A stretch of 64,000 nucleotides of DNA, taken from NCBI GenBank assembly GCA_902524345.1, contig CABZCX010000001.1:129001-193000 (forward strand). Reading direction: 5' to 3'. Made by a program: the position numbers and the translations under genes. The notes beneath the pieces were generated by a model. It was not told the origin of the DNA and did not search any database. It saw only the letters and a program-made list of their open reading frames with translations. Origin of the DNA: an uncultured Pelagibacteraceae bacterium. Lineage in GTDB: Bacteria > Pseudomonadota > Alphaproteobacteria > Pelagibacterales > Pelagibacteraceae. This document shows, piece after piece, positions 1 through 64,000 of this stretch; positions within the stretch are counted from its first letter, which is position 1, and each line of letters opens with the position of its first letter.

Positions 1-1
1 A

Positions 2-1054
2 TCAATCGCTTCATTATCACAAGGGAAAGTTTACGAGGACCTATTTAGTACAGAAAATGAGTTAGAAATGGACCATATTTCTTTATCAAGATGGGCTGAT
101 GTAATTATTGTTGCTCCTGTAACTGCAAATACTATTTCAAAACTCGCCACTGGAAACGCTGAAGATTTAGCTTCAACTGTTATTCTAGCATCTAATAAAC
201 AAGTTTACTTGGCTCCTGCAATGAATGTTAGAATGTGGGAACACAAGTCTACTAAAGATAATTTGAAAAATTTGAGAAGTTATGGTTATAAACTTATAGG
301 TCCTGTTACTGGCGATATGGCATGTGGAGAATATGGTGATGGCAAAATGTCTGATCCAATTGATATATTTAATGAAATCCAAAATTTTCTCACAGCCAGA
401 AAAAAAAATAAAAAAATTAGAGCTTTAGTTACTGCAGGCCCAACGAATGAATACATAGATCCAGTAAGATTTATTTCAAACAAATCAAGTGGTAAACAAG
501 GTTATGAAATTGCAAAATCCTTACATAAAAGAGGTTTTGATACAACTTTAATATCAGGTCCAACCAATCTAGATATAGATCAAGAAATCAAACTTATAAA
601 AGTTGAAACGGCAGATGAAATGTTTAAAGCCACTCAACAAAATTTGCCAACAGATATAGCGGTGTTTTCTGCCGCGGTTTCTGATTTTAAGATCAATATA
701 AAAAGTAAAGACAAAATAAAAAAGGAGGAAAACCTAAATATCAAGTTAGAAAAAAATATTGATATCTTAAATTATATTTCAAATCATAATTCAATGAGAC
801 CGAAACTAGTTATTGGTTTTGCAGCTGAGACAAAAAATTTAAACTCAAATGCAATAAAAAAACTTAAAAATAAAAACTGTGATTGGATTGTTGCAAACGA
901 CGTGTCTAAAAAAAATATTGGTTTTGATAGTGATTTTAATGAGGTTACAATTCATTATAATGATTTTAAAGAGAAAAAAGAGACACTTTCATACAAAAAA
1001 AAATCTGAAATCTCCGAAGAGATTGTTGACAGAATTGTTACTCAGATGAATTAA
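2..1054 (+). CDS. coaBC: Bifunctional phosphopantothenoylcysteine decarboxylase / phosphopantothenate-cysteine ligase CoaBC, 5' end cut by the window
   Basis: Cytoplasmic coenzyme A synthesis: joins cysteine to 4'-phosphopantothenate (CoaB) and decarboxylates the product (CoaC). The reading frame is open to base 2, so the gene starts outside the window and roughly the first 60-70 residues are missing. Seen: the CoaC substrate motif PAMN in LAPAMNVRMW and the active-site cysteine in ACGEYGDGKM, followed by the CoaB domain with VTAGPTNEYIDPVRF and SNKSSGKQG. The stop codon overlaps the dut start by one base, so this opens a four-gene operon with dut, a ThiF-like gene and an SH3-domain gene. Family assignment is secure. 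Confidence 0.95.
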   Translation, partial: SIASLSQGKVYEDLFSTENELEMDHISLSRWADVIIVAPVTANTISKLATGNAEDLASTVILASNKQVYLAPAMNVRMWEHKSTKDNLKNLRSYGYKLIGPVTGDMACGEYGDGKMSDPIDIFNEIQNFLTARKKNKKIRALVTAGPTNEYIDPVRFISNKSSGKQGYEIAKSLHKRGFDTTLISGPTNLDIDQEIKLIKVETADEMFKATQQNLPTDIAVFSAAVSDFKINIKSKDKIKKEENLNIKLEKNIDILNYISNHNSMRPKLVIGFAAETKNLNSNAIKKLKNKNCDWIVANDVSKKNIGFDSDFNEVTIHYNDFKEKKETLSYKKKSEISEEIVDRIVTQMN

Positions 1055-1491
1055 TGGTCAGAGTACTAATTAAAAAACTTGATCCTAAAGTTGCCATTCC
1101 ATCTTATAAAACCAAAGGAGCTTCGGGCATGGACCTAATGGCCTTCGTGAGGGAAAAAATAATAATTAAACCTCAAACCTCAGCTATAATTCCAACAGGT
1201 TTATCTGTCGCTTTCTCTGAAGATTATGAGATACAAATAAGGCCACGTTCTGGCTTAGCGGCTAAAAATAACATTAGTGTTTTAAATACTCCTGGAACCA
1301 TTGACAGTGATTACAGAGGTGAATTAAAAATTATAATATTTAATCATAGTAAACATGATTTTGTTGTTAATAATAATGACAGAGTCGCACAAATGGTTTT
1401 AACCCCTATTGCAAAGATGGAATTAGAGGAAGCAAATGAATTACCCAAAACTTTAAGGGGAGAGGGTGGATTTGGCTCAACAGGTAAATGA
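1054..1491 (+). CDS. dut: Deoxyuridine 5'-triphosphate nucleotidohydrolase (dUTPase)
   Basis: Hydrolyses dUTP to dUMP and pyrophosphate, keeping uracil out of DNA and feeding dTMP synthesis; homotrimer in the family. All five family motifs are visible in order: GASGMDLMA, PRSGLAAKN, TIDSDYRGEL (with the catalytic Asp and the Tyr that discriminates against ribose), RVAQMVL and the glycine-rich C-terminal RGEGGFGSTG. At 145 residues it is of normal length. The ATG overlaps the coaBC stop by one base and the stop overlaps the next gene by four (ATGA). coaBC-dut adjacency is common in proteobacteria. Confidence 0.97.
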   Translation: MVRVLIKKLDPKVAIPSYKTKGASGMDLMAFVREKIIIKPQTSAIIPTGLSVAFSEDYEIQIRPRSGLAAKNNISVLNTPGTIDSDYRGELKIIIFNHSKHDFVVNNNDRVAQMVLTPIAKMELEEANELPKTLRGEGGFGSTGK

Positions 1492-2237
1492 GTCAAAATT
1501 TGAATAAAAACCAGGTTGCGAGATTCTCAAGACAAATAATCTTAAAGAATATTGGTGCTTTGGGTCAAAAAAAAATAATTCAATCTAAAGTTCTTATCAT
1601 TGGGATGGGTGGTTTAGGTTGTTCTGTTGCAGAATTTCTTACCAGAGCAGGTGTAGGTAGTCTAGGTATAATTGATTTCGACAATGTAGATATAACTAAT
1701 ATTCATCGACAAAGCCTTTATGATGTAAAAGATATTAAAAAATCAAAAGTTATAGTGGCAAAAAAAAAATTGCGTAAAATTAATTCAAACACAAAAGTTA
1801 ATTGTTACAAAGTTAAACTTAATGAGAGTAATATCAAAAATATTACAAGTAAATATGATTATATTATAGATGGATCAGATAACTTCAAAACTAAATTCTT
1901 AGTAAATGATTATTGTAAAAAAACAAAAAAATTTTTAGTGGTAGGAGCTATAAGTAAATTTGATGGACATATTTTTACTTTTAATTTTAAAAATAAAAAC
2001 ACACCATGCATAAGATCTTTTTTCCAAGAAAAAGAAATCTCAGATGATATCTTAAACTGTGAATATGGAGGTGTTTTAGGAACAGTTGCGGGTATAATCG
2101 GTACAATTCAGGCTAATGAGATTTTAAAAAAAATTTTAAACATTGGGAAAAATTTAAATGGATATATCCTTATAATTGATTTGCTAAATCTAAGTTTTAG
2201 GAAAGTTAAATTAAAAAAATTTAAGATATCTAAATAA
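1488..2237 (+). CDS. ThiF/MoeB/HesA-family adenylyltransferase (E1-like)
   Basis: Family members adenylate the C-terminal Gly-Gly of small sulfur carriers such as ThiS or MoaD. Seen: nucleotide-binding GMGGLGCSVAEFL (about residues 39-51), then IDFDNVDITNIHRQ with the ATP-contacting Asp and Arg, and a GVLGTVAGIIGTIQANEILK segment typical of MoeB/ThiF. Odd: the two CxxC pairs that usually hold a structural zinc are not intact; one Cys remains in TPCIRSFF and another in LNCEYGG, and the C-terminal CxxC is gone. 249 residues. It is translationally coupled to dut. Whether it serves thiamine, molybdopterin or another carrier cannot be told from this window. Confidence 0.88.
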   Translation: MSQNLNKNQVARFSRQIILKNIGALGQKKIIQSKVLIIGMGGLGCSVAEFLTRAGVGSLGIIDFDNVDITNIHRQSLYDVKDIKKSKVIVAKKKLRKINSNTKVNCYKVKLNESNIKNITSKYDYIIDGSDNFKTKFLVNDYCKKTKKFLVVGAISKFDGHIFTFNFKNKNTPCIRSFFQEKEISDDILNCEYGGVLGTVAGIIGTIQANEILKKILNIGKNLNGYILIIDLLNLSFRKVKLKKFKISK

Positions 2238-2683
2238 TGTTACAAAAAAAAATATTATTAATTATTTCAATATTTTTTTATTTATCTAATTGTTTTGCAA
2301 ATGAAGTTTTTCTATCTTTGAAAAAAGATAAGGTTAATGTCAGATATGGACCCAGCTTAGAATCCCCTATAAAATATGTATATAAGAAAATAAATCTCCC
2401 AATAAAACAAATTGATAAAAATGAAAATTTTCGAAGGATTATTGATATAAAAAATAACAGTGGTTGGATACATGTTTCACAATTAAAACAAATAAATTCA
2501 ATTATACCACTTAAGGATAAAATTTTATTTCAAAAACCATCTAATTTTTCAAAACCCCTGGCAAAAATTAAAAAAGGTAGAATATTAATTGTTAAAAGAT
2601 GTAATGAAAATTGGTGTCAAATTAAAACATCCAAATTTAAAGGATGGATTAAAAACACCAATATTTGGGGAAAAATTAAATAA
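2237..2683 (+). CDS. Secreted protein with two bacterial SH3 domains
   Basis: Residues 1-21 form a signal peptide (KKILLIISIFFYL core, probable cut after CFA). The rest holds two SH3_4-type repeats: the first with VNVRYGPSLESP and GWIHVSQL, the second with ILFQKPSN, NWCQIKTSKFKGWIKNTNIWG. Proteins of this kind sit in the periplasm, often in contact with peptidoglycan; no enzyme domain is present. 148 residues. It starts on the last base of the ThiF-like stop codon and is the last gene of the coaBC operon. The specific role is unknown. Confidence 0.85.
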   Translation: MLQKKILLIISIFFYLSNCFANEVFLSLKKDKVNVRYGPSLESPIKYVYKKINLPIKQIDKNENFRRIIDIKNNSGWIHVSQLKQINSIIPLKDKILFQKPSNFSKPLAKIKKGRILIVKRCNENWCQIKTSKFKGWIKNTNIWGKIK

Positions 2684-2697
2684 CTTTTAATATCCAG

Positions 2698-2877
2698 TTA
2701 TTTTTGTTGAGCGCAAACGTCTTTGATTACTGGTGTGTTTGCACAATCACCGCATTTTGTTTTCTGCACAATACAACCATCATCAAGAACTTCAACGTCA
2801 ACTACTTTATCACATTTAGAACAAGTTGAAGAAATTGTGAGCCCGCATTTTTTACAATTATAGTTTTCAATTTGCAT
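2698..2877 (-). CDS. Small zinc-ribbon protein, 59 residues, unknown function
   Basis: Short reading frame read by me on the minus strand: ATG at 2877, TAA at 2698. The protein begins MQIENYNCKKCG and holds three CxxC pairs (CKKC, CSKC, CGDC) plus two single cysteines, in all eight cysteines in 59 residues, so a zinc- or iron-binding ribbon is likely. No known family is recognised. It has no signal peptide. It converges tail-to-tail with the SH3 gene (14-base gap). The upstream region contains two facing Fur boxes, so expression is probably iron-controlled; that link is an inference. Confidence 0.7.
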   Translation of the reverse strand: MQIENYNCKKCGLTISSTCSKCDKVVDVEVLDDGCIVQKTKCGDCANTPVIKDVCAQQK

Positions 2878-2921
2878 GTAATAAAAATAATATTATGAAA
2901 AATACTTTCAAGAAAAATTTG

Positions 2922-2972
2922 TGATAATAATTATCATTAGCGCTTTTTTTTTGATAATGATAATTATTATCA
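2922..2972. promoter_or_regulatory. Pair of facing Fur boxes in a long perfect inverted repeat
   Basis: The 19-mer at 2953-2971 (GATAATGATAATTATTATC) matches the classical Fur consensus GATAATGATAATCATTATC at 18 of 19 bases. The 2923-2941 copy matches at 16 of 19. The two make an exact 18-base inverted repeat (2922-2939 and 2955-2972) around a spacer containing nine T. It lies 45-95 bases upstream of the zinc-ribbon start and downstream of the DUF2061 gene. The T-run sits in the loop, not after the stem, so it is not an intrinsic terminator. A Fur-family regulator is encoded at 21358-21789. Confidence 0.7.
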
Positions 2973-3016
2973 AAGATTATTCAAAGAAAAGAATTAAACT
3001 TTATTATAAGATTTTT

Positions 3017-3256
3017 TTAATTTTTCGACTTACTGGCCCACCATTTGTCTAAAATAAAATACCAAACGGAGTTAGCGATTGGTTCAACAATCGCGTCGGT
3101 CAATGCAATCATGAAAGAAACGTCTGCAACGAGCATTAGAACAGTTATGGCTATTGCAAAGTGTCCGATTGTATAGATTATTGTCCTAAGGATAGAACCT
3201 TTATTATTTTGGTAAATATTACCTGCTGCTTTAAATATTCCGCTAGTTATTTCCAT
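3017..3256 (-). CDS. DUF2061 small membrane protein
   Basis: 79 residues with two hydrophobic helices (about residues 26-46 and 48-66) and the family pattern of RTIIYTIGHF early and EPIANSVWYFILDKWW at the end, as in DUF2061 proteins of marine bacteria. Function unknown. Its start overlaps the end of the upstream oxygenase gene by 14 bases, so the two are probably co-translated. It is the last gene of a leftward set katG - oxygenase - DUF2061. Confidence 0.8.
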   Translation of the reverse strand: MEITSGIFKAAGNIYQNNKGSILRTIIYTIGHFAIAITVLMLVADVSFMIALTDAIVEPIANSVWYFILDKWWASKSKN

Positions 3257-3854
3257 TTTGTTCCTTAAAAGGGCTTTCTAGAACGCAAGCTACTAAGTGA
3301 ATTCTGGCCTGTTCCCCACCATTAAAGAAATTATGATATTTTGTGTTGTTGGTTATCCAAACTTTACCATCAGCAGGGAGATGTTTTGCAACATTCTCAA
3401 TTACCATCGAACAACCCTTGTTAGTAATAATTGGTACGTGCAGCCTACACTCTGGGTCTTTATGCCAGCTGAGTGTTGACCTCGGCTCTTTTAACAAAAG
3501 TCTTACTCTTCCCAGTTTAAATCTTTTACTTAACGTGTCATAAACTTCTTTAAAATAAGTATTCTCAAATTCAGGGATTAATTGAGTATATTTAGACTCA
3601 TCTATATCAACGTCTCTAGAAACTTCTTTTCCAGTTTCATCTGCTATAGTCCAATATTTTCCTCGTATATTATTTCCTTCAATAGAGCTTTTGTCATTTG
3701 GAATTTGGTTTAATGATATTGCACCAAAGTGTGTTACTCCAGGAGAGTTAAATTTTTTAGCTTTTAAAATTTTACCTAAATCTTCTCTTAATCTTGTGAT
3801 ATCAAAATTAAGGTCTGGGACCTCATAAAAATCATCGAAAGTTACTGATGGCAT
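3243..3854 (-). CDS. Aspartyl/asparaginyl beta-hydroxylase-like Fe(II)/2-oxoglutarate oxygenase
   Basis: 203 residues with the cupin core of the Asp_Arg_Hydrox family. Metal-binding HxD is WHKDPECRLHVPI (H131, D133); the distal His is H174 in KYHNFFNGGEQARIHLV and the 2-oxoglutarate-binding Arg is R184, the same His-to-Arg spacing as in animal AspH. Such enzymes hydroxylate Asp/Asn side chains or small substrates using Fe(II), O2 and 2-oxoglutarate. The substrate here is unknown. It lies 21 bases downstream of katG on the same strand and overlaps the DUF2061 gene, so it is probably expressed with katG. Confidence 0.85.
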   Translation of the reverse strand: MPSVTFDDFYEVPDLNFDITRLREDLGKILKAKKFNSPGVTHFGAISLNQIPNDKSSIEGNNIRGKYWTIADETGKEVSRDVDIDESKYTQLIPEFENTYFKEVYDTLSKRFKLGRVRLLLKEPRSTLSWHKDPECRLHVPIITNKGCSMVIENVAKHLPADGKVWITNNTKYHNFFNGGEQARIHLVACVLESPFKEQNGNN

Positions 3855-3875
3855 AAAGTAATCATTTAGTTTTTG

Positions 3876-6113
3876 TTAATTTAATTTCAAGTCAAATCTG
3901 TCAGAATTCATTACTTTAACCCACGCTGCGATAAAATCATTAATAAATTTATCCCCTGAATCTTCACATGCATAAACCTCTGCTAGGGCTCTTAATTGAG
4001 AATTTGAACCAAAAATCAAATCAACTCTAGTCGCTTTCCATTTAATTTTTTGTGTTTTTCTGTCTTTACCTACAAACGTTTGCTCTGACTCATCTTCTTC
4101 TTTCCAAGTGGTGTCCATATCTAGTAAGTTTATGAAATAATCATTTGTAAGAGTACCAGGTCTTTTTGTAAAAACACCATGTTCTGAATCATCATAATTA
4201 GTATCTAAAACTCTCATTCCACCTATTAGAGCTGTCATTTCAGGCGCTGTTAAACCCATCAACTGAGCCTTATCTAGTAATTTTTCTTCTGCAGAAATAT
4301 TTGAAGCTCCACCATTCAAGTAATTTCTAAAGCCATCTGCTTGGGGTTCTAGAAGGCCAAATGAATTAATATCAGTTTGGTCTTGTCTCGCATCTCCTCT
4401 TCCTGCTGAAAATGGAACTTTAACTTTATAACCAGCTTTTTTTGCGGCCATTTCGACTCCAACACCACCTGCTAGTACAATTAAGTCGGCCATTGAAACA
4501 CTTTTTTTATTACTGTCAAATTTACTTTTGATTTTACTCAAAGCTTTAATCACATTTGATAACTTCTTAGGATTATTAACTTTCCAATTTTTTTGGGGCT
4601 CTAGCATTATCCTTGCACCATTGGCACCACCTCTTTTGTCTGATCCTCTAAAAGTTGACGCTGACGCCCAAGCGGTTGATACTAAATCTGAAATCGATAT
4701 TTTTGATTTAGAAATTTTATTTTTCAAATCTTTAATATCATTTAACTTGAGTTTATATTTTGGTTTATCTATTGGGTCTTGCCAAATTAACTGTTCTTTT
4801 GGAACTTCACTACCAAGATAACAGACTCTAGGACCCATATCTCTGTGAGTTAATTTAAACCAAGCTCTTGCAAAAGCATCATGAAACTCTTTAGGATTTT
4901 GATGAAAATGTTTTGTAATAGGACCATAACTTGGATCAACTTTCATTGAGATATCAGTTGTTTGCATCATTGGTGGGTGTAGCACACCTTTCTTATGAGC
5001 ATCAGGAACCATTTTAATTTCTTGACCATTTTTCTTAGGCGTCCATTGGTGAGCACCAGCAGGGCTTTTTGTAAGCTCCCATTCATGTCCATATAAACAA
5101 TCTAAATAGCCCATGTCCCATCTAATAGGATTTTGAGTCCAGGCGCCCTCAATACCACTGCTTATTGTATCAACACCTTTTCCAGATTTGTAACCACTAT
5201 TCCATCCAGTAGACTGGTCTTGAAGTTTTGAAGCCTCAGGATCAGGACCCTTAAATGATTCAGATGCTGCACCATGCGATTTTCCAAACGTATGTCCTCC
5301 AGCAACTAATGCAGCTGTCTCATAATCATTCATAGCCATTCTGCCAAATGTCTCTCTAATATCATGTGCTGCAAGTTTTGGATCTGGATTAGCATCAGGA
5401 CCTTGGGGGTTAACATAAATTAAACCCATATGTGAAGCGCCTAATGGTTGCTCTAAATCTCTTTTTCCACTATATCTCTCAACACCTAACATTTCTTTTT
5501 CCGAGCCCCAATAGATATCATCTTCTGGCTCCCAAATGTCTATTCTACCAGCTCCAAAACCAAAAGTTTTGAAACCCATTGAGTCTAATGCAACATTACC
5601 AACAAGTATAAATAAATCAGCCCATGAAATTTTTCTTCCGTACTTCTTTTTGATCGGCCATAAAAGCAATCTAGCTTTATCCAAATTCACATTATCTGGC
5701 CAAGAATTAAGAGGAGCAAACCTCTGATTACCTGTTCCAGCTCCACCTCTACCATCACCTGTTCTGTAAGTTCCTGCAGCGTGCCAAGCAAGCCTAATAA
5801 AGAGTGGTCCATAATGACCGTAATCAGCTGGCCACCACTCTTGTGAGTCAGTCATTAATTTTTTTAAATCTTTTTTCAGTGCTTTATAATTAAGTTTTTT
5901 AAACTCTTTAGCGTAACTAAATTTTTTATCCATAGGGTTAGATAAATTTGAGTGCTGACTAAGAATTTTAAGATTTAAGCTATTGGGCCAAAAATCTCTC
6001 ACCGTTTGTCCCCGTCCTGCAGAAAACTTTGCAGGTGTTCCTGCACCCGTAAAAGGACATTTGCTCATTTGATTTGCTTTAAAAGATTTATCTTTAAAAT
6101 TTTCAGTACTCAT
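3876..6113 (-). CDS. katG: Catalase-peroxidase KatG
   Basis: Heme b enzyme that dismutates H2O2 and also acts as a peroxidase; cytoplasmic. 745 residues, full length with both the active N-terminal and the degenerate C-terminal peroxidase domain. Seen: distal [11 protein letters not shown] (about R107, W110, H111), the Tyr of [10 protein letters not shown] (about Y233) and the Met of FGRMAMND (about M259) that make the Met-Tyr-Trp adduct required for catalase activity, and the proximal heme-ligand His in [12 protein letters not shown] (about H274). Ribosome-binding AAAGGAA precedes the ATG. The promoter overlaps an Irr box (6149-6175). SAR11 isolates are generally described as lacking catalase, so this may be acquired. 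Confidence 0.97.
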
Positions 6114-6148
6114 TATTTTCCTTTAGATTAAATTCATTTTAATTGTAG

Positions 6149-6175
6149 TTTATAATGATTCTAAAAAGCTGTCAA
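6149..6175 (-). promoter_or_regulatory. katG promoter overlapped by an Irr box (iron control element)
   Basis: On the minus strand a perfect -35 TTGACA lies at 6175-6170 and a -10-like TATAAA at 6154-6149 (15-base spacer; TAAACT at 17 bases is the alternative). Between and over them lies TTTAGAATCATTATAAA (6165-6149), which matches the alphaproteobacterial Irr-binding consensus TTTAGAA-N3-TTCTAAA at 13 of 14 fixed positions. The box covers the spacer and -10, the layout expected for repression by occlusion. irr is encoded 35 bases upstream of the -35, on the same strand. Confidence 0.7.
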
Positions 6176-6209
6176 TTGGTTTAAAATGACGCTAAAGAAA
6201 AGCAAATAG

Positions 6210-6608
6210 TTAGTCTTCTAGCTTAACAAGAACTTCGACAGATTTAATCTTTTTACCGTTTATTTTTTTTAAAATGTTTATCGGGCCTACATCAGAATTT
6301 TCTAAATCAATCAACTTTTCATCATTTAAATCATAAAAATGATGGTGATCGGTAACATTTGTATCAAAATAAGTTTGGTTTGAATTAATTGGGATCTGTT
6401 TAAGGTATCCTTTTTTTTCAAAGGCATGAACAGTATTATAAATTGTTGCTAATGAAATTTTATTATTAATTTGCTTCTTAATTTTCTGATCTAGCTCATT
6501 AATCGTGAAATGAAATGTCTTTTCTGTATCAAATAAAACCTCACATATTTGAAGTCTTTGTTTAGTTGGTCGTAATCCTGAATTTCTTAATTTATCGATA
6601 TATTTCAC
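6210..6608 (-). CDS. irr: Iron response regulator Irr (Fur superfamily)
   Basis: Heme-responsive transcription factor of alphaproteobacteria. 132 residues: an N-terminal winged helix with LRPTKQRLQICEVLF and SLATIYNTVHAFEKKGYLK, then TYFDTNVTDHHHFYD, the HHH heme/metal motif characteristic of Irr rather than Fur or PerR. It lacks the N-terminal Cys-Pro heme regulatory motif of Bradyrhizobium Irr. It sits divergent to fabA, exactly as irr does in Rhizobiales, which supports the name. An Irr-box-like sequence 19 bases upstream of its start suggests autoregulation; a strong Irr box lies on the following katG gene. Confidence 0.92.
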   Translation of the reverse strand: MKYIDKLRNSGLRPTKQRLQICEVLFDTEKTFHFTINELDQKIKKQINNKISLATIYNTVHAFEKKGYLKQIPINSNQTYFDTNVTDHHHFYDLNDEKLIDLENSDVGPINILKKINGKKIKSVEVLVKLED

Positions 6609-6626
6609 TATTTAACCGTATTGTTC

Positions 6627-6669
6627 ATTAAAATTATTCTAAACTGAAGTTAAATTTATATTATATAAT
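6627..6669 (+). promoter_or_regulatory. irr-fabA divergent control region with Irr-like box and fabA -10
   Basis: ATTAAAATTATTCTAAA (6627-6643) matches the Irr consensus TTTAGAA-N3-TTCTAAA at 12 of 14 fixed positions; the right half is exact. A perfect TATAAT at 6664-6669 is the likely -10 for rightward fabA transcription, 33 bases before the ATG; no clear -35 is seen, and the box ends where a -35 would begin. The box could therefore affect both irr and fabA. Binding is an inference. Confidence 0.5.
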
Positions 6670-6702
6670 GGTAAAATCAAGTAAATAAGGATACTCAATT
6701 CT

Positions 6703-7203
6703 ATGAAAAAAAACTCATACTCGTATGATGAACTGATAAATTGTGGTGAAGGAAAATTATTTGGCCCAGGTAATGCTAAATTACCACTTCCACCAATGCT
6801 GATGTTTGATAGAATTACAGAAATTAATGATGACAAAGGAGCATTTAAAAAAGGTTCTTTAAAAGCTGAATTAGATATTAAAAAAAATCTTTGGTTTTTT
6901 GATTGTCACTTTAAAGAAGATCCTGTTATGCCTGGCTGTCTTGGTCTTGATGCTATGTGGCAGTTGGTAGGTTTTTTTTTAGGTTGGATTGGAAATCCAG
7001 GAAAAGGAAGAGCTTTAGGTGTGGGAACTGTTAAATTTACAGGAGAGGTTTTGCAAAATATAAAATTAGTAAAATATGAAATTGATATGAAAAAAATCAT
7101 GTCTCCTGGAGGTACTACAGTAGGTCTTGCTAATGGTATGGTTTTAGCCGATGATAAAAAAATTTATTCAGCAGACAATTTAAAAGTAGGATTATTTAAA
7201 TAA
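6703..7203 (+). CDS. fabA: 3-hydroxydecanoyl-ACP dehydratase/isomerase FabA
   Basis: Dehydrates 3-hydroxyacyl-ACP and isomerises trans-2-decenoyl-ACP to cis-3-decenoyl-ACP, the entry to anaerobic unsaturated fatty acid synthesis. 166 residues. Catalytic His and Asp are visible in [19 protein letters not shown] (H69, D84; E. coli H70, D84). The start agrees with the family ([22 protein letters not shown]). fabB begins at its last base, so the two enzymes that must act together are translationally coupled. Confidence 0.97.
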
Positions 7204-8414
7204 TGAAAAGAGTCGTAATTACAGGTTTAGGAGTTGTTTCGTGTTTAGGAAACAACCAAGATGAGGTATACAATTCTCTTTTAAACTCAAAGTCTGGAAT
7301 ATCTTTCAGTCCAGAATATAAAGAACATAATCTTAAAAGTCATATTCACGGTAAACCAAATATAAAACTTGAGGATTTTATTGATAGAAAAACAATAAGG
7401 TTTATGGGATCAGGTTCAGCATACAATTATATTGCAATGAAAGAAGCCATCGAGGACTCTGGGCTTGAGGAAAAAGAGGTAAGCAATTTTAAAACTGGAA
7501 TAGTAATGGGCTCAGGTGGCCCGTCGATTGAAAATGTGATTTTGGCTGCAGATAAAACTAGAGCTAAAACTCCAAAATTAATGGGACCATTTATTGTTCC
7601 AAGAACAATGGCAAGCACTGCTTCGGCAACTTTGGCCGTACCTTTTAAAATAAAAGGGACTAATTATACAATGAGCTCAGCGTGTGCAACCAGTGGGCAT
7701 TGTATAGGAAACTCTATGGAGTTAATTCAAATGGGGAAACAAAATATTATCTTCGCAGGTGGAAGTGAGGAAATTCATTGGGCCATGACAGCTATGTTTG
7801 ATGCAATGACTGCTTTGTCCTCAAAATATAATGATACACCTGAAACTGCATCAAGAGCTTATGATAAAACAAGAGATGGTTTTGTTATTGCTGGTGGGGG
7901 TGGAGTATTGGTGCTTGAAGAATATGAGCATGCTAAAGCAAGAGGTGCCAAAATATATGCTGAACTCACTGGATATGGAGCAACTTCAGATGGTTATGAT
8001 ATGGTAGCTCCATCAGGCGAAGGAGCTGTAAGATGTATGAAGATGGCAATGGCAACAGCAAAAAATAAAATTGATTATATTAATACCCATGGAACATCTA
8101 CTCCTGTTGGAGACATAACAGAATTAAAAGCTGTAAAAGAAACTTTTGGTGAACAAATTCCGAAAATTAGCTCAACAAAATCTTTATCAGGTCATCCTTT
8201 AGGAGCAGCGTCGGTGCACGAGGCGATATATTGTCTAATTATGATGAAAAATAATTTTATTGCTGGTTCAGCTAATATCAAAGAAATGGACGAGGAAGCT
8301 AAAAAATTTCCAATTGTTGCAAAATCAGAGAAAAATGTTTCTTTAAATGCGGTTATGTCAAACAGTTTTGGCTTTGGTGGAACCAATGCTGCACTTATTT
8401 TTGAAAAGGTTTAA
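7203..8414 (+). CDS. fabB: 3-oxoacyl-ACP synthase I FabB
   Basis: Condensing enzyme that elongates cis-3-decenoyl-ACP with malonyl-ACP. 403 residues. The Cys-His-His triad is seen as [12 protein letters not shown] (C161), [11 protein letters not shown] and [11 protein letters not shown]. The start overlaps fabA by one base; fabI follows after two bases. With FabA it lets the cell make unsaturated membrane lipids without oxygen-dependent desaturation. Confidence 0.97.
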
Positions 8415-8416
8415 TC

Positions 8417-9202
8417 ATGAGCTTGATGAAAGGTAAAAAAGGATTAATCATGGGAGTTGCTAATGAAAGATCTATTGCTTGGGGTATCTCTCAAAAACTT
8501 TCAGAGGCTGGCGCTGAATTAGCTTTTACGTATTTAGGAGATGCTCTTAAGAAAAGAGTAGTCCCTCTAGCAGAAAAATTAAATTCAAAATCAACTTTTA
8601 GCTGTGATGTTGAAAAAAAAGAAGAGATAGTAAAATTATTTAAGGATATCAAATCTCAATGGGGAGAAATTGATTTTGTAGTTCATGCAGTTGCATTTTC
8701 AGATAAATCAGAATTATCAGGCGAATATTTAAATACAACTAGAGAAAACTTTTTAAGAAGTATGTTAATCTCATGTTTTTCATTTACTGAAGTAGCAAAA
8801 GAAGCATCAAAAGTGATGAAAAAAGGTGGAAGTCTTCTTACATTAACTTACGAGTCTACCAAAGCTATTCCAAATTATAACGTAATGGGTGTGTGTAAAT
8901 CAGCTCTAGAGGCTAGTGTAAAATACTTAGCTAGAGATTTGGGCGTTATAGGCATGAGAGTTAATGCGATAAGTGCTGGCCCTATTAAAACCTTAGCAGC
9001 TTCTGCCATTGGAGATGCAAAATTTTTATATAAATGGAATGAAGATCATTCATTCCTAAAAAGAAATGTTGATATTCATGATGTAGGCAATTCAGCATTA
9101 TATCTTCTAAGCGATCTTGCAAATGGTGTTACTGGTGAAATTCACTACGTAGATGCTGGATATAACAAGGTTGGGATGCCAGATCCTAAAAATATCACCT
9201 GA
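8417..9202 (+). CDS. fabI: Enoyl-ACP reductase (NADH) FabI
   Basis: Last reductive step of each fatty acid elongation cycle. 261 residues, short-chain dehydrogenase fold with GVANERSIAWGIS as the FabI-type cofactor loop. Catalytic residues lie in LTYESTKAIPNYNVMGVCKSA-like spacing: Y145, Y154 and K161, which is the FabI signature rather than FabL or FabV. Third gene of the fabA-fabB-fabI operon; converges with pnp across a 38-base gap in which I see no strong terminator. Confidence 0.96.
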   Translation: MSLMKGKKGLIMGVANERSIAWGISQKLSEAGAELAFTYLGDALKKRVVPLAEKLNSKSTFSCDVEKKEEIVKLFKDIKSQWGEIDFVVHAVAFSDKSELSGEYLNTTRENFLRSMLISCFSFTEVAKEASKVMKKGGSLLTLTYESTKAIPNYNVMGVCKSALEASVKYLARDLGVIGMRVNAISAGPIKTLAASAIGDAKFLYKWNEDHSFLKRNVDIHDVGNSALYLLSDLANGVTGEIHYVDAGYNKVGMPDPKNIT

Positions 9203-9240
9203 AATTTAGTTAAATATAAATTTAATTATTTTAAATAATA

Positions 9241-11313
9241 TTATTCAGCAGCTTGTTTCATGGAAAGTTTAACTTTACCTCTATCAAAACCAATCACTTT
9301 AACTTTTACTTCATCGCCTTCTTTTACAACATCAGTAACTTTAGCAACTCTTTTATCTGCAAGTTCTGATATATGAACAAGTCCGTCTTGTTTTCCTAGG
9401 AAATTAACAAATGCACCAAACTCCATAATCTTCATAACTTTTCCAGAATAAATTTTATTTAACTCAGCTTTGGCAGTGATATCTTTGATCATTTGCATAG
9501 CAACGTTTCTAGAATCTTCATCTGGGGCAGCAACTGTTACTACACCCTCATCATTTACGTCAACTTTAGCGCCTGATTTTTCAACTATCTCCCTTATCGT
9601 TGCTCCACCTTTTCCAATCACAGCAGCAATATCTTTTTTATCAACATTAATTTTTTCCATTTTTGGTGTATGTTTTCCCACATCAGCTCTTGAAGCTGAT
9701 AATGCTTTATTCATTTCTCCTAGGATATGAACCCTTCCATCTTTAGCTTGACTTAACGCCTGTTCCATAATTTCAAATGTAATACCAGTTATTTTGATAT
9801 CCATCTGAAGTGAGGTAATTCCATCTTTAGTTCCAGCAACTTTAAAATCCATATCTCCTAAATGATCTTCATCACCTAAAATATCTGATAAGACACTAAA
9901 ATCATTACCCTCTTTGATTAAACCCATTGCTATACCTGCAACTGGTTCTTTAATGGGCACACCCGCATCCATTAATGCTAATGAAGTTCCACAAACAGTA
10001 GCCATTGAAGATGACCCATTAGACTCGGTAATCTCAGAAACTACTCTAAAAGTATATGGAAATGCTTCTTTTGATGGCAATGAAGAATGTATCGCTCTCC
10101 AAGCTAATTTACCATGTCCTATTTCTCTTCTACCAGTTCCAATCCTACCTGTTTCTCCAACTGAAAAAGGTGGAAAGTTATAGTGAAGCATGAATCTTTC
10201 TCTCTGTAATCCATCTAAACTTTCAATTCTTTGCTCATCATCCGATGTACCTAAAGTAGCTGTCACAATTGCCTGTGTTTCACCTCTTGTAAATAAAGCA
10301 GAGCCATGAGTTCTTGGTAATATACCAACTTCACAAGATATAGGTCTTACGTCAGATAATCCTCTACCATCAATTCTATTTTTATTTTTCAAAATATCTG
10401 TTCTAACTATAGATTTTTCTATTTTTTTAAGTTCAGAATTAACATCAAGATCTGTGTAATTTTCATCTTCCTCATAAAGTTTTTTAGCTTTATCAGTAAT
10501 TTGTGAAATTTGATTTGATCTATCTTGTTTATCTCTTGTCGCAAAAGCTTTTTTGAGATCTTCTGTAAAAGTTCCTTCAAGTTTTTTCTTAACTTCTGAT
10601 AAGTCTTTTTTTTCTACAGTCCATTCAGGTTTTCTACATTTTTTTGCAAGATCTTCTATCATTTCAATCACAGGAACAAAGCCTTCATGACCAAATTTAA
10701 CTGCATTTAACATTTCTTCCTCTGTTAAACCACTTGCTTCAGACTCTACCATAAGCACTGCATCTTTTGTGCCCGCTACAACTAAGTCTAATTTTGATTT
10801 TTCAAGCTCAGTTTTCGATGGATTTAAAACATATTTTCCATCAATAAAACCAACCCTAGAAGCTCCAACAGGACCCATGAATGGCATTCCTGATATAGCC
10901 AAAGCTGCTGATGATGCTGTAATTGATAAAATATCTGCTTCATTTTCTTTATCGTAAGAAATTACAGTTGGTAACAACTGAACTTCATTTTTAAATTCAT
11001 CAGGAAATAACGGTCTGATTGGTCTATCAATTAATCTAGAGATTAATGTTTCACTTTCAGTTGGTCTAGCCTCTCTTTTGAAATACCCACCTGGAATTTT
11101 TCCAGCGGCATAGTATTTTTCTTGATAATTTACGGATAGTGGAAAATAATCAACATCAGGATTTACTTTTTTTGCTCCAACCACTGTTGCTAAAACAACT
11201 GTTTCTCCACATGTTGCGATTATTGCACCGTCTGCTTGTCTTGCTACTTTTCCTGTTTCTAGACTTATCTTCTTTCCTGCTACTTCAATTTCCTTTTTAT
11301 ATACTTTAAACAT
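9241..11313 (-). CDS. pnp: Polyribonucleotide nucleotidyltransferase (PNPase)
   Basis: Phosphorolytic 3'-5' exoribonuclease and degradosome component. 690 residues: two RNase PH domains (first from about residue 10, second around [14 protein letters not shown] with [16 protein letters not shown] and [19 protein letters not shown]), then a KH domain ([15 protein letters not shown]) and an S1 domain ([19 protein letters not shown]). Lies 57 bases downstream of rpsO, the conserved rpsO-pnp order. In E. coli pnp is autoregulated through its leader; no comparable structure stands out in this short leader. Confidence 0.98.
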
Positions 11314-11370
11314 TTCATTTCCATTTCGTTTCGTTCGTTTCTTTTCATTAAGTTCTATCTATTTTGATTT

Positions 11371-11619
11371 TTACTTTCTCAATTTCAATTTCGACAGTAC
11401 ATTTTTGTAAGAATCAACCTTATTTTTTTTAAGATAATCTAACAATTTTTTTCTCTTATTAACTGCTTTTAGTAAGCCAACTGAAGAATGTTTATCTTTT
11501 TTAAACTGCTTAATATGTTTAGATAAATTCTCAATTTTTTCTGTTAATAAAGCTATTTGAATCTCAGAAGATCCAGTATCTTTATCATGAATAGCTAATT
11601 CTGCTGATTTTTTACTCAT
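11371..11619 (-). CDS. rpsO: 30S ribosomal protein S15
   Basis: Binds the central domain of 16S rRNA and helps form the intersubunit bridge. 82 residues, slightly shorter than the usual 88-89, lacking a few residues at the N terminus. Seen: DTGSSEIQIALLTEKIENLSKHI and HSSVGLLKAVNKRKKLLDYL, both hallmark stretches (broken here to family motifs DTGS and RKKLLDYL). Ten bases separate it from rbfA; truB, normally found between them, is absent. Confidence 0.97.
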   Translation of the reverse strand: MSKKSAELAIHDKDTGSSEIQIALLTEKIENLSKHIKQFKKDKHSSVGLLKAVNKRKKLLDYLKKNKVDSYKNVLSKLKLRK

Positions 11620-11629
11620 ATTTATTTTC

Positions 11630-11998
11630 CTACTTATTTGTTTGTTTAATTAAATTTTCAATTTTTTCGGCATATTCAAAAGACTCGTCTTTACGAAAAA
11701 GAATTTTTGGTAAAAACTTCGCAATAATTTTTTGAGACAGAATTTTTCTTATTAAAAAAGAATATTCTTTTAATTTTTCGATTGTTTTATCTGCATCTTT
11801 GCCACCTAATGGCAAAACATAGGCTTTGGCTATTTTTAAATCCTGACTCATTCTAACTTCTGTTACCGTTATATTATTTGTTTCTAAATTTGGTATTTTT
11901 GCCTCATTCCTTATAAAGATCATACTCAAAGACTGTTTTATCATTTCTCCAACTCTAAGTTGCCTTTGAGTAAATTGTTTTCCTATTCTATCAGCCAT
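11630..11998 (-). CDS. rbfA: Ribosome-binding factor A
   Basis: Assists late maturation of the 30S subunit and 16S 5'-end processing. 122 residues with a type II KH fold; family features are RQLRVGEMIKQSLS at the start, VTEVRMSQDLKIAKAYVLPLG in the middle (split motif TEVRMSQDL) and a late PKILFRKDESFEYAEKIENLI. The start overlaps the infB stop by one base. Part of nusA-infB-rbfA-rpsO-pnp. Confidence 0.95.
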   Translation of the reverse strand: MADRIGKQFTQRQLRVGEMIKQSLSMIFIRNEAKIPNLETNNITVTEVRMSQDLKIAKAYVLPLGGKDADKTIEKLKEYSFLIRKILSQKIIAKFLPKILFRKDESFEYAEKIENLIKQTNK

Positions 11999-14214
11999 TA
12001 TATTGACCTTTCGGTAGATGTAACATTAAAAGCTTCAATTGTATCATTTTTTTGAAAATCCATGTAATCCTTGAGAGCGATACCACACTCTTGACCTATA
12101 TCTACCTGTTTTACCTGGTTTTTCTCTCTAAATATGGTCGCTATTCTACCGGTATAAATAATCGTACCGTCTCTAATAATCCTTACGCTAGAATTAGCAA
12201 GAATTTCACCCTCGGTTACTTTAGAACCTGCGACTTTGCCCGCGCCGGATACTTTAAATATTTCTAAAATTTGAGCTGTGCCCGTTATACTTTCTTGTAC
12301 TTCTGGGGCCAATAGTCCTGACATACTTTTTTTAACAAAATCTAATACCTCATAAATTATATTATATGTTGATATTTTTATATTTTCATCTTCCGCCAAT
12401 TTTTTTGCTTCTTTACTTGGTTTAACATTAAAAGCTATTAAAACAGCTTGTGATGCTTTAGCTAAAGTAACATCAGTCTCTGTAATCATGCCTATATCTG
12501 CTAAAATAATCTTTGGTTTCACCTCATCATGTTTAATTTGATTGATTGCATTTTTGATAGCTTCTGAGGAACCGTGGACGTCTGATTTGATAATTAAATT
12601 TAAATCCTGAGATGATTTGTTTGAAAAAGCTGACTCTTGCGTTGCAAAAGACAACGGATTTTTTATATCTTTATTTTCCTCTGTTCTATTCTCACTAAGA
12701 GTTTTTGCATCTTTTTCACTATCAAGAACAATAAAATCATCCCCCGATTTTGCAGCACCATTTATACCCAAGATTTCTACTGGAGTTGACGGAATTGCCT
12801 CTACAACATTTTCACCTTTATCGTTTATTATAGCTCTTATTTTGCCCCATTTTATCCCACTAACAAAAAAGTCTCCTTTTCTTAAAGTACCACTTGTTAC
12901 AATAATATTTGCTACAGGACCTCTTCCAATATCAATTTTTGATTCTAGAACTACTCCGGTAGCTTTAGAGTCAAAATCAGTTTTTAGATCTAAAATTTCT
13001 GCTTGTAAAGTTATAGCTTCAAGCAATTTGTCTAAATTCATTTTTGTTTTAGCAGAGATTTCAACCATTAATGTATCTCCTGATAAATCCTCAGCAATCA
13101 ATTCATGTTCTAATAATTGATTTTTTATTTTTTTAGGATCAGCATCTGGTAAATCACATTTATTTATCGCCACTACTATAGGAACCTTTGCAGCTTTTGC
13201 ATGTCTTATTGATTCTACTGTTTGAGGTTTAACTCCATCATCTGCTGCAACTACTAAAACAACAATATCAGTTAATTTTGATCCCCTGGCACGCATTTCA
13301 GTAAAAGCAGCATGTCCGGGAGTATCAATAAAAGTTAAATTATTATCACCACTTTTAATTTGATAAGCTCCAATATGTTGCGTAATTCCACCAAATTCTC
13401 CTGACACCACATTGGCACTTCTTAGAACATCCAAAACAGAAGTTTTTCCATGATCAACATGGCCCATTACAGTTATTATTGGCGCTCTATTTTTCAAATT
13501 TTCAGATCGAGAATCTTTTATTTTCTTTATTATCTCCTCTGCTTTTTCTTCACGAATTGGATTATGTCCAAATTCTTTTACTAAATACTCGGCGGTATCA
13601 GCAGCTAAAGTTTGATTAATTGTTACAGTCACTCCCATTCCAAACAAATGTTTAATTACATTACTAGACTGCTCAGCCATTCTATTAGCTAACTCTCTTA
13701 CTGTTATAGCTTCTGGAATATTTATATTCCTTTTAATGGATTTTTGATTTTCTTTACTATCCTCTTTATTTATATTTTTAAGTTCTTTTTGTCTTGCTCT
13801 TTTTACAGACGCTAAACTTCTCTCTCTTGTTTCTATTTCATCACTCAACGCTCGTGAAACTGTTAATTTTACATCTCTTTTTTTTGAACTTAGCTTAGAT
13901 TTTTTGTCTTTATCATCTTCACCTTTAAATCTTTTTGTTGCTCTTTGCTCCGCAAGCTTACGTTTTTCAAAATCACTTACTCCAAAATTAAGGTTATTAA
14001 TTTTAAAGTTAGTTTTATAATTATCTCCTTTTTTAAAACTAGTTGATGATGATTTGTATCCACTCCCTTTAGAAAATTTTCCTTTTCCCAAGAATTTGGT
14101 TGACTGTTTATTGATTATTACTGTCTTTTTTCCTTGATTATTTGTGCTATCAATTCTTTTGAATGATTTTTTAGGACCACCAGAAATTGTTAATTTTGTT
14201 TTTTTGTTTTCCAT
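11998..14214 (-). CDS. infB: Translation initiation factor IF-2
   Basis: GTPase that brings fMet-tRNA to the 30S subunit. 738 residues: a lysine/serine-rich, probably disordered N-terminal third, an IF2_N region ([18 protein letters not shown]), then the G domain with GHVDHGKTS (G1), [15 protein letters not shown] (G3) and NKCD (G4), followed by EF-Tu-like and C-terminal domains. It begins ten bases after nusA. The small ylxR gene often found between nusA and infB is not present. Confidence 0.98.
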
Positions 14215-14224
14215 TACTCATCTC

Positions 14225-15778
14225 TCAATCTTTATAAACAATATTTCTAGCTGACATAATTAATTCATCTGCCTCAGATCTTGATAATGCAAAGTCTTCT
14301 AGATATCCTTGGATCTTTATTTTTTCACCTTTTACAACATCAAAGCCACCTGTTAATTCATCTGATGCTAGATCTGCGAAATCCTCAAGTTTTAAAATTT
14401 TTTGCTCACCTAATGTTAATAACATACCTGGTGTTAAACCTTTTAAATTAATTAAGTCATCTGAAATTCCCAAGTCCTTAATCCTCTGCGAAATATCTTC
14501 TTGATCTTTTTTATGAAATTCTTTTGCTCTTTCAATCAAGGCTTTTGCAGTTTCCTCTTCGATCCCCTCTATATTTTTAAAATTATCTAAAGAACTATCT
14601 TTAATATCATCAATAGTTGAAAAACCTTCTGCTACAAGTAATTGACCAAGAGTTTCGTCCAACTCTAAATTCTTGACAAAATTTTCTGTTTTTTCTTTAA
14701 ACTCCTGTTGTCTTCTTTCGGAGTCTTCTTGATCCGTCATTATGTTAATTTCATAATTTAGTAGTTTTGTTGCAAGTCTTACGTTTTGTCCTCTCCGCCC
14801 AATTGCCTTACTAAGATTTTCCTCAGTTAGGATGACATCTAATTTTTTTCTCTCAATATCTACATTTACCCTTTGGACTTCTGCTGGTGATAATGCATTA
14901 GAAACTAAAATTGCTGGATCTTCAGACCAATTAACTATGTCTATTTTTTCACCTTGTAATTCGTTTACAACTGCTTGAACTCTTGAGCCTCTCATGCCAA
15001 CACAAGCGCCTACTGGATCCAATGAAGTGTCTATTGCCTTAACACAAATCTTAGCTCTACTTCCAGGATCTCTTGAGGACGATTTAATTTCAATCAATCC
15101 ATCATAAATTTCAGGCACCTCCTGTACAAAAAGTTTTTCCATAAATTTTGGATGAGCTCTAGATAAAAAAATTTGTTGACCCTTATTTTCTCTTCTGACA
15201 TCATAACAATATGCTTTAATTCTATCACCAGCTTTTATATTTTCTCTAGGAATTAGCTCATTTTTTTGAATTATTGCCTCTGTTCTTCCAAGATCAACAA
15301 TAACATTTCCAAATTCAAGTCTTTTTACTATCCCACTTAAAATTGTGTCTTGTTTATCTTTAAAATCATTAAATTGTCTCTCTCTTTCAGCTTCTCTGAC
15401 ATTAAAGCTGATAACTTGTTTAGCAGTTTGAGCGGCTATTCTTCCAAAATCAAATGCTGGAAGTGGTTGTAAAATTTCATCACCGATTTTTTTGTCACTA
15501 TTTTGCTGATTTAAAACAATAGCATCTTTCAATTTAATTTCTGTATTAGAATTTTCCGGGTTTTCTGAGATTACCAATCTTCTAAAAATCTCTATATTTC
15601 CATTTTCTCTATTGATCGAAACTTTGATCTCATTATCTTGACCAAACTTTGACTTAGCAGCTTTTGCTATTCCAGTTTCCATAGAATTAATAATCAATTC
15701 TTTATCAATAGCTTTTTCTAAAGCTACTGCTTCAGCTATTCTTAATAATTCTAATTTATCAGCTCTTTTGTTTAACAT
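14225..15778 (-). CDS. nusA: Transcription termination/antitermination protein NusA
   Basis: Binds RNA polymerase, promotes pausing and hairpin folding, and takes part in rRNA antitermination. About 517 residues: NusA N-terminal domain (MLNKRADKLELLRIAEAVA), S1, two KH domains (GACVGMRGSRVQAV and KAIGRRGQNVRLATKLL), and two C-terminal acidic helical repeats. I choose the ATG at 15778, preceded by a strong GGAGG at 15787-15791 eight bases upstream; an in-frame ATG at 15808 would sit inside a terminator hairpin. The hairpin directly in front of the ribosome-binding site suggests attenuation, possibly by NusA itself. Confidence 0.97.
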   Translation of the reverse strand: MLNKRADKLELLRIAEAVALEKAIDKELIINSMETGIAKAAKSKFGQDNEIKVSINRENGNIEIFRRLVISENPENSNTEIKLKDAIVLNQQNSDKKIGDEILQPLPAFDFGRIAAQTAKQVISFNVREAERERQFNDFKDKQDTILSGIVKRLEFGNVIVDLGRTEAIIQKNELIPRENIKAGDRIKAYCYDVRRENKGQQIFLSRAHPKFMEKLFVQEVPEIYDGLIEIKSSSRDPGSRAKICVKAIDTSLDPVGACVGMRGSRVQAVVNELQGEKIDIVNWSEDPAILVSNALSPAEVQRVNVDIERKKLDVILTEENLSKAIGRRGQNVRLATKLLNYEINIMTDQEDSERRQQEFKEKTENFVKNLELDETLGQLLVAEGFSTIDDIKDSSLDNFKNIEGIEEETAKALIERAKEFHKKDQEDISQRIKDLGISDDLINLKGLTPGMLLTLGEQKILKLEDFADLASDELTGGFDVVKGEKIKIQGYLEDFALSRSEADELIMSARNIVYKD

Positions 15779-15791
15779 TTTAATAACCTCC

Positions 15792-15818
15792 AAAAAAAAA
15801 TGGGCCAAAGCCCATTTT
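15792..15818 (-). terminator. Intrinsic terminator in the nusA leader (candidate attenuator)
   Basis: On the minus strand a perfect 9-base stem AAAATGGGC / GCCCATTTT (15818-15810 and 15805-15797) with loop TTTG is followed by T through 15792, giving nine T in a row. The next bases are the nusA Shine-Dalgarno GGAGG. There is no room for a promoter between the T-run and the start codon, so every nusA transcript must read through it. It may also stop read-through from metK. Confidence 0.85.
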
Positions 15819-15839
15819 AGAAATCGAGAATGTATTTGA

Positions 15840-15867
15840 AATATAATAAAGTTTTTTAATTATTCAA
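15840..15867 (-). promoter_or_regulatory. Candidate sigma-70 promoter of the nusA operon
   Basis: Minus strand: -35 TTGAAT (15867-15862), 16-base spacer, -10 TATATT (15845-15840). It lies in the 95-base gap between metK and nusA. Initiation would be near 15833, giving a leader of about 55 bases that contains the terminator at 15792-15818. AT-rich DNA gives such matches by chance, so confidence is moderate. Confidence 0.45.
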
Positions 15868-15873
15868 TAAAAA

Positions 15874-17043
15874 CTATTTAGTAAAAACATTAGTTTTATC
15901 AGTATTTTCCCAAGAAAAAGCTCCATTACTTTCAGGGGTTCTTCCAAAATGACCATAGGCAGCAGTCTTTTCATAAATGGCCTTATTCAATCCCAACATC
16001 TCTCTAATTCCTCTAGGACTCAAATCGAAATTTTCTTTAATTTTTTCTGTAACAAACTTATTTTTATCCAAATCATCATCAAAAAGATTTACATAGATTG
16101 ATAAAGGTTTTGATACTCCAATCGCATATGCCAACTGAATCAAACATTTTTCAGAAATTTTCGAGGCAACGATATTTTTTGCAATATATCTAGCAGCGTA
16201 AGCAGCTGATCTATCAACTTTGGTTGGGTCTTTCCCAGAAAACGCTCCTCCACCATGAGGTGCAGCACCACCATATGTATCTACAATGATTTTTCTTCCT
16301 GTTAATCCACAGTCACCATCAGGACCTCCAATAACAAAATTCCCAGTTGGATTTACATAAAACTCATCATCTTTAAAATCTTTTATAAATTCTTTTGGAA
16401 TTGTTTTTAACATATATGGTCTCAGTATTTCTCTGACCTCTTTTTGACTCACATTGGCTGAATGCTGAGAAGATATAACCACTGACTTCACTTTTGCTGG
16501 TTTTCCATTTATATATTCAAATGTGACTTGGCTTTTGGAGTCGGGTTCAATATTTTCTAATTTTCCAGATTTTCTATCCTCAGCCATTAGTCTTAAAATT
16601 TTATGTGAATAATGAATTGGTGCTGGCATTAAAACATCAGTTTCATCACACGCATATCCAAACATTATTCCTTGATCTCCAGCTCCTTCATCTTTATTAC
16701 CCTTGGAATCTACTCCCATCGCAATATCTTTAGATTGTGAGTGAAGATGAGACTCTATGCTCGTAGCTTCTTTCCAAGTGAAACCTTCTTGATCATAACC
16801 AATATCTTTAATGCAGTCCCTAACATTTCTTATAAGATCTTCTTTATTAATCTCTGGTCCTCTAACCTCACCGGCTAAAACAACCTTATTAGTAGTGGTA
16901 AGGGTTTCACAAGCAACTCTTGCATAAGGATCTTTAGATAAGTAAGTATCTACAACCATATCAGATATTCTATCTGACACTTTGTCTGGGTGTCCCTCAG
17001 AAACTGACTCACTAGTAAAAAGAAAATTTTTTAAATTACTCAT
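15874..17043 (-). CDS. metK: S-adenosylmethionine synthetase
   Basis: Makes S-adenosylmethionine from methionine and ATP. 389 residues. Seen: [18 protein letters not shown] at the N terminus (ATP-binding His), [12 protein letters not shown] (methionine-loop region) and [19 protein letters not shown] (phosphate-binding loop). The start overlaps the lnt end by eight bases, so it is translated from an lnt-metK message and no SAM riboswitch lies immediately upstream. Confidence 0.98.
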
Positions 17044-18580
17044 CTTTGTTCCTATTAAATGAAAAAATTATTAAAATATACAACAAAATTAATAAGATAA
17101 ATATTTTGTTTCCATATAAAGAAAATATAGTTGGATTAAAGTCTCTTCTTTTTTCAAAATCAATAAAACCATCTTTATTATAATCAATTTTTTTTTCGAT
17201 CTCTCCTAGTGGATTGATTATTGCTGTCATACCATTATTTGCTGACCTCAAGACATATTTTCCAGTTTCAATAGCTCTGAATATACTATGAGAAAAGTGT
17301 TGCTTTGGCCCAACAGATTTACCAAACCATCCATCTTCAGATATATTTATTATAAAATCGTAATCATTATCTTTTGTCAGATTACCACTATAAATTATTT
17401 CATAACAAATTAATGGTAAAAATTTGAACTCTTGAAAGTTATTTTTTATATGAATAATTTTTCTTTCATCTCCCTTGGTAAAAGATCCAATGTTATTTGT
17501 AATTGTTTTTAAACCAATTTTGTTAAGCAAATTTTCGAATGGAAGAAATTCACCAAAAGGAACTAAATTTATTTTATTGTAATTTTGAACTATATTTAAT
17601 TTATTATCAATAATTGAGAGTGAATTAAAATACTTATAATTTTTATTTATCAATAATCTACTAGAAATACCAAGTCCTATTAAATGATTTTCATTAAAGT
17701 TTTCAGTAAATAAACTTTCATAAAACTTTAATTCATCTAGATAAGTGTTTGGTATGATTCCTTCTGGCCACAAAAAAAAAGTTTTTTTATAAGGCTCGGG
17801 TGAACTTAAATTTATCAACTCATTAATGGTATTTTCTGTTTGATTGTCAGTGTAAAATCTATCTAAATTTATATTTGATCCAATTATCCTTATCAAATAG
17901 GGATTTTTTATAATTTTTTCATTTAAAAAACTTTGCTTATATGATTTTCCATAAAATATAAAAAATATTGGAATTAATAAAATTAAAATGGAGATAAAAC
18001 TTTCAACTTTTGATTTTCTTAAAATATAAATTGCAGGTGCAGAAAAAAAACTAATTATTAAAAGATTTAGTGCATATGTTCCAATGATGGATGCAAAACT
18101 TATAAAACTTAATTTCTCCGAAAGGCTGTAAATAAATAAGTTCCAAGGAAAACCTGTAAGAATACTTCCTCTTAAAAATTCAACTAACCCCAAAAGAAGG
18201 GAAAATAGGAAAAAAGAGCTTAATAATGTTTTTAATCGAAATTTATAAAATATAAATGTTGCTAACCCATAGAATAAACCCAAAAAAGATGGAATAAGAA
18301 TTAAAGCAACAGGTATTAAAAATTTAAAATTTGGATCGAAAGTAAGTGATATAGTTATCCAATATAAATTACTTAAAAAATAACTCAAGCCAAATAGCCA
18401 ACCATAAAGAAAAAAAAATTTTCCTTTCTTCTGGTCATTAAGTTTCTTAAATAAAAAAATAAAGAAAATACTAAATGTGAAAAAATTTACAAAAAAATAA
18501 TTTAAAGGTGGGAGACTTAAAGAGGTTAGTCCTCCTAAGATTAATAAAAGTAATATTTCAATTATAAATTTTTTATTCAA
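17036..18580 (-). CDS. lnt: Apolipoprotein N-acyltransferase
   Basis: Inner-membrane enzyme that adds the third acyl chain to lipoproteins before Lol export. 514 residues: several N-terminal membrane helices up to about residue 200, then a nitrilase-fold periplasmic domain with the Glu-Lys-Cys triad in [26 protein letters not shown] and [10 protein letters not shown], and a last helix near the C terminus. Lies one base after ybeY. Lipoproteins elsewhere in the window (BON, DUF3576, LptE) would be substrates. Confidence 0.96.
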
Positions 18581-18581
18581 C

Positions 18582-19043
18582 TTAAATTAAAATTTTTTTG
18601 ACTGATCTAAATATCTTTTGTTCTTCACGAAACATTATCTGATATTCCTTTTGTTTGATATGATTAAAATTTAATAAATGTAGGAAACCATGGATAAAAA
18701 TTTTTGTAACTTTTTCTTTAAAATCAGAATTATTTATATTTTTGGGTTTGTTCATATAATCAAAACTTATAATAATATCTCCCAAATAAACTTCTTTGAA
18801 ATTTTTTAATCTTTCTTGTGATGGAAAAGATAACACGTCTGTATGTTTATTTTTGTTCCTAAATTTTTTATTTAATCTTTTAATATTATTATTGTTGGAA
18901 AGTAGTAATGTTAAATAAACTCTTTTATTAATAAATTTAAATTTTTTTGGAAAATGTTTGCATAATTGATTAAAAAAAATTTCTTTTTTCTTAATTTTTT
19001 TTGACCAAAATTTTTCCTCGGTGAGGACATTAACTTTGATCAT
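18582..19043 (-). CDS. ybeY: Endoribonuclease YbeY (16S rRNA maturation factor)
   Basis: Zinc-dependent RNase involved in 16S 3'-end processing and ribosome quality control. 153 residues with the three-His zinc site in IFIHGFLHLLNFNHIK and the upstream family features RNKNKHTDVLSFP and LGDIIIS. Overlaps phoH by 14 bases. The gene for the CorC-like transporter that normally follows ybeY in alphaproteobacteria is missing; lnt follows directly. Confidence 0.95.
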   Translation of the reverse strand: MIKVNVLTEEKFWSKKIKKKEIFFNQLCKHFPKKFKFINKRVYLTLLLSNNNNIKRLNKKFRNKNKHTDVLSFPSQERLKNFKEVYLGDIIISFDYMNKPKNINNSDFKEKVTKIFIHGFLHLLNFNHIKQKEYQIMFREEQKIFRSVKKILI

Positions 19044-20034
19044 TATTACTAGAATATGCTTTTACAATTTTTGATACCAAAGGATGTCTTACAACATCTA
19101 AATGATCAAAATCTATAACTTTAATTTCATCTAAATGAGATAATAATTTTTTAGCTCTGTCCAAACCTGACATATTTTTATTTGGAAGATCTATCTGTGA
19201 GGGGTCACCATTAACTACTATTTTTGAGTTTTCGCCAATTCTTGTTAAGAACATTTTAATCTGAGTGTCTGTTGCATTCTGAGCTTCATCTAGAATTGCA
19301 AAAGAATTTTTAAGAGTTCTTCCTCTCATAAATGCCAAAGGAGCAATCTCAATATCTCCTATTTCAATCATCCTTTGAATTTTTTCAAAATGAAATAAAT
19401 CATAAAGTGAGTCGTAGAGAGGTCTCAGATATGGATCTACTTTTTCTTTCATGTCTCCTGGTAAAAAACCCAATCTTTCTCCCGCTTCAACAGCTGGTCT
19501 TGATAGAATTATTCTCTCAATCTTTTTTTCTAAAAGCATAGTAAGACCAACAGCGACAGCAAGGAAAGTTTTTCCTGTTCCAGCTGGACCAGCAGAAATG
19601 ACTATTTCACTTTCCCTTAAAGCTCTAACATATTTTTTTTGTTTTTCAGATCTTGGAATAATAGATTTTTTAGGTGTTTTAATAATATCAGTTATATTTG
19701 AGTTTTTAACTTTTTCATTAATCATAAATTTGTCCACAGATGATATGATATCTTTGTTTTCAACATTTCCATTATTTAAAAATTGGTTTACTAAAAATTG
19801 AATAGCATTTTTAACAATTTCATTTTTTTCATTAGTAGACTTAATAAGTATTGAATTTCCTCTGGAATACAAGCTTGCTCCAGTAATTTTTTCTAGTTCC
19901 TTTAAATTTTTATTAAATTCTCCTGCAATGCCCATTAACAAGTTATTATCACTAAATATCACACTTAATGAGTTATTATCTGAGTAAACAAATTTTAAAA
20001 GTGCTTGAGTGTCTTTTTTAATTGAATTCTTCAA
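19030..20034 (-). CDS. ybeZ: PhoH-like ATPase (YbeZ type)
   Basis: P-loop ATPase that accompanies YbeY, thought to act in RNA metabolism. 334 residues: an N-terminal KH-like region with NLLMGIAGEFNKNL, Walker A in SAGPAGTGKTFLAVA, Walker B in FAILDEAQNATDTQIKMFLTR, and GERLGFLPGDMKEKVDPYLRP (motif LPGDMKEKVDPYLRP). Located between miaB (two-base gap) and ybeY (overlap), the usual order. Confidence 0.95.
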   Translation of the reverse strand: MKNSIKKDTQALLKFVYSDNNSLSVIFSDNNLLMGIAGEFNKNLKELEKITGASLYSRGNSILIKSTNEKNEIVKNAIQFLVNQFLNNGNVENKDIISSVDKFMINEKVKNSNITDIIKTPKKSIIPRSEKQKKYVRALRESEIVISAGPAGTGKTFLAVAVGLTMLLEKKIERIILSRPAVEAGERLGFLPGDMKEKVDPYLRPLYDSLYDLFHFEKIQRMIEIGDIEIAPLAFMRGRTLKNSFAILDEAQNATDTQIKMFLTRIGENSKIVVNGDPSQIDLPNKNMSGLDRAKKLLSHLDEIKVIDFDHLDVVRHPLVSKIVKAYSSNNDQS

Positions 20035-20036
20035 AT

Positions 20037-21365
20037 TTATGCGACCCTCAATTTCGATATTTCTAAAGTTTCACCAAAAAGTGTATTCTGATTACTACTA
20101 TTAATTTTAACTTTTACAAGCTTTCCCACATCATCGTCTTTACCATCAAATATTACTGAAGTCATATAACCTGTTCTGCCAAAATACTTTGCACTTTCAG
20201 ATACTCTATTTTCTACTAACACCTCTATTACGTCACCCTCCAAGGATCTATTCATTTTTTTTTGAAAATTAAATAATTCTTTTTGAACAATTTTTAGTCT
20301 TTCATCACTTACCTTTCGATCAATTAATGGTAGATGAGAGGCTTTTGTACCCGGTCTTGGACTAAATACAAAAGAAAAAGAGTTTATAAATTTTATTTTT
20401 TTTATAAGATCAAGTGTCGCGTTAAAATCACTCTCTTCCTCACCAGGGTAGCCAATAATAAAATCACTAGAAAATTTAGCAGAGGAATTTTTTTTAATTA
20501 TTTTTTCACAAATTTGAAGATAATGTTCAATATCGTGTTTTCTATTCATCAACTTTAAAACTTTATTAGAACCGCTTTGAACAGGTAAATGGACAAGGGG
20601 CATTAATTTTTTTGAGGTCCTATACAAGTCAATTAAATCATCACTCATGTCAATTGGATGTGAAGTTGTATATCTAATTCTTAAAATTTCAGGAATTTTT
20701 TCTATTTCTAAAATCAAATTAGACAACTTATAATTTTCATTATTGTAAGCGTTAACATTCTGTCCTAATAAAGTAATCTCTCTAACTCCATTTCCTGCAA
20801 GGATTTTGGCCTCATTAACTATTTCATTAAATGGTCTTGAATATTCAGGACCTCTTGTATAAGGAACAACACAAAAGTGACAAAACTTATCACAGCCTTC
20901 TTGTATGGTTAAAAAAGAAGATATTTTTGTAGATGAGTTTTTTATTTTATCCAAATAATTGAACTTTGAAACAGCATCAAAATCAGTTTCATCTAATCTC
21001 CTCTGATTATTTAGGTATTCCTTAATCTTGTCATTAATTTTATGGTATGCTTGAGGACCAATAACTAGATCAATAAAAGGTTCTCTTTTTAACATCTCCT
21101 CGTTTTCCGCTTGAGCAACACATCCAGCAACTATGACAAAAGGTTTTTTTTTTAATCTAAATCTTTTTTTTACTCTACCTATCTCATGATAAACTTTTTC
21201 TTTTGCCTTATCTCTTATGTGACAAGTGTTTAGTAAAAAACAATTCGTATCGTCGAGGTTTTCGGTTTTTGTAAACCCTATCTTTTTTACAGTATCAATT
21301 ATTCGATTGGTGTCATACTCGTTCATTTGGCAGCCAAATGTTTTGGCGAATATTTTTTTATTCAT
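20037..21365 (-). CDS. miaB: tRNA-2-methylthio-N6-dimethylallyladenosine synthase
   Basis: Radical-SAM enzyme that methylthiolates i6A37 of tRNAs. 442 residues: N-terminal MTTase domain with three cluster cysteines (TFGCQMNEYDT, LLNTCHIRDKA, VAGCVAQAE), radical-SAM CxxxCxxC in EGCDKFCHFCVVPYTRG, and a C-terminal TRAM domain. The start overlaps the end of the fur-like gene by eight bases. Confidence 0.97.
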   Translation of the reverse strand: MNKKIFAKTFGCQMNEYDTNRIIDTVKKIGFTKTENLDDTNCFLLNTCHIRDKAKEKVYHEIGRVKKRFRLKKKPFVIVAGCVAQAENEEMLKREPFIDLVIGPQAYHKINDKIKEYLNNQRRLDETDFDAVSKFNYLDKIKNSSTKISSFLTIQEGCDKFCHFCVVPYTRGPEYSRPFNEIVNEAKILAGNGVREITLLGQNVNAYNNENYKLSNLILEIEKIPEILRIRYTTSHPIDMSDDLIDLYRTSKKLMPLVHLPVQSGSNKVLKLMNRKHDIEHYLQICEKIIKKNSSAKFSSDFIIGYPGEEESDFNATLDLIKKIKFINSFSFVFSPRPGTKASHLPLIDRKVSDERLKIVQKELFNFQKKMNRSLEGDVIEVLVENRVSESAKYFGRTGYMTSVIFDGKDDDVGKLVKVKINSSNQNTLFGETLEISKLRVA

Positions 21366-21789
21366 TTTTTTTATCTACTTTGACACCATAAAGTTCCAGC
21401 TTGTGGTCAACTAATTTATATCCATATTTGTTTGCAATTTTTTTTTGAAGTTCTTCTATCTCTTCATCAACAAACTCTATAATATCACCAGTTTTAATAT
21501 CAATTAAATGATTGTGATCATCATTTATTTCATATCTTGCCTTACCACCCTTAAAATCGTGTTTTGTGAGAATCCCAGCTTCTTCGAAAAGTTTTACAGT
21601 TCTATATACTGTGGCGATGCTAATTTTGGGATCAATTTTTGAAACTCTATTATACAGCTCATCAACATCCGGATGATCAGACTCACCATAGGCTTTTTTT
21701 GACTCAGAAATAACCTTGGCAATAATTCGTCTTTGATCAGTGAGTTTTACTCCTTGAGATTGACATTTTTGTTCAATTGTTTCTGACAT
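21358..21789 (-). CDS. fur: Fur/Mur-type metal-responsive repressor
   Basis: 143 residues. Winged helix with VKLTDQRRIIAKVI and ISIATVYRTVKLFEEAGIL, then the metal domain with HP at DHPDVDEL, DDHNHLIDIKTGDIIEF and a C-terminal VDHKLELYGV. The CxxC structural zinc pairs of E. coli Fur are missing, as in alphaproteobacterial Fur/Mur proteins; whether it senses iron or manganese cannot be decided from sequence. It occupies the conserved tsaB-(rimI)-fur-miaB position. The Fur boxes at 2922-2972 are possible targets. Distinct from Irr at 6210-6608. Confidence 0.92.
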   Translation of the reverse strand: MSETIEQKCQSQGVKLTDQRRIIAKVISESKKAYGESDHPDVDELYNRVSKIDPKISIATVYRTVKLFEEAGILTKHDFKGGKARYEINDDHNHLIDIKTGDIIEFVDEEIEELQKKIANKYGYKLVDHKLELYGVKVDKKNE

Positions 21790-21797
21790 ACGTATTT

Positions 21798-22184
21798 TTA
21801 ACCCGAATAGATAGGATTAATCAAATTTTTTTCAACTTTAAATTTCTTACATAAATCTGGGATAAATTCATATTTTATGAGTTTTTCTCCATTGAAATCT
21901 CGGAAACTAAAACAATAATAATCAATTTTATTAACTAAATGAATAGCTTTAACGACCGACAATGAATTTCTGATGCCTGCAAAACTACCAGGTCCTCTAT
22001 TTATATATATATATGAAATTTTTTTTAAATCTAAATTTTTTGACATTAAAAAATCGTTTAAAAGTATTATTAATCTCTCATAATTTTTTTTGCTATTTTC
22101 ATGGCTAACATTATAATTGTTACCGTTTACAATGATCATGAGAAAAATTTTATCACTAGCCGCATCTATTATTAGCTTTGTCAT
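21798..22184 (-). CDS. tsaB: Short TsaB-like protein (t6A tRNA modification)
   Basis: TsaB partners TsaD in making N6-threonylcarbamoyladenosine at tRNA position 37. Only 128 residues against about 220-230 in typical TsaB: the N-terminal ASKHA half is present, starting KLIIDAASDKIFLMI and including the signature RGPGSFAGIRNSLSVVKAI (GPGSFxGIR), but the C-terminal half is missing. It lies before fur, its usual place, and the rimI gene often found next is absent. Its start lies inside the divergent deacetylase gene (47-base overlap of the two 5' ends). Confidence 0.85.
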   Translation of the reverse strand: MTKLIIDAASDKIFLMIIVNGNNYNVSHENSKKNYERLIILLNDFLMSKNLDLKKISYIYINRGPGSFAGIRNSLSVVKAIHLVNKIDYYCFSFRDFNGEKLIKYEFIPDLCKKFKVEKNLINPIYSG

Positions 22185-23193
22185 AATTCAATTATTTATT
22201 TTTACCAATTCTAATTCAGAGGAAAACAATACCAAATATTATGCAAAAGATAATGGTATTTTATCGATAATGTATCATAGATTTAACGAAAATAAGTATC
22301 CTTCAACAAATATCAAAATGGATATTTTTCAAAAACACATAAAAATAATTCAGGAACTTGATTATGAATTTTATAATCCAAAATTTTTTATAAAAGAATT
22401 TAAAAAACCAAAAAATGAGAAGAAAATTTTGATAACAATAGATGACGGTTTCAAATCTTTCTACAATAATGCTTGGCCATATTTAAGGGAAAATAAAATT
22501 CCATTTATTTTATTCGTATCTACAGAGCCAGTCGGTAAAAATGGTTATATGACTTGGGATGAAATAATTGAGATTGACAAATCTGATTTTGGTTATATTG
22601 GCCATCATTCACATTCACATGACTACCTAATTGATAAAAGCGAGGAAGAATTTATCAATGATATAGAGCTTGCATCAAAAATTTTCAAAAATAAATTAGG
22701 ATATGTTCCTGAAATATTTTCATATCCATTTGGCGAATATTCTCTTTTTATGAAACAATACATAGCTAAAAATTTTGAAGTAGCTTTTGGGCAACATTCT
22801 GGAATTATTGATGTGAATAAAGATAGATTTGAATTACCAAGGTTTCCAATAAATGAAAAATATGGTGAATTAAAAAGGTTTAAATCTATAATTAATTATT
22901 TACCACTTGAGTATAGATCTCTAGAACCAGAGGAAAAGAAAATAAATAAAAAGAACAATCCCCCACGGATGGTGGTTGAATTTTTTAATGAACAAAAAAA
23001 TATAAAGAATATTAATTGTTATTCTAATGATGGTGGTAAATGGAAAAAACCAAATTTAAAATTTGATATCAATAAACTTATCGTAAATTTTGAAGATCCA
23101 TTTATACCAAGAAGAGGAAGAATTAATTGTTCACTAATGGATAATGGTAAGTGGCGATGGTTTGGAACTCAATTTATTGTAAGCGAGAACTAG
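22138..23193 (+). CDS. Polysaccharide deacetylase (NodB-homology) with signal sequence
   Basis: Carbohydrate esterase 4 enzyme removing N-acetyl groups from a glycan. About 351 residues. An N-terminal hydrophobic segment (MRKILSLAASIISFVIIQLF) suggests export. The catalytic/metal residues show as TIDDGFKSFYNNAWP (Asp pair) and GHHSHSHDYL (His pair); SYPFGEYS is the motif 3 equivalent. A C-terminal domain of about 100 residues is unassigned. I choose ATG 22138, which starts the signal sequence; an in-frame ATG at 22117 is also possible. The start overlaps divergent tsaB. Confidence 0.88.
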   Translation: MRKILSLAASIISFVIIQLFIFTNSNSEENNTKYYAKDNGILSIMYHRFNENKYPSTNIKMDIFQKHIKIIQELDYEFYNPKFFIKEFKKPKNEKKILITIDDGFKSFYNNAWPYLRENKIPFILFVSTEPVGKNGYMTWDEIIEIDKSDFGYIGHHSHSHDYLIDKSEEEFINDIELASKIFKNKLGYVPEIFSYPFGEYSLFMKQYIAKNFEVAFGQHSGIIDVNKDRFELPRFPINEKYGELKRFKSIINYLPLEYRSLEPEEKKINKKNNPPRMVVEFFNEQKNIKNINCYSNDGGKWKKPNLKFDINKLIVNFEDPFIPRRGRINCSLMDNGKWRWFGTQFIVSEN

Positions 23194-24269
23194 ATTAAGC
23201 TTTCTAATTCTATACTTGAAGGGAGCAATTTAGCATCGTCAAAATCTTGGAGATTGTTTTGTTTTATAATTTTTTGTAAAACTTCAACATATTGATTGCC
23301 TGTTTCAGCATATTTGTTCAAAAACTTGGAGAGTATCATGCTATCCAAAGGTTCTCCTTTATCTCTTAATTTCGCTCTCTCTTGTCTAAAATCTTTGTAA
23401 GTTGAATGTGTATTAAGATTTCTTTGATATGCTCTAACAGATGCTTGTAGAACATTGAACTTCATTACTTTATGTCCCTCACTTTTGTCAGCATCTTTTG
23501 GTTTTAACCCCTCACCTGACCAAGTCCACTGGCCAAACAATGCATTACCCTCTTGGGCAAATCTTGATGTTCCCCAACCTGTCTCCTTAGCAGCTTGTGC
23601 TAATGCTAATGAAACAGGAACTTCATCCATTCTCATTTTAAGAGTTGATAAATCTCTTGAGGTAACTCCATACTGTTTATATTTTTTTTCAAGCCATTTC
23701 TTTTCTAAACTAGTGTTATTACTTTTATTTATAATGCTAAAAAGTCTTTTCCTGTCAATCTTTATGTTACTATTTTCTTTTAAGATTAATGGAAGGACAA
23801 TCTGAATAAAAAATTCTTTTCTCTTAGAAGTGTTTTCAATCATTTTTATTTCATTTGGTAATAACGTTAAAGCAACAGGTTTTACTAGTTTAGTTTTTCT
23901 AACGTCTTTAAGACTGTAATTTGTGTCTTCAAATAATTGTTTTATGGTAGAAGCGTTTAATCTTACTGTGTCAGTTTCCAGATCATTTAGACTAAAAATG
24001 TCAACTAACAAATCTTGTTCATTTAAAATCTTGTCATTGATTTCATTTCCACTAGCACCATTCTTAAGAGTATAAGCTAAAACCGCTTTTGATTTATTTT
24101 GAAAAGCCATATTCTTATTATTGGCAAAGTTCATCAGTATCGGCATTGCATAAAAAAAGGTAATTAACATTATGGAAGATATAAGAATTCTTGGTAATGA
24201 ACCAATATTTTTTTTTGGGTTAAAAAAATTTATTGATTTTACTTTTTTAGTAAAATTTCTTTTATACAT
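23190..24269 (-). CDS. Bax-like protein with glucosaminidase domain
   Basis: 359 residues: a membrane anchor at about residues 28-48 (RILISSIMLITFFYAMPILM), then a linker and a C-terminal beta-N-acetylglucosaminidase-type domain with VPVSLALAQAAKETGWGTSR (catalytic Glu) and GNALFGQWTW. Likely a periplasmic or membrane-bound peptidoglycan hydrolase. It ends tail-to-tail with the deacetylase with a four-base overlap, so two envelope glycan enzymes converge here. E. coli Bax is the closest named relative I can suggest. Confidence 0.85.
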   Translation of the reverse strand: MYKRNFTKKVKSINFFNPKKNIGSLPRILISSIMLITFFYAMPILMNFANNKNMAFQNKSKAVLAYTLKNGASGNEINDKILNEQDLLVDIFSLNDLETDTVRLNASTIKQLFEDTNYSLKDVRKTKLVKPVALTLLPNEIKMIENTSKRKEFFIQIVLPLILKENSNIKIDRKRLFSIINKSNNTSLEKKWLEKKYKQYGVTSRDLSTLKMRMDEVPVSLALAQAAKETGWGTSRFAQEGNALFGQWTWSGEGLKPKDADKSEGHKVMKFNVLQASVRAYQRNLNTHSTYKDFRQERAKLRDKGEPLDSMILSKFLNKYAETGNQYVEVLQKIIKQNNLQDFDDAKLLPSSIELESLI

Positions 24270-24272
24270 AAC

Positions 24273-24812
24273 TTATATTGCCTCAACTTGTTTTACTTCT
24301 GGTATGTAGTGACATAGAAGATTTTGCACACCTTGTTTTAATGTCATTGTAGAACTTGGGCACCCTGAGCAGCTCCCTTGTAATTGAACTTTAACTATAC
24401 CATCTTTAAACTCTTTAAATTTAATATCTCCTCCATCTCTTGCAACGGCAGGTCTAATTTTTTGGTCTAGAATTTTAATAATTTTTAATTCTATTTCCTC
24501 TAGATTTTCAGAATTCTCATTTAAGTTTTTTTCCACGACGTATTCTTTACCTGCCGAATAAAAATCATTTATTAATGATATAATAATGTGTTTTATTTCC
24601 TCCCACTCAACTTCATCTTGTTTGTTTACTGAAATAAAATCTTTTCCTAAAAAAATACTTTCTACACCACTAACTGAAAATAAATTTTTAATTAAGTCAT
24701 TGTTAGTTTCATCTTTTTTTGTTACCTCGAAAGAACCACTTTTAGAAACAGTCTTGCCTGGCAAAAACTTTATTGAGTTTGGATTGGGTGTTAATTCTGA
24801 CTGTACAAACAT
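24273..24812 (-). CDS. nfuA: NfuA/NifU-like iron-sulfur cluster carrier
   Basis: Carries 4Fe-4S clusters to target proteins. 179 residues: the Nfu N-terminal domain (SELTPNPNSIKFLPGK) typical of alphaproteobacterial and mitochondrial NFU1, then a NifU C-terminal domain with VARDGGDIKF and the cluster-binding CxxC in LQGSCSGCPSSTMTLKQGV. Three bases separate it from the Bax-like gene; trpS lies 52 bases upstream on the same strand. MiaB and Nth in this window are possible clients. Confidence 0.94.
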   Translation of the reverse strand: MFVQSELTPNPNSIKFLPGKTVSKSGSFEVTKKDETNNDLIKNLFSVSGVESIFLGKDFISVNKQDEVEWEEIKHIIISLINDFYSAGKEYVVEKNLNENSENLEEIELKIIKILDQKIRPAVARDGGDIKFKEFKDGIVKVQLQGSCSGCPSSTMTLKQGVQNLLCHYIPEVKQVEAI

Positions 24813-24864
24813 AATTTATATATAATCAATAATTTTTAAAATGAAACTTGTTTGTATTTTATAT

Positions 24865-25866
24865 TCAAAAACCCATAATTTCTTGAATTTTTTTAAGCTT
24901 TTCTGATGCGATCTTATCAGCTTTTTGATATCCACTATCTAATATTTGGTCTAAAAAACTTTTTTCTTTTAAAAGTTTTTTAATTTCATTCGATATAGGG
25001 ATAATTTTATCAATTAAGACATCTGACAAATTTTCTTTGAATTCTGAAAAATTTTTTCCAGAAAATTTATTAATTGTATCATCTAAATTCACATCCATTA
25101 TACTAGAGTAAATACTCATCAAATTTTTAGCCTCAGGTCTTTTTTCTAAATCTGCACCTGTAGCTGGTAATGGCAAAGTATCAGTTTTTGCTTTTTTTAT
25201 CTTATTAATTATTTGATCTTTATCATCAGTTAAATTTATTCTACTCAGATCTGATAATTCAGATTTACTCATTTTTTTTGTTCCATCTCTTAAACTCATA
25301 ATTCTGGAAAACTTTTTTTGAATTAATGGCTCAGGTATTTTGAAAAACTCATCAACATTGAAATCATTATTAAATTTTTGTGCGATATCTCGACAAAGTT
25401 CTAAATGTTGCTTTTGGTCGTCTCCAACAGGCACGTGAGTAGTGTCATATAGTAAGATATCCGCTGCCATTAAAACAGGATATGAGTAGAGACCAATACT
25501 TGCTTTTTCTTTATCTTTGCCAGCTTTCTCCTTAAATTGTGTCATTCTGTTAAGCCATCCCATCCTAGCCACACAGCTTAGTATCCAAGCAGTCTCTGAA
25601 TGAGCGCTCACGCTTGATTGATTAAATATAATACTTTTTTTGGGATCTATACCGCTTGCAATAAAAGTTGCAGCAGTTTCATAGATATTATCTTTTAATT
25701 TTTTTGGATCTTGAGCAACTGTGATAGCATGAAGATCGACAATACAAAATATACACTCATTTTGGTCTTCGTTATTTAGCTTAACAAAATTTTTAATCGC
25801 ACCCAAATAATTTCCAAGATGGAGATTTCCGGTAGGCTGGACACCTGAAAAAATTTTTTTTCCCAT
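24865..25866 (-). CDS. trpS: Tryptophanyl-tRNA synthetase
   Basis: Charges tRNA-Trp. 333 residues, class I. Seen: HIGH-type [14 protein letters not shown] at residues 11-24 and KMSKS in [11 protein letters not shown], with [16 protein letters not shown] between. Two bases separate it from murJ upstream on the same strand, suggesting co-transcription murJ-trpS-nfuA. Confidence 0.97.
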
Positions 25867-25868
25867 AG

Positions 25869-27398
25869 CTAATACTTTAGTTTAATATCACTATATTTAA
25901 AAGCTTTGATAAATAATGAAAAACTCAAATAAAATACAAAACTTAAAAAGGATGATAATATTAAATAAATAGACTTTAAATTATATTGATAAGTCAATTT
26001 ATTTTCAAAAAACAAAATTAAGTAATTAAAAAATATTCCCATAAGGATAGAAGCCAGAAGTATCTTTAAAAATTTAATAAAGAATAAATCATTGAAATTA
26101 AATAAATTATTATTTTTTAAATAAACAAATAATACAATTGCATTAAACCAAGATGAAATTGTCGTAGCTATAGGAATTATTATGAAACCAATGTCTCTGA
26201 AAAAATAAATACTTATTAATATATTTAAAATTACAGAAATTAATGAAATATAAAAAGGTGTTTTAGTATCCTGATTTGCGAAAAAGAATGTCGAGAATAC
26301 TTTAATTAATGCGAATGCTGGCAGTCCTAAACCAAAATAGTAAAGTGCATTTGCTGAGTTAGTTACTGAAAGTTCGTCAAAAGAACCATAACCAAATAAT
26401 GCAGAAATAATTTGTTCTGATCCTACAATTAAAGCGATTGAGGCAGGTAAACTTAAAAACATACTAAGCTCAAGTGCTTTATTTTGAAGTAAAAGTATTT
26501 TGTTTTTTTTTTTTAAAAAAACATGTTTAGAAAGTTGTGGTAAAACAACAACTCCAATTGCTATTCCTGCTATTGCTAGGTTTATTTGATAAATTCTATC
26601 AGCATAGTATAGATAAGATACGGCACTGGCTTGAAAAGATGCAATTATAGTGCCTACTAAAATATTAATTTGCGTAACACCAGATGAGAAAATACTAGGT
26701 AAGAGTTTTTTAAAAAAAAATCTAACCTTATTATTAATTTTGAAATTAAAACTAAATTGAATAGAATAAAATTTTTTTGTAAATTGATACAAGAAAACAA
26801 GCTGTAATATTCCTGCTCCTGAAACTCCATATGATAGATAATAAACCAGTTCATCGTTAAGAAATTTACCAAAAAATAAAATAGATATTAAAACGATATT
26901 AAGAATTATTGGTGCTGCAGATGCAGCAGCAAATTTATTATGTGAGTTAAGAATTGCTGCAAAAAAAGAAGATAGGCTTACAAACATTAAAAATGGGAGA
27001 GTTATCCTTGTTAAATTTACAGCTAGCTGAATTTTTTCTGGATTATCAACAAAACCTGGTGCTATTAATCTCACAAAAGCTGGCATGAAAACTTCAATAA
27101 TTAAAACTAAAAACAATAGACCTAAAAATAATAAATTAAAAATTTCACTTGCAAATTTTTGTGATCCGGATTTTTTTTTTACTAATTCTGAAGTATAGCT
27201 TGGTATAAAAGCTGCATTAAAAGTTCCCTCTGAAAATAATCTTCTAAAAGTATTAGGTATTCTGAATGCTACAAAAAAAACATCTGCTAAAAAACTTGTT
27301 CCAAGAAAAATTGCTATCAAAACATCTCTTAAATAACCAAGTAATCTACTGATAATAGTATAAAAACCAAAAGTCCCTGTTGACTTAACTAAATTCAT
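25869..27398 (-). CDS. murJ: Lipid II flippase MurJ
   Basis: Moves lipid-linked peptidoglycan precursor across the inner membrane. 509 residues with about 14 hydrophobic helices over the whole length. Family features: [22 protein letters not shown]-type N terminus (motif SRLLGYLRD), [20 protein letters not shown], and [20 protein letters not shown]. It is divergent from maeB with a 50-base gap and precedes trpS; murJ-trpS adjacency is common in alphaproteobacteria. Confidence 0.96.
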
Positions 27399-27448
27399 AA
27401 ATCATATTAGTCTTAATTTTACCCCATTTGTACACCTAATTAACATAA

Positions 27449-29731
27449 ATGAAAAAAACAAAAATTGATCATTACACTGATAAAGAAGCTTTAGATTTTC
27501 ATAAAGAAAAAAAGCCGGGCAAGATTGAGATATCTTCCTCAAAAAATATGACCACAAAAAGAGATTTGGCTTTAGCATATTCTCCTGGGGTAGCAGCTCC
27601 TGTAAGGGCGATAAGTGAAAATCCAGAAGCAGCATTTGATTATACTAGTAAAGGAAACCTCGTTGCAGTTATTAGTAACGGTTCTGCAATTTTAGGCATG
27701 GGAAATTTAGGTGCATTAGCATCTAAACCAGTTATGGAAGGAAAGGCTGTTTTATTTAAAAGGTTTGCCGATATAGACTCAATTGATTTAGAGATAGATT
27801 CAGATGACACAGAGGAGATCATAAATAGCATAAAAAATTTTGCTCCTAGCTTTGGTGGTATCAATCTTGAAGATATTGCAGCACCTGATTGTTTTATAAT
27901 AGAGGATAAGCTGAAAGAAATTCTTGATATACCTGTATTTCACGATGATCAACACGGTACAGCAATTATCACAACCGCAGCATTAATCAATGCGTTAGAT
28001 ATTAGTAAAAAAAAAATTGATAAAGTAAAAATAGTTGTAAATGGTGCTGGAGCGTCAGCAATGGCTTGTGCAAATTTATTTAAAAAATCTGGTGTACCAA
28101 ATGGAAATATCACGATGGTAGATAGAAAAGGGGTAATTTATAAAGGTAGAGAAAATTTGAACAAATGGAAATCAGATCATGCAATTGAAACAAATAATAG
28201 AACTTTAACTGATGCAATTAATAATGCTGATGTTTTTTTAGGATTATCTGCAAAGGGAACTTTAACTAAAGCAATGGTAAAAAAGATGGCAAAAAATCCA
28301 ATAATATTTGCCTGTGCAAATCCTGACCCTGAAATTACACCTGAGGAAGTTGAGGAGGTTAGAAATGATGCGATTATAGCTACGGGAAGATCGGATTACG
28401 CCAACCAGGTGAATAATCTGATAGGTTTTCCCTATATATTTAGAGGAGCATTAGATGTAAGAGCAAAAACAATAAATGAAGAAATGAAAGTCGCCGCTGC
28501 ACATGCAATCGCTAATTTAGCAAAGGAAGATGTGCCAGATGAAGTTGTTGCAGCAATGGGAGGTGAAAGACCTCATTATGGAAAAGATTATATAATACCA
28601 TCAACATTTGATCCAAGATTAATTAGTGTTATTCCAGCAGCTGTAGCTAAAGCTGCAATGGAAACAGGAGTTGCTAGAATTGATATTAAAGATTTTGATA
28701 TCTACAAAGATCAACTAAAGCAAAGGCTAGATCCAACTGTTACAATTCTTCAAGGTGTTAATAACTATATTAAGAAAAAACAAAAAAAAGTTGTATTTGC
28801 TGATGGTGAAGATGAAAATATGTTAAAAGCTGCAATTGCGTTTAAAAATTCAAAATTAGGGATTCCAATTTTAGTGGGGAAAGAGGAGTTAATTAAGAAT
28901 CAAATAAAAAAAATTGGTTATAATGAAGATTTTGATATTGAAATTGTAAATTCAAAAGATAATGAGAAAAGAGAGAGATATGTTAAATATCTTTTTAAAA
29001 AACTTCAAAGGCAAAAGGGAATGTTAGAAAGAGACTGCGATAGACTCATCAGAAATGACAGGGTAATTTGGGCTTCGTGTATGGTTGCTTGCAATGATTC
29101 AGATGCCATGGTCACTGGTAATACTAGAAGATATTCATCATCACTCGAAAAGGTGATCCAGGTTGTAGATCCAAGACCTGGGGAAATCATGTTTGGTTTA
29201 AATCTAGTTGTTAATAGAGGTAAAACAATTTTTATTTGTGATACATCAGTTATTGAATATCCCGATGCAAAACAATTAGCTGAAATGGCAAAATCTGCAG
29301 CAAGAGTTGTGAGACTTTTCGGATTTGACCCTAAAGTTGCTTTTTTATCACACTCTACTTTTGGGGAACCGGCTACAGATAGAACAAAGAGATTAAGTGA
29401 TGCAGTTGAAATTCTTAAAAAAGATAAAGTCGATTTTAAATTTGATGGTGAGATGCAACCAGATGTGGCTCTAGATGAAATTTATAAAGAATTATATCCA
29501 TTCTCTGAAATTGTTGGAAAATCTAATGTCTTGATAATGCCTAGTCAACACAGTGCAGCTATTTCATATAAAATGATTAAATCTATGAGCAGAGCGAAAG
29601 TAATTGGACCACTATTGATTGGTTTAGGTTTACCAATTGAGATAGCACCATTGAGATCATCTACCTCTGAAATTTTAAATTTAGCGTCTATAGCTGCATA
29701 TTCTGCAGATGTAATTAAGTATGATAAATAA
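27449..29731 (+). CDS. maeB: NADP-dependent malic enzyme with C-terminal phosphotransacetylase domain
   Basis: Decarboxylates malate to pyruvate, giving NADPH. 760 residues: malic enzyme N domain (AYSPGVAAPVRAI, catalytic Lys in GKAVLFKRFADIDS), metal site in IPVFHDDQHGTAI, NAD(P)-binding VVNGAGASAMACANLF, then a PTA-like domain from about residue 430 that is regulatory rather than catalytic in known MaeB proteins. Monocistronic by layout; it converges with the BON lipoprotein gene one base apart. Confidence 0.96.
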   Translation: MKKTKIDHYTDKEALDFHKEKKPGKIEISSSKNMTTKRDLALAYSPGVAAPVRAISENPEAAFDYTSKGNLVAVISNGSAILGMGNLGALASKPVMEGKAVLFKRFADIDSIDLEIDSDDTEEIINSIKNFAPSFGGINLEDIAAPDCFIIEDKLKEILDIPVFHDDQHGTAIITTAALINALDISKKKIDKVKIVVNGAGASAMACANLFKKSGVPNGNITMVDRKGVIYKGRENLNKWKSDHAIETNNRTLTDAINNADVFLGLSAKGTLTKAMVKKMAKNPIIFACANPDPEITPEEVEEVRNDAIIATGRSDYANQVNNLIGFPYIFRGALDVRAKTINEEMKVAAAHAIANLAKEDVPDEVVAAMGGERPHYGKDYIIPSTFDPRLISVIPAAVAKAAMETGVARIDIKDFDIYKDQLKQRLDPTVTILQGVNNYIKKKQKKVVFADGEDENMLKAAIAFKNSKLGIPILVGKEELIKNQIKKIGYNEDFDIEIVNSKDNEKRERYVKYLFKKLQRQKGMLERDCDRLIRNDRVIWASCMVACNDSDAMVTGNTRRYSSSLEKVIQVVDPRPGEIMFGLNLVVNRGKTIFICDTSVIEYPDAKQLAEMAKSAARVVRLFGFDPKVAFLSHSTFGEPATDRTKRLSDAVEILKKDKVDFKFDGEMQPDVALDEIYKELYPFSEIVGKSNVLIMPSQHSAAISYKMIKSMSRAKVIGPLLIGLGLPIEIAPLRSSTSEILNLASIAAYSADVIKYDK

Positions 29732-29732
29732 T

Positions 29733-30326
29733 CTAATTTTTTTGAATTCTTAAATTATCGACTAATAATATACTTGCAATCACATTTTCTACATCTAAAA
29801 TTTCATTTGCTTCTTCGATAACTGCATCTTTTTCATCAGGTGTTGTTGCTATACCATAAATATAAATTTTCTTCTTATATGTATCTATTTGATAATTGGT
29901 TGCTTTTATTGTGTCGTTAAAAATTAATGCTGTTCTTAATTGCGAGGTAATAAGTAAATCTTTTGCAGATTGCTTAAAATTAAAATTTTCTTTAATTTTT
30001 AAATCATTTTTTACAGACCTTACCCCTTGAGTTTCCCATGCAAGCTTTGTTAATTTAAGCTTTTCCTCCGGATCTTCAACTTTACCTGTTATAAATATTC
30101 TACCATCAATAACTTTTGTTTTTACAGATAAAAAATAATTTTTATCCAACAATAAAATTCTTGCACTTAAATTTTTTTGCATTATCGAATCATCTATTTG
30201 TGTTCCAAGAGATCTTGGATCTATCGCTACGCTAACTCCAGTTCCAAATATACCTGTTGAAGATACTCCAACACATCCACCAAGAACTAATCCAATCAAA
30301 AAAATTAATATAATTTTAATTTTCAT
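29733..30326 (-). CDS. BON-domain lipoprotein
   Basis: About 197 residues. Lipoprotein signal MKIKIILIFLIGLVLGGCVG with lipobox LGGC. Two BON domains follow, the first around DKNYFLSVKTKVIDGRIFITGKV-type sequence and the second around DTYKKKIYIYGIATTPDEK. OsmY/DolP-type proteins bind phospholipid and support outer-membrane integrity. I choose ATG 30326 because it places the charged residues right at the start of the lipoprotein signal; an ATG four codons upstream (30338) is possible. It overlaps the end of rsmI and follows it in the same operon. Confidence 0.85.
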   Translation of the reverse strand: MKIKIILIFLIGLVLGGCVGVSSTGIFGTGVSVAIDPRSLGTQIDDSIMQKNLSARILLLDKNYFLSVKTKVIDGRIFITGKVEDPEEKLKLTKLAWETQGVRSVKNDLKIKENFNFKQSAKDLLITSQLRTALIFNDTIKATNYQIDTYKKKIYIYGIATTPDEKDAVIEEANEILDVENVIASILLVDNLRIQKN

Positions 30327-31176
30327 TCTTAATACCAATACAATATTTATAAATTTTTTTTTTTGAAACTGAACTCTTTTGATGAATAATTTTTGTAATT
30401 TCTTTTATACTTAATTTGTTTATCATCTCTTTAATGATTCTTTTATCTGATTCACTTAATTCTAGCGATTTTTTTTTATTTAATCTCTCTGAAATTACGA
30501 TTGTTAATTCACCCTTTAAGTTTTTTTCAAAGGGTTTTAATTCATCAATATCTAATCTAATGAATTCTTCATATAATTTTGACATTTCTCTACAAATCAA
30601 AATTTTCCTACCTGAAAATTCCTTTTTTAAATAATGTATTATCTTGTTGATTTTTTTAGCTGAAATAAAAAAAATTAAGGAGAAATCTAATTTTTTAGTA
30701 TTTTCTAAGATTTTCAATATTTCATTATTTTTTTCAGGAAAAAAACCGTAGAAAAAAAATTTGTCTGAAAACCCGCTTGCTGACAATGCTGTGGTAACTG
30801 CTGATGGACCCGGTAAAGGAATAATTTTGATTTCATTTTTTACGCATTCTTTAATTAACAAGCCTCCTGGGTCAGAAATGTTTGGTGTTCCAGCATCTGA
30901 GATCATCGAAACTATTGAACCTTTTTTCAATATATCAACAATTTTTGGTAAATTTTTTTTTTCATTAAATTTATGATTTGAAATCAATTCCGCATGAATC
31001 TCATATTTTTTTAATAAATTTTTTGAAACTCTAGTATCCTCACATAATATAAAATCAGATTTTTTTAAGGTTTCTAAGGCCCTAAAAGTTATATCATTTA
31101 AATTACCTATTGGGGTAGGTACTAGATATAAGCCTTTTTTAAGTTCTTTATTTGTTGTTTTAGAATTTACGATCAT
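30316..31176 (-). CDS. rsmI: 16S rRNA (cytidine1402-2'-O)-methyltransferase RsmI
   Basis: Methylates C1402 in the 16S decoding centre. 286 residues, tetrapyrrole-methylase fold: LYLVPTPIGNLNDITFRAL, CEDTRVSKNLLKKY, SDAGTPNISDPG and PLPGPSAVTTALSASG are all signature stretches. Divergent from the LpoA-like gene (31-base gap), a neighbourhood conserved in alphaproteobacteria. The yraN gene often next to it is not here. Confidence 0.96.
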   Translation of the reverse strand: MIVNSKTTNKELKKGLYLVPTPIGNLNDITFRALETLKKSDFILCEDTRVSKNLLKKYEIHAELISNHKFNEKKNLPKIVDILKKGSIVSMISDAGTPNISDPGGLLIKECVKNEIKIIPLPGPSAVTTALSASGFSDKFFFYGFFPEKNNEILKILENTKKLDFSLIFFISAKKINKIIHYLKKEFSGRKILICREMSKLYEEFIRLDIDELKPFEKNLKGELTIVISERLNKKKSLELSESDKRIIKEMINKLSIKEITKIIHQKSSVSKKKIYKYCIGIKNEN

Positions 31177-31207
31177 ATTTTATGTATAATTAATATAATA
31201 TCATTAA

Positions 31208-32368
31208 ATGTTTAAAATTTTTAAAATAATTTTTGTTAATGTAATAATCATTTTATTTATTTCAAAATTTGGTCACACCAACGAAGAAAAGATCAAGATA
31301 GGTTTATTGGTCCCAATGTCTGGTGAAAAAAATAAACTTGGGCAATCAATTATTAAATCTACCAGACTGGCTCTAAAAGATATTGGTACAGATAAAATAG
31401 AGATATATCCAAAAGATACAGAATTAGACCCCAATAAAACACTTCGGTCAGCTATTGAGTTAAAAAAATTAGGTGTAAAAATTATAATAGGTCCAGTTTT
31501 TTTTGAAAATATTAAATATTTAAATGAAGTAGATGATATTATATTTTTATCTCTTACGAATAAAACAGACAATCTGCCAAGCAATGTTATCAGTAGCGGC
31601 GTAAACTCTGTCTCTCAGCTAAATGCAATAAAAAAATTTGCAGAACTTAACAAATTAGAGAAAACAATCTTACTAACTCCAGATCTTAAATACAAAACCG
31701 AAATTAAGAGAGCAATTAAAAAATCTAAATTGAAAATTTCGAAACATTATATTTATAATATTGAGCCTACAAAATTAACACAACAAATTGAGGAAATTAC
31801 CAATTATAAAATCAGAAAACAAAACTTGGCTGATGAAATTAGAAGAGTTGAATTATCAGATTTAGAGGAGGAGATAAAAAAAAGAAGAATAGATAAATTA
31901 AACAAAAGATACACAATTGGAAATGTTGATTTTGACTCTCTTGTCATCTCTGATTTTGATGAAAGTTTAAAAAGTGTCATCACATCATTTTTATATAGTG
32001 ACGTATCTCCGAAGGATAAATATTTTATAACTTTAAATCAATGGTTTGATGAAAGCTTGCTTTCCGAAAAAAATATTCAACCATTGTACTACCCATCTAT
32101 TAATAAAAAAAATCTAGAGAGTTTTTCAAATAAGTTTTCAGAATTTTACAATGAAAAACCTAATCATTTATCACTACTTAGTTATGATCTTATTGGGTTA
32201 ATTTATTATCTGTCTTTAAAAAATGACTTGTCTGATACCAAGCTGTTGTTTAAAAAACAAAGTTCTTTCAAAGGAAAAATTGGAGTATTTGATATTAAGG
32301 ATAATAAAATAAATCATAAATTAAATTTTTATCAAATCCAAAATGGATCCTTCAAAGAAATTTTTTAA
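31208..32368 (+). CDS. Periplasmic binding-protein-like, LpoA/penicillin-binding protein activator family
   Basis: 386 residues. Hydrophobic signal sequence at 1-24 (MFKIFKIIFVNVIIILFISK). The mature part starts KIKIGLLVPMSGEKNKLGQS, a type I periplasmic-binding fold as in branched-chain amino-acid receptors and in the PBP-activator LpoA. The next-door rsmI is the usual partner of lpoA-type genes. No lipobox cysteine is present, so it would be soluble in the periplasm, unlike E. coli LpoA. A lysine-rich helical insert occurs at about 195-240. Assignment to LpoA rather than a transport receptor is from context. Confidence 0.75.
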   Translation: MFKIFKIIFVNVIIILFISKFGHTNEEKIKIGLLVPMSGEKNKLGQSIIKSTRLALKDIGTDKIEIYPKDTELDPNKTLRSAIELKKLGVKIIIGPVFFENIKYLNEVDDIIFLSLTNKTDNLPSNVISSGVNSVSQLNAIKKFAELNKLEKTILLTPDLKYKTEIKRAIKKSKLKISKHYIYNIEPTKLTQQIEEITNYKIRKQNLADEIRRVELSDLEEEIKKRRIDKLNKRYTIGNVDFDSLVISDFDESLKSVITSFLYSDVSPKDKYFITLNQWFDESLLSEKNIQPLYYPSINKKNLESFSNKFSEFYNEKPNHLSLLSYDLIGLIYYLSLKNDLSDTKLLFKKQSSFKGKIGVFDIKDNKINHKLNFYQIQNGSFKEIF

Positions 32369-32951
32369 TTTTTTTAAAAGCGTTGAAGCGATGATCCATT
32401 TTATATTTCTTTGAAAAGGCCATTTGACCGAAGGTTTTATTTTCATTTTTTGGAATAAATATTGGATCATATCCAAAACCGTTTTTTCCCCTAGCTTTAT
32501 CTGATATACGTCCCTCAACTTTACCTGTAACACTTACTAAATTTTTGTTTAGGTAACTTATTGATAGGGCACAAATAAATCTTGCTCTAATATTTTTTTT
32601 TCTCCAATTTTTATCTTTGTCATCTAGTTTTCTAAAAACTTTATTTATTGCAATATTGAAATCTTTACTTTTTCCGGCCCACCTAGCAGAATAAATTCCT
32701 GGTTTTTTATCTAAAATATCAATTTCAAGTCCAGAGTCATCTGCTAGACAAATAAGGTTGGTTTTTTTCGAAAAATATTTTGATTTTATTATAGAATTTT
32801 GCTCAAAAGTTTTACCGTTTTCTTTTGGACTTTTAAGCTTAAAATCTGAAGTAGAAAAAATTTGTATATTTTTAGGTATTAAATTCCTAATTTCCCTTAA
32901 TTTTCCTTTATTATTAGTGCCAATTAATAATTTTTTAAATTTTTTTTTCAT
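32352..32951 (-). CDS. rdgB: XTP/dITP pyrophosphatase RdgB
   Basis: Removes non-canonical purine nucleoside triphosphates. 199 residues. Seen: LIGTNNKGKLREI (T/S-N-N-x-x-K substrate loop), LADDSGLEIDILDKKPGIYSARWAG and GKNGFGYDPIFIP, all family hallmarks. Converges with and overlaps the LpoA-like gene by 17 bases; divergent from grpE with a 38-base gap. Confidence 0.96.
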   Translation of the reverse strand: MKKKFKKLLIGTNNKGKLREIRNLIPKNIQIFSTSDFKLKSPKENGKTFEQNSIIKSKYFSKKTNLICLADDSGLEIDILDKKPGIYSARWAGKSKDFNIAINKVFRKLDDKDKNWRKKNIRARFICALSISYLNKNLVSVTGKVEGRISDKARGKNGFGYDPIFIPKNENKTFGQMAFSKKYKMDHRFNAFKKIKKFL

Positions 32952-32989
32952 ATCTGGAAATTTTAAATTTTCTTACCATATAACCTGGT

Positions 32990-33622
32990 ATGGAAAAAGA
33001 AGAAAACAAAACTACCCTAGATAACGAGGATATAAAAAAAAATTTAGGTGATGATAAAAACGACAAGTCTGAAAATAGTGATCTAGAGAAAGACGATGAA
33101 AAAAAAGAGAAATCACCAGAAGAAAAGATTGCTGAACTCGAAGATAAATTAGCGAGAACTTTTGCAGAAATGGAAAATCAAAGGAGAAGGTTTGAAAAAG
33201 AAAAAATAGATGCATTTGAATATGGAGGTTATACTTTTGCAAAAGAAGCATTAAACTTGGTTGATAATTTGGAAAGATCAAAAAATATTTTGGAAAACGA
33301 TGAAAAACTAAAAAATACAGAAGCTTTAAAAAAAACCTTGGATCATTTTGATATAATATACAAAGATGTCATTTCTATTTTTAGTAAAAACAACATTACA
33401 CCCATAGAAAGTATAAATAAAAAACTTGATCCAAATCTTCATCAAGCAATGATGGAAATAGAAGATAATAAACAAGAGCCGGGAACAATTATTCAAGAAA
33501 TACAAAAAGGATTTATGTTAAAAGATCGTCTATTAAGACCTTCTTTAGTTGGTGTTGCCAAAAAAACGACCCCAAAAGACGAAAAAACAGAAGAAAATAA
33601 ACAAAATTTAAAGGATAAATAA
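32990..33622 (+). CDS. grpE: Nucleotide exchange factor GrpE
   Basis: Releases ADP from DnaK. 210 residues: a highly charged acidic/lysine N-terminal tail of about 45 residues, a long coiled coil (KIAELEDKLARTFAEMENQRRR) and the C-terminal beta domain ending in LLRPSLVGVAKK. The hrcA repressor gene, a frequent upstream neighbour, is absent. dnaK follows after 60 bases. Confidence 0.95.
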   Translation: MEKEENKTTLDNEDIKKNLGDDKNDKSENSDLEKDDEKKEKSPEEKIAELEDKLARTFAEMENQRRRFEKEKIDAFEYGGYTFAKEALNLVDNLERSKNILENDEKLKNTEALKKTLDHFDIIYKDVISIFSKNNITPIESINKKLDPNLHQAMMEIEDNKQEPGTIIQEIQKGFMLKDRLLRPSLVGVAKKTTPKDEKTEENKQNLKDK

Positions 33623-33682
33623 TGTTTTGCACAACTTGTAGATTTAAAATTAACACTTATATGAAGTTTGGAGAATTTAATT

Positions 33683-35611
33683 ATGAGTAAAATTATAGGA
33701 ATTGACCTTGGTACAACTAATTCATGTGTTGCGATCATGGAAGGCAGCCAAGCTAAAGTTTTAGAGAATGCAGAAGGAGCAAGAACAACACCATCTGTTG
33801 TAGCTTTTACTGACGAAAGTGAAAAATTAATTGGTCAACCGGCAAAAAGACAAGCTGTAACTAACCCTGAAAATACAATATTCGCTGTTAAAAGATTAAT
33901 TGGAAGAAATTTTGAAGATCCAACCGTAAAAAAGGATGTTGAGACTGCACCATTTAAGATTATTAATTCTGAAAAAGGTGACGCATGGATAGAAGCAAAA
34001 GGGCAGAAATATTCCCCATCACAGATATCTGCGTTTATTTTGCAAAAGATGAAAGAAACTGCTGAAAAATATTTAGGCCAAGCAGTTACTAAAGCTGTCA
34101 TTACGGTTCCAGCTTATTTCAATGATGCGCAAAGACAAGCTACGAAAGATGCTGGTAAAATTGCAGGTTTAGAGGTTTTAAGGATCATTAATGAACCAAC
34201 TGCTGCATCATTAGCTTACGGCTTAGACAAAAAACAAAATAAAAAAATTGCTGTGTATGACCTGGGTGGAGGAACATTTGATGTTTCAATACTTGAACTA
34301 GGAGATGGTGTCTTTGAGGTAAAATCTACAAACGGTGATACTTTTTTAGGTGGAGAAGATTTTGATAATACAATTGTAGAATACTTAATTAATGAATTTA
34401 AAAAAGATAATGGGATTGATCTTAAATCAGATAAACTTGCTTTACAAAGACTAAAGGAAGCTGCTGAAAAAGCGAAAATTGAGCTTTCATCTGCAGAACA
34501 AACTGACATAAACTTACCTTTTATAACAGCAGATAAAACTGGACCGAAACATATTAACCTTAAGATGACAAGAGCAAAGCTAGAGGCTTTAGTTGAGGAT
34601 TTAATCGCTAAAACAATGCCTCCATGCAAAACAGCTTTAAAGGATGCAGGTATATCTGCAAATGAAATTGACGAAGTTGTTATGGTCGGTGGTATGACTA
34701 GGATGCCCAAAGTAATTGAGGAAGTTAAAAACTTTTTTGGAAAGGATCCAAATAAGAGTGTAAATCCTGACGAAGTAGTTGCTATGGGAGCCGCTATACA
34801 AGCTGGTGTATTGCAAGGAGATGTTAAAGATGTTCTTTTATTAGATGTAACACCGCTATCATTGGGTATTGAAACATTAGGTGGAGTTTCTACAAAACTT
34901 ATAGATAAAAATACTACAATCCCGACAAAGAAAAGTCAGGTTTTTTCAACTGCTGAGGATAACCAGCCAGCTGTTTCTATAAGAGTTCTTCAAGGTGAAA
35001 GAGAGATGGCGACAGATAATAAATTACTTGGAAATTTTGAATTAGTTGGTATCGCTCCAGCTCCAAGAGGTGTGCCTCAAATTGAGGTTACATTTGATAT
35101 CGATGCTAATGGAATTGTGAACGTTTCTGCAAAAGACAAAGGTACCGGAAAAGAGCAAAAGATCCAAATTCAAGCTTCAGGAGGATTAAGTGAAGCAGAA
35201 ATAGAAAAAATGGTTAAAGAGGCTGAAGCAAACAAAGAGGCTGATAAAAAGAAAAGAGAGTCAGTAGATGTAAGAAATCAGGCTGACACTTTAATTCACT
35301 CTACAGATAAAAATTTAAAAGAACATGGCTCAAAAATATCTGATGCTGACAAAAAAGCTATAGAGGACACCTCATCGGCTCTAAAAGAGTCTTTGAAAGG
35401 TGATAATACAGAAGAAATCAAGAAAAAAACTGAAGCTTTAGTTCAGGCTTCGATGAAGCTTGGGGAAGCTATCTATAAGTCACAACAAAATGCTAAACCA
35501 GACTCTAACAAAGATGATGGTAAAGATGATGATAAAGGAAAAAAAGACGATAATGTTGTTGATGCGGATTTTGAAGAAGTAAAAGACGAGAATAAAGAAA
35601 AAAGCGCTTAA
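33683..35611 (+). CDS. dnaK: Chaperone DnaK (Hsp70)
   Basis: ATP-driven protein-folding chaperone. 642 residues: actin-like ATPase with [35 protein letters not shown] and [12 protein letters not shown]; substrate-binding domain; acidic C-terminal tail ending [15 protein letters not shown] choose ATG 33683, which has GGAG 13 bases upstream and gives the family N terminus; an in-frame ATG at 33668 adds five residues. The 60-base gap after grpE may hold a promoter (CTTGTA 33635-33640, TTATAT 33657-33662), but this is weak. Confidence 0.98.
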
Positions 35612-35638
35612 CTGACATCTATTTGTCCAAGTTAATAA

Positions 35639-36772
35639 ATGGCTAAAAGAGATTATTATGATGTCCTGGGCGTTTCTAAAAGTGCTTCACCTGAAGAATT
35701 AAAATCTGCTTATAGAAAACTTGCTGTAAAATATCATCCTGACAAAAATCCTGGAGACAAGACTGCTGAAGATAAATTCAAGGAAGCAAGTGAAGCTTAT
35801 GGCGTTTTGTCAGACAAATCAAAAAAAGAAAATTACGATAACTTCGGTCATGCTGCTTTTGAGAATGGTGGTGGAGGAAAAGGTGGCTTTGGCGGCTTTG
35901 GAGGTTTTAGTAGCACTGACTTTTCAGATATATTCGAAGATTTCTTCAGTGATTTTGGTGGTGGGAGAAGAAGTTCAAGAAGAAGCTCGAACAATAGAGG
36001 CTCAGATTTAAGATATGATTTATCTATAACTCTTGAAGAGGCTTTTACTGGTAAGAAACAAAATATTCAATTTTCATCATCTGAAAAATGTAATTCTTGT
36101 AAAGGCAGTGGTTCTAAAGCAGGATACAGTCCTGATAGATGTACTTATTGCGGAGGCAATGGTCGTGTTAGAACAAATCAAGGATTTTTTACTGTTCAAC
36201 AAACATGTCCCCAATGTGCAGGAAGTGGAGAAGAAATTACTAATCCATGTAGTGATTGTAATGGGCAGGGAAACAAACAAACTTCAAAAAAATTATCTGT
36301 AACAATTCCTAAAGGTGTTGATGACGGTACAAGAATAAGACTTGCTGGGAAAGGTGAAGCTGGAACAAGAGGTGGAGCAACTGGAGATTTATATATATTT
36401 GTTAATGTTAAATCTCATGAACTCTTCAAAAGATCTGAGGTCAATTTATTTTTTGAATTTCCAATTTCTATTGCTGATGCTGCTCTTGGTACAACAATTG
36501 AGATACCAACAATTGATGGAAAAAAAGCTAAAATAAAAATACCAGATGGAACACAAAGTGGTAAACAATTTAGGTTAAAAGGTAAAGGAATGCCGTTCAT
36601 GCGGAGAGGAGATTTTGGTGATCTTTATGTGCAAGTTAAAACAGAGGTTCCTGTTTCTCTCAATAAAGAACAAAAAGAATTATTAGAAAAATTTAGAAAA
36701 ATTGAAAATGAAAGGTCGAATCCAAGTATCAAAAAATTTTTTCAAAAAGCTAAGGATTTTTGGAAAAATTAA
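35639..36772 (+). CDS. dnaJ: Chaperone DnaJ (Hsp40)
   Basis: Delivers substrates to DnaK and stimulates its ATPase. 377 residues: J domain with [11 protein letters not shown] (HPD), glycine/phenylalanine-rich linker ([14 protein letters not shown]), four CxxCxGxG zinc repeats ([32 protein letters not shown]) and the C-terminal substrate-binding domain. Complete class A DnaJ, in the usual grpE-dnaK-dnaJ order. Confidence 0.98.
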
Positions 36773-36774
36773 AA

Positions 36775-36945
36775 ATGGGCCTCGAAGAAATTATTCCAGC
36801 AATTGCTTTAATCGCCATATTAATATTAATCTTACCAGAATTCATAAGCACTAATTTAAAAAAAAATCTGTTTTTTAAAAATCTATTTATTTGGGGTATT
36901 ATTGTTTTGTTACTTATGATAGTTCTATATTTTATCTTCAAATGA
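36775..36945 (+). CDS. Small two-helix membrane protein between dnaJ and dapB
   Basis: 56 residues from ATG 36775 (a TTG start five codons earlier is possible). Two hydrophobic helices, PAIALIAILILILPEFI and FIWGIIVLLLMIVLYFIF, are joined by a lysine-rich turn that would be cytoplasmic or periplasmic. Two bases after dnaJ and overlapping dapB by four (ATGA), so translational coupling supports it as a real gene. No family recognised. Confidence 0.7.
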   Translation: MGLEEIIPAIALIAILILILPEFISTNLKKNLFFKNLFIWGIIVLLLMIVLYFIFK

Positions 36946-37718
36946 GAAAAATTAACTTAGCTATTACTGGGTGTTTAGGAAGAATGGGCCAACAGATAAT
37001 TAAATCTGTTAAGTTTGATAAAAATTTCAAATTAGTAACCATAACAGAAAGCAAAAAAACAAATAAAAAAATTCTAGGCTTAAAAATTTCGAAGAATAAC
37101 ATGGATGTATTTAAGAAAACCAATCTTATCATAGATTTTACAGTTCCAAAATGTACTTTAGAAATATTAAGGATTGCTGCAAAATTAAAAAAAAGAGTAG
37201 TGATAGGAACAACCGGCTTTACTAAAAAAGAGGAAAATTTAATCAACAAATACTCAAAAAAAATACCAATTTTAAAAGCAGGAAATATGAGTTTGGGCAT
37301 CAATCTACTAATGTACTTAACAGAAATAACTTCAAAATCTCTTAACAATTCTTTCTTAAGCAAAGTATATGAGGTGCACCATAAACACAAAAAAGATTAT
37401 CCATCTGGAACTGCTCTAATGCTTGGTAAGGGAATAGCAATTGGAAAGAATAAAAATTTTTATAATTTAATTGGAAATAAATATTTAAATAAAAAAAGCT
37501 TTCCCTATGGTAGAAAAATTAATTTTAACTCAATAAGAAAAGGTGAAATAATTGGTGAACATGAAGTAAAATTTTCAAGTGGAAAAGAGATAATAACACT
37601 TAATCACGAAGCTTTTGATAGAACATTATATTCTGAAGGTGCATTATCTGCAGGTAAATGGTTAATGACAAAAAAACCTGGTCTTTACTCGATGCGAGAT
37701 CTTATGAATTTCAAATAA
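36942..37718 (+). CDS. dapB: 4-hydroxy-tetrahydrodipicolinate reductase
   Basis: Lysine/diaminopimelate pathway; reduces HTPA with NAD(P)H. 258 residues. N-terminal Rossmann motif INLAITGCLGRMGQQI, the catalytic EVHHKHKKDYPSGTAL (His pair and Lys) and VVIGTTGFTKKE. I choose ATG 36942, which opens the Rossmann motif and overlaps the previous stop (ATGA); an upstream in-frame ATG would lie inside the preceding gene. The end overlaps nth by one base. Confidence 0.96.
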   Translation: MRKINLAITGCLGRMGQQIIKSVKFDKNFKLVTITESKKTNKKILGLKISKNNMDVFKKTNLIIDFTVPKCTLEILRIAAKLKKRVVIGTTGFTKKEENLINKYSKKIPILKAGNMSLGINLLMYLTEITSKSLNNSFLSKVYEVHHKHKKDYPSGTALMLGKGIAIGKNKNFYNLIGNKYLNKKSFPYGRKINFNSIRKGEIIGEHEVKFSSGKEIITLNHEAFDRTLYSEGALSAGKWLMTKKPGLYSMRDLMNFK

Positions 37719-38371
37719 TGACTGAAATTCAAAGGGCTAAAATTATATTAAAACATCTCAACAAAACTTATCCAAGTATAAAAGTTCCTTTAAAAAGTCG
37801 CAATGTTTTTACATTGCTTATTTCTGTTTTATTATCTGCGCAATGTACAGATGTAAATGTAAACAATGTTACGAAAAATATTTATCCAAAATATTATAAA
37901 CCCCGTCATTTTTTAAAATTAGGAAGAAAAAAAATTGAAAGACTTATAAAAAAAATTGGTATTTTTAGAATAAAAGCAAAAAGTATATATAAACTTTGTG
38001 GAATATTAGAAAAAAATTACGATGGAAAAGTACCTAAAACATACGAAGAATTAGAACAATTACCTGGGGTAGGTCATAAAACTGCAAGTGTGGTTATGTC
38101 TCAAGGGTTTGGTTATCCAGCATTTCCAGTTGACACTCACATTCATAGATTAGCTCAAAGATGGGGGTTAACTAGCGGTAAAAATGTTATCCAAACTGAG
38201 AAAGATTTGAAAAGATTATTTCCAAAAAAATATTGGAATAAACTTCATCTACAAATTATTTATTATGGAAGAGAATATTGTAAAGCGCGAGCTTGTTATG
38301 GAATATCTTGTAAAATTTGTACCAGTTGTTATCCTCATAGAAAAAAACCAATCAAAACAAAAAAGCCATAA
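37718..38371 (+). CDS. nth: Endonuclease III (DNA glycosylase/AP lyase)
   Basis: Removes oxidised pyrimidines. 217 residues from ATG 37718, which gives the family N terminus and a one-base overlap with dapB. Helix-hairpin-helix LPGVGHKTASVVMSQ with the catalytic Lys, and PVDTHIHRLAQRWGLT with the catalytic Asp. Odd: the C-terminal iron-sulfur region holds five cysteines spaced C-x4-C-x4-C-x2-C-x2-C (YCKARACYGISCKICTSC) instead of C-x6-C-x2-C-x5-C, so cluster ligation may differ. Confidence 0.95.
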   Translation: MTEIQRAKIILKHLNKTYPSIKVPLKSRNVFTLLISVLLSAQCTDVNVNNVTKNIYPKYYKPRHFLKLGRKKIERLIKKIGIFRIKAKSIYKLCGILEKNYDGKVPKTYEELEQLPGVGHKTASVVMSQGFGYPAFPVDTHIHRLAQRWGLTSGKNVIQTEKDLKRLFPKKYWNKLHLQIIYYGREYCKARACYGISCKICTSCYPHRKKPIKTKKP

Positions 38372-39301
38372 ATGAAAATCTTAGGTATAGGTAATGCAAT
38401 AGTTGATGTAATCTGTAAAGTTGAAGATAATTTTATAGAAAAAAATAATCTTACTAAAGGACTTATGAAACTTATATTTGATGAAATTGAGTTCTCTAAA
38501 TTATTATCTAATCTAAAAATTGAAAAAACAATTTCTGGAGGTTCAGTTGCAAATTCAATAGTTGGCTTATCACAATTAGGAGATAAAGTTGGATTCATTG
38601 GTAAAATATCTGATGATACTTTTGGTATAAAATATGAGGAAGGTTTAAAAAAGGAAAACGTTAATTTTTTTTATAAAAAGAAAAAAGAACTTCTGCCAAC
38701 AGGAACATGTTTAATTCTAGTCACACCCGACTCAGAAAGAACAATGTGTACTTTTTTAGGAACTGCAGGAAGAATAAACAAAAGTGATATTGACGTAGAA
38801 GCTATCAAAAAAAGTGATTTGATTTTTTTAGAGGGATATTTGTGGGATGAAGGAGATCCAAAAGAGGCTTTTAATAAGGCCATTAATCTAGCAAATAAAA
38901 CAGCGATGTCTTTGTCAGATAAATTTTGCGTAGATAGACACAAATCTAATTTTTTAAATTTAGTGAAAAATAAATTAGATTTAGTTTTTGCAAATGAGGC
39001 TGAAATTATGTCACTTATTAATGCCAAAGACTTTAATGAAGTTATTTCTTTTGGGAAACAAATAAAAAAACATTTAGTTGTTACTCGGGGTGAAAAAGGT
39101 GCTGTTTCAATTTATAATAATGAAACAGCAGAAATTAAAGCTAAAAAGAACCTCAAAATTGTAGATTTGACAGGTGCGGGTGATTTATTTGCATCAGGAT
39201 ATTTACATGGTTTTATAAACAACTTCTCTCAAAATGAATGTTTAATAAAGGCAACAGAAATGTCCTCTAGAATAATTCAACAGATAGGAGCAAGATTTTA
39301 G
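38372..39301 (+). CDS. PfkB-family carbohydrate/nucleoside kinase (adenosine-kinase-like)
   Basis: 309 residues, ribokinase fold. Seen: N-terminal ILGIGNAIVDVICKVED, ISGGSVANSIVGLSQLG (substrate loop) and the catalytic anion hole DLTGAGDLFASGYLHGF. Phosphorylates a sugar or adenosine; alphaproteobacterial relatives are usually labelled adenosine kinase, but the substrate is not determined by these motifs. It begins directly after the nth stop codon, and its own stop overlaps the end of the convergent ArfA-like gene. Confidence 0.9.
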   Translation: MKILGIGNAIVDVICKVEDNFIEKNNLTKGLMKLIFDEIEFSKLLSNLKIEKTISGGSVANSIVGLSQLGDKVGFIGKISDDTFGIKYEEGLKKENVNFFYKKKKELLPTGTCLILVTPDSERTMCTFLGTAGRINKSDIDVEAIKKSDLIFLEGYLWDEGDPKEAFNKAINLANKTAMSLSDKFCVDRHKSNFLNLVKNKLDLVFANEAEIMSLINAKDFNEVISFGKQIKKHLVVTRGEKGAVSIYNNETAEIKAKKNLKIVDLTGAGDLFASGYLHGFINNFSQNECLIKATEMSSRIIQQIGARF

Positions 39302-39420
39302 ACTTTTTTTATTCTTTTAAAGCTTCCTTTTCCTTTTTTTGGTTTGACTACTCTAGACTTAAATTTTTTAGTAAAAAGTTCTTTGGCAAACTTATTTTTT
39401 TTCCGAAATTTGATAACCAT
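39298..39420 (-). CDS. arfA: ArfA-like alternative ribosome-rescue protein, 40 residues
   Basis: Reading frame found by hand: ATG at 39420, TAA at 39298. The protein is very basic; its second half, FKSRVVKPKKGKGSFKRIKK, matches the conserved core of E. coli ArfA (FRQRVEKNKKGKGSYMRK). ArfA recruits RF2 to ribosomes stalled on messages lacking a stop codon. Compared with E. coli ArfA (72 residues) the C-terminal extension is missing, which resembles the truncated functional form. It overlaps the end of the upstream winged-helix gene by 29 bases and the stop of the convergent kinase gene. Assignment rests on one motif. Confidence 0.7.
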   Translation of the reverse strand: MVIKFRKKNKFAKELFTKKFKSRVVKPKKGKGSFKRIKKV

Positions 39421-39961
39421 TTTTCTTGCTAACAATTAGATTCTCATCAAAAAATTTTTCTTTAATTTTTTTTCTAAGTCTGTGAATATGTGTCTCTACC
39501 GTATGGGTTTCCAGCTTAGATTGATATCCCCATACCTTTTCTTGAAGTTCATCAACTTTTATTGGTTTTTTTCTTTTTGCAAGATAAATAATCATATCTA
39601 TTTCTTTTTCGGTCAACTTTAATCTTTGTTTTTGAAGTATCATCTCTCTAGAATTTGTATTAATTATATATTTGTTAATAGCTATATTTGATTTTTCATG
39701 AAAATTTTTTTTAAGAAACTCAATATTTATTTTTTCTAGAAGTTTTGAAAATTTTAAAGGAAAATTATTAAATAGAATTAAATTTGGTAAATCAATATCT
39801 TTCAGAGATAAAATAAGATAACTTTTATGTTCGTTGAAATCTATTTTTGATATCTCTTTTTTTTTTATATTTTTAACTTCAAAATTTAAGTTTTCCTCAA
39901 TTTCTATGAATATATCAAAAAGAGTTGGCAATTCATAAATAAACAATGTTTGATTATTCAT
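39392..39961 (-). CDS. OmpR/PhoB-type winged-helix DNA-binding protein without a recognisable receiver domain
   Basis: 189 residues from ATG 39961. The C-terminal half is a Trans_reg_C winged helix: RLKLTEKEIDMIIYLAKR, VDELQEKVWGYQ, LETHTVETHIHRLRKKI and KKNGYQI at the end. The first ~95 residues might be a receiver remnant, but no phosphorylation Asp pocket is evident. The start is chosen because upstream codons run into the divergent L,D-transpeptidase gene 13 bases away. It may control that gene and itself; inference only. Confidence 0.8.
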   Translation of the reverse strand: MNNQTLFIYELPTLFDIFIEIEENLNFEVKNIKKKEISKIDFNEHKSYLILSLKDIDLPNLILFNNFPLKFSKLLEKINIEFLKKNFHEKSNIAINKYIINTNSREMILQKQRLKLTEKEIDMIIYLAKRKKPIKVDELQEKVWGYQSKLETHTVETHIHRLRKKIKEKFFDENLIVSKKNGYQISEKK

Positions 39962-39974
39962 ATATAAATACAAT

Positions 39975-40469
39975 ATGACAATTATTTTAAAAAACAAACA
40001 TTCTCTTAAAGTTGATAGCTTTGAATTTAAATGCTGTATTGGAAAGAAAGGGGTTAGTAAGAAGAAAATTGAGGGTGATAAAAAAACTCCCAAAGGTATT
40101 TTTGGTTTAGACAAGTTGTATTACAGAAATGATCGATTAGACAAACCCTTAACTAAATTAAAATGTATTAAGATTCATAGAAACATGGGTTGGTGTAACG
40201 ACGCAAGAGATAAACTGAATTACAATAAAATCATAAATACAAAAAAAAAATTAAAATACGAGAAACTCTATCGAAAAGACTTTAAATATGACCTGATTAT
40301 TCCAATCAAATACAATTGGAAAGGAAAAATTCTTGGAAAAGGAAGTTGTATTTTTTTACACTTAACTAAAAATTATAAACCAACAGCTGGATGTATCGCA
40401 TTGAAGAAAAAAGATTTTTTAATATTACTAAAAATAATAAATACAAAAACGAAGATTAAAATTTGCTAA
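39975..40469 (+). CDS. L,D-transpeptidase (YkuD domain) protein
   Basis: 164 residues. The YkuD catalytic motif is intact: IFLHLTKNYKPTAGCIALKK (His, then T-A-G-C with the nucleophile Cys). The early DKKTPKGIFGL is also typical. No signal peptide is seen, as in many small YkuD proteins of this subfamily. Family members cross-link peptidoglycan or act on related peptides. Divergent from the winged-helix gene; converges with the PLP-protein gene with a four-base overlap. Confidence 0.9.
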   Translation: MTIILKNKHSLKVDSFEFKCCIGKKGVSKKKIEGDKKTPKGIFGLDKLYYRNDRLDKPLTKLKCIKIHRNMGWCNDARDKLNYNKIINTKKKLKYEKLYRKDFKYDLIIPIKYNWKGKILGKGSCIFLHLTKNYKPTAGCIALKKKDFLILLKIINTKTKIKIC

Positions 40470-41125
40470 GACCTTTCGCCGAAAATTGCTGATCCAATTC
40501 TTAGATATGTTGAATGATTTTCAACTGCCTTAAGGTAATCTGATGACATGCCCATACTTAATTCTTCTAAATTTAATTTTTTATTTAAATCATTTAATTC
40601 CTGAAAAAAAGGATTTGGATCAGAGTCGAATGGTGGAATACACATTAATCCGACAACATCTAGTTTCAAATCTTTACAATAATTATGAAGGTCAATTAAA
40701 TTATTTTTTAATACACCAGACTTTTGTTCTTCATTTCCTATATTAACTTGTAAAAATATTTTTACTTTCTTATTTTGATTTAATTGTTCATCATAAATCT
40801 TTTTCGCAAGTTTTTTATTATCGACTGAGTGAATAAAATCAAAAAGTTTAATTGCAAACTTTACTTTGTTAGTTTGAAGTTTGCCTACTAAGTGAAGTTT
40901 TAATTCAGGTTTCTCTGTTTTAATTTGTGACCATTTATCTATTGCCTCTTGAACCTTGTTTTCACCATAATCATAGTGACCATGATTGATTAATGGCATA
41001 ATTTTATCTAACGTAAAGGTTTTGGATACAGCGATTATTTTGGATGCTTCTAACTTGTTTAGGTCTGCTTTTTTCGATTTTACAAGTTCCTCGATATGTA
41101 TTAATTTTTGAACTGACTCATGCAT
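40466..41125 (-). CDS. yggS: PLP-binding homeostasis protein (YggS/PROSC family)
   Basis: Binds pyridoxal phosphate and balances vitamin B6 and amino-acid pools; no known catalysis. 219 residues: PLP-lysine in KIIAVSKTFTLDKI, then YGENKVQEAIDKW, LHLVGKLQTNK, VNIGNEEQKSGV and LSMGMSSDYLKAV with LRIGSAIFGER at the end. The start overlaps the divergent ThiE-like gene by six bases. Confidence 0.95.
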   Translation of the reverse strand: MHESVQKLIHIEELVKSKKADLNKLEASKIIAVSKTFTLDKIMPLINHGHYDYGENKVQEAIDKWSQIKTEKPELKLHLVGKLQTNKVKFAIKLFDFIHSVDNKKLAKKIYDEQLNQNKKVKIFLQVNIGNEEQKSGVLKNNLIDLHNYCKDLKLDVVGLMCIPPFDSDPNPFFQELNDLNKKLNLEELSMGMSSDYLKAVENHSTYLRIGSAIFGERS

Positions 41126-41677
41126 AAGATAAATTACGAAAAATATTACTTTATAAGTGAATACGATACAAATTTAATTAAACAGCAAGACAAAAAAACC
41201 AATATAATTTTTAGAAATTACAATAATAAGTTGGACATCACAAAAATAAAGGTTTTGCGGGATTTCTGTAGAAAAAAAGGTTGCAATTTTTTTTTATCAA
41301 ATGATGTTAAATTATCAATTGAATTAAAATTAGATGGTGTTTATTTGCCATCATTCAATAAAAATTTTAATCATCTTGCTTACAATTTAAAAAGAAAATT
41401 TGTAATTTTAGGATCTGCACATTCACTAAAAGAGTTAAATTTAAAAAAATTTCAAAAAGTGAAACTTTTCTTTTTATCCTCATTATTTAAAAAAAATAAA
41501 AATTACTTAGGAATTTACAGATTTAAATTTTTTGAAAGATTCACAGGTAAAAATCTTGTTGCCTTAGGGGGAGTCAACGAAAGTAATATAAAAAAACTTA
41601 ACTTGCTAAATATTAATGGTTACGCTGGTATTTCTTTCTTCCAAAAAAAAAGGCCCCTTAAAAAAGGGGCCTTCTAA
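41120..41677 (+). CDS. ThiE/TenI-like protein (thiamine phosphate synthase family)
   Basis: 185 residues, TIM-barrel pattern of the ThiE/TenI family: FFLSNDVKLSIELKLDGVYLPS, ILGSAHSLKEL and VALGGVNESNIKKL. Several ThiE residues that bind pyrophosphate are not obvious, so it may be a TenI-like or degenerate member rather than the working enzyme. Lysine-rich. The last ten codons (KKRPLKKGAF) are encoded by the hairpin that terminates the convergent porin gene, so the C terminus is fixed by terminator sequence. The 5' end overlaps yggS by six bases. Confidence 0.75.
   Translation: MHKINYEKYYFISEYDTNLIKQQDKKTNIIFRNYNNKLDITKIKVLRDFCRKKGCNFFLSNDVKLSIELKLDGVYLPSFNKNFNHLAYNLKRKFVILGSAHSLKELNLKKFQKVKLFFLSSLFKKNKNYLGIYRFKFFERFTGKNLVALGGVNESNIKKLNLLNINGYAGISFFQKKRPLKKGAF
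41643..41673 (-). terminator. Strong intrinsic terminator of the porin gene
   Basis: On the minus strand AAGGCCCCTT (41673-41664), loop TTTT and AAGGGGCCTT (41659-41650), a perfect 10-base stem, are followed by T to 41643, nine T in a row counting the stem end. It begins 22 bases after the porin stop. It is one of only two GC-rich hairpins of this kind noticed in the window, and it lies inside the 3' end of the ThiE-like gene. Confidence 0.9.
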
Positions 41678-41695
41678 ATTTAGATTCTAATTATA

Positions 41696-42682
41696 TTAGA
41701 ATGCAAATGTAAGAGCGAACTCGTACGACTCTTTATCCATTGTAGCGTTAGTGCTTCCACCAACGTTGTCGTTTGTGTTCATGTGACCAGCAATAGTCAT
41801 ACCACCCATTGTGTATGATGCTGAGAAACCTGAATCATGTTGCTCTGATGATGCTGTACCAGCAGTTGATGTATCATCATCATAATCTCTTTCACCGTAA
41901 GCAACAGTCATATTTTCGTTTACAGCGTAAGAAATACCCCACTGAGTAGACTCGTCGTTCTTACCAGCTGTAGAACCATCAGCTTCACTTGTTTGGTAAC
42001 CTAAAGTGAAACCACCAACAGCATATTTCACGAAAAGAGTATCGTGATCGATTGATGTTGAAGTAGTGTCATCTAACTCAGCCATACCATAACCGATAGT
42101 CAAACCTTCAACCATTTCTGGTGAAATTTGAACACCAAAGTCAGTATATGAACTAAGGTCTAAACCGTTACCAGTACCAGTTGCTGCATCAGATGTTTGG
42201 TGTGCCATTTTAAACTGAACACCATTGAATGAAGGTGAATCATAAGTTAACAAGTTGTCACCTGATCTACCATCTATTCTCACGTCAGCACCTGATGTAG
42301 TATCCCAAACTTCTTCGTAAGCGTTTGGAGTTACATCATCCCACTGACCCATAACTGAATCACCACCATGTCCGTGGAACGTTACAGTACCTAAAGCATC
42401 TGTACCGAATGATACGCTTCTGTTATCCATACCAGCATTTGTTGCAGGGTTGTCGTTATCAAGTTCCATACTTGCTGAAACTGTGATACCACCATCTGTT
42501 TCACCAGATGCTGAGAAAACAACACTGTCAAACTGATAAGGCGCAGTTTTTGTGTTTTCGTCTGTTGTCGATGCAAAAGCAAAACCAGTTGAAACTGATA
42601 CGCTTCCTTCAGCTGCGTGTGCAGCTGTCATCGCTAGTGAACCAGCTAATGCTGATACACCGATTTTTGTTAATTTGTTCAT
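41696..42682 (-). CDS. Outer-membrane porin
   Basis: 328 residues. Signal peptide MNKLTKIGVSALAGSLAMTAAHA, cut before AEGSVSV. The mature protein is rich in Gly, Ser, Thr, Asp and alternating strands, with aromatic C-terminal FALTFAF as expected for outer-membrane insertion; it resembles the Gram-negative porin family common in SAR11. Codon use is less AT-biased than the neighbours (many GGT, GCA, ACT, GTT), consistent with high expression. AAAGGAG lies eight bases before the ATG. It has its own terminator and a palindrome in the leader, so it is a single-gene unit. Confidence 0.93.
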   Translation of the reverse strand: MNKLTKIGVSALAGSLAMTAAHAAEGSVSVSTGFAFASTTDENTKTAPYQFDSVVFSASGETDGGITVSASMELDNDNPATNAGMDNRSVSFGTDALGTVTFHGHGGDSVMGQWDDVTPNAYEEVWDTTSGADVRIDGRSGDNLLTYDSPSFNGVQFKMAHQTSDAATGTGNGLDLSSYTDFGVQISPEMVEGLTIGYGMAELDDTTSTSIDHDTLFVKYAVGGFTLGYQTSEADGSTAGKNDESTQWGISYAVNENMTVAYGERDYDDDTSTAGTASSEQHDSGFSASYTMGGMTIAGHMNTNDNVGGSTNATMDKESYEFALTFAF

Positions 42683-42700
42683 ATTAATTACTCCTTTAAT

Positions 42701-42716
42701 TGTTTAATATTAAACA
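42701..42716. promoter_or_regulatory. 16-base perfect palindrome in the porin leader
   Basis: TGTTTAATATTAAACA is an exact palindrome 18 bases upstream of the porin ATG, just before the ribosome-binding AAAGGAG. It could be an operator, or a weak 5' hairpin in the message. No regulator is assigned. AT-rich palindromes arise easily, so the functional claim is modest. Confidence 0.4.
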
Positions 42717-42877
42717 GGAAACTTTTACCAAAATGAGGTTAATTTTGCTAAATTTACCATTTTTTCTCTCACAAAAATGCTAACTGTGATAATTTTACAA
42801 CACAATTTTCTTATATTTAATATGTTTTTTGTGTTATTTGAGTATGTTAAAAATTATTGCCTATTAAGAGCTTATTT

Positions 42878-43471
42878 ATGAATAATTACATATTTTTAAG
42901 AAAATTCAGCCTGCTAACCTTCTTTGTGATTGTTTTAATCTTTCTAAACAGTTGTGGGAATAATTTTTTTAGAGGCGCTGATGCAAGAAATGTCTCGTCA
43001 GATCCACGCGAAAGAGTAAAAAAAAATTTGGAAGAGGGAAAAGGTTTTAGAATCAATGATGTCATTAAAAAAGGAGCTGGTATGAGCGGAGGAAATTTTG
43101 AATTTGCGAGCTCAAATGAATTGTGGAGGGCATCATTGGATATTATAGAATTTATGCCATTAACATCAGCAAATTACAGTGGTGGAATAATCATTACAGA
43201 CTGGTATACGAATGATACCAATCCGAATGAAACTATTAAAATTACTATTAGATTTCTAACTAATGAGATTAGATCTGATGCAATAGACATCAATGTCTTC
43301 TATAAAAAATGTGATGCTGAATATAAATGTGTTGTGCAAAAAAATAATAAAAATATAGAGGATGAACTAAGAAGAGAAATTTTGAAGAAAGCAACCATCT
43401 ACCAAAAACAAACCAAAGCTAAAAATAAATCCTTTTATCCAACGCCTAAAATGGGTGGGGAAGCCAATTAA
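42878..43471 (+). CDS. DUF3576 lipoprotein
   Basis: 197 residues from ATG 42878. Lipoprotein signal MNNYIFLRKFSLLTFFVIVL followed by lipobox LNSC. The mature part holds SNELWRASLDIIEFMPLTSANYSGG and IITDWYTNDTNPNETIKI, the conserved stretch of DUF3576 (here motif LWRASLD and TDWYT). Unknown role in the envelope. It precedes leuS by 11 bases; DUF3576-leuS-lptE-holA is a known alphaproteobacterial order. An ATG seven codons earlier would add a less typical signal. Confidence 0.9.
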   Translation: MNNYIFLRKFSLLTFFVIVLIFLNSCGNNFFRGADARNVSSDPRERVKKNLEEGKGFRINDVIKKGAGMSGGNFEFASSNELWRASLDIIEFMPLTSANYSGGIIITDWYTNDTNPNETIKITIRFLTNEIRSDAIDINVFYKKCDAEYKCVVQKNNKNIEDELRREILKKATIYQKQTKAKNKSFYPTPKMGGEAN

Positions 43472-43482
43472 GTCTTGTTTGA

Positions 43483-46020
43483 GTGAACAGATATAATTTT
43501 AAAGAAATTGAAAAAAAATGGCAAAATTATTGGGAAGATAATAAATTTTTCAAAACTCAAAAAATTAAAGATAAAAAAAAATTTTACTGCTTAGAAATGT
43601 TCCCTTATCCATCTGGTAAAATACATATGGGTCATGTCAGAAATTACACTATAGGAGATGTCTTGGCACGTTATAAAACTTTAAAAGGATTTAACGTACT
43701 TCATCCAATGGGGTGGGATTCTTTTGGAATGCCAGCTGAAAATGCGGCCCGTGAAAATAATTTAGATCCTAAAGTTTGGACAAATCAAAATATTAAAACT
43801 ATGAAAAATCAACTTAAGAAGTTGGGTTTATCTTTAGATTGGGATAGAGAGATATCGACCTGTAATAAAGATTATTATAAACATCAACAAAATTTTTTTT
43901 TAGATTTATTGGAAAAAGGTCTTGTTTATAGAAAAGAAAATTATGTAAATTGGGATCCTGTTGACGAAACTGTTTTAGCAAATGAACAAGTTATTGATGG
44001 AAAAGGTTGGAGATCTGGTGCAATAGTTGAGAGGAAAAAATTAAGTCAATGGTTTTTTAATATCTCAAAGTTTTCACAAAATTTATTAGATGGTTTAGAG
44101 GAATTAGATTCGTGGCCTAATAAAGTAAAAACCATGCAAAAAAATTGGATTGGAAAATCATTTGGATGTGAAATTGAATTTGAAATAGAAGGTGATTTGC
44201 CAATTAAAAATATAAAATGTTTTACAACCAGACCTGACACTTTATTTGGTTTTTCTTTCTTAGCATTGTCAATTGACCACGAAGTTTCAAATTTCTATAT
44301 CAAAAATAAGGAATTTTTAAAATTTAAGGAAGAATGTTCGAAGACTGGAACAACTGAAGAAGCTATAGCGGTAGGAGATAAAATTGGCTTTAAAACAAAT
44401 CTCTTTGCCAAAAATCCGCTTAATCCAGAGCAAAAAGTTCCTGTCTATTTTGCGAACTTTGTTTTAATGGATTATGGCTTTGGTGCTGTATTCGGATGTC
44501 CTGCGCATGATCAAAGAGATTTCGATTTTGCCAAAAAATATGAACTAGAAATTAATACTGTAGTTAAGCCTTATGAAGAAAATAATGATTTCAAAGTATC
44601 AAAAGAGGCATATCCAGGGCCTGGTACAATAATAAATTCAAAATTTTTAAATGGCCTTGATGCGCCAGAAAATTCTGTGATTGAAACAATAAAAATTTTA
44701 GAAGAAAAAAAATTAGGTAAAAAAAAAATTAATTATAGATTAAAAGACTGGGGTGTATCTCGTCAAAGATATTGGGGATGCCCTATTCCAATTATTTATG
44801 ACGAAAAAGGAAAAGCGATACCTGTACCGAGAGAAGCATTGCCTGTAGAATTACCAGAAAATATTGATTTAAAAGTTAAAGGAAACCCCCTTGATAGTCA
44901 AAAAAGCTGGAAAGAAATTACTATAAATGGGAAAAAATTCACCAGGGAGACGGATACCTTAGATACATTCGTGTGCTCATCTTGGTATTATTTAAGATTT
45001 TGTTCTCCTAATGAAAAAAATTATGGATTTAATAAGGAGGACATAGATTACTGGATGCCTGTTGATCAGTATATAGGCGGAGTTGAGCATGCAATTTTAC
45101 ATTTGTTGTATTCAAGATTTTTTATGAGAGCAATAAACTTTGAAAATCAAGATTTTAAAATAACTGAACCTTTTCAAAGTTTATTTACACAAGGCATGGT
45201 TTGTCATGAGACATATAAAGATCAAGATAACAACTGGCTTAGCCCTGAAGAAATAGAAAAAATTGATAATAAAATTATAAAAAAAGGTAATCCTAATACG
45301 ATTGTTAAAGTTGGTCCTTCGGAGTCGATGTCAAAATCAAAAAAAAATGTTATTGATCCTGAAGATATTATAAATACTTACGGAGCTGACTCTGTCAGAT
45401 TGTTTATCTTATCTGATAGTCCACCAGAAAAAGATGTACAATGGTCAGAACAAGGGATGGCCTCATCTTATAAATTTATTCAAAAACTATGGGTTTTAAA
45501 TATGCTCATTTTAGATGAAATCAAAAAAAATCACCCAAAAGATGATGACAGCGAATTTAGAAAAGAAACGAATTTATTTATAAACAATGTAACAAATAAT
45601 TTGTCTAATTTTACTTATAATAAGATTGTTGCTAATATCCATGAAATTCATTCATCTATATCAAAATTACTTAGAAAGAAATATTCGTCCAAAACAATTG
45701 TTGAAAATTATAAAAAAATATTAGTTTGTATGTTGCCAGTTATTCCCCATTTTTCAAACGAGTGTATGGAATTACTAAAAGAAAAGTCAGATCTAAAATG
45801 GCCAGACGTTGATCGGCAACTTTTAATAGAAGAAAATATTAATTTTGTTGTTCAGATTAACGGAAAAAAAAGGGGGTTAATAAAAGCTAACAGAGACATT
45901 TCTGAGAAAGATTTAATAGGTTTAATTAAAAAAAACATCGAAATGAACAAATATATAAAGAATCAAGAATTTAAGAAAAAAATATTTGTTCCAAATAAAT
46001 TGATAAATATCATAATATAA
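43483..46020 (+). CDS. leuS: Leucyl-tRNA synthetase
   Basis: Charges tRNA-Leu. 845 residues from a GTG start. Seen: HIGH-type [20 protein letters not shown], the editing domain with [16 protein letters not shown] (about residues 245-260), CSSWYYLRF and KMSKS in [15 protein letters not shown]. Ends with the tRNA-binding domain. Five bases separate it from lptE. Confidence 0.98.
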
Positions 46021-46025
46021 CTTAA

Positions 46026-46481
46026 ATGAAAAAATACATTTACATTTTAATATTCATTCCATTTTTAACTTTAAGTTGTGATTACTCACCAATTTATTCA
46101 AAGAAAGTTAATTATAATTTTCTTATTGAAAAAATAGAATTCGATGGAGATGCAGAAATTAACAATTTGATTGACAAAAAATTAAAAAAATACCAAAAGA
46201 TAAAAAGTGAAAAAAAGGTCTCTATTTTATCTTCATCATCATACAATAAAGTCTCTCAATCAAAAAACCTTTCAGGAAAAACAACAAATTATTTAGTTAT
46301 TATTGAAATAACTTTTCGAATTAAAAAAGCGAATGATTTAAATACTCTTAAATTTAAAGAGGAATTTTTAATTAAAAACTTTAGTAATAAATTTGAGGAA
46401 AGTAATCTAGAAAAGATCAAAAAAGAAAACACTGTTGATCTAATAATAAATAGATTAATTAGTCAAATTTCACTAATGTGA
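46026..46481 (+). CDS. lptE: LPS-assembly lipoprotein LptE-like
   Basis: 151 residues. Lipoprotein signal with lipobox TLSC at residues 15-18 (FLTLSCDYSPIYS), then a short alpha/beta domain with no strongly conserved motif. The position between leuS and holA is the standard place of lptE, and size and lipobox agree. LptE plugs the LptD barrel in the outer membrane. The assignment relies mainly on context. Confidence 0.8.
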   Translation: MKKYIYILIFIPFLTLSCDYSPIYSKKVNYNFLIEKIEFDGDAEINNLIDKKLKKYQKIKSEKKVSILSSSSYNKVSQSKNLSGKTTNYLVIIEITFRIKKANDLNTLKFKEEFLIKNFSNKFEESNLEKIKKENTVDLIINRLISQISLM

Positions 46482-47464
46482 TGATTTTAAAATATTTTGA
46501 ATTAAATAGATTAAATCTCGAAATTACAAATTTTTTGTTATTTCACGGTAAAAATGAAGGTTACAAGAACGAGGAAATAAATAAAATCACAAATAAATTT
46601 AATATAAAAGTTAAAAATTACGATGAAAAACAAGTAATTGATAACACTGAAGAGTTTTTTGTGAACAACCTTAATAAATCATTATTTGATAGTGACAAAA
46701 TTATAATAATAAATAAATGCTCAGATAAGATACTTAAAATTATTGAAGAGTTAATTGACAGAAATATAAATGATATAATATTTATATTAAACTCAGATGC
46801 TTTAGAGAAAAAATCTAAATTAAGAAACTTTTTTGAGAGATCAAAAAAAAATTTAGTGTCTATAGCATTTTATCCAGATAATTTTGATACTTTACTGAGG
46901 ATTGCTCGGCAAACATTGAGGGAGAAAAAAATATTGTTATCTAGTGAATGTATTAATGTTTTAGTAAGTAAATGTGCTAGTGACAGAAAAAATCTACTAA
47001 ATGAAATAGAAAAAATTGAGCTTTATTTGAAAGATAAAAAAAAAATTAATAATGAGGAAGTTTTTAAGATAATTAATTTATCAGAAAACCATAGTGTAAA
47101 TGAATTAATTAATAGTTGTTTAAGTAAAAATCAGAAAAAATTATTTAATATCCTAAATGATAATATTTTTTCGAATGAAGATTGTATTGTTATTATTCGA
47201 AGTTTACTAAGAAAAACAAAAAATTTGTTAAATCTTATCACTGAATTTCACTTAAATAATAATATTGATACAACAATTGATAAGGCAAAACCGCCAATTT
47301 TCTGGAAAGAAAAAAATGTCATCAGAGATCAAATGAATATCTGGTCAATAAAGAAATTAAAAAAACTGATTGTAGAAATAAATGATATTGAGTATCAAAT
47401 AAAAAAAAATTCATATAACTCTATAAACTTAACGACAAACTTTTTATTGGAAAAGTCAGCTTAA
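46481..47464 (+). CDS. holA: DNA polymerase III delta subunit HolA
   Basis: Clamp-loader subunit that opens the beta ring. About 327 residues; sequence diverged but with the fold-typical N-terminal NFLLFHGKNEGYKNEEI, IIINKCSDKILKIIEELI and IIFILNSDALEKKSKLRNFFE stretches and a helical C terminus. I choose ATG 46481, which overlaps the lptE stop by one base; a GTG one codon earlier is also open. Converges with parB four bases apart. Confidence 0.88.
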   Translation: MILKYFELNRLNLEITNFLLFHGKNEGYKNEEINKITNKFNIKVKNYDEKQVIDNTEEFFVNNLNKSLFDSDKIIIINKCSDKILKIIEELIDRNINDIIFILNSDALEKKSKLRNFFERSKKNLVSIAFYPDNFDTLLRIARQTLREKKILLSSECINVLVSKCASDRKNLLNEIEKIELYLKDKKKINNEEVFKIINLSENHSVNELINSCLSKNQKKLFNILNDNIFSNEDCIVIIRSLLRKTKNLLNLITEFHLNNNIDTTIDKAKPPIFWKEKNVIRDQMNIWSIKKLKKLIVEINDIEYQIKKNSYNSINLTTNFLLEKSA

Positions 47465-47468
47465 TTTT

Positions 47469-48311
47469 TTAGTAATTATTTTTTATTATATCAATTAATT
47501 TATTTAATTGATTACTATCATGAAATAAAATTGTAATTGAACCTTTGTTTCTTTTGTTACTTTTTATTGACACGTTGAGCCCAATTTTGTTTGAGAGGGT
47601 CTCCTCAAGATTTTTAATATTTGGATCTTTGTTTAATTTTATTTTTTTAGATTTTTTAAATAATTTTACAAAAGTTTCTGATTGTCTTACAGATAATTTC
47701 TTTTCTATAATCTTGCTTGCGATAAAGCTGGCATTATCTAGGCCAACGAGGATTTTAGCATGACCAGGGCTGATTTTTTTTTGCTCAACATAATTTAGCA
47801 CATCGGCTGGTAAATTAAGTAATCTTAGTGAATTAGTTATATAACTTCTACTTTTACCAATAAATTTTGAAACTTTATCTTGATCGTAGGAAAATTCATC
47901 AATTAATCTTTTATATCCTTGAGCCTCTTCCAAAGGATTTAAATCATGTCTTTGCACATTTTCAACAATGGCGAATTCAAGTGATTTTAAATCATCTGCC
48001 TCAGTAACAACTACGGGGATATCATGTAAGCCTGCTTTTCTTGCTGCAAGCCATCGCCTTTCACCAGCAATAATCTCATATTTAGAATTATCGGAATTTG
48101 ACTTTCTAACAATAATTGGCTGGATTACACCTCTTTCTTTTATTGAGTTGATCAAATCTTTTAAATTTTCTTCATCAAAAACTTTTCTTGGTTGAAATTT
48201 ATTTGGAACGATATCACTTAATGAGAGTTTGTTAGTTTTAACCTCCACTTTGGTCTCACCAATTAAAGATGATAGACCTCTACCTAAGCCTTTTTTAATT
48301 GGGGAATTCAC
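47469..48311 (-). CDS. parB: Chromosome partitioning protein ParB
   Basis: CTPase that loads at parS and spreads. 280 residues: GLGRGLSSLIGE at the N terminus, the CTP-binding/ParB motifs (NKFQPRK, EIIAGERRWLAARKAG, FAIVENVQRHDLNPLEEAQGY), and a helix-turn-helix with VSKFIGKSRSYITNSLRLL. The start overlaps the parA stop by one base. Its likely site is the parS at 49686-49701. Confidence 0.97.
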   Translation of the reverse strand: MNSPIKKGLGRGLSSLIGETKVEVKTNKLSLSDIVPNKFQPRKVFDEENLKDLINSIKERGVIQPIIVRKSNSDNSKYEIIAGERRWLAARKAGLHDIPVVVTEADDLKSLEFAIVENVQRHDLNPLEEAQGYKRLIDEFSYDQDKVSKFIGKSRSYITNSLRLLNLPADVLNYVEQKKISPGHAKILVGLDNASFIASKIIEKKLSVRQSETFVKLFKKSKKIKLNKDPNIKNLEETLSNKIGLNVSIKSNKRNKGSITILFHDSNQLNKLIDIIKNNY

Positions 48312-49105
48312 TAAGCGGCACTCCCGATTTTGTTTTCTTGTGCAATAAATTCATCAGTAAAATTGTTATAAGATTTACTACCCGGACAACTTTTGTCATA
48401 AATAAGTACTGGCACACCGTGAGAAGGAGCTTCGGATAATCTTACATTTCTTGGTATAACTGTTTGATAAACTTTATCTTTAAAATAATTTCTTGCCTCT
48501 TGTTCTACTTGAGAAGATAATTTATTTCTTCTGTCATACATTGTTAAAAGTATTCCTTGAATCTCTAGTGACGGATTAAGATTTACTTTTATTCTTTCAA
48601 TAGTCTTCATGAGCTGTGTTAGACCTTCTAATGCAAAAAATTCTGTTTGAAGGGGAACTAAAAGAGAGTTAGATGATACTAATGCCATCACTGTCAGTAA
48701 ACTCAGGGAAGGAGGACAATCAATAAGCACATAATCGTAAAATCCTCTAGAATTGTTTAAATAAGCGGTTAATTTACTCTTCAAAATAAAAGCTCTATCA
48801 CTATCGCCAGCTGTTTCAACCTCCAAACCTGACAAATCTACATTTGATGTTATTACATCAAGGTTTTCAAATTTTGTTTTTTTAATAACGTTTGAAATTG
48901 ACATTGTTCCATTTAAAATTCCATAAATCGTTTGGTCTGATTGATTAGTATTAGATAATCCTAATCCGGTAGTAGCATTTCCTTGAGGATCTAAATCAAT
49001 AACCAAAATTTTTTTACTTTGTTGAGTTAACGCTGATGCGAGATTAATGACTGTAGTTGTTTTTCCAACTCCACCCTTTTGATTAATTATTGAAATTATT
49101 TTCAC
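48311..49105 (-). CDS. parA: Chromosome partitioning ATPase ParA
   Basis: Deviant Walker ATPase that moves ParB-bound origins. 264 residues: INQKGGVGKTTTVINLA (Walker A with the signature Lys), VIDLDPQGNATTGLG and DYVLIDCPPSLSLLTVMAL. The start overlaps rsmG by 23 bases. Standard rsmG-parA-parB order near the origin. Confidence 0.98.
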   Translation of the reverse strand: MKIISIINQKGGVGKTTTVINLASALTQQSKKILVIDLDPQGNATTGLGLSNTNQSDQTIYGILNGTMSISNVIKKTKFENLDVITSNVDLSGLEVETAGDSDRAFILKSKLTAYLNNSRGFYDYVLIDCPPSLSLLTVMALVSSNSLLVPLQTEFFALEGLTQLMKTIERIKVNLNPSLEIQGILLTMYDRRNKLSSQVEQEARNYFKDKVYQTVIPRNVRLSEAPSHGVPVLIYDKSCPGSKSYNNFTDEFIAQENKIGSAA

Positions 49106-49748
49106 AATTTTTTTTTTTAATTTTTTTAATATTTATTATAAATGAGTCGTTGTTAGTTATACTTTTTTTTTCTTCGTAATCTAAATCCCAAGTTTTTTGA
49201 GTCTCTCTTAAAATTCTTTTTCCACTTTCTCCCATAAACAAAACTATATTATTAAATTTTTTAAAATTCTGATTTACAAGGTCCAGGATTATAGGCATAG
49301 GTTTAAAAGCTCTAGACATTACTGTTCCTGTTTCAATGTTCTTGATTGTAAAAATGTCTTTTTGAATAATTTTTGTATTTAGGTTTAATTTTTTTGAGAC
49401 ATCATTTAAAAAAACGCATTTGTGATAGCTTTTTTCATAAAGATTAATCTTCAGTGAATTTTTCAATTTTTTCATAACTATTGCGATAACGAGCCCTGGC
49501 ATCCCGCCTCCAGTTCCTAAATCGCAGGTTGTATTACTATTTAAATCAATAAAATCAATAATTTGTACAGAATCTATGATATGTCTTTCCCTGATTTCCT
49601 CTATTTTGTTTGTTTTTTTGCTAATTATGTTAATTTGCTTATTTTTCTGTTTAATCATTGAAATTAAGCTCTCAAAATCAAAGTAGGTTTCACGTGAAAC
49701 ATTGGGAATTGGAATTTTTGAGTAAAAATTTAAAATTGTATTATCCAT
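49083..49748 (-). CDS. rsmG: 16S rRNA (guanine527-N7)-methyltransferase RsmG
   Basis: 221 residues. SAM-binding motif CDLGTGGGMPGLVIAI, followed by EKSYHKCVFLNDV and MSRAFKPM. The N-terminal NVSRETYFDFE is encoded by a parS palindrome, so this stretch serves both protein and chromosome segregation. The start overlaps the mnmG stop by one base; overlaps parA downstream. Confidence 0.96.
   Translation of the reverse strand: MDNTILNFYSKIPIPNVSRETYFDFESLISMIKQKNKQINIISKKTNKIEEIRERHIIDSVQIIDFIDLNSNTTCDLGTGGGMPGLVIAIVMKKLKNSLKINLYEKSYHKCVFLNDVSKKLNLNTKIIQKDIFTIKNIETGTVMSRAFKPMPIILDLVNQNFKKFNNIVLFMGESGKRILRETQKTWDLDYEEKKSITNNDSFIINIKKIKKKNCENNFNN
49686..49701. promoter_or_regulatory. parS centromere-like site inside rsmG
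   Basis: GGTTTCACGTGAAACA matches the bacterial parS consensus TGTTTCACGTGAAACA at 15 of 16 bases, with a perfect 14-base palindrome at 49687-49700. It encodes the V-S-R-E-T of RsmG. It lies 0.6 kb upstream of parA and about 9.7 kb from the putative origin. It is the only such match I found in the window. Confidence 0.88.
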
Positions 49749-51619
49749 TAAGCTATATGCTTAATAGACTTTCTTTTTACATGTGACAACAAAATATATA
49801 CGGCAGCAGGTGTAATTCCATCAATTCTTAACGCCTGCCCCATAGTTTTAGGCTTAATTTCTTTAAATTTTGCCTTAACCTCATTAGAAAGACCAGAAAA
49901 TTGGTCATAATCAATATTATCTGGTATGAGCAAACTTTCATCTCTCTTAAAAGCTAAAACATCTGCCTTTTGCTTTTTTAAATATCCTCTATAATGAGAG
50001 TTAATTTCAATTTGTTCATCAATCTCATTTCCATAATCCTCGATTTCAGGCCAAATATATCTAATTTTAACCATATTTACACCTTTTTGAGTTAAAATTT
50101 CATCCGCAGATCTTAAAACGCCATCTTTTGCAATTTTAATATCAAATTTACCTGCTTTAGATGGTGAAATTTGTAAAGTCGACATTTGCAGCGATATTTT
50201 GCTTAGCTTTTTAAATTTGTCCTCAAAATAGTTTTTTCTATCATCTGAAATTAATCCAATTTTAATACCTTTCTTTGTAAGTCTTAAATCAGCGTTGTCA
50301 GATCTCAAACTTAGCCGATATTCTGCACGAGACGTAAACATTCTATAAGGCTCGGCTACTCCTTTTGTTACTAAATCATCGATCATCACCCCGATATAGG
50401 CATCTGATCTATCAAGTATAAAAGGTTCCATATTTTTTAATGAGAGAGCTGCATTGACACCTGCAATAAGGCCTTGGGCGGCTGCCTCCTCATACCCTGT
50501 GGTTCCATTGATTTGACCGGCAAGATATAAATTTTTGATTTTCTTTGTCTCTAAGGTCAAAAAAAGTTCTCTAGGATCGATATAATCATATTCTATCGCA
50601 TACCCAGGTCTAATAATTTTAACATTTTCTAAACCATTGATATTGTTGAGTATTTCATATTGTACTACCTCAGGTAGAGAATTAGATATGCCATTTGGGT
50701 AAATAGTGTAATCGTTAAGGCCCTCTGGCTCCAAAAAAATTTGATGCCTAGTCTTATCAGCAAATTTTACGATTTTATCCTCTATTGAAGGACAATATCG
50801 AGGACCAACACCTTGTATACTACCTGAATACATTGCACTTTTAGATAAATTCTTTTTGATGATCTTATGTACCTTTTCATTAGTGTATGTCAAAGAACAC
50901 GGTACCTGCCTGTTAGAACTTTTTTTTGTTAAAAAAGAAAAAAAATAAGGATCATTATCAGCAAATTGTTTTTCTAAATTATCGAAATTAATTGACCTTG
51001 AGTCTAGACGAGGAGGAGTACCTGTCTTAAGTCTTCCAATTTTGAAATTATATTTTTTTAATTCTTCGCTCAAACCTGTGCTCGGTTTTTCATTAAATCT
51101 TCCTGCTGGCGTTTTCTCGTCACCAATATGAATCAATCCATTTAAAAATGTACCAGTAGTTAGGATTAACTTATTGCACCTAACATTATTACCTTTTAAT
51201 GTTATAAATCCCTTTATTTCATTATTTGAAAAAATAAAACTCACTACAGGATCTGAAAAAATGCTTAAATTACAGTAGTTTATAAGTTTTTCTTGCATAA
51301 ATTTACGATATAATGATCTATCAGATTGAGTTCTTGGTCCTCTAACCGCTGGTCCTCTACTTCTATTTAATAATCTAAATTGTATCCCCGACTTATCAGC
51401 AACCTCACCCATAACTCCATCAAGAGCATCAATTTCCCTAACCAAATGACCTTTTCCTAAACCACCAATAGCTGGGTTACAAGACATTTCTCCTATAGTA
51501 TCTTTATTATGTGTGAACAGTGCAGTATTAATTCCAAGCCGAGCTGAAGCAGTTGCAGCCTCACATCCTGCATGACCACCACCAATAACTATTACATCAA
51601 AGAATAAATCTTTTTTCAT
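49748..51619 (-). CDS. mnmG: tRNA uridine-5-carboxymethylaminomethyl(34) synthesis enzyme MnmG (GidA)
   Basis: FAD enzyme that, with MnmE, modifies wobble U34. 623 residues: N-terminal [21 protein letters not shown] (FAD), TCNPAIGG-type [19 protein letters not shown], the redox Cys in [24 protein letters not shown], and a helical C terminus with [17 protein letters not shown] 110-base gap separates it from mnmE; AT-rich, no clear element seen. Confidence 0.98.
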
Positions 51620-51729
51620 AATGCAAATTTATATCCGATTAAAATATTTACAAGATGTGTGTTAATTTTTTTTAGATAGGATAGTAATTAATGACGATCA
51701 AAAAAATGGTTAAAATATGAGTGTTGAAG

Positions 51730-53061
51730 TTATTTTCCAATACAAAAATCATTAAAAATACTACCTAAAATTTCCTCCACATCAACTTTACCAACAATCA
51801 TACCTAAATGCCTTGTTGCCAATCTAAGATCCTCAGCAGCCTTATCAAAATCTTTCTTATCATTTTTATCTAGAAAATTTTTTAAATGCTCTACACATTG
51901 TACTAAATGTTGTCTATGTCTCTCTCTCGTAATTAAAGTGTCTTCTTCAGAAATAAATTTATTTTTTAAATTATTTTTTATTTTGAAAATCAATTTATCA
52001 ATATTTAAATTCTTTTTTAATGAAATTAATACATGATCAAATTTTGAAACATCTTGATCTAACTTATTTCTTATAAGATCTGACTTATTTACAACTAAAA
52101 TAGCATTTCCTTTAAGCAAATCATTCAAAAAAGGGCTAAAATCAATACTTTTAGCATCCACCACTACTAATTTTAGATCGGCGTTTTCGGCCCTCTTAAG
52201 GGATAACTTTATCCCTTTTTTTTCAATTTCATCTTTCGAGTCTCTTATACCCGCTGTATCCGAAATGATAACAGGATAACCATCTATATTTAAATGAGTT
52301 TCAACAACATCTCTTGTAGTTCCAGCAATTTCAGAAACTATGGCGACCTCCCTATTCGACAAATTATTTAATAAACTAGATTTACCAGCATTTGTTGGTC
52401 CTACAATAGCAATTTTAAATCCTTCACGAATTATTTCTCCAACTTTTTGATCATTTAAAATTTTATGAATTTCATTAATCACATCTAGAGAATCTTTTTT
52501 AATTCTTTCTAAATTTTTCTTAGGAAGATCTTCATCAGGAAAATCAATTTTGGCTTCCACAAATGATAAAAGTTTTAGCAATTTTTCTCTAATCTCATTA
52601 AACTTATCTGACGACTTGCCTTTCATTATTTTTATAGCTTGTGATCTTTGAATTTCAGTTTCAGCAGAGATAAGGTCAGCTATACTCTCAGCTTTTAATA
52701 AATTTATTTTGCCATTTTGAAAAGCAAGCTTTGTAAATTCACCAGGACCGGCAAGTCTACAATTCTCGACTTTAGCTATCTCATTTTGAACAGCCAAAAT
52801 TACGGCTTTGCCCCCATGAATATGAATTTCGGCCATATCTTCACCTGTGTAGCTCTGAGGCCCAGGAAACCACAAGATTATTCCTTCATCTATTAACTCA
52901 GAAGTATTAATGTTGTGTATTTTGCAGAGTGTTGCAATCCTAGCTTTAGGCAATTGACCCCCTGTTAAAGATTTAATTACTTTAGAAGTATCCTCACCGG
53001 AAACCCTTATTATAGCAATCCCCGATACTCCAGGCCCAGTTGATAAAGCATAGATGGTCAT
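51730..53061 (-). CDS. mnmE: tRNA modification GTPase MnmE (TrmE)
   Basis: Partner of MnmG. 443 residues: folate-binding N domain (YALSTGPGVSGIAIIRVSG and SYTGEDMAEIHIHGG), helical domain, an inserted G domain with VGPTNAGKSSLLNNL, EIAGTTRDVVE, DTAGIRDS and NKSD, and the C-terminal FCIGK with the essential Cys. A terminator-like hairpin on the opposite strand lies within it (52198-52223). Ten bases upstream is the glycosyltransferase gene. Confidence 0.97.
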   Translation of the reverse strand: MTIYALSTGPGVSGIAIIRVSGEDTSKVIKSLTGGQLPKARIATLCKIHNINTSELIDEGIILWFPGPQSYTGEDMAEIHIHGGKAVILAVQNEIAKVENCRLAGPGEFTKLAFQNGKINLLKAESIADLISAETEIQRSQAIKIMKGKSSDKFNEIREKLLKLLSFVEAKIDFPDEDLPKKNLERIKKDSLDVINEIHKILNDQKVGEIIREGFKIAIVGPTNAGKSSLLNNLSNREVAIVSEIAGTTRDVVETHLNIDGYPVIISDTAGIRDSKDEIEKKGIKLSLKRAENADLKLVVVDAKSIDFSPFLNDLLKGNAILVVNKSDLIRNKLDQDVSKFDHVLISLKKNLNIDKLIFKIKNNLKNKFISEEDTLITRERHRQHLVQCVEHLKNFLDKNDKKDFDKAAEDLRLATRHLGMIVGKVDVEEILGSIFNDFCIGK

Positions 53062-53070
53062 AAAAAATAT

Positions 53071-54753
53071 TTAATTATATATTTTTTCTAAAGAAGAAAA
53101 GAATTCATTAGAAAAACTTGTCTTATCAAAAAGTGGTGTTTTTAGAGCATTTTTAAAAAGATCTTTTCTCAAGTCCATTAACATTTGTGGATTTTTTGCT
53201 AACGATACTGCTTTATTTATATAATCCATTTTATTACGAGCTATTAAATCTGTTAAATTCAAATTTTTATTGATTGAAGACCCACATCGTGAACTAAAAT
53301 TATTTCCATCCATAACTATTACTGGTACATTCATCCAAATAGACTCATAAGTGGTTGTGACACCATTCCATGGAAACGTATCCAGACTTATGTCTATCAG
53401 TTTATATTTATTTAAATGTTCATTAAAATTTTTACTAAAATTTAAAAAGATAACTGAATTAAGTACCCCATATTTTTCAAATTTTCTTTTGTAAGTCTCC
53501 AAGGATATTGCTGTGGAGGTTTTTAAAACCAACCTTGAGTTTTCCACCTCTTTTAATATTGAAGCCCAAACCTCAATAACTTCATCATTGATTTTTAAAA
53601 AATTATTAAATGAGCCAAACGTTATAAATTCATTTTTTTTGAAAGGCATTTCATTTTCTAACCTTTTAAAATTATAACCAGAATGACAATTCCAAATATT
53701 TGGTAAATATATTATTTTTTCAGAGTAAAATATTTCCTCTTTAGGATTAATCTGATTTTTATCAACTATTAAATAATCCATTTCATCTAACCCTGTTGTA
53801 TTGGTATATCCACACCACAGGATTTGGATAGGTGCTAAACGATTTTTAAATAAATTTAATCTGTGATTTCCGGAAAACCCATTAAGGTCTATAATTATAT
53901 CTATCTCATCTTTTCTTATAATATTAATTACCTCTTTATCACTAAGTTTATCTATACGTATAGTTTTAGAGACATATTTTTCAAACTCCCTTGTAACATC
54001 ATCATCTTTATTATGATTATGATACAGCTGAATATTAAACTTTTTATTATTATAAACTGATATGACAGATCTTAAAAAGTATGTAACAGAATGATTTGAT
54101 CGAATATCGGATGAAATGAATCCCAAATTAATTATTCTATTTTTTTTTGTTTTTAAATCTACTAACTCTTTGGGTGAATATTTAAATAATTTACCATTTA
54201 TTTTTTTCGCATTTAATAAGAAGTCCGACTGAGACCAATCATTGAGATAATTATTAAATAAATTATAACTTGCTATTCCGTCCTCATGGGGATCTAATTG
54301 AGCTATTTTTTCAAGATGTTCCATAACATTCTTTATCTCTGATGAACGTTTAAATACTTTAAAAATTGCCCTTAATAAGTCTAAATTGTTTTCAAATAAA
54401 CTTTTGTTTTCTTTATAAATAGAAATTATTTCCTCAAAGAAATTGTTATCTAATAAATTTTCATTTTTTCTGAATTCAGTATCAAAGAGAATAACAGAAG
54501 CATTAATTAAATTTTTAATTGGATCTTCTAATTTACTTTTATCTGTCTCTTTGTAATAAGACTTACTAAAATCATCTATTGCAAGTTTAATAGACTCGGT
54601 TGAATTACTAAGCATCATTCTACAAACACCTTTTAAATTTAATAAACCTGAGGTTTTTTGATCCTCAGTAATTTTATTTTCTATAATTGAAATTATTGTC
54701 GAAAATTTTTTCTCTTTAAATAAGTTTTGAAAGTTTACTGTTTGATTACTCAT
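53071..54753 (-). CDS. GT41-type (O-GlcNAc transferase-like) glycosyltransferase
   Basis: 560 residues. The first ~190 are helical, probably degenerate TPR repeats. The rest is the Glyco_transf_41 catalytic region: LGFISSDIRSNHSVTYFL, IDLNGFSGNHRLNLFKNRL, IQILWCGYTNTTGLDEMDYL, TFGSFNNFLKI and LDTFPWNGVTTTYESIW ending with SRCGSS. Bacterial members transfer GlcNAc or other sugars to protein Ser/Thr or act in glycan synthesis. No signal peptide, so cytoplasmic. It lies between core genes mnmE and rho, next to a sulfotransferase, and looks like an accessory insertion. Confidence 0.88.
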   Translation of the reverse strand: MSNQTVNFQNLFKEKKFSTIISIIENKITEDQKTSGLLNLKGVCRMMLSNSTESIKLAIDDFSKSYYKETDKSKLEDPIKNLINASVILFDTEFRKNENLLDNNFFEEIISIYKENKSLFENNLDLLRAIFKVFKRSSEIKNVMEHLEKIAQLDPHEDGIASYNLFNNYLNDWSQSDFLLNAKKINGKLFKYSPKELVDLKTKKNRIINLGFISSDIRSNHSVTYFLRSVISVYNNKKFNIQLYHNHNKDDDVTREFEKYVSKTIRIDKLSDKEVINIIRKDEIDIIIDLNGFSGNHRLNLFKNRLAPIQILWCGYTNTTGLDEMDYLIVDKNQINPKEEIFYSEKIIYLPNIWNCHSGYNFKRLENEMPFKKNEFITFGSFNNFLKINDEVIEVWASILKEVENSRLVLKTSTAISLETYKRKFEKYGVLNSVIFLNFSKNFNEHLNKYKLIDISLDTFPWNGVTTTYESIWMNVPVIVMDGNNFSSRCGSSINKNLNLTDLIARNKMDYINKAVSLAKNPQMLMDLRKDLFKNALKTPLFDKTSFSNEFFSSLEKIYN

Positions 54754-54803
54754 AAAATAAAAATATATTATAAAATTTAATAAACTTTTATAGAAAAAAT
54801 TTT

Positions 54804-55637
54804 ATGATAATTTGGCTAGCTTCTTACCCTAAAAGTGGTAATACATGGATAAGATTATTTATTAATTCATTGTTATTTACGCCTGATAACACAATCGATA
54901 TAAACAAAATTAAAATTGAACAATTCCCAAGTAGAAAATATTTTTATGAAATAACTGACAATGTTGATGATGTTGGTGAATTTATGAAAAATTGCAATAA
55001 AGCTCAATCCAAGTTAAATTTAGATGGAAAGTTAAGATTTTTTAAAACTCATAATGCTTTTTGGAGGTTTGGCACACATTCATTTACTGATGTGTTCAAT
55101 ACTCTAGGCATAATATATATTGTAAGAGATCCAAGGAATATAATAACATCTATTAAAAACCACTATAACTACCAAAGCTATGACAAAGCATTGAAATTTA
55201 TCAAAGATGAAAAAAATATGATTGGAGTAAAAGGATCTAAAAAAGAAATGGACTTACCTACATTAATTTCTTCCTGGAAAGTTCATTTCAATTCTTGGAG
55301 GAATTTAACAAAATTAAAAAAGAATTATATTTTAATTAAGTATGAAGACCTAATAAAGAGTCCTTTTAATGAGTTTTTAAAAATTACAAATTTTATTAGT
55401 AAAATTTCAAAGCTTAGATTCGATGAAAAAAATATCCTAAAATCAGTTAAAAATACAAGCTTTGAGTCTTTGAAAAAGCAAGAGGAACTTAATGGATTTA
55501 AAGAGGCTCCAGGAAATTCAAATAAATTTTTTAATTTAGGACCTGAAAATAACTGGCAAAAATTATTGGATACTCAAATTAAGGAGGATATAGAGGAAAG
55601 TTTTCGAAAAGAAATGACGGAGCTTGGATATTTGTAA
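54804..55637 (+). CDS. PAPS-dependent sulfotransferase (Sulfotransfer_1)
   Basis: 277 residues. The N-terminal IIWLASYPKSGNTWIRLFIN is the 5'-phosphosulfate loop, and IYIVRDPRNIITSIKNHYNY the 3'-phosphate-binding motif; RFFKTHNAFW carries the likely catalytic His. Transfers sulfate from PAPS to a hydroxyl or amine; cytosolic. It is the only rightward gene between parB and the origin, divergent from the glycosyltransferase (50-base gap), and converges on rho eight bases apart. Substrate unknown; a sulfated glycan or glycopeptide is a reasonable guess from the neighbour. Confidence 0.9.
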   Translation: MIIWLASYPKSGNTWIRLFINSLLFTPDNTIDINKIKIEQFPSRKYFYEITDNVDDVGEFMKNCNKAQSKLNLDGKLRFFKTHNAFWRFGTHSFTDVFNTLGIIYIVRDPRNIITSIKNHYNYQSYDKALKFIKDEKNMIGVKGSKKEMDLPTLISSWKVHFNSWRNLTKLKKNYILIKYEDLIKSPFNEFLKITNFISKISKLRFDEKNILKSVKNTSFESLKKQEELNGFKEAPGNSNKFFNLGPENNWQKLLDTQIKEDIEESFRKEMTELGYL

Positions 55638-55645
55638 CAAGAAGA

Positions 55646-56914
55646 TTAAGATGGTTTATTCATAGAATTAAAAAAATCAGAATTATTCTTGGTATCTTTT
55701 AATTTTGAACTTATGAATTCAATAGCATCCATCGTTCCCATTGGCGCAATTATTCTTCTCAAAACATTCATCTTTTGAAGATCACTCTTTTCAAAAAGCA
55801 ATTCCTCTCTTCTGGTTCCTGATTTAGTAATATCAATTGCAGGATATATTCTTTTATCTGCAATCTTTCTATCTAATACTGTCTCGCTATTGCCTGTGCC
55901 TTTAAATTCCTCAAAAATTACCTCATCCATCCTACTTCCGGTATCAATTAATGCGGTAGATATAATCGTCAAAGATCCGCCTTCCTCAATATTTCTGGCG
56001 GCTCCAAAAAATCTTTTCGGTCTTTGTAAAGCATTTGCATCTACACCCCCAGTTAAGACTTTTCCCGAACTTGGTATTACCGCATTATAAGCTCTTCCTA
56101 ATCTCGTAATTGAGTCTAACAATATAACGACATCTTTTTTATGTTCTGTTAGTCTTTTTGCTTTTTCGATAACCATTTCGGCAACAGCAACGTGACGCTG
56201 AGCCGGTTCATCAAAAGTTGAGCTTATTACTTCACCTTTAACCGTTCTTTGCATATCAGTTACTTCTTCGGGTCTTTCATCAATAAGCAAAACAATCAAA
56301 TAACACTCAGGATAGTTTTTAGCGATTGAATTAGCTATACTTTGTAAAATCATAGTTTTTCCAGCCTTTGGTGGTGATATAATTATTGATCTTTGACCTT
56401 TTCCAATTGGACTTACTAAATCAATTAATCTTGGCGTTAAATCCTGTTTTTTATCAGGTTTTGAAGCTTCGACCTCCATTATTAATTGCTTATCAGGATA
56501 AAGTGGTGTTAAGTTATCAAATGCTATTTTGTGTCTTGATTTTTCAGGTTCTTCAAAATTAATTTTGCTGACTTGAAGTAAAGCGAAATACCTTTCTCCC
56601 TCTTTAGGCGCTCTAACTGGTCCCTCTACGGTATCACCTGTTCTTAAACCAAATTTTCTAATTTGGCTTGGGCTTACATAGATGTCATCTGGTCCTGGAA
56701 GATAGTTTGACTCCATTGCTCTCAAAAAACCAAAGCCGTCCTGTAACAATTGCAGAACTCCAGCTCCTGTAATCTCTTCTTTCTCTGCAACTTTTTTTAA
56801 AATTGCAAATAATATTTCTTGCTTTCTGAGTGTGCTTGCATTTTCTATGCCCAGTTCTTCTGCTTGAGTAATTAGCTGTTCTGACGATTTGAGTTTGAGT
56901 TCTTGTATGTTCAT
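55646..56914 (-). CDS. rho: Transcription termination factor Rho
   Basis: RNA-dependent ATPase helicase. 422 residues: N-terminal Rho domain, RNA-binding [21 protein letters not shown], Walker [15 protein letters not shown], Walker [17 protein letters not shown], and the R-loop/GTGNSE motif near the end. Normal length without the extra insert seen in some phyla. A 62-base gap precedes hemJ on the same strand. Confidence 0.98.
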
Positions 56915-56976
56915 GAATTAATTATTAAGGACTTAATAATAAATTAAATATATATGCTAATTTAAATTATTCAACC

Positions 56977-57411
56977 CTAGATAGGTTTAAAAATAACGAT
57001 AAAAATGATCAAAATAAGCAATAATGTGGGAATTTCGTTAATGTATCTATAATATTTAGAGGAATGTTCATTCATATCTATTTTAAATTGCCCCAAAATT
57101 CTTCCAAGATAAAAATGGTACAATGTTAATGACGTAACAAAAATAAGTTTTAAAATCATCCACTTTTGACCTAACTGTTGAAAACCTATTTCATGTATAA
57201 GTATTAATCCAAATATCCAAGAAAGAGTCATTGCTGGAGTCATGATGTAAAAAAAAAGTTTTTTTTCCATAACTTTAAATACTTCTGTCACTTGGGGATT
57301 GTTATTATTTTCCGAATGATAAACAAAAATTCGTGGGAGATATAAGAGACCTGCCATCCAAGAAATAACTGCTATTAAGTGTAAAGATTTGAAAAGCAAA
57401 TAAGTATTCAT
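56977..57411 (-). CDS. hemJ: Protoporphyrinogen IX oxidase HemJ
   Basis: 144-residue four-helix membrane protein. Conserved His in SLHLIAVISWMAGLLYLPRIFVYH and a Lys/Arg-bounded later part (LGQKWMILKLIFVTSLTLYHFYLG), as in HemJ/UPF0093. Oxidises protoporphyrinogen to protoporphyrin IX in heme synthesis. Three bases after hemH, so the last steps of heme synthesis form a hemE-hemH-hemJ operon. Confidence 0.93.
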   Translation of the reverse strand: MNTYLLFKSLHLIAVISWMAGLLYLPRIFVYHSENNNNPQVTEVFKVMEKKLFFYIMTPAMTLSWIFGLILIHEIGFQQLGQKWMILKLIFVTSLTLYHFYLGRILGQFKIDMNEHSSKYYRYINEIPTLLLILIIFIVIFKPI

Positions 57412-57414
57412 AAA

Positions 57415-58413
57415 TTAAAGGTTTTTTTGGACTAATGATTTTAGTAAAGCTATATGATCATCACTATCATTTAAACACGGCACCATATCAAAATTTTCTC
57501 CACCAGACTCTAAGAAAGTTTCTTTACCTTGAATAAGAATTTCCTCCAAAGTTTCTACACAATCTGAGGAAAAACCAGGACATATTGCAAGGACATTTTT
57601 TTTACCTTCAATAGGCAATTTTTCTAATGTTTTATCTGTGTAAGGTTCAAGCCATTTTTGAGGACCAAATCTTGATTGAAAAGTTGTTATGAGTTCTATG
57701 GAGTTAAACTTTTCTGAAATCAGTCTAGTAGTTTTATGACAATAACAGTGATACGGATCTCCTTTATCAAAATATTTCTGCGGTATACCATGATAGGATG
57801 CCAAAATTAAATCTGGTTTCCAATTTATTTCTTTTATCTTTTTATTAATTGAATTTACCAAAGCATTTATATATTGAGGGTGGGACTCATAATGAGGAAT
57901 TATTTTTATAGACGGTTGCCATCTCATTTTCATGAGTGTTCTATAAACTTCATCACAAACTGTTGCGGTGGTTGCCGCAGCATATTGAGGATATAGTGGT
58001 AGTATAACCAAATTTTCACAACCTTTATCATGCAAATCCTTTATCTTACTTCTAATACTTGGATTTCCATACCGCATAGCAAAATCTACAATTACATTTT
58101 TTTCAGATATTAAATTGGATAATTTATTTGCTTGCTGTTGAGTATAGTAAAGCAATGGAGAAATGTTCTCATTTTTCATCCAAATTTCTTTATATGCTTT
58201 AGCAGTTTTAGAGGGTCTCAAATTTAATATAAAAACGTTTAATATAATTTGCCACAATATAGGGTTAACTTCTATTACTCTTTTATCTGATAAAAATTCC
58301 TTTAAGTATTTTCTAATATCTAACCAACTTGTTGAGTCAGGTGTTCCCAAATTAATTATCAGGACTCCAGTTTTACCAAAGTTAATTTGTGGATGATTTT
58401 TGCTATTCTCCAT
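57415..58413 (-). CDS. hemH: Ferrochelatase
   Basis: Inserts Fe(II) into protoporphyrin IX. 332 residues. GVLIINLGTPDSTSWLDIRKYL at the start, DFAMRYGNPSIRSKI, the catalytic His in LILASYHGIPQKYFDKGDPYH, TTFQSRFGPQKWLEPYTDKTL and CPGFSSDCVETLEEI with the catalytic Glu. It follows hemE with no gap. Heme from this pathway feeds KatG and would be the signal for Irr. Confidence 0.97.
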   Translation of the reverse strand: MENSKNHPQINFGKTGVLIINLGTPDSTSWLDIRKYLKEFLSDKRVIEVNPILWQIILNVFILNLRPSKTAKAYKEIWMKNENISPLLYYTQQQANKLSNLISEKNVIVDFAMRYGNPSIRSKIKDLHDKGCENLVILPLYPQYAAATTATVCDEVYRTLMKMRWQPSIKIIPHYESHPQYINALVNSINKKIKEINWKPDLILASYHGIPQKYFDKGDPYHCYCHKTTRLISEKFNSIELITTFQSRFGPQKWLEPYTDKTLEKLPIEGKKNVLAICPGFSSDCVETLEEILIQGKETFLESGGENFDMVPCLNDSDDHIALLKSLVQKNL

Positions 58414-59415
58414 CTAATAATCTTTCACCATTTTTACAAGGTAATTCATCATTTTTGGATCTGTTTCGGGTAAAACCCCATGTCCTAAGTTAAATATATA
58501 AGGATGGTCTTTAAAAATTTCTAAATATTTTTTTGCTTCTTTTCTTAAATTATCTTTATCCGTTAATAAAATTTTAGGGTCCATTCCACCTTGTATAGGA
58601 ATTTTTATGTCTTTTAAAATTTCTTTAGGATCAGCCTCATAATCAATACAAATAGCATCAGGCTTAACGGTTTCACAATAATCTTTATATTTTTTTATAC
58701 CTTTGGGAAAACATATGGTTGGAACATTTAAAGATCTTGTATATTCGACTAACTTGATTGTGGGCTCGTATACATAATTTGGTAAATCTTTTTCATTTAA
58801 AAGGCTAGCCCAACTGTCAAAAATTTGGATAATTTGTGCTCCACTTTCAACTTGGTTTTTAATGTGTAATTTCGAGAATTTTTCAATAATCTTTAGAGTC
58901 TTGCCTATAAAATTTTTATCTTTAAAAAAATTATTCTTCAATCCAGACTTGGGAGATTTTTGATTTATCATATAAACCAAAAGAGTCCAAGGAGCACCAA
59001 CAAAACCTATTGTGTTCTTGTTTCTTGTAAGATCATTATTTTTTATCAAATTAACCAACTTATAAACTGGTTGTAATTTTTTAATGAAATCGCTTTCATT
59101 TACATTAAGAATATTTTCTAAATTTAAATCTCCTAATATAGGTCCAATCCCTTTTTTAAATTCAACTTTTTGGTTCAAGCCATATGGTATCATTAAAATA
59201 TCAGAAAAAATTATTGCAGCATCTAAATCAAATCTTTTAAGAGGTTGCAAAGTTATTTCAGTTGATAATTTTTCATTTAAACATAGTTTTATAAAATTAG
59301 GATTTTTAGCTCTGATTTCTCTAAATTCTGGTAAATATCTTCCAGCTTGTCTCATTATCCATATTGGCTTTATAGATGTATCATGATTTTTTAAAACTTT
59401 ATCAATTTGTGTCAT
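58414..59415 (-). CDS. hemE: Uroporphyrinogen decarboxylase
   Basis: Converts uroporphyrinogen III to coproporphyrinogen III. 333 residues. Signature KPIWIMRQAGRYLPEFREIR, AAIIFSDILMIPYGLN, GFVGAPWTLLVYMI and FNLGHGVLPETDP near the C terminus. It is the first gene left of the putative replication origin, the position it holds in Caulobacter and Rickettsia. Confidence 0.98.
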   Translation of the reverse strand: MTQIDKVLKNHDTSIKPIWIMRQAGRYLPEFREIRAKNPNFIKLCLNEKLSTEITLQPLKRFDLDAAIIFSDILMIPYGLNQKVEFKKGIGPILGDLNLENILNVNESDFIKKLQPVYKLVNLIKNNDLTRNKNTIGFVGAPWTLLVYMINQKSPKSGLKNNFFKDKNFIGKTLKIIEKFSKLHIKNQVESGAQIIQIFDSWASLLNEKDLPNYVYEPTIKLVEYTRSLNVPTICFPKGIKKYKDYCETVKPDAICIDYEADPKEILKDIKIPIQGGMDPKILLTDKDNLRKEAKKYLEIFKDHPYIFNLGHGVLPETDPKMMNYLVKMVKDY

Positions 59416-59677
59416 ATATTAAATATATACTATAAGATTGTAGTATTATTAGGGAATGTGAATAATGGTAACTATTTTTTATTAACATTTTATTTACTTT
59501 TTATTCTTAAATTTATCATTAATTAATAAGTAATTTGTGAATTACTTAATCATTTGTATATTTGTTTTCCACTTAATAAAGAATGTGAATAAAACCCTTA
59601 TTTTACAGGCTATTTATTGCTAAAAATAAATTTGTTTAATTTTATTAAAATATTACAAAGAGATTAACTAAATATAC
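59416..59677. other. Putative chromosomal replication origin (oriC)
   Basis: The longest gene-free stretch in the window, between hemE and ppsR, the place of oriC in Caulobacter and Rickettsia. It is extremely AT-rich. Three DnaA-box-like 9-mers point the same way: TGTGAATAA (complement TTATTCACA) at 59457-59465 and 59584-59592, and TGTGAATTA (one mismatch) at 59536-59544. The last is centred in a 9-base-arm inverted repeat (59527-59548). Gene orientation flips here: leftward on the left, rightward on the right. parS and parAB are about 10 kb away. Confidence 0.75.
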
Positions 59678-60508
59678 ATGATTAATACTTATCAAATATT
59701 TTTAATCTCTGATTCTACAGGAGAGACTTTGGATAGAATTTTTTTATCCTTAAAAGCTCAATTTAAAAATATTGATTATAAGGTTAATTCATATTCTTTT
59801 ACACGAACCGAAAATCAAATATCTAAAATTATTGATTTAGCTGAAAAGGAGAAAAATTCTATAATATTGTACACAATTGTAGACAACAATTTAGCCAAAA
59901 CTTTAGCTAATGCTTGCAACAAAAAAAAAATACCTTGTTTTGGAATCTTGGGAAGCTTAATATTGAGTTTTTCTAAATTATTTAATCAAAGAGCATCCCA
60001 TGAACCAAGTGGACAACACGTTTTAAATGAGGAATATTATAATAGAATTGAAGCCATTCAATACACAATGAACCATGATGATGGTAATTTGCTTGTTGAT
60101 GTTGAGAAATCTGACATAATTTTATTGGGCGTTAGCAGAACTAGTAAAACACCAACTTCTATATACCTTGCAAACAAAGGATACAAAACAGCAAACATAC
60201 CTTTGGTAAATCAAAACTCAATACCAAAAAATTTAAAAAAGCATCCCCAAGATTTTTGCATAGTAGGTTTAACAACAGAAGCTGAAAGACTAGTCGATAT
60301 AAGAAAAAATCGTTTGAACTCTTTAAAAGATAGAAAAAATCAAGATTATACAAATTTAGAAAAAATTAAAAAAGAAATTGAAGATGCAAAAAATACTTTT
60401 AGAAAATATAGATGGCCAACTATAGATGTTACTAGAAAATCTGTTGAAGAAACGGCAGCATCGATAATTAAAATTTACGAAATTTTTTCTAATAAAAAAC
60501 ATGGATAA
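59678..60508 (+). CDS. ppsR: Pyruvate,phosphate dikinase / PEP synthase regulatory protein (bifunctional kinase-phosphorylase)
   Basis: DUF299 family: ADP-dependent phosphorylation and Pi-dependent dephosphorylation of PPDK or PEP synthase. 276 residues. SDSTGETLDRIFLSLKAQF at the start, HEPSGQHVLNEEYYNRIEAI, and the P-loop-like LLGVSRTSKTPTSIYLAN. First gene right of the putative origin; overlaps maf by eight bases. Confidence 0.94.
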   Translation: MINTYQIFLISDSTGETLDRIFLSLKAQFKNIDYKVNSYSFTRTENQISKIIDLAEKEKNSIILYTIVDNNLAKTLANACNKKKIPCFGILGSLILSFSKLFNQRASHEPSGQHVLNEEYYNRIEAIQYTMNHDDGNLLVDVEKSDIILLGVSRTSKTPTSIYLANKGYKTANIPLVNQNSIPKNLKKHPQDFCIVGLTTEAERLVDIRKNRLNSLKDRKNQDYTNLEKIKKEIEDAKNTFRKYRWPTIDVTRKSVEETAASIIKIYEIFSNKKHG

Positions 60509-61091
60509 AAGAATTATTTTAGCCTCAAAAAGTAAAGTAAGAAAAGAAATTTTAGACAAGAACGATATTATGTGTACAGTTGAACATTCAAATGTTGATG
60601 AAGATATAATTAAAACAAGCTTATTAAATGAAAAAGCCAGCCCAGAGATTATTTCAAAAAACCTTGCAGAATTAAAAGCAAATAAAGTAAGCGTGAAATA
60701 TCCTGATAAATTAGTATTAGGCGCAGATAGTGTTATAGATTTAGAAGGAAAACTAATATCGAAACCTAAAAATAGAGAAATTGCTTTAGAAATTTTGAAA
60801 AAACTTAATGGCAAAGCTCACCACTTGATAAGTTCAGTTTGTATATCTAAAAATGGGACGATGATTTGGAATTATACTGATAAAGCAAAACTAACCATGA
60901 AAAATTTTACCACAGAAGAACTAAAACAATATTTGTCTAAAATATCTAATGAGGTTCTTTATGCTTATAATGTCTACCAAATTGAAAGTCAGGGCAGATA
61001 TTTGTTTACAAACATCGAAGGTGATGAAAACACAATTATGGGTTTGCCGATAAAAAAAATAAAAGAATATTTAAAAATAAACGGATATTGA
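60501..61091 (+). CDS. maf: Maf-family nucleotide pyrophosphatase
   Basis: Hydrolyses non-canonical or modified pyrimidine nucleotides, which keeps them out of RNA and DNA. 196 residues: ILASKSKVRKEIL (S-x-S-x-x-R), the KAxxV-type segment before LVLGADSVIDLEGKLISKP, and a late ENTIMGLPI. Starts inside the end of ppsR; aroE follows directly. Confidence 0.93.
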   Translation: MDKRIILASKSKVRKEILDKNDIMCTVEHSNVDEDIIKTSLLNEKASPEIISKNLAELKANKVSVKYPDKLVLGADSVIDLEGKLISKPKNREIALEILKKLNGKAHHLISSVCISKNGTMIWNYTDKAKLTMKNFTTEELKQYLSKISNEVLYAYNVYQIESQGRYLFTNIEGDENTIMGLPIKKIKEYLKINGY

Positions 61092-61886
61092 ATGAAAAAA
61101 TTTTTTGTCATCGGAAATCCAATAGCTCATTCTTTATCTCCAATACTTCAAAATCATTGGTTAAAAGAAAACAATATTGACGCCACATACGATAAAATTA
61201 AACTTGAGGATCTTCAGATAAAAAATTTTATACGAGATATAAAGGATCAAAAAATTGCTGGCTGCAATGTGACTGTTCCTTTCAAAAAAACAGTTATACC
61301 TTTTTTAGATGAACTAAGCCCGGAAGCGGGATTGACCCAATCAGTTAACACAATCACTTTTGATAGCGGTAATTTAGTTGGACATAATACAGATATAGCT
61401 GGTTTTTATACTGCAATAAAAAAATTAAATTTTGCTCTAGAGGGCAAGAAAGTTTTAATTTTGGGGGCCGGAGGAGTAGTACCTTCAATAATTTTTGCTT
61501 TAAAAAATATGCATGTTCAAGAGATAACAATTAGCAACAGAACTAGGGAGAAGGCAGAAAATTTAAGACTTTTATTTGATGATCTCAAAATTTTAGAATG
61601 GGGTAACCTAACTGATTTTAATATGGTAATAAATGCTACAAGTCTTGGTTTAAATAATGAAACAATAAATTTAAATTTTTCAAGTTTAGGACAAGATAAG
61701 TTATTTTATGATGTAATTTACAATCCTTATGAAACCCCTTTTTTGAAGATGGGTAGAAAATTAGGATGTAGGACAGAAAACGGAAAAACTATGTTTGTTT
61801 ACCAAGCTCTAGAAGCATTTAAATTATGGCATAAGATTGAACCAAAAGTTAATACAGATACATATAAGCTCTTAGACAATGATTAG
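61092..61886 (+). CDS. aroE: Shikimate dehydrogenase
   Basis: NADPH-dependent reduction of 3-dehydroshikimate. 264 residues. FVIGNPIAHSLSPILQNHWL, GCNVTVPFKKTVIPFLDEL (catalytic Lys), HNTDIAGFYTAI (catalytic Asp) and the nucleotide loop VLILGAGGVVPSIIFAL. Overlaps coaE by eight bases; part of the maf-aroE-coaE-dnaQ run typical of the alphaproteobacterial origin. Confidence 0.97.
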   Translation: MKKFFVIGNPIAHSLSPILQNHWLKENNIDATYDKIKLEDLQIKNFIRDIKDQKIAGCNVTVPFKKTVIPFLDELSPEAGLTQSVNTITFDSGNLVGHNTDIAGFYTAIKKLNFALEGKKVLILGAGGVVPSIIFALKNMHVQEITISNRTREKAENLRLLFDDLKILEWGNLTDFNMVINATSLGLNNETINLNFSSLGQDKLFYDVIYNPYETPFLKMGRKLGCRTENGKTMFVYQALEAFKLWHKIEPKVNTDTYKLLDND

Positions 61887-62448
61887 AATTGGAATTTTAG
61901 GAGATATAGGATCTGGAAAAAGCTTTGTAGCAAAATTATTTGGTTACCCAGTATTCAATGCTGATAACGAGGTAGGTAAAATATATAAAAAAAGCAGGGT
62001 CTGTTTTTTAAAATTAAAAAGATCATTACCCGAATATATTAAGACATTCCCGACTGATAAAACGGAACTAACGAATGCAATTTTAGGCAACAAGAATAAT
62101 ATAAAAAAAATTAACAAAATAGTTCATCCACTAGTTAGAAAGAAAATGAATTTATTTCTTTTAAAAAATAAAAAGAAAAAAGCAGTGGTCTTAGATGTCC
62201 CTTTATTGTTAGAAAACAAAATAAAAAACAAAAATATGATATTAGTTTTTGTTGATTCAAAAAAATCAGATATTTTAAAAAGACTAAAAAAAAGAAAAGG
62301 CTTTAATATTAAAGTTTTTAAAAAATTAAAAAAAATTCAACTATCGCTCGATTATAAAAAGAAAAAATCTGATTATATTATTAAGAATTATAATACAAAA
62401 AAGTTTGTTAGAAAAAGTGTAAAAAATCTTTTAAAAAAGATCTTATAA
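61879..62448 (+). CDS. coaE: Dephospho-CoA kinase
   Basis: Last step of coenzyme A synthesis. 189 residues. P-loop GILGDIGSGKSFVAKL and the downstream FNADNEVGKIY, then HPLVRKKM and VLDVPLLLEN. Very lysine-rich second half. Starts eight bases inside aroE and its stop overlaps dnaQ by one base. Complements the coaBC fragment at the left end of the window. Confidence 0.95.
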   Translation: MIRIGILGDIGSGKSFVAKLFGYPVFNADNEVGKIYKKSRVCFLKLKRSLPEYIKTFPTDKTELTNAILGNKNNIKKINKIVHPLVRKKMNLFLLKNKKKKAVVLDVPLLLENKIKNKNMILVFVDSKKSDILKRLKKRKGFNIKVFKKLKKIQLSLDYKKKKSDYIIKNYNTKKFVRKSVKNLLKKIL

Positions 62449-63113
62449 TGAAAGAAATAGTTTTAGACACTGAAACTACTGGCATTTCTGTTAAGGAAGG
62501 TCATAGAATTGTTGAAATCGGCTGTATTGAACTTGATAACCTAATTCCTACTAAGAATAAATTTCATAGTTATTTAAATCCAGAAAGAAAAGTCTCTGAT
62601 AAAGCTTATGAGATTCATGGTTATACTGATGAGTTCTTATCAAAGCAAAAAAAATTTTCAGAAATTATGGATGAATTTCTAGAATTTATAAAAGATAAAA
62701 GGCTAATAATACATAATGCCGAGTTTGATGTGTCCCACCTAAATAATGAATTAAAAATTCTAGGTAAAAAAGCTATTGAAAATGATATAACAGACACTTT
62801 AATCTTGGCCAGAGATAAATTCCCGGGATCTCCATCAAATTTAGATGCGTTGTGTAAAAGATATAGAATTGATAATTCAAGACGAACAAAACATAACGCT
62901 CTAGTGGATTGTGATTTATTAGCAAAAGTTTATATAAATTTAATTGATCAAAAGGAACCTACCTTAGACTTTAATGAACAGGAAAAAATTAATGAATTAG
63001 AAAGTAACAATAAAATAAATTATTTTAAGAAAATTATAAAACCATCTGAGGAAGAGCTAAAAAGTCATACCTATTATTTAAAATCTCAAATAAAAAAAAA
63101 TTTTTTTAATTAA
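62448..63113 (+). CDS. dnaQ: DNA polymerase III epsilon subunit (3'-5' proofreading exonuclease)
   Basis: 221 residues. DEDDh exonuclease: VLDTETTGISVKEGHRIVEIG (Exo I), LIIHNAEFDVSHLNNEL (Exo II) and KHNALVDCDLLAKVYINL (Exo III with His and Asp). The C-terminal ~35 residues probably contact the polymerase. Ends tail-to-tail with secB with an eight-base overlap. Confidence 0.96.
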   Translation: MKEIVLDTETTGISVKEGHRIVEIGCIELDNLIPTKNKFHSYLNPERKVSDKAYEIHGYTDEFLSKQKKFSEIMDEFLEFIKDKRLIIHNAEFDVSHLNNELKILGKKAIENDITDTLILARDKFPGSPSNLDALCKRYRIDNSRRTKHNALVDCDLLAKVYINLIDQKEPTLDFNEQEKINELESNNKINYFKKIIKPSEEELKSHTYYLKSQIKKNFFN

Positions 63114-63528
63114 AATTTTTTTTATACAATTCTTCAAAATCTATTTTTTTTTCAATCTTGATAGCTGGATAGCCTGAATTATGTAGTAAATTAATTAATG
63201 TTTTTTCTATATCAGGGAAAATTTCTTTTTGGACATCAACTAAAACAATTTTTTCCAAGATTTTCTTGTCTTTAAGATTCTCATCAACCTGAACAACTGA
63301 TGCAAACACAAACTCAAAAATTGATTTTTTGACATTCTCTTCTTTGTCGTGAAATCTTATCGAGGTATTAATTTCTATTAATCTACTTTTTATTGCTTTT
63401 GAATTTATATCAATTCCTAATTGATAACGGGAAATATTATCTTTTACATACATATATGTTTCAGCGTCTGGTGTTTCACTTGACATATCCTTAATATATT
63501 TGGCTAATATTTTATAATTTTTTGTCAT
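63106..63528 (-). CDS. secB: Protein-export chaperone SecB
   Basis: Tetrameric cytosolic chaperone that keeps precursors unfolded and hands them to SecA. 140 residues. Family stretches: AKYIKDMSSETPDAE, SKAIKSRLIEINTSIRF, FEFVFASVVQV and LINLLHNSGYPAIKIEKKIDFEELY. The start overlaps the fxsA end by 17 bases. Likely needed for export of the abundant porin at 41696-42682. Confidence 0.95.
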   Translation of the reverse strand: MTKNYKILAKYIKDMSSETPDAETYMYVKDNISRYQLGIDINSKAIKSRLIEINTSIRFHDKEENVKKSIFEFVFASVVQVDENLKDKKILEKIVLVDVQKEIFPDIEKTLINLLHNSGYPAIKIEKKIDFEELYKKNFN

Positions 63529-63937
63529 CTTTTTTATCTATATCCTCATATTCACCATCAATAAAATTTTCATCTATTTTCTTTTTTATTTGAAATTTAT
63601 TTGAAAGATTTCTAAAAATTAATTTTCTGGTAAAAGGAAATATAATCAAGAAACCAATTATATCTGTCGCAAAACCAGGTATAATTAGCAATAAAGCAGC
63701 AAAGGCGATTGCGGCACCTGATATTATCTCGTATGCAGGTAATTCGTTTTTTATTAATTGTGAAAAACCAGACTTCAGAGTGTTCAAACCCTCGTATCTG
63801 GCATACATTATTCCAAGTAAAGCAGTTACAAATATTAGTGTTATTGTAGTTAAAGCACCAATTTGAGAGCCGATTTTTATAAATAAGTATATTTCGATAA
63901 CTGGGACCAGTATTATGGCTATTAAAACTGAGTTCAT
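63512..63937 (-). CDS. fxsA: FxsA-family membrane protein
   Basis: 141 residues. Four hydrophobic helices; family features VPVIEIYLFIKIGSQIGALTTI at the start, ARYEGLNTLKSG and a GAAIAFAALLLIIPGFATDIIGF stretch, followed by a charged cytoplasmic tail. Function is unclear in the family (first described as suppressing phage T7 exclusion in E. coli). It overlaps secB by 17 bases. The remaining 63 bases to the window end contain no gene I can support. Confidence 0.9.
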   Translation of the reverse strand: MNSVLIAIILVPVIEIYLFIKIGSQIGALTTITLIFVTALLGIMYARYEGLNTLKSGFSQLIKNELPAYEIISGAAIAFAALLLIIPGFATDIIGFLIIFPFTRKLIFRNLSNKFQIKKKIDENFIDGEYEDIDKKDDKKL

Positions 63938-64000
63938 TTGTCTTTAATCTAATTGCTAGTTGAAATTTTTCAACTTAGTAATTACTATCATACTATGAAT

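Follow-up and report, generated by a model that had tools for sequence, protein, structure and literature searches.

The core promoter of the catalase-peroxidase gene katG in this Pelagibacteraceae genome is covered by a 17-mer that is well supported, from sequence comparison, as an Irr-type operator, and peroxide defence in this SAR11-type bacterium appears to be under the dedicated control of Irr. The best explanation, to which we give a probability of about 0.77, is that an Irr dimer represses both katG and irr, with repression relieved when the His-cluster site of the protein is loaded or oxidised. The window (the whole stretch of 64,000 nt analysed here) corresponds to C1:129001-193000 of a 1.08 Mb genome with 29% GC and about 90% completeness. 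The features of the locus, in window positions, are as follows:

3243-3854, minus strand: Asp/Arg hydroxylase-like gene (Pfam PF05118), 21 bp downstream of katG
3876-6113, minus strand: katG, catalase-peroxidase of 745 aa (NCBIfam TIGR00198, 1113 bits, cut-off 770)
6149-6165, minus strand: putative operator, Irr box TTTAGAATCATTATAAA, within the katG core promoter; rank 1 in the genome, kept in 113/114 irr-adjacent SAR11 katG loci
6149-6154, minus strand: predicted katG -10 hexamer TATAAA, in the 3' half of the box, spacer of 15 bp (from the sequence and spacing statistics)
6170-6175, minus strand: katG -35 hexamer TTGACA (from the sequence and the spacing in relatives)
6180-6196, minus strand: second Irr box, decayed, TTTAGCGTCATTTTAAA, 31 bp upstream of the first; 6.0 bits in its own genome
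6210-6608, minus strand: irr, Fur-family iron response regulator of 132 aa (NCBIfam IrrA 125.8 bits, Irr 116.2 bits; tree; invariant ligands)
6627-6643, minus strand: Irr box in the promoter of irr itself, TTTAGAATAATTTTAAT, just downstream of the -10; 14.5 bits
6703-7203, plus strand: fabA (Pfam), divergent from irr; kept in relatives and a marker of the conserved locus

Read on the minus strand from 6175 down to 6147, the katG promoter is TTGACA-GCTT-TTTAGAATCATTATAAA-CT; on the plus strand, 6149-6165 reads TTTATAATGATTCTAAA and 6170-6175 reads TGTCAA. The box lies 35 bp upstream of the katG start (6113). The sequence-only reading had described a perfect -35 followed by a 17-mer agreeing with the Irr consensus at 13 of 14 fixed bases, spread over the spacer and the -10, with irr just upstream on the same strand, and our own reading of the sequence and of the gene order agrees on both counts. 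The consensus used is the palindrome TTTAGAAnnnTTCTAAA, which we take to be that of the Irr box or iron control element (ICE). The sole mismatch, an A for a C, creates the TATAAA in the 3' half. An alternative -10 is TAAACT at 6147-6152, with a spacer of 17 bp. A TTGAC at 15-17 bp from TATAAA is found in 98 of 114 SAR11 katG loci, and the second box, decayed here, is intact in many relatives, 30-33 bp upstream of the first.

KatG is a full-length match above the curated TIGR00198 cut-off. The gap between irr and katG is 96 bp, with irr upstream, and the Irr box in the promoter of irr is kept in most relatives. The hydroxylase-like gene follows katG in other SAR11 genomes too, and both are probably co-transcribed, while fabA-fabB-fabI are transcribed in the opposite direction to irr-katG. 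In one genome (G266, L359, C1:102600-106800), katG is gone and both Irr boxes are left directly before the Asp/Arg hydroxylase gene.

A matrix scan had been proposed as a check; instead of the published Irr motif, we used a symmetric matrix built de novo from 41 distinct sites, drawn only from relatives with KatG less than 88% identical to that of the window. Nearly all the genome was covered, around 7.6 kb being N; contig 16 is N throughout, as are about 5,000 bases of contig 1. The katG box is the top-scoring site in the whole genome, with 21.7 bits, and the runner-up (16.7 bits) is within a coding sequence. No site with such a score occurred in any of 5 simulated genomes, and 0.035 sites per genome would be expected at this level, 0.002 of them in intergenic DNA. 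Apart from the katG box, the one strong intergenic site with known conservation lies in the promoter of irr. Candidate sites with one mismatch exist elsewhere, mostly inside coding sequences. As the FUR proteins of this genome we found only Fur, Irr, and Zur, with no candidates for OxyR or PerR; its single LysR protein is not OxyR-like. In the SAR11-type lineage, Irr seems to be reduced to the local control of one peroxide-scavenger gene and of itself.

We compared the katG upstream regions of SAR11 genomes, some of the loci being from near-identical genomes. The motif, whose absence from orthologous katG genes had been named as one of two points that would refute Irr control, is present with at least 14/16 matches in 113 of the 114 loci with adjacent irr, and with at least 15/16 in 107 of them. 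Where irr is not adjacent, the box was found in 7 of 19 SAR11 katG loci, and in katG relatives outside SAR11 in none of 27; these counts do not represent independent events, the genomes being related. Among 63 non-redundant promoters of SAR11, the columns of the box are 92-100% conserved, except for the two central ones, and most flanking columns 40-70%, although these rows were picked for having the core box and the fair comparison is that of the unselected counts (113/114, 7/19, and 0/27). In another genome, four Irr-box-like palindromes are clustered in about 150 bp (L297, G026 C1:76167-76312), in a region that has no long open reading frames.

Nine genomes (L274-L282) have a clean deletion of irr, so that katG directly adjoins fabA, and whole-genome searches for Irr returned only Fur-level matches or none in them. 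A box with at least 15/16 matches is kept in 2 of the 9, against 107 of the 114 loci with irr, and is mostly lost or decayed in this group. The deletions suggest that irr was lost several times independently, since the nine genomes carry both KatG types and occupy several places in the KatG tree. We consider the decay of the box after irr deletion the best computational evidence for Irr as its probable ligand, tempered by the relatedness of the genomes, their incompleteness, and the two exceptions among the nine. Some irr-less genomes (L065, L231) keep a good box. In L015-L020, KatG is about 96% identical to that of the window and the adjoining irr only about 63%; katG apparently undergoes recombination between SAR11 lineages that does not involve irr.

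The protein encoded by irr has a Fur-family fold (PF01475 match above cut-off). Its profile scores favour Irr (125.8 bits for IrrA and 116.2 for Irr) over PerR (59 bits at most, for PerRA), although they fall below the NCBIfam cut-offs of 150 and 170, and in a quick tree, built with no PerR outgroup, it groups with alphaproteobacterial Irr, apart from the Fur and Zur of the same genome. We classify it on these grounds as a divergent Irr, short of the named equivalog. The HHH cluster (H88-H89-H90) is invariant in 103 SAR11 orthologues, as are H33, D82, H88, H90, and D101, which align to the iron ligands of Bacillus subtilis PerR. The Cys-Pro heme regulatory motif is a feature of Bradyrhizobium-type Irr and is not universal in the Irr family; none of the 103 orthologues has it, and none has the structural zinc CxxC of typical PerR. 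The box itself was of no help in choosing the regulator: the PerR box, TTATAATnATTATAA, fits the site about equally (13/14), and the protein and its co-occurrence with the site were used instead.

From the site, its position and conservation, and its co-occurrence and co-loss with irr, we infer binding, repression, and a releasing signal as follows. An Irr dimer would bind across the spacer and the -10 of katG, and in many relatives also about 31 bp further upstream, at the second box. Since an operator placed over the spacer and the -10 would exclude RNA polymerase when bound, the most probable effect is repression of katG; Irr would also repress irr itself. Loading of the His-cluster site (H33, D82, H88, H90, and D101) with heme or iron, its oxidation by peroxide, or both, would lift the repression, and KatG would be made when iron or heme permits and peroxide requires it.

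The proposal in the sequence-only reading that heme or iron gates katG is upheld as far as the operator goes, which is of the Irr type, conserved, and co-varying with irr, but its heme logic is only partly supported. Release through heme-triggered degradation of Irr is not supported, as worded there, in proteins devoid of the Cys-Pro motif (0/103), though their His-cluster is intact. Heme economy was given as the reason for the control, and this is not supported because an Irr-box promoter also precedes the non-heme rubrerythrin of relatives. Under iron limitation, cells of Pelagibacter ubique have 1.57-fold more rubrerythrin transcript, with Irr protein unchanged (PMC2864753), a rise opposite to simple low-iron repression of the classical Irr kind. 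These data point, weakly, to sensing of the PerR kind, in which Irr may repress when carrying iron and be released by H2O2 or by the loss of iron.

Such sensing by the same protein on the same operator is a serious alternative, and we regard it as possible, though the less probable course. In that case Irr loaded with Fe (or Mn) would bind DNA, oxidation of a ligand histidine by H2O2 or loss of the iron would free the promoter, and heme would not be the physiological signal. It agrees with the five PerR ligands being invariant in a protein with no heme regulatory motif, with targets that are peroxide scavengers whether heme or non-heme, with the P. ubique response, and with Bradyrhizobium Irr, whose His-cluster binds heme, captures heme iron, and oxidises a ligand histidine like PerR (PMC4700492). 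However, Irr leads PerR by about 60 bits in the family scores and the zinc CxxC of typical PerR is missing, and the change in expression is small in iron-limited cells on which other factors act.

It is unlikely that Irr activates katG rather than repressing it. Most Irr-affected genes of Rhodobacter are higher in the wild type, from which its authors infer an activator function (PMC3413700), but an operator over the spacer and the -10 has the geometry of occlusion, and the persistence of katG after the loss of irr fits a lost repressor better than a lost activator on which the gene depended. We give very little credit to the idea that the conserved sequence is just an unusually strict core promoter with no operator, as the TATAAA in the 3' half and the adjacent -35 could suggest: the 5' half, TTTAGAA, is 97-100% conserved in the 63 non-redundant promoters and is not explained by a bare promoter, since the spacer there would be free to vary; there are second boxes upstream of the -35, and genomes that have katG but no irr show decay of the box. 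Just as improbable is Fur as the actual ligand, since, although Fur is present and all Fur-family boxes are AT-rich palindromes, the Fur-like site of the same genome, before an iron-binding-protein gene, differs (TTGATAATCATTATCAA), and irr-less genomes retain Fur yet tend to lose the katG box.

Repression of katG by Irr, as favoured here, would be one case of a conserved slot, fabA-irr-[X], in which X is either of two distant KatG lineages, well separated in the KatG tree and with the same box before each, or rubrerythrin. In SAR11 genomes without katG, rubrerythrin takes this position downstream of irr, and its promoter has one or two Irr boxes; the arrangement also occurs in other genera of Pelagibacteraceae. 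All 27 rubrerythrin loci examined have irr adjacent, most with a strong box and a few with a weaker or partial one. From 297 genomes of the family, 204 carry katG, 47 rubrerythrin, and none both; 214 of the 216 with Irr have one or the other, and G266, with its two boxes left before the hydroxylase gene, is an exception. In other Alphaproteobacteria, rubrerythrin adjoins irr in 37 of the 49 Irr loci sampled. Of those 37, 21 have a box scoring 12/14 or better, several of these being perfect palindromes and some lying in GC-rich DNA; the same palindrome precedes rubrerythrin in GC-rich Alphaproteobacteria whose Irr is above the curated cut-off. Because the Irr-rubrerythrin arrangement is so widespread in these bacteria, it is probably ancestral, and katG probably replaced rubrerythrin under the inherited Irr promoter.

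Two other arrangements were observed around these genes. In a MAG contig labelled Gammaproteobacteria (L184), a katG sister to the SAR11 type is preceded by a perfect TTTAGAATGATTCTAAA (2898-2914) and followed by an Irr-like gene in convergent orientation (5200-5598); it could be the result of a transfer of the whole katG-box-irr module between classes. In L242 (2490-3383), as in the class-level irr loci L360-L378, the gene downstream of rubrerythrin encodes an iron-sulfur CCG-domain protein and another small gene often comes next, an arrangement found in many Alphaproteobacteria. The rubrerythrin and CCG-domain genes may form a rubrerythrin reductase operon under Irr.

SAR11 bacteria are among the most abundant in the ocean and have very few regulators. 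We tentatively suggest, at somewhat less than even odds, that their Irr has shrunk from a global iron regulator to an autoregulated peroxide and iron switch of one swappable slot, in the place of both OxyR and PerR. An operator kept through the exchange of the enzyme and decaying with the loss of the regulator is a natural experiment on regulon shrinkage, and the katG operator offers a direct way to test whether Irr senses peroxide, as its PerR-like metal site gives reason to ask. To our knowledge it is new that Irr should target katG, that target genes are exchanged behind a single operator, and that the regulon has apparently shrunk; our literature search, which did not cover the main Irr regulon paper, found no earlier link between Irr and katG.

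The nearest known system is that of Rhodobacter sphaeroides, where the genes bound by Irr include ccpA, for cytochrome c peroxidase, and mbfA, and the loss of irr raises H2O2 resistance (PMC3413700). In both cases, a heme peroxidase gene has an Irr box in its promoter and Irr limits peroxide defence (predicted here), but in Rhodobacter katE is under OxyR and not bound by Irr (PMC3413700), whereas here the target is katG, irr is its direct neighbour, and the genome search yielded no OxyR candidate. Irr of Bradyrhizobium japonicum is likewise a Fur-family protein with the HHH cluster, acting on the same AT-rich palindrome (ICE), and H37, D85, H91, H93, and D104 are its equivalents of the PerR ligands. 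It differs in its large regulon and in the heme regulatory motif at its N-terminus; the SAR11 protein has essentially two sites and no such motif. The PerR-katA/katG regulons of Bacillus and others also tie a Fur-family repressor to a peroxidase gene through a similar box, but the protein described here belongs with Irr and is devoid of the zinc CxxC. Finally, the OxyR-katG pairs of other Proteobacteria share the principle of a dedicated regulator tied to katG, although OxyR comes from another regulator family and is mainly an activator.
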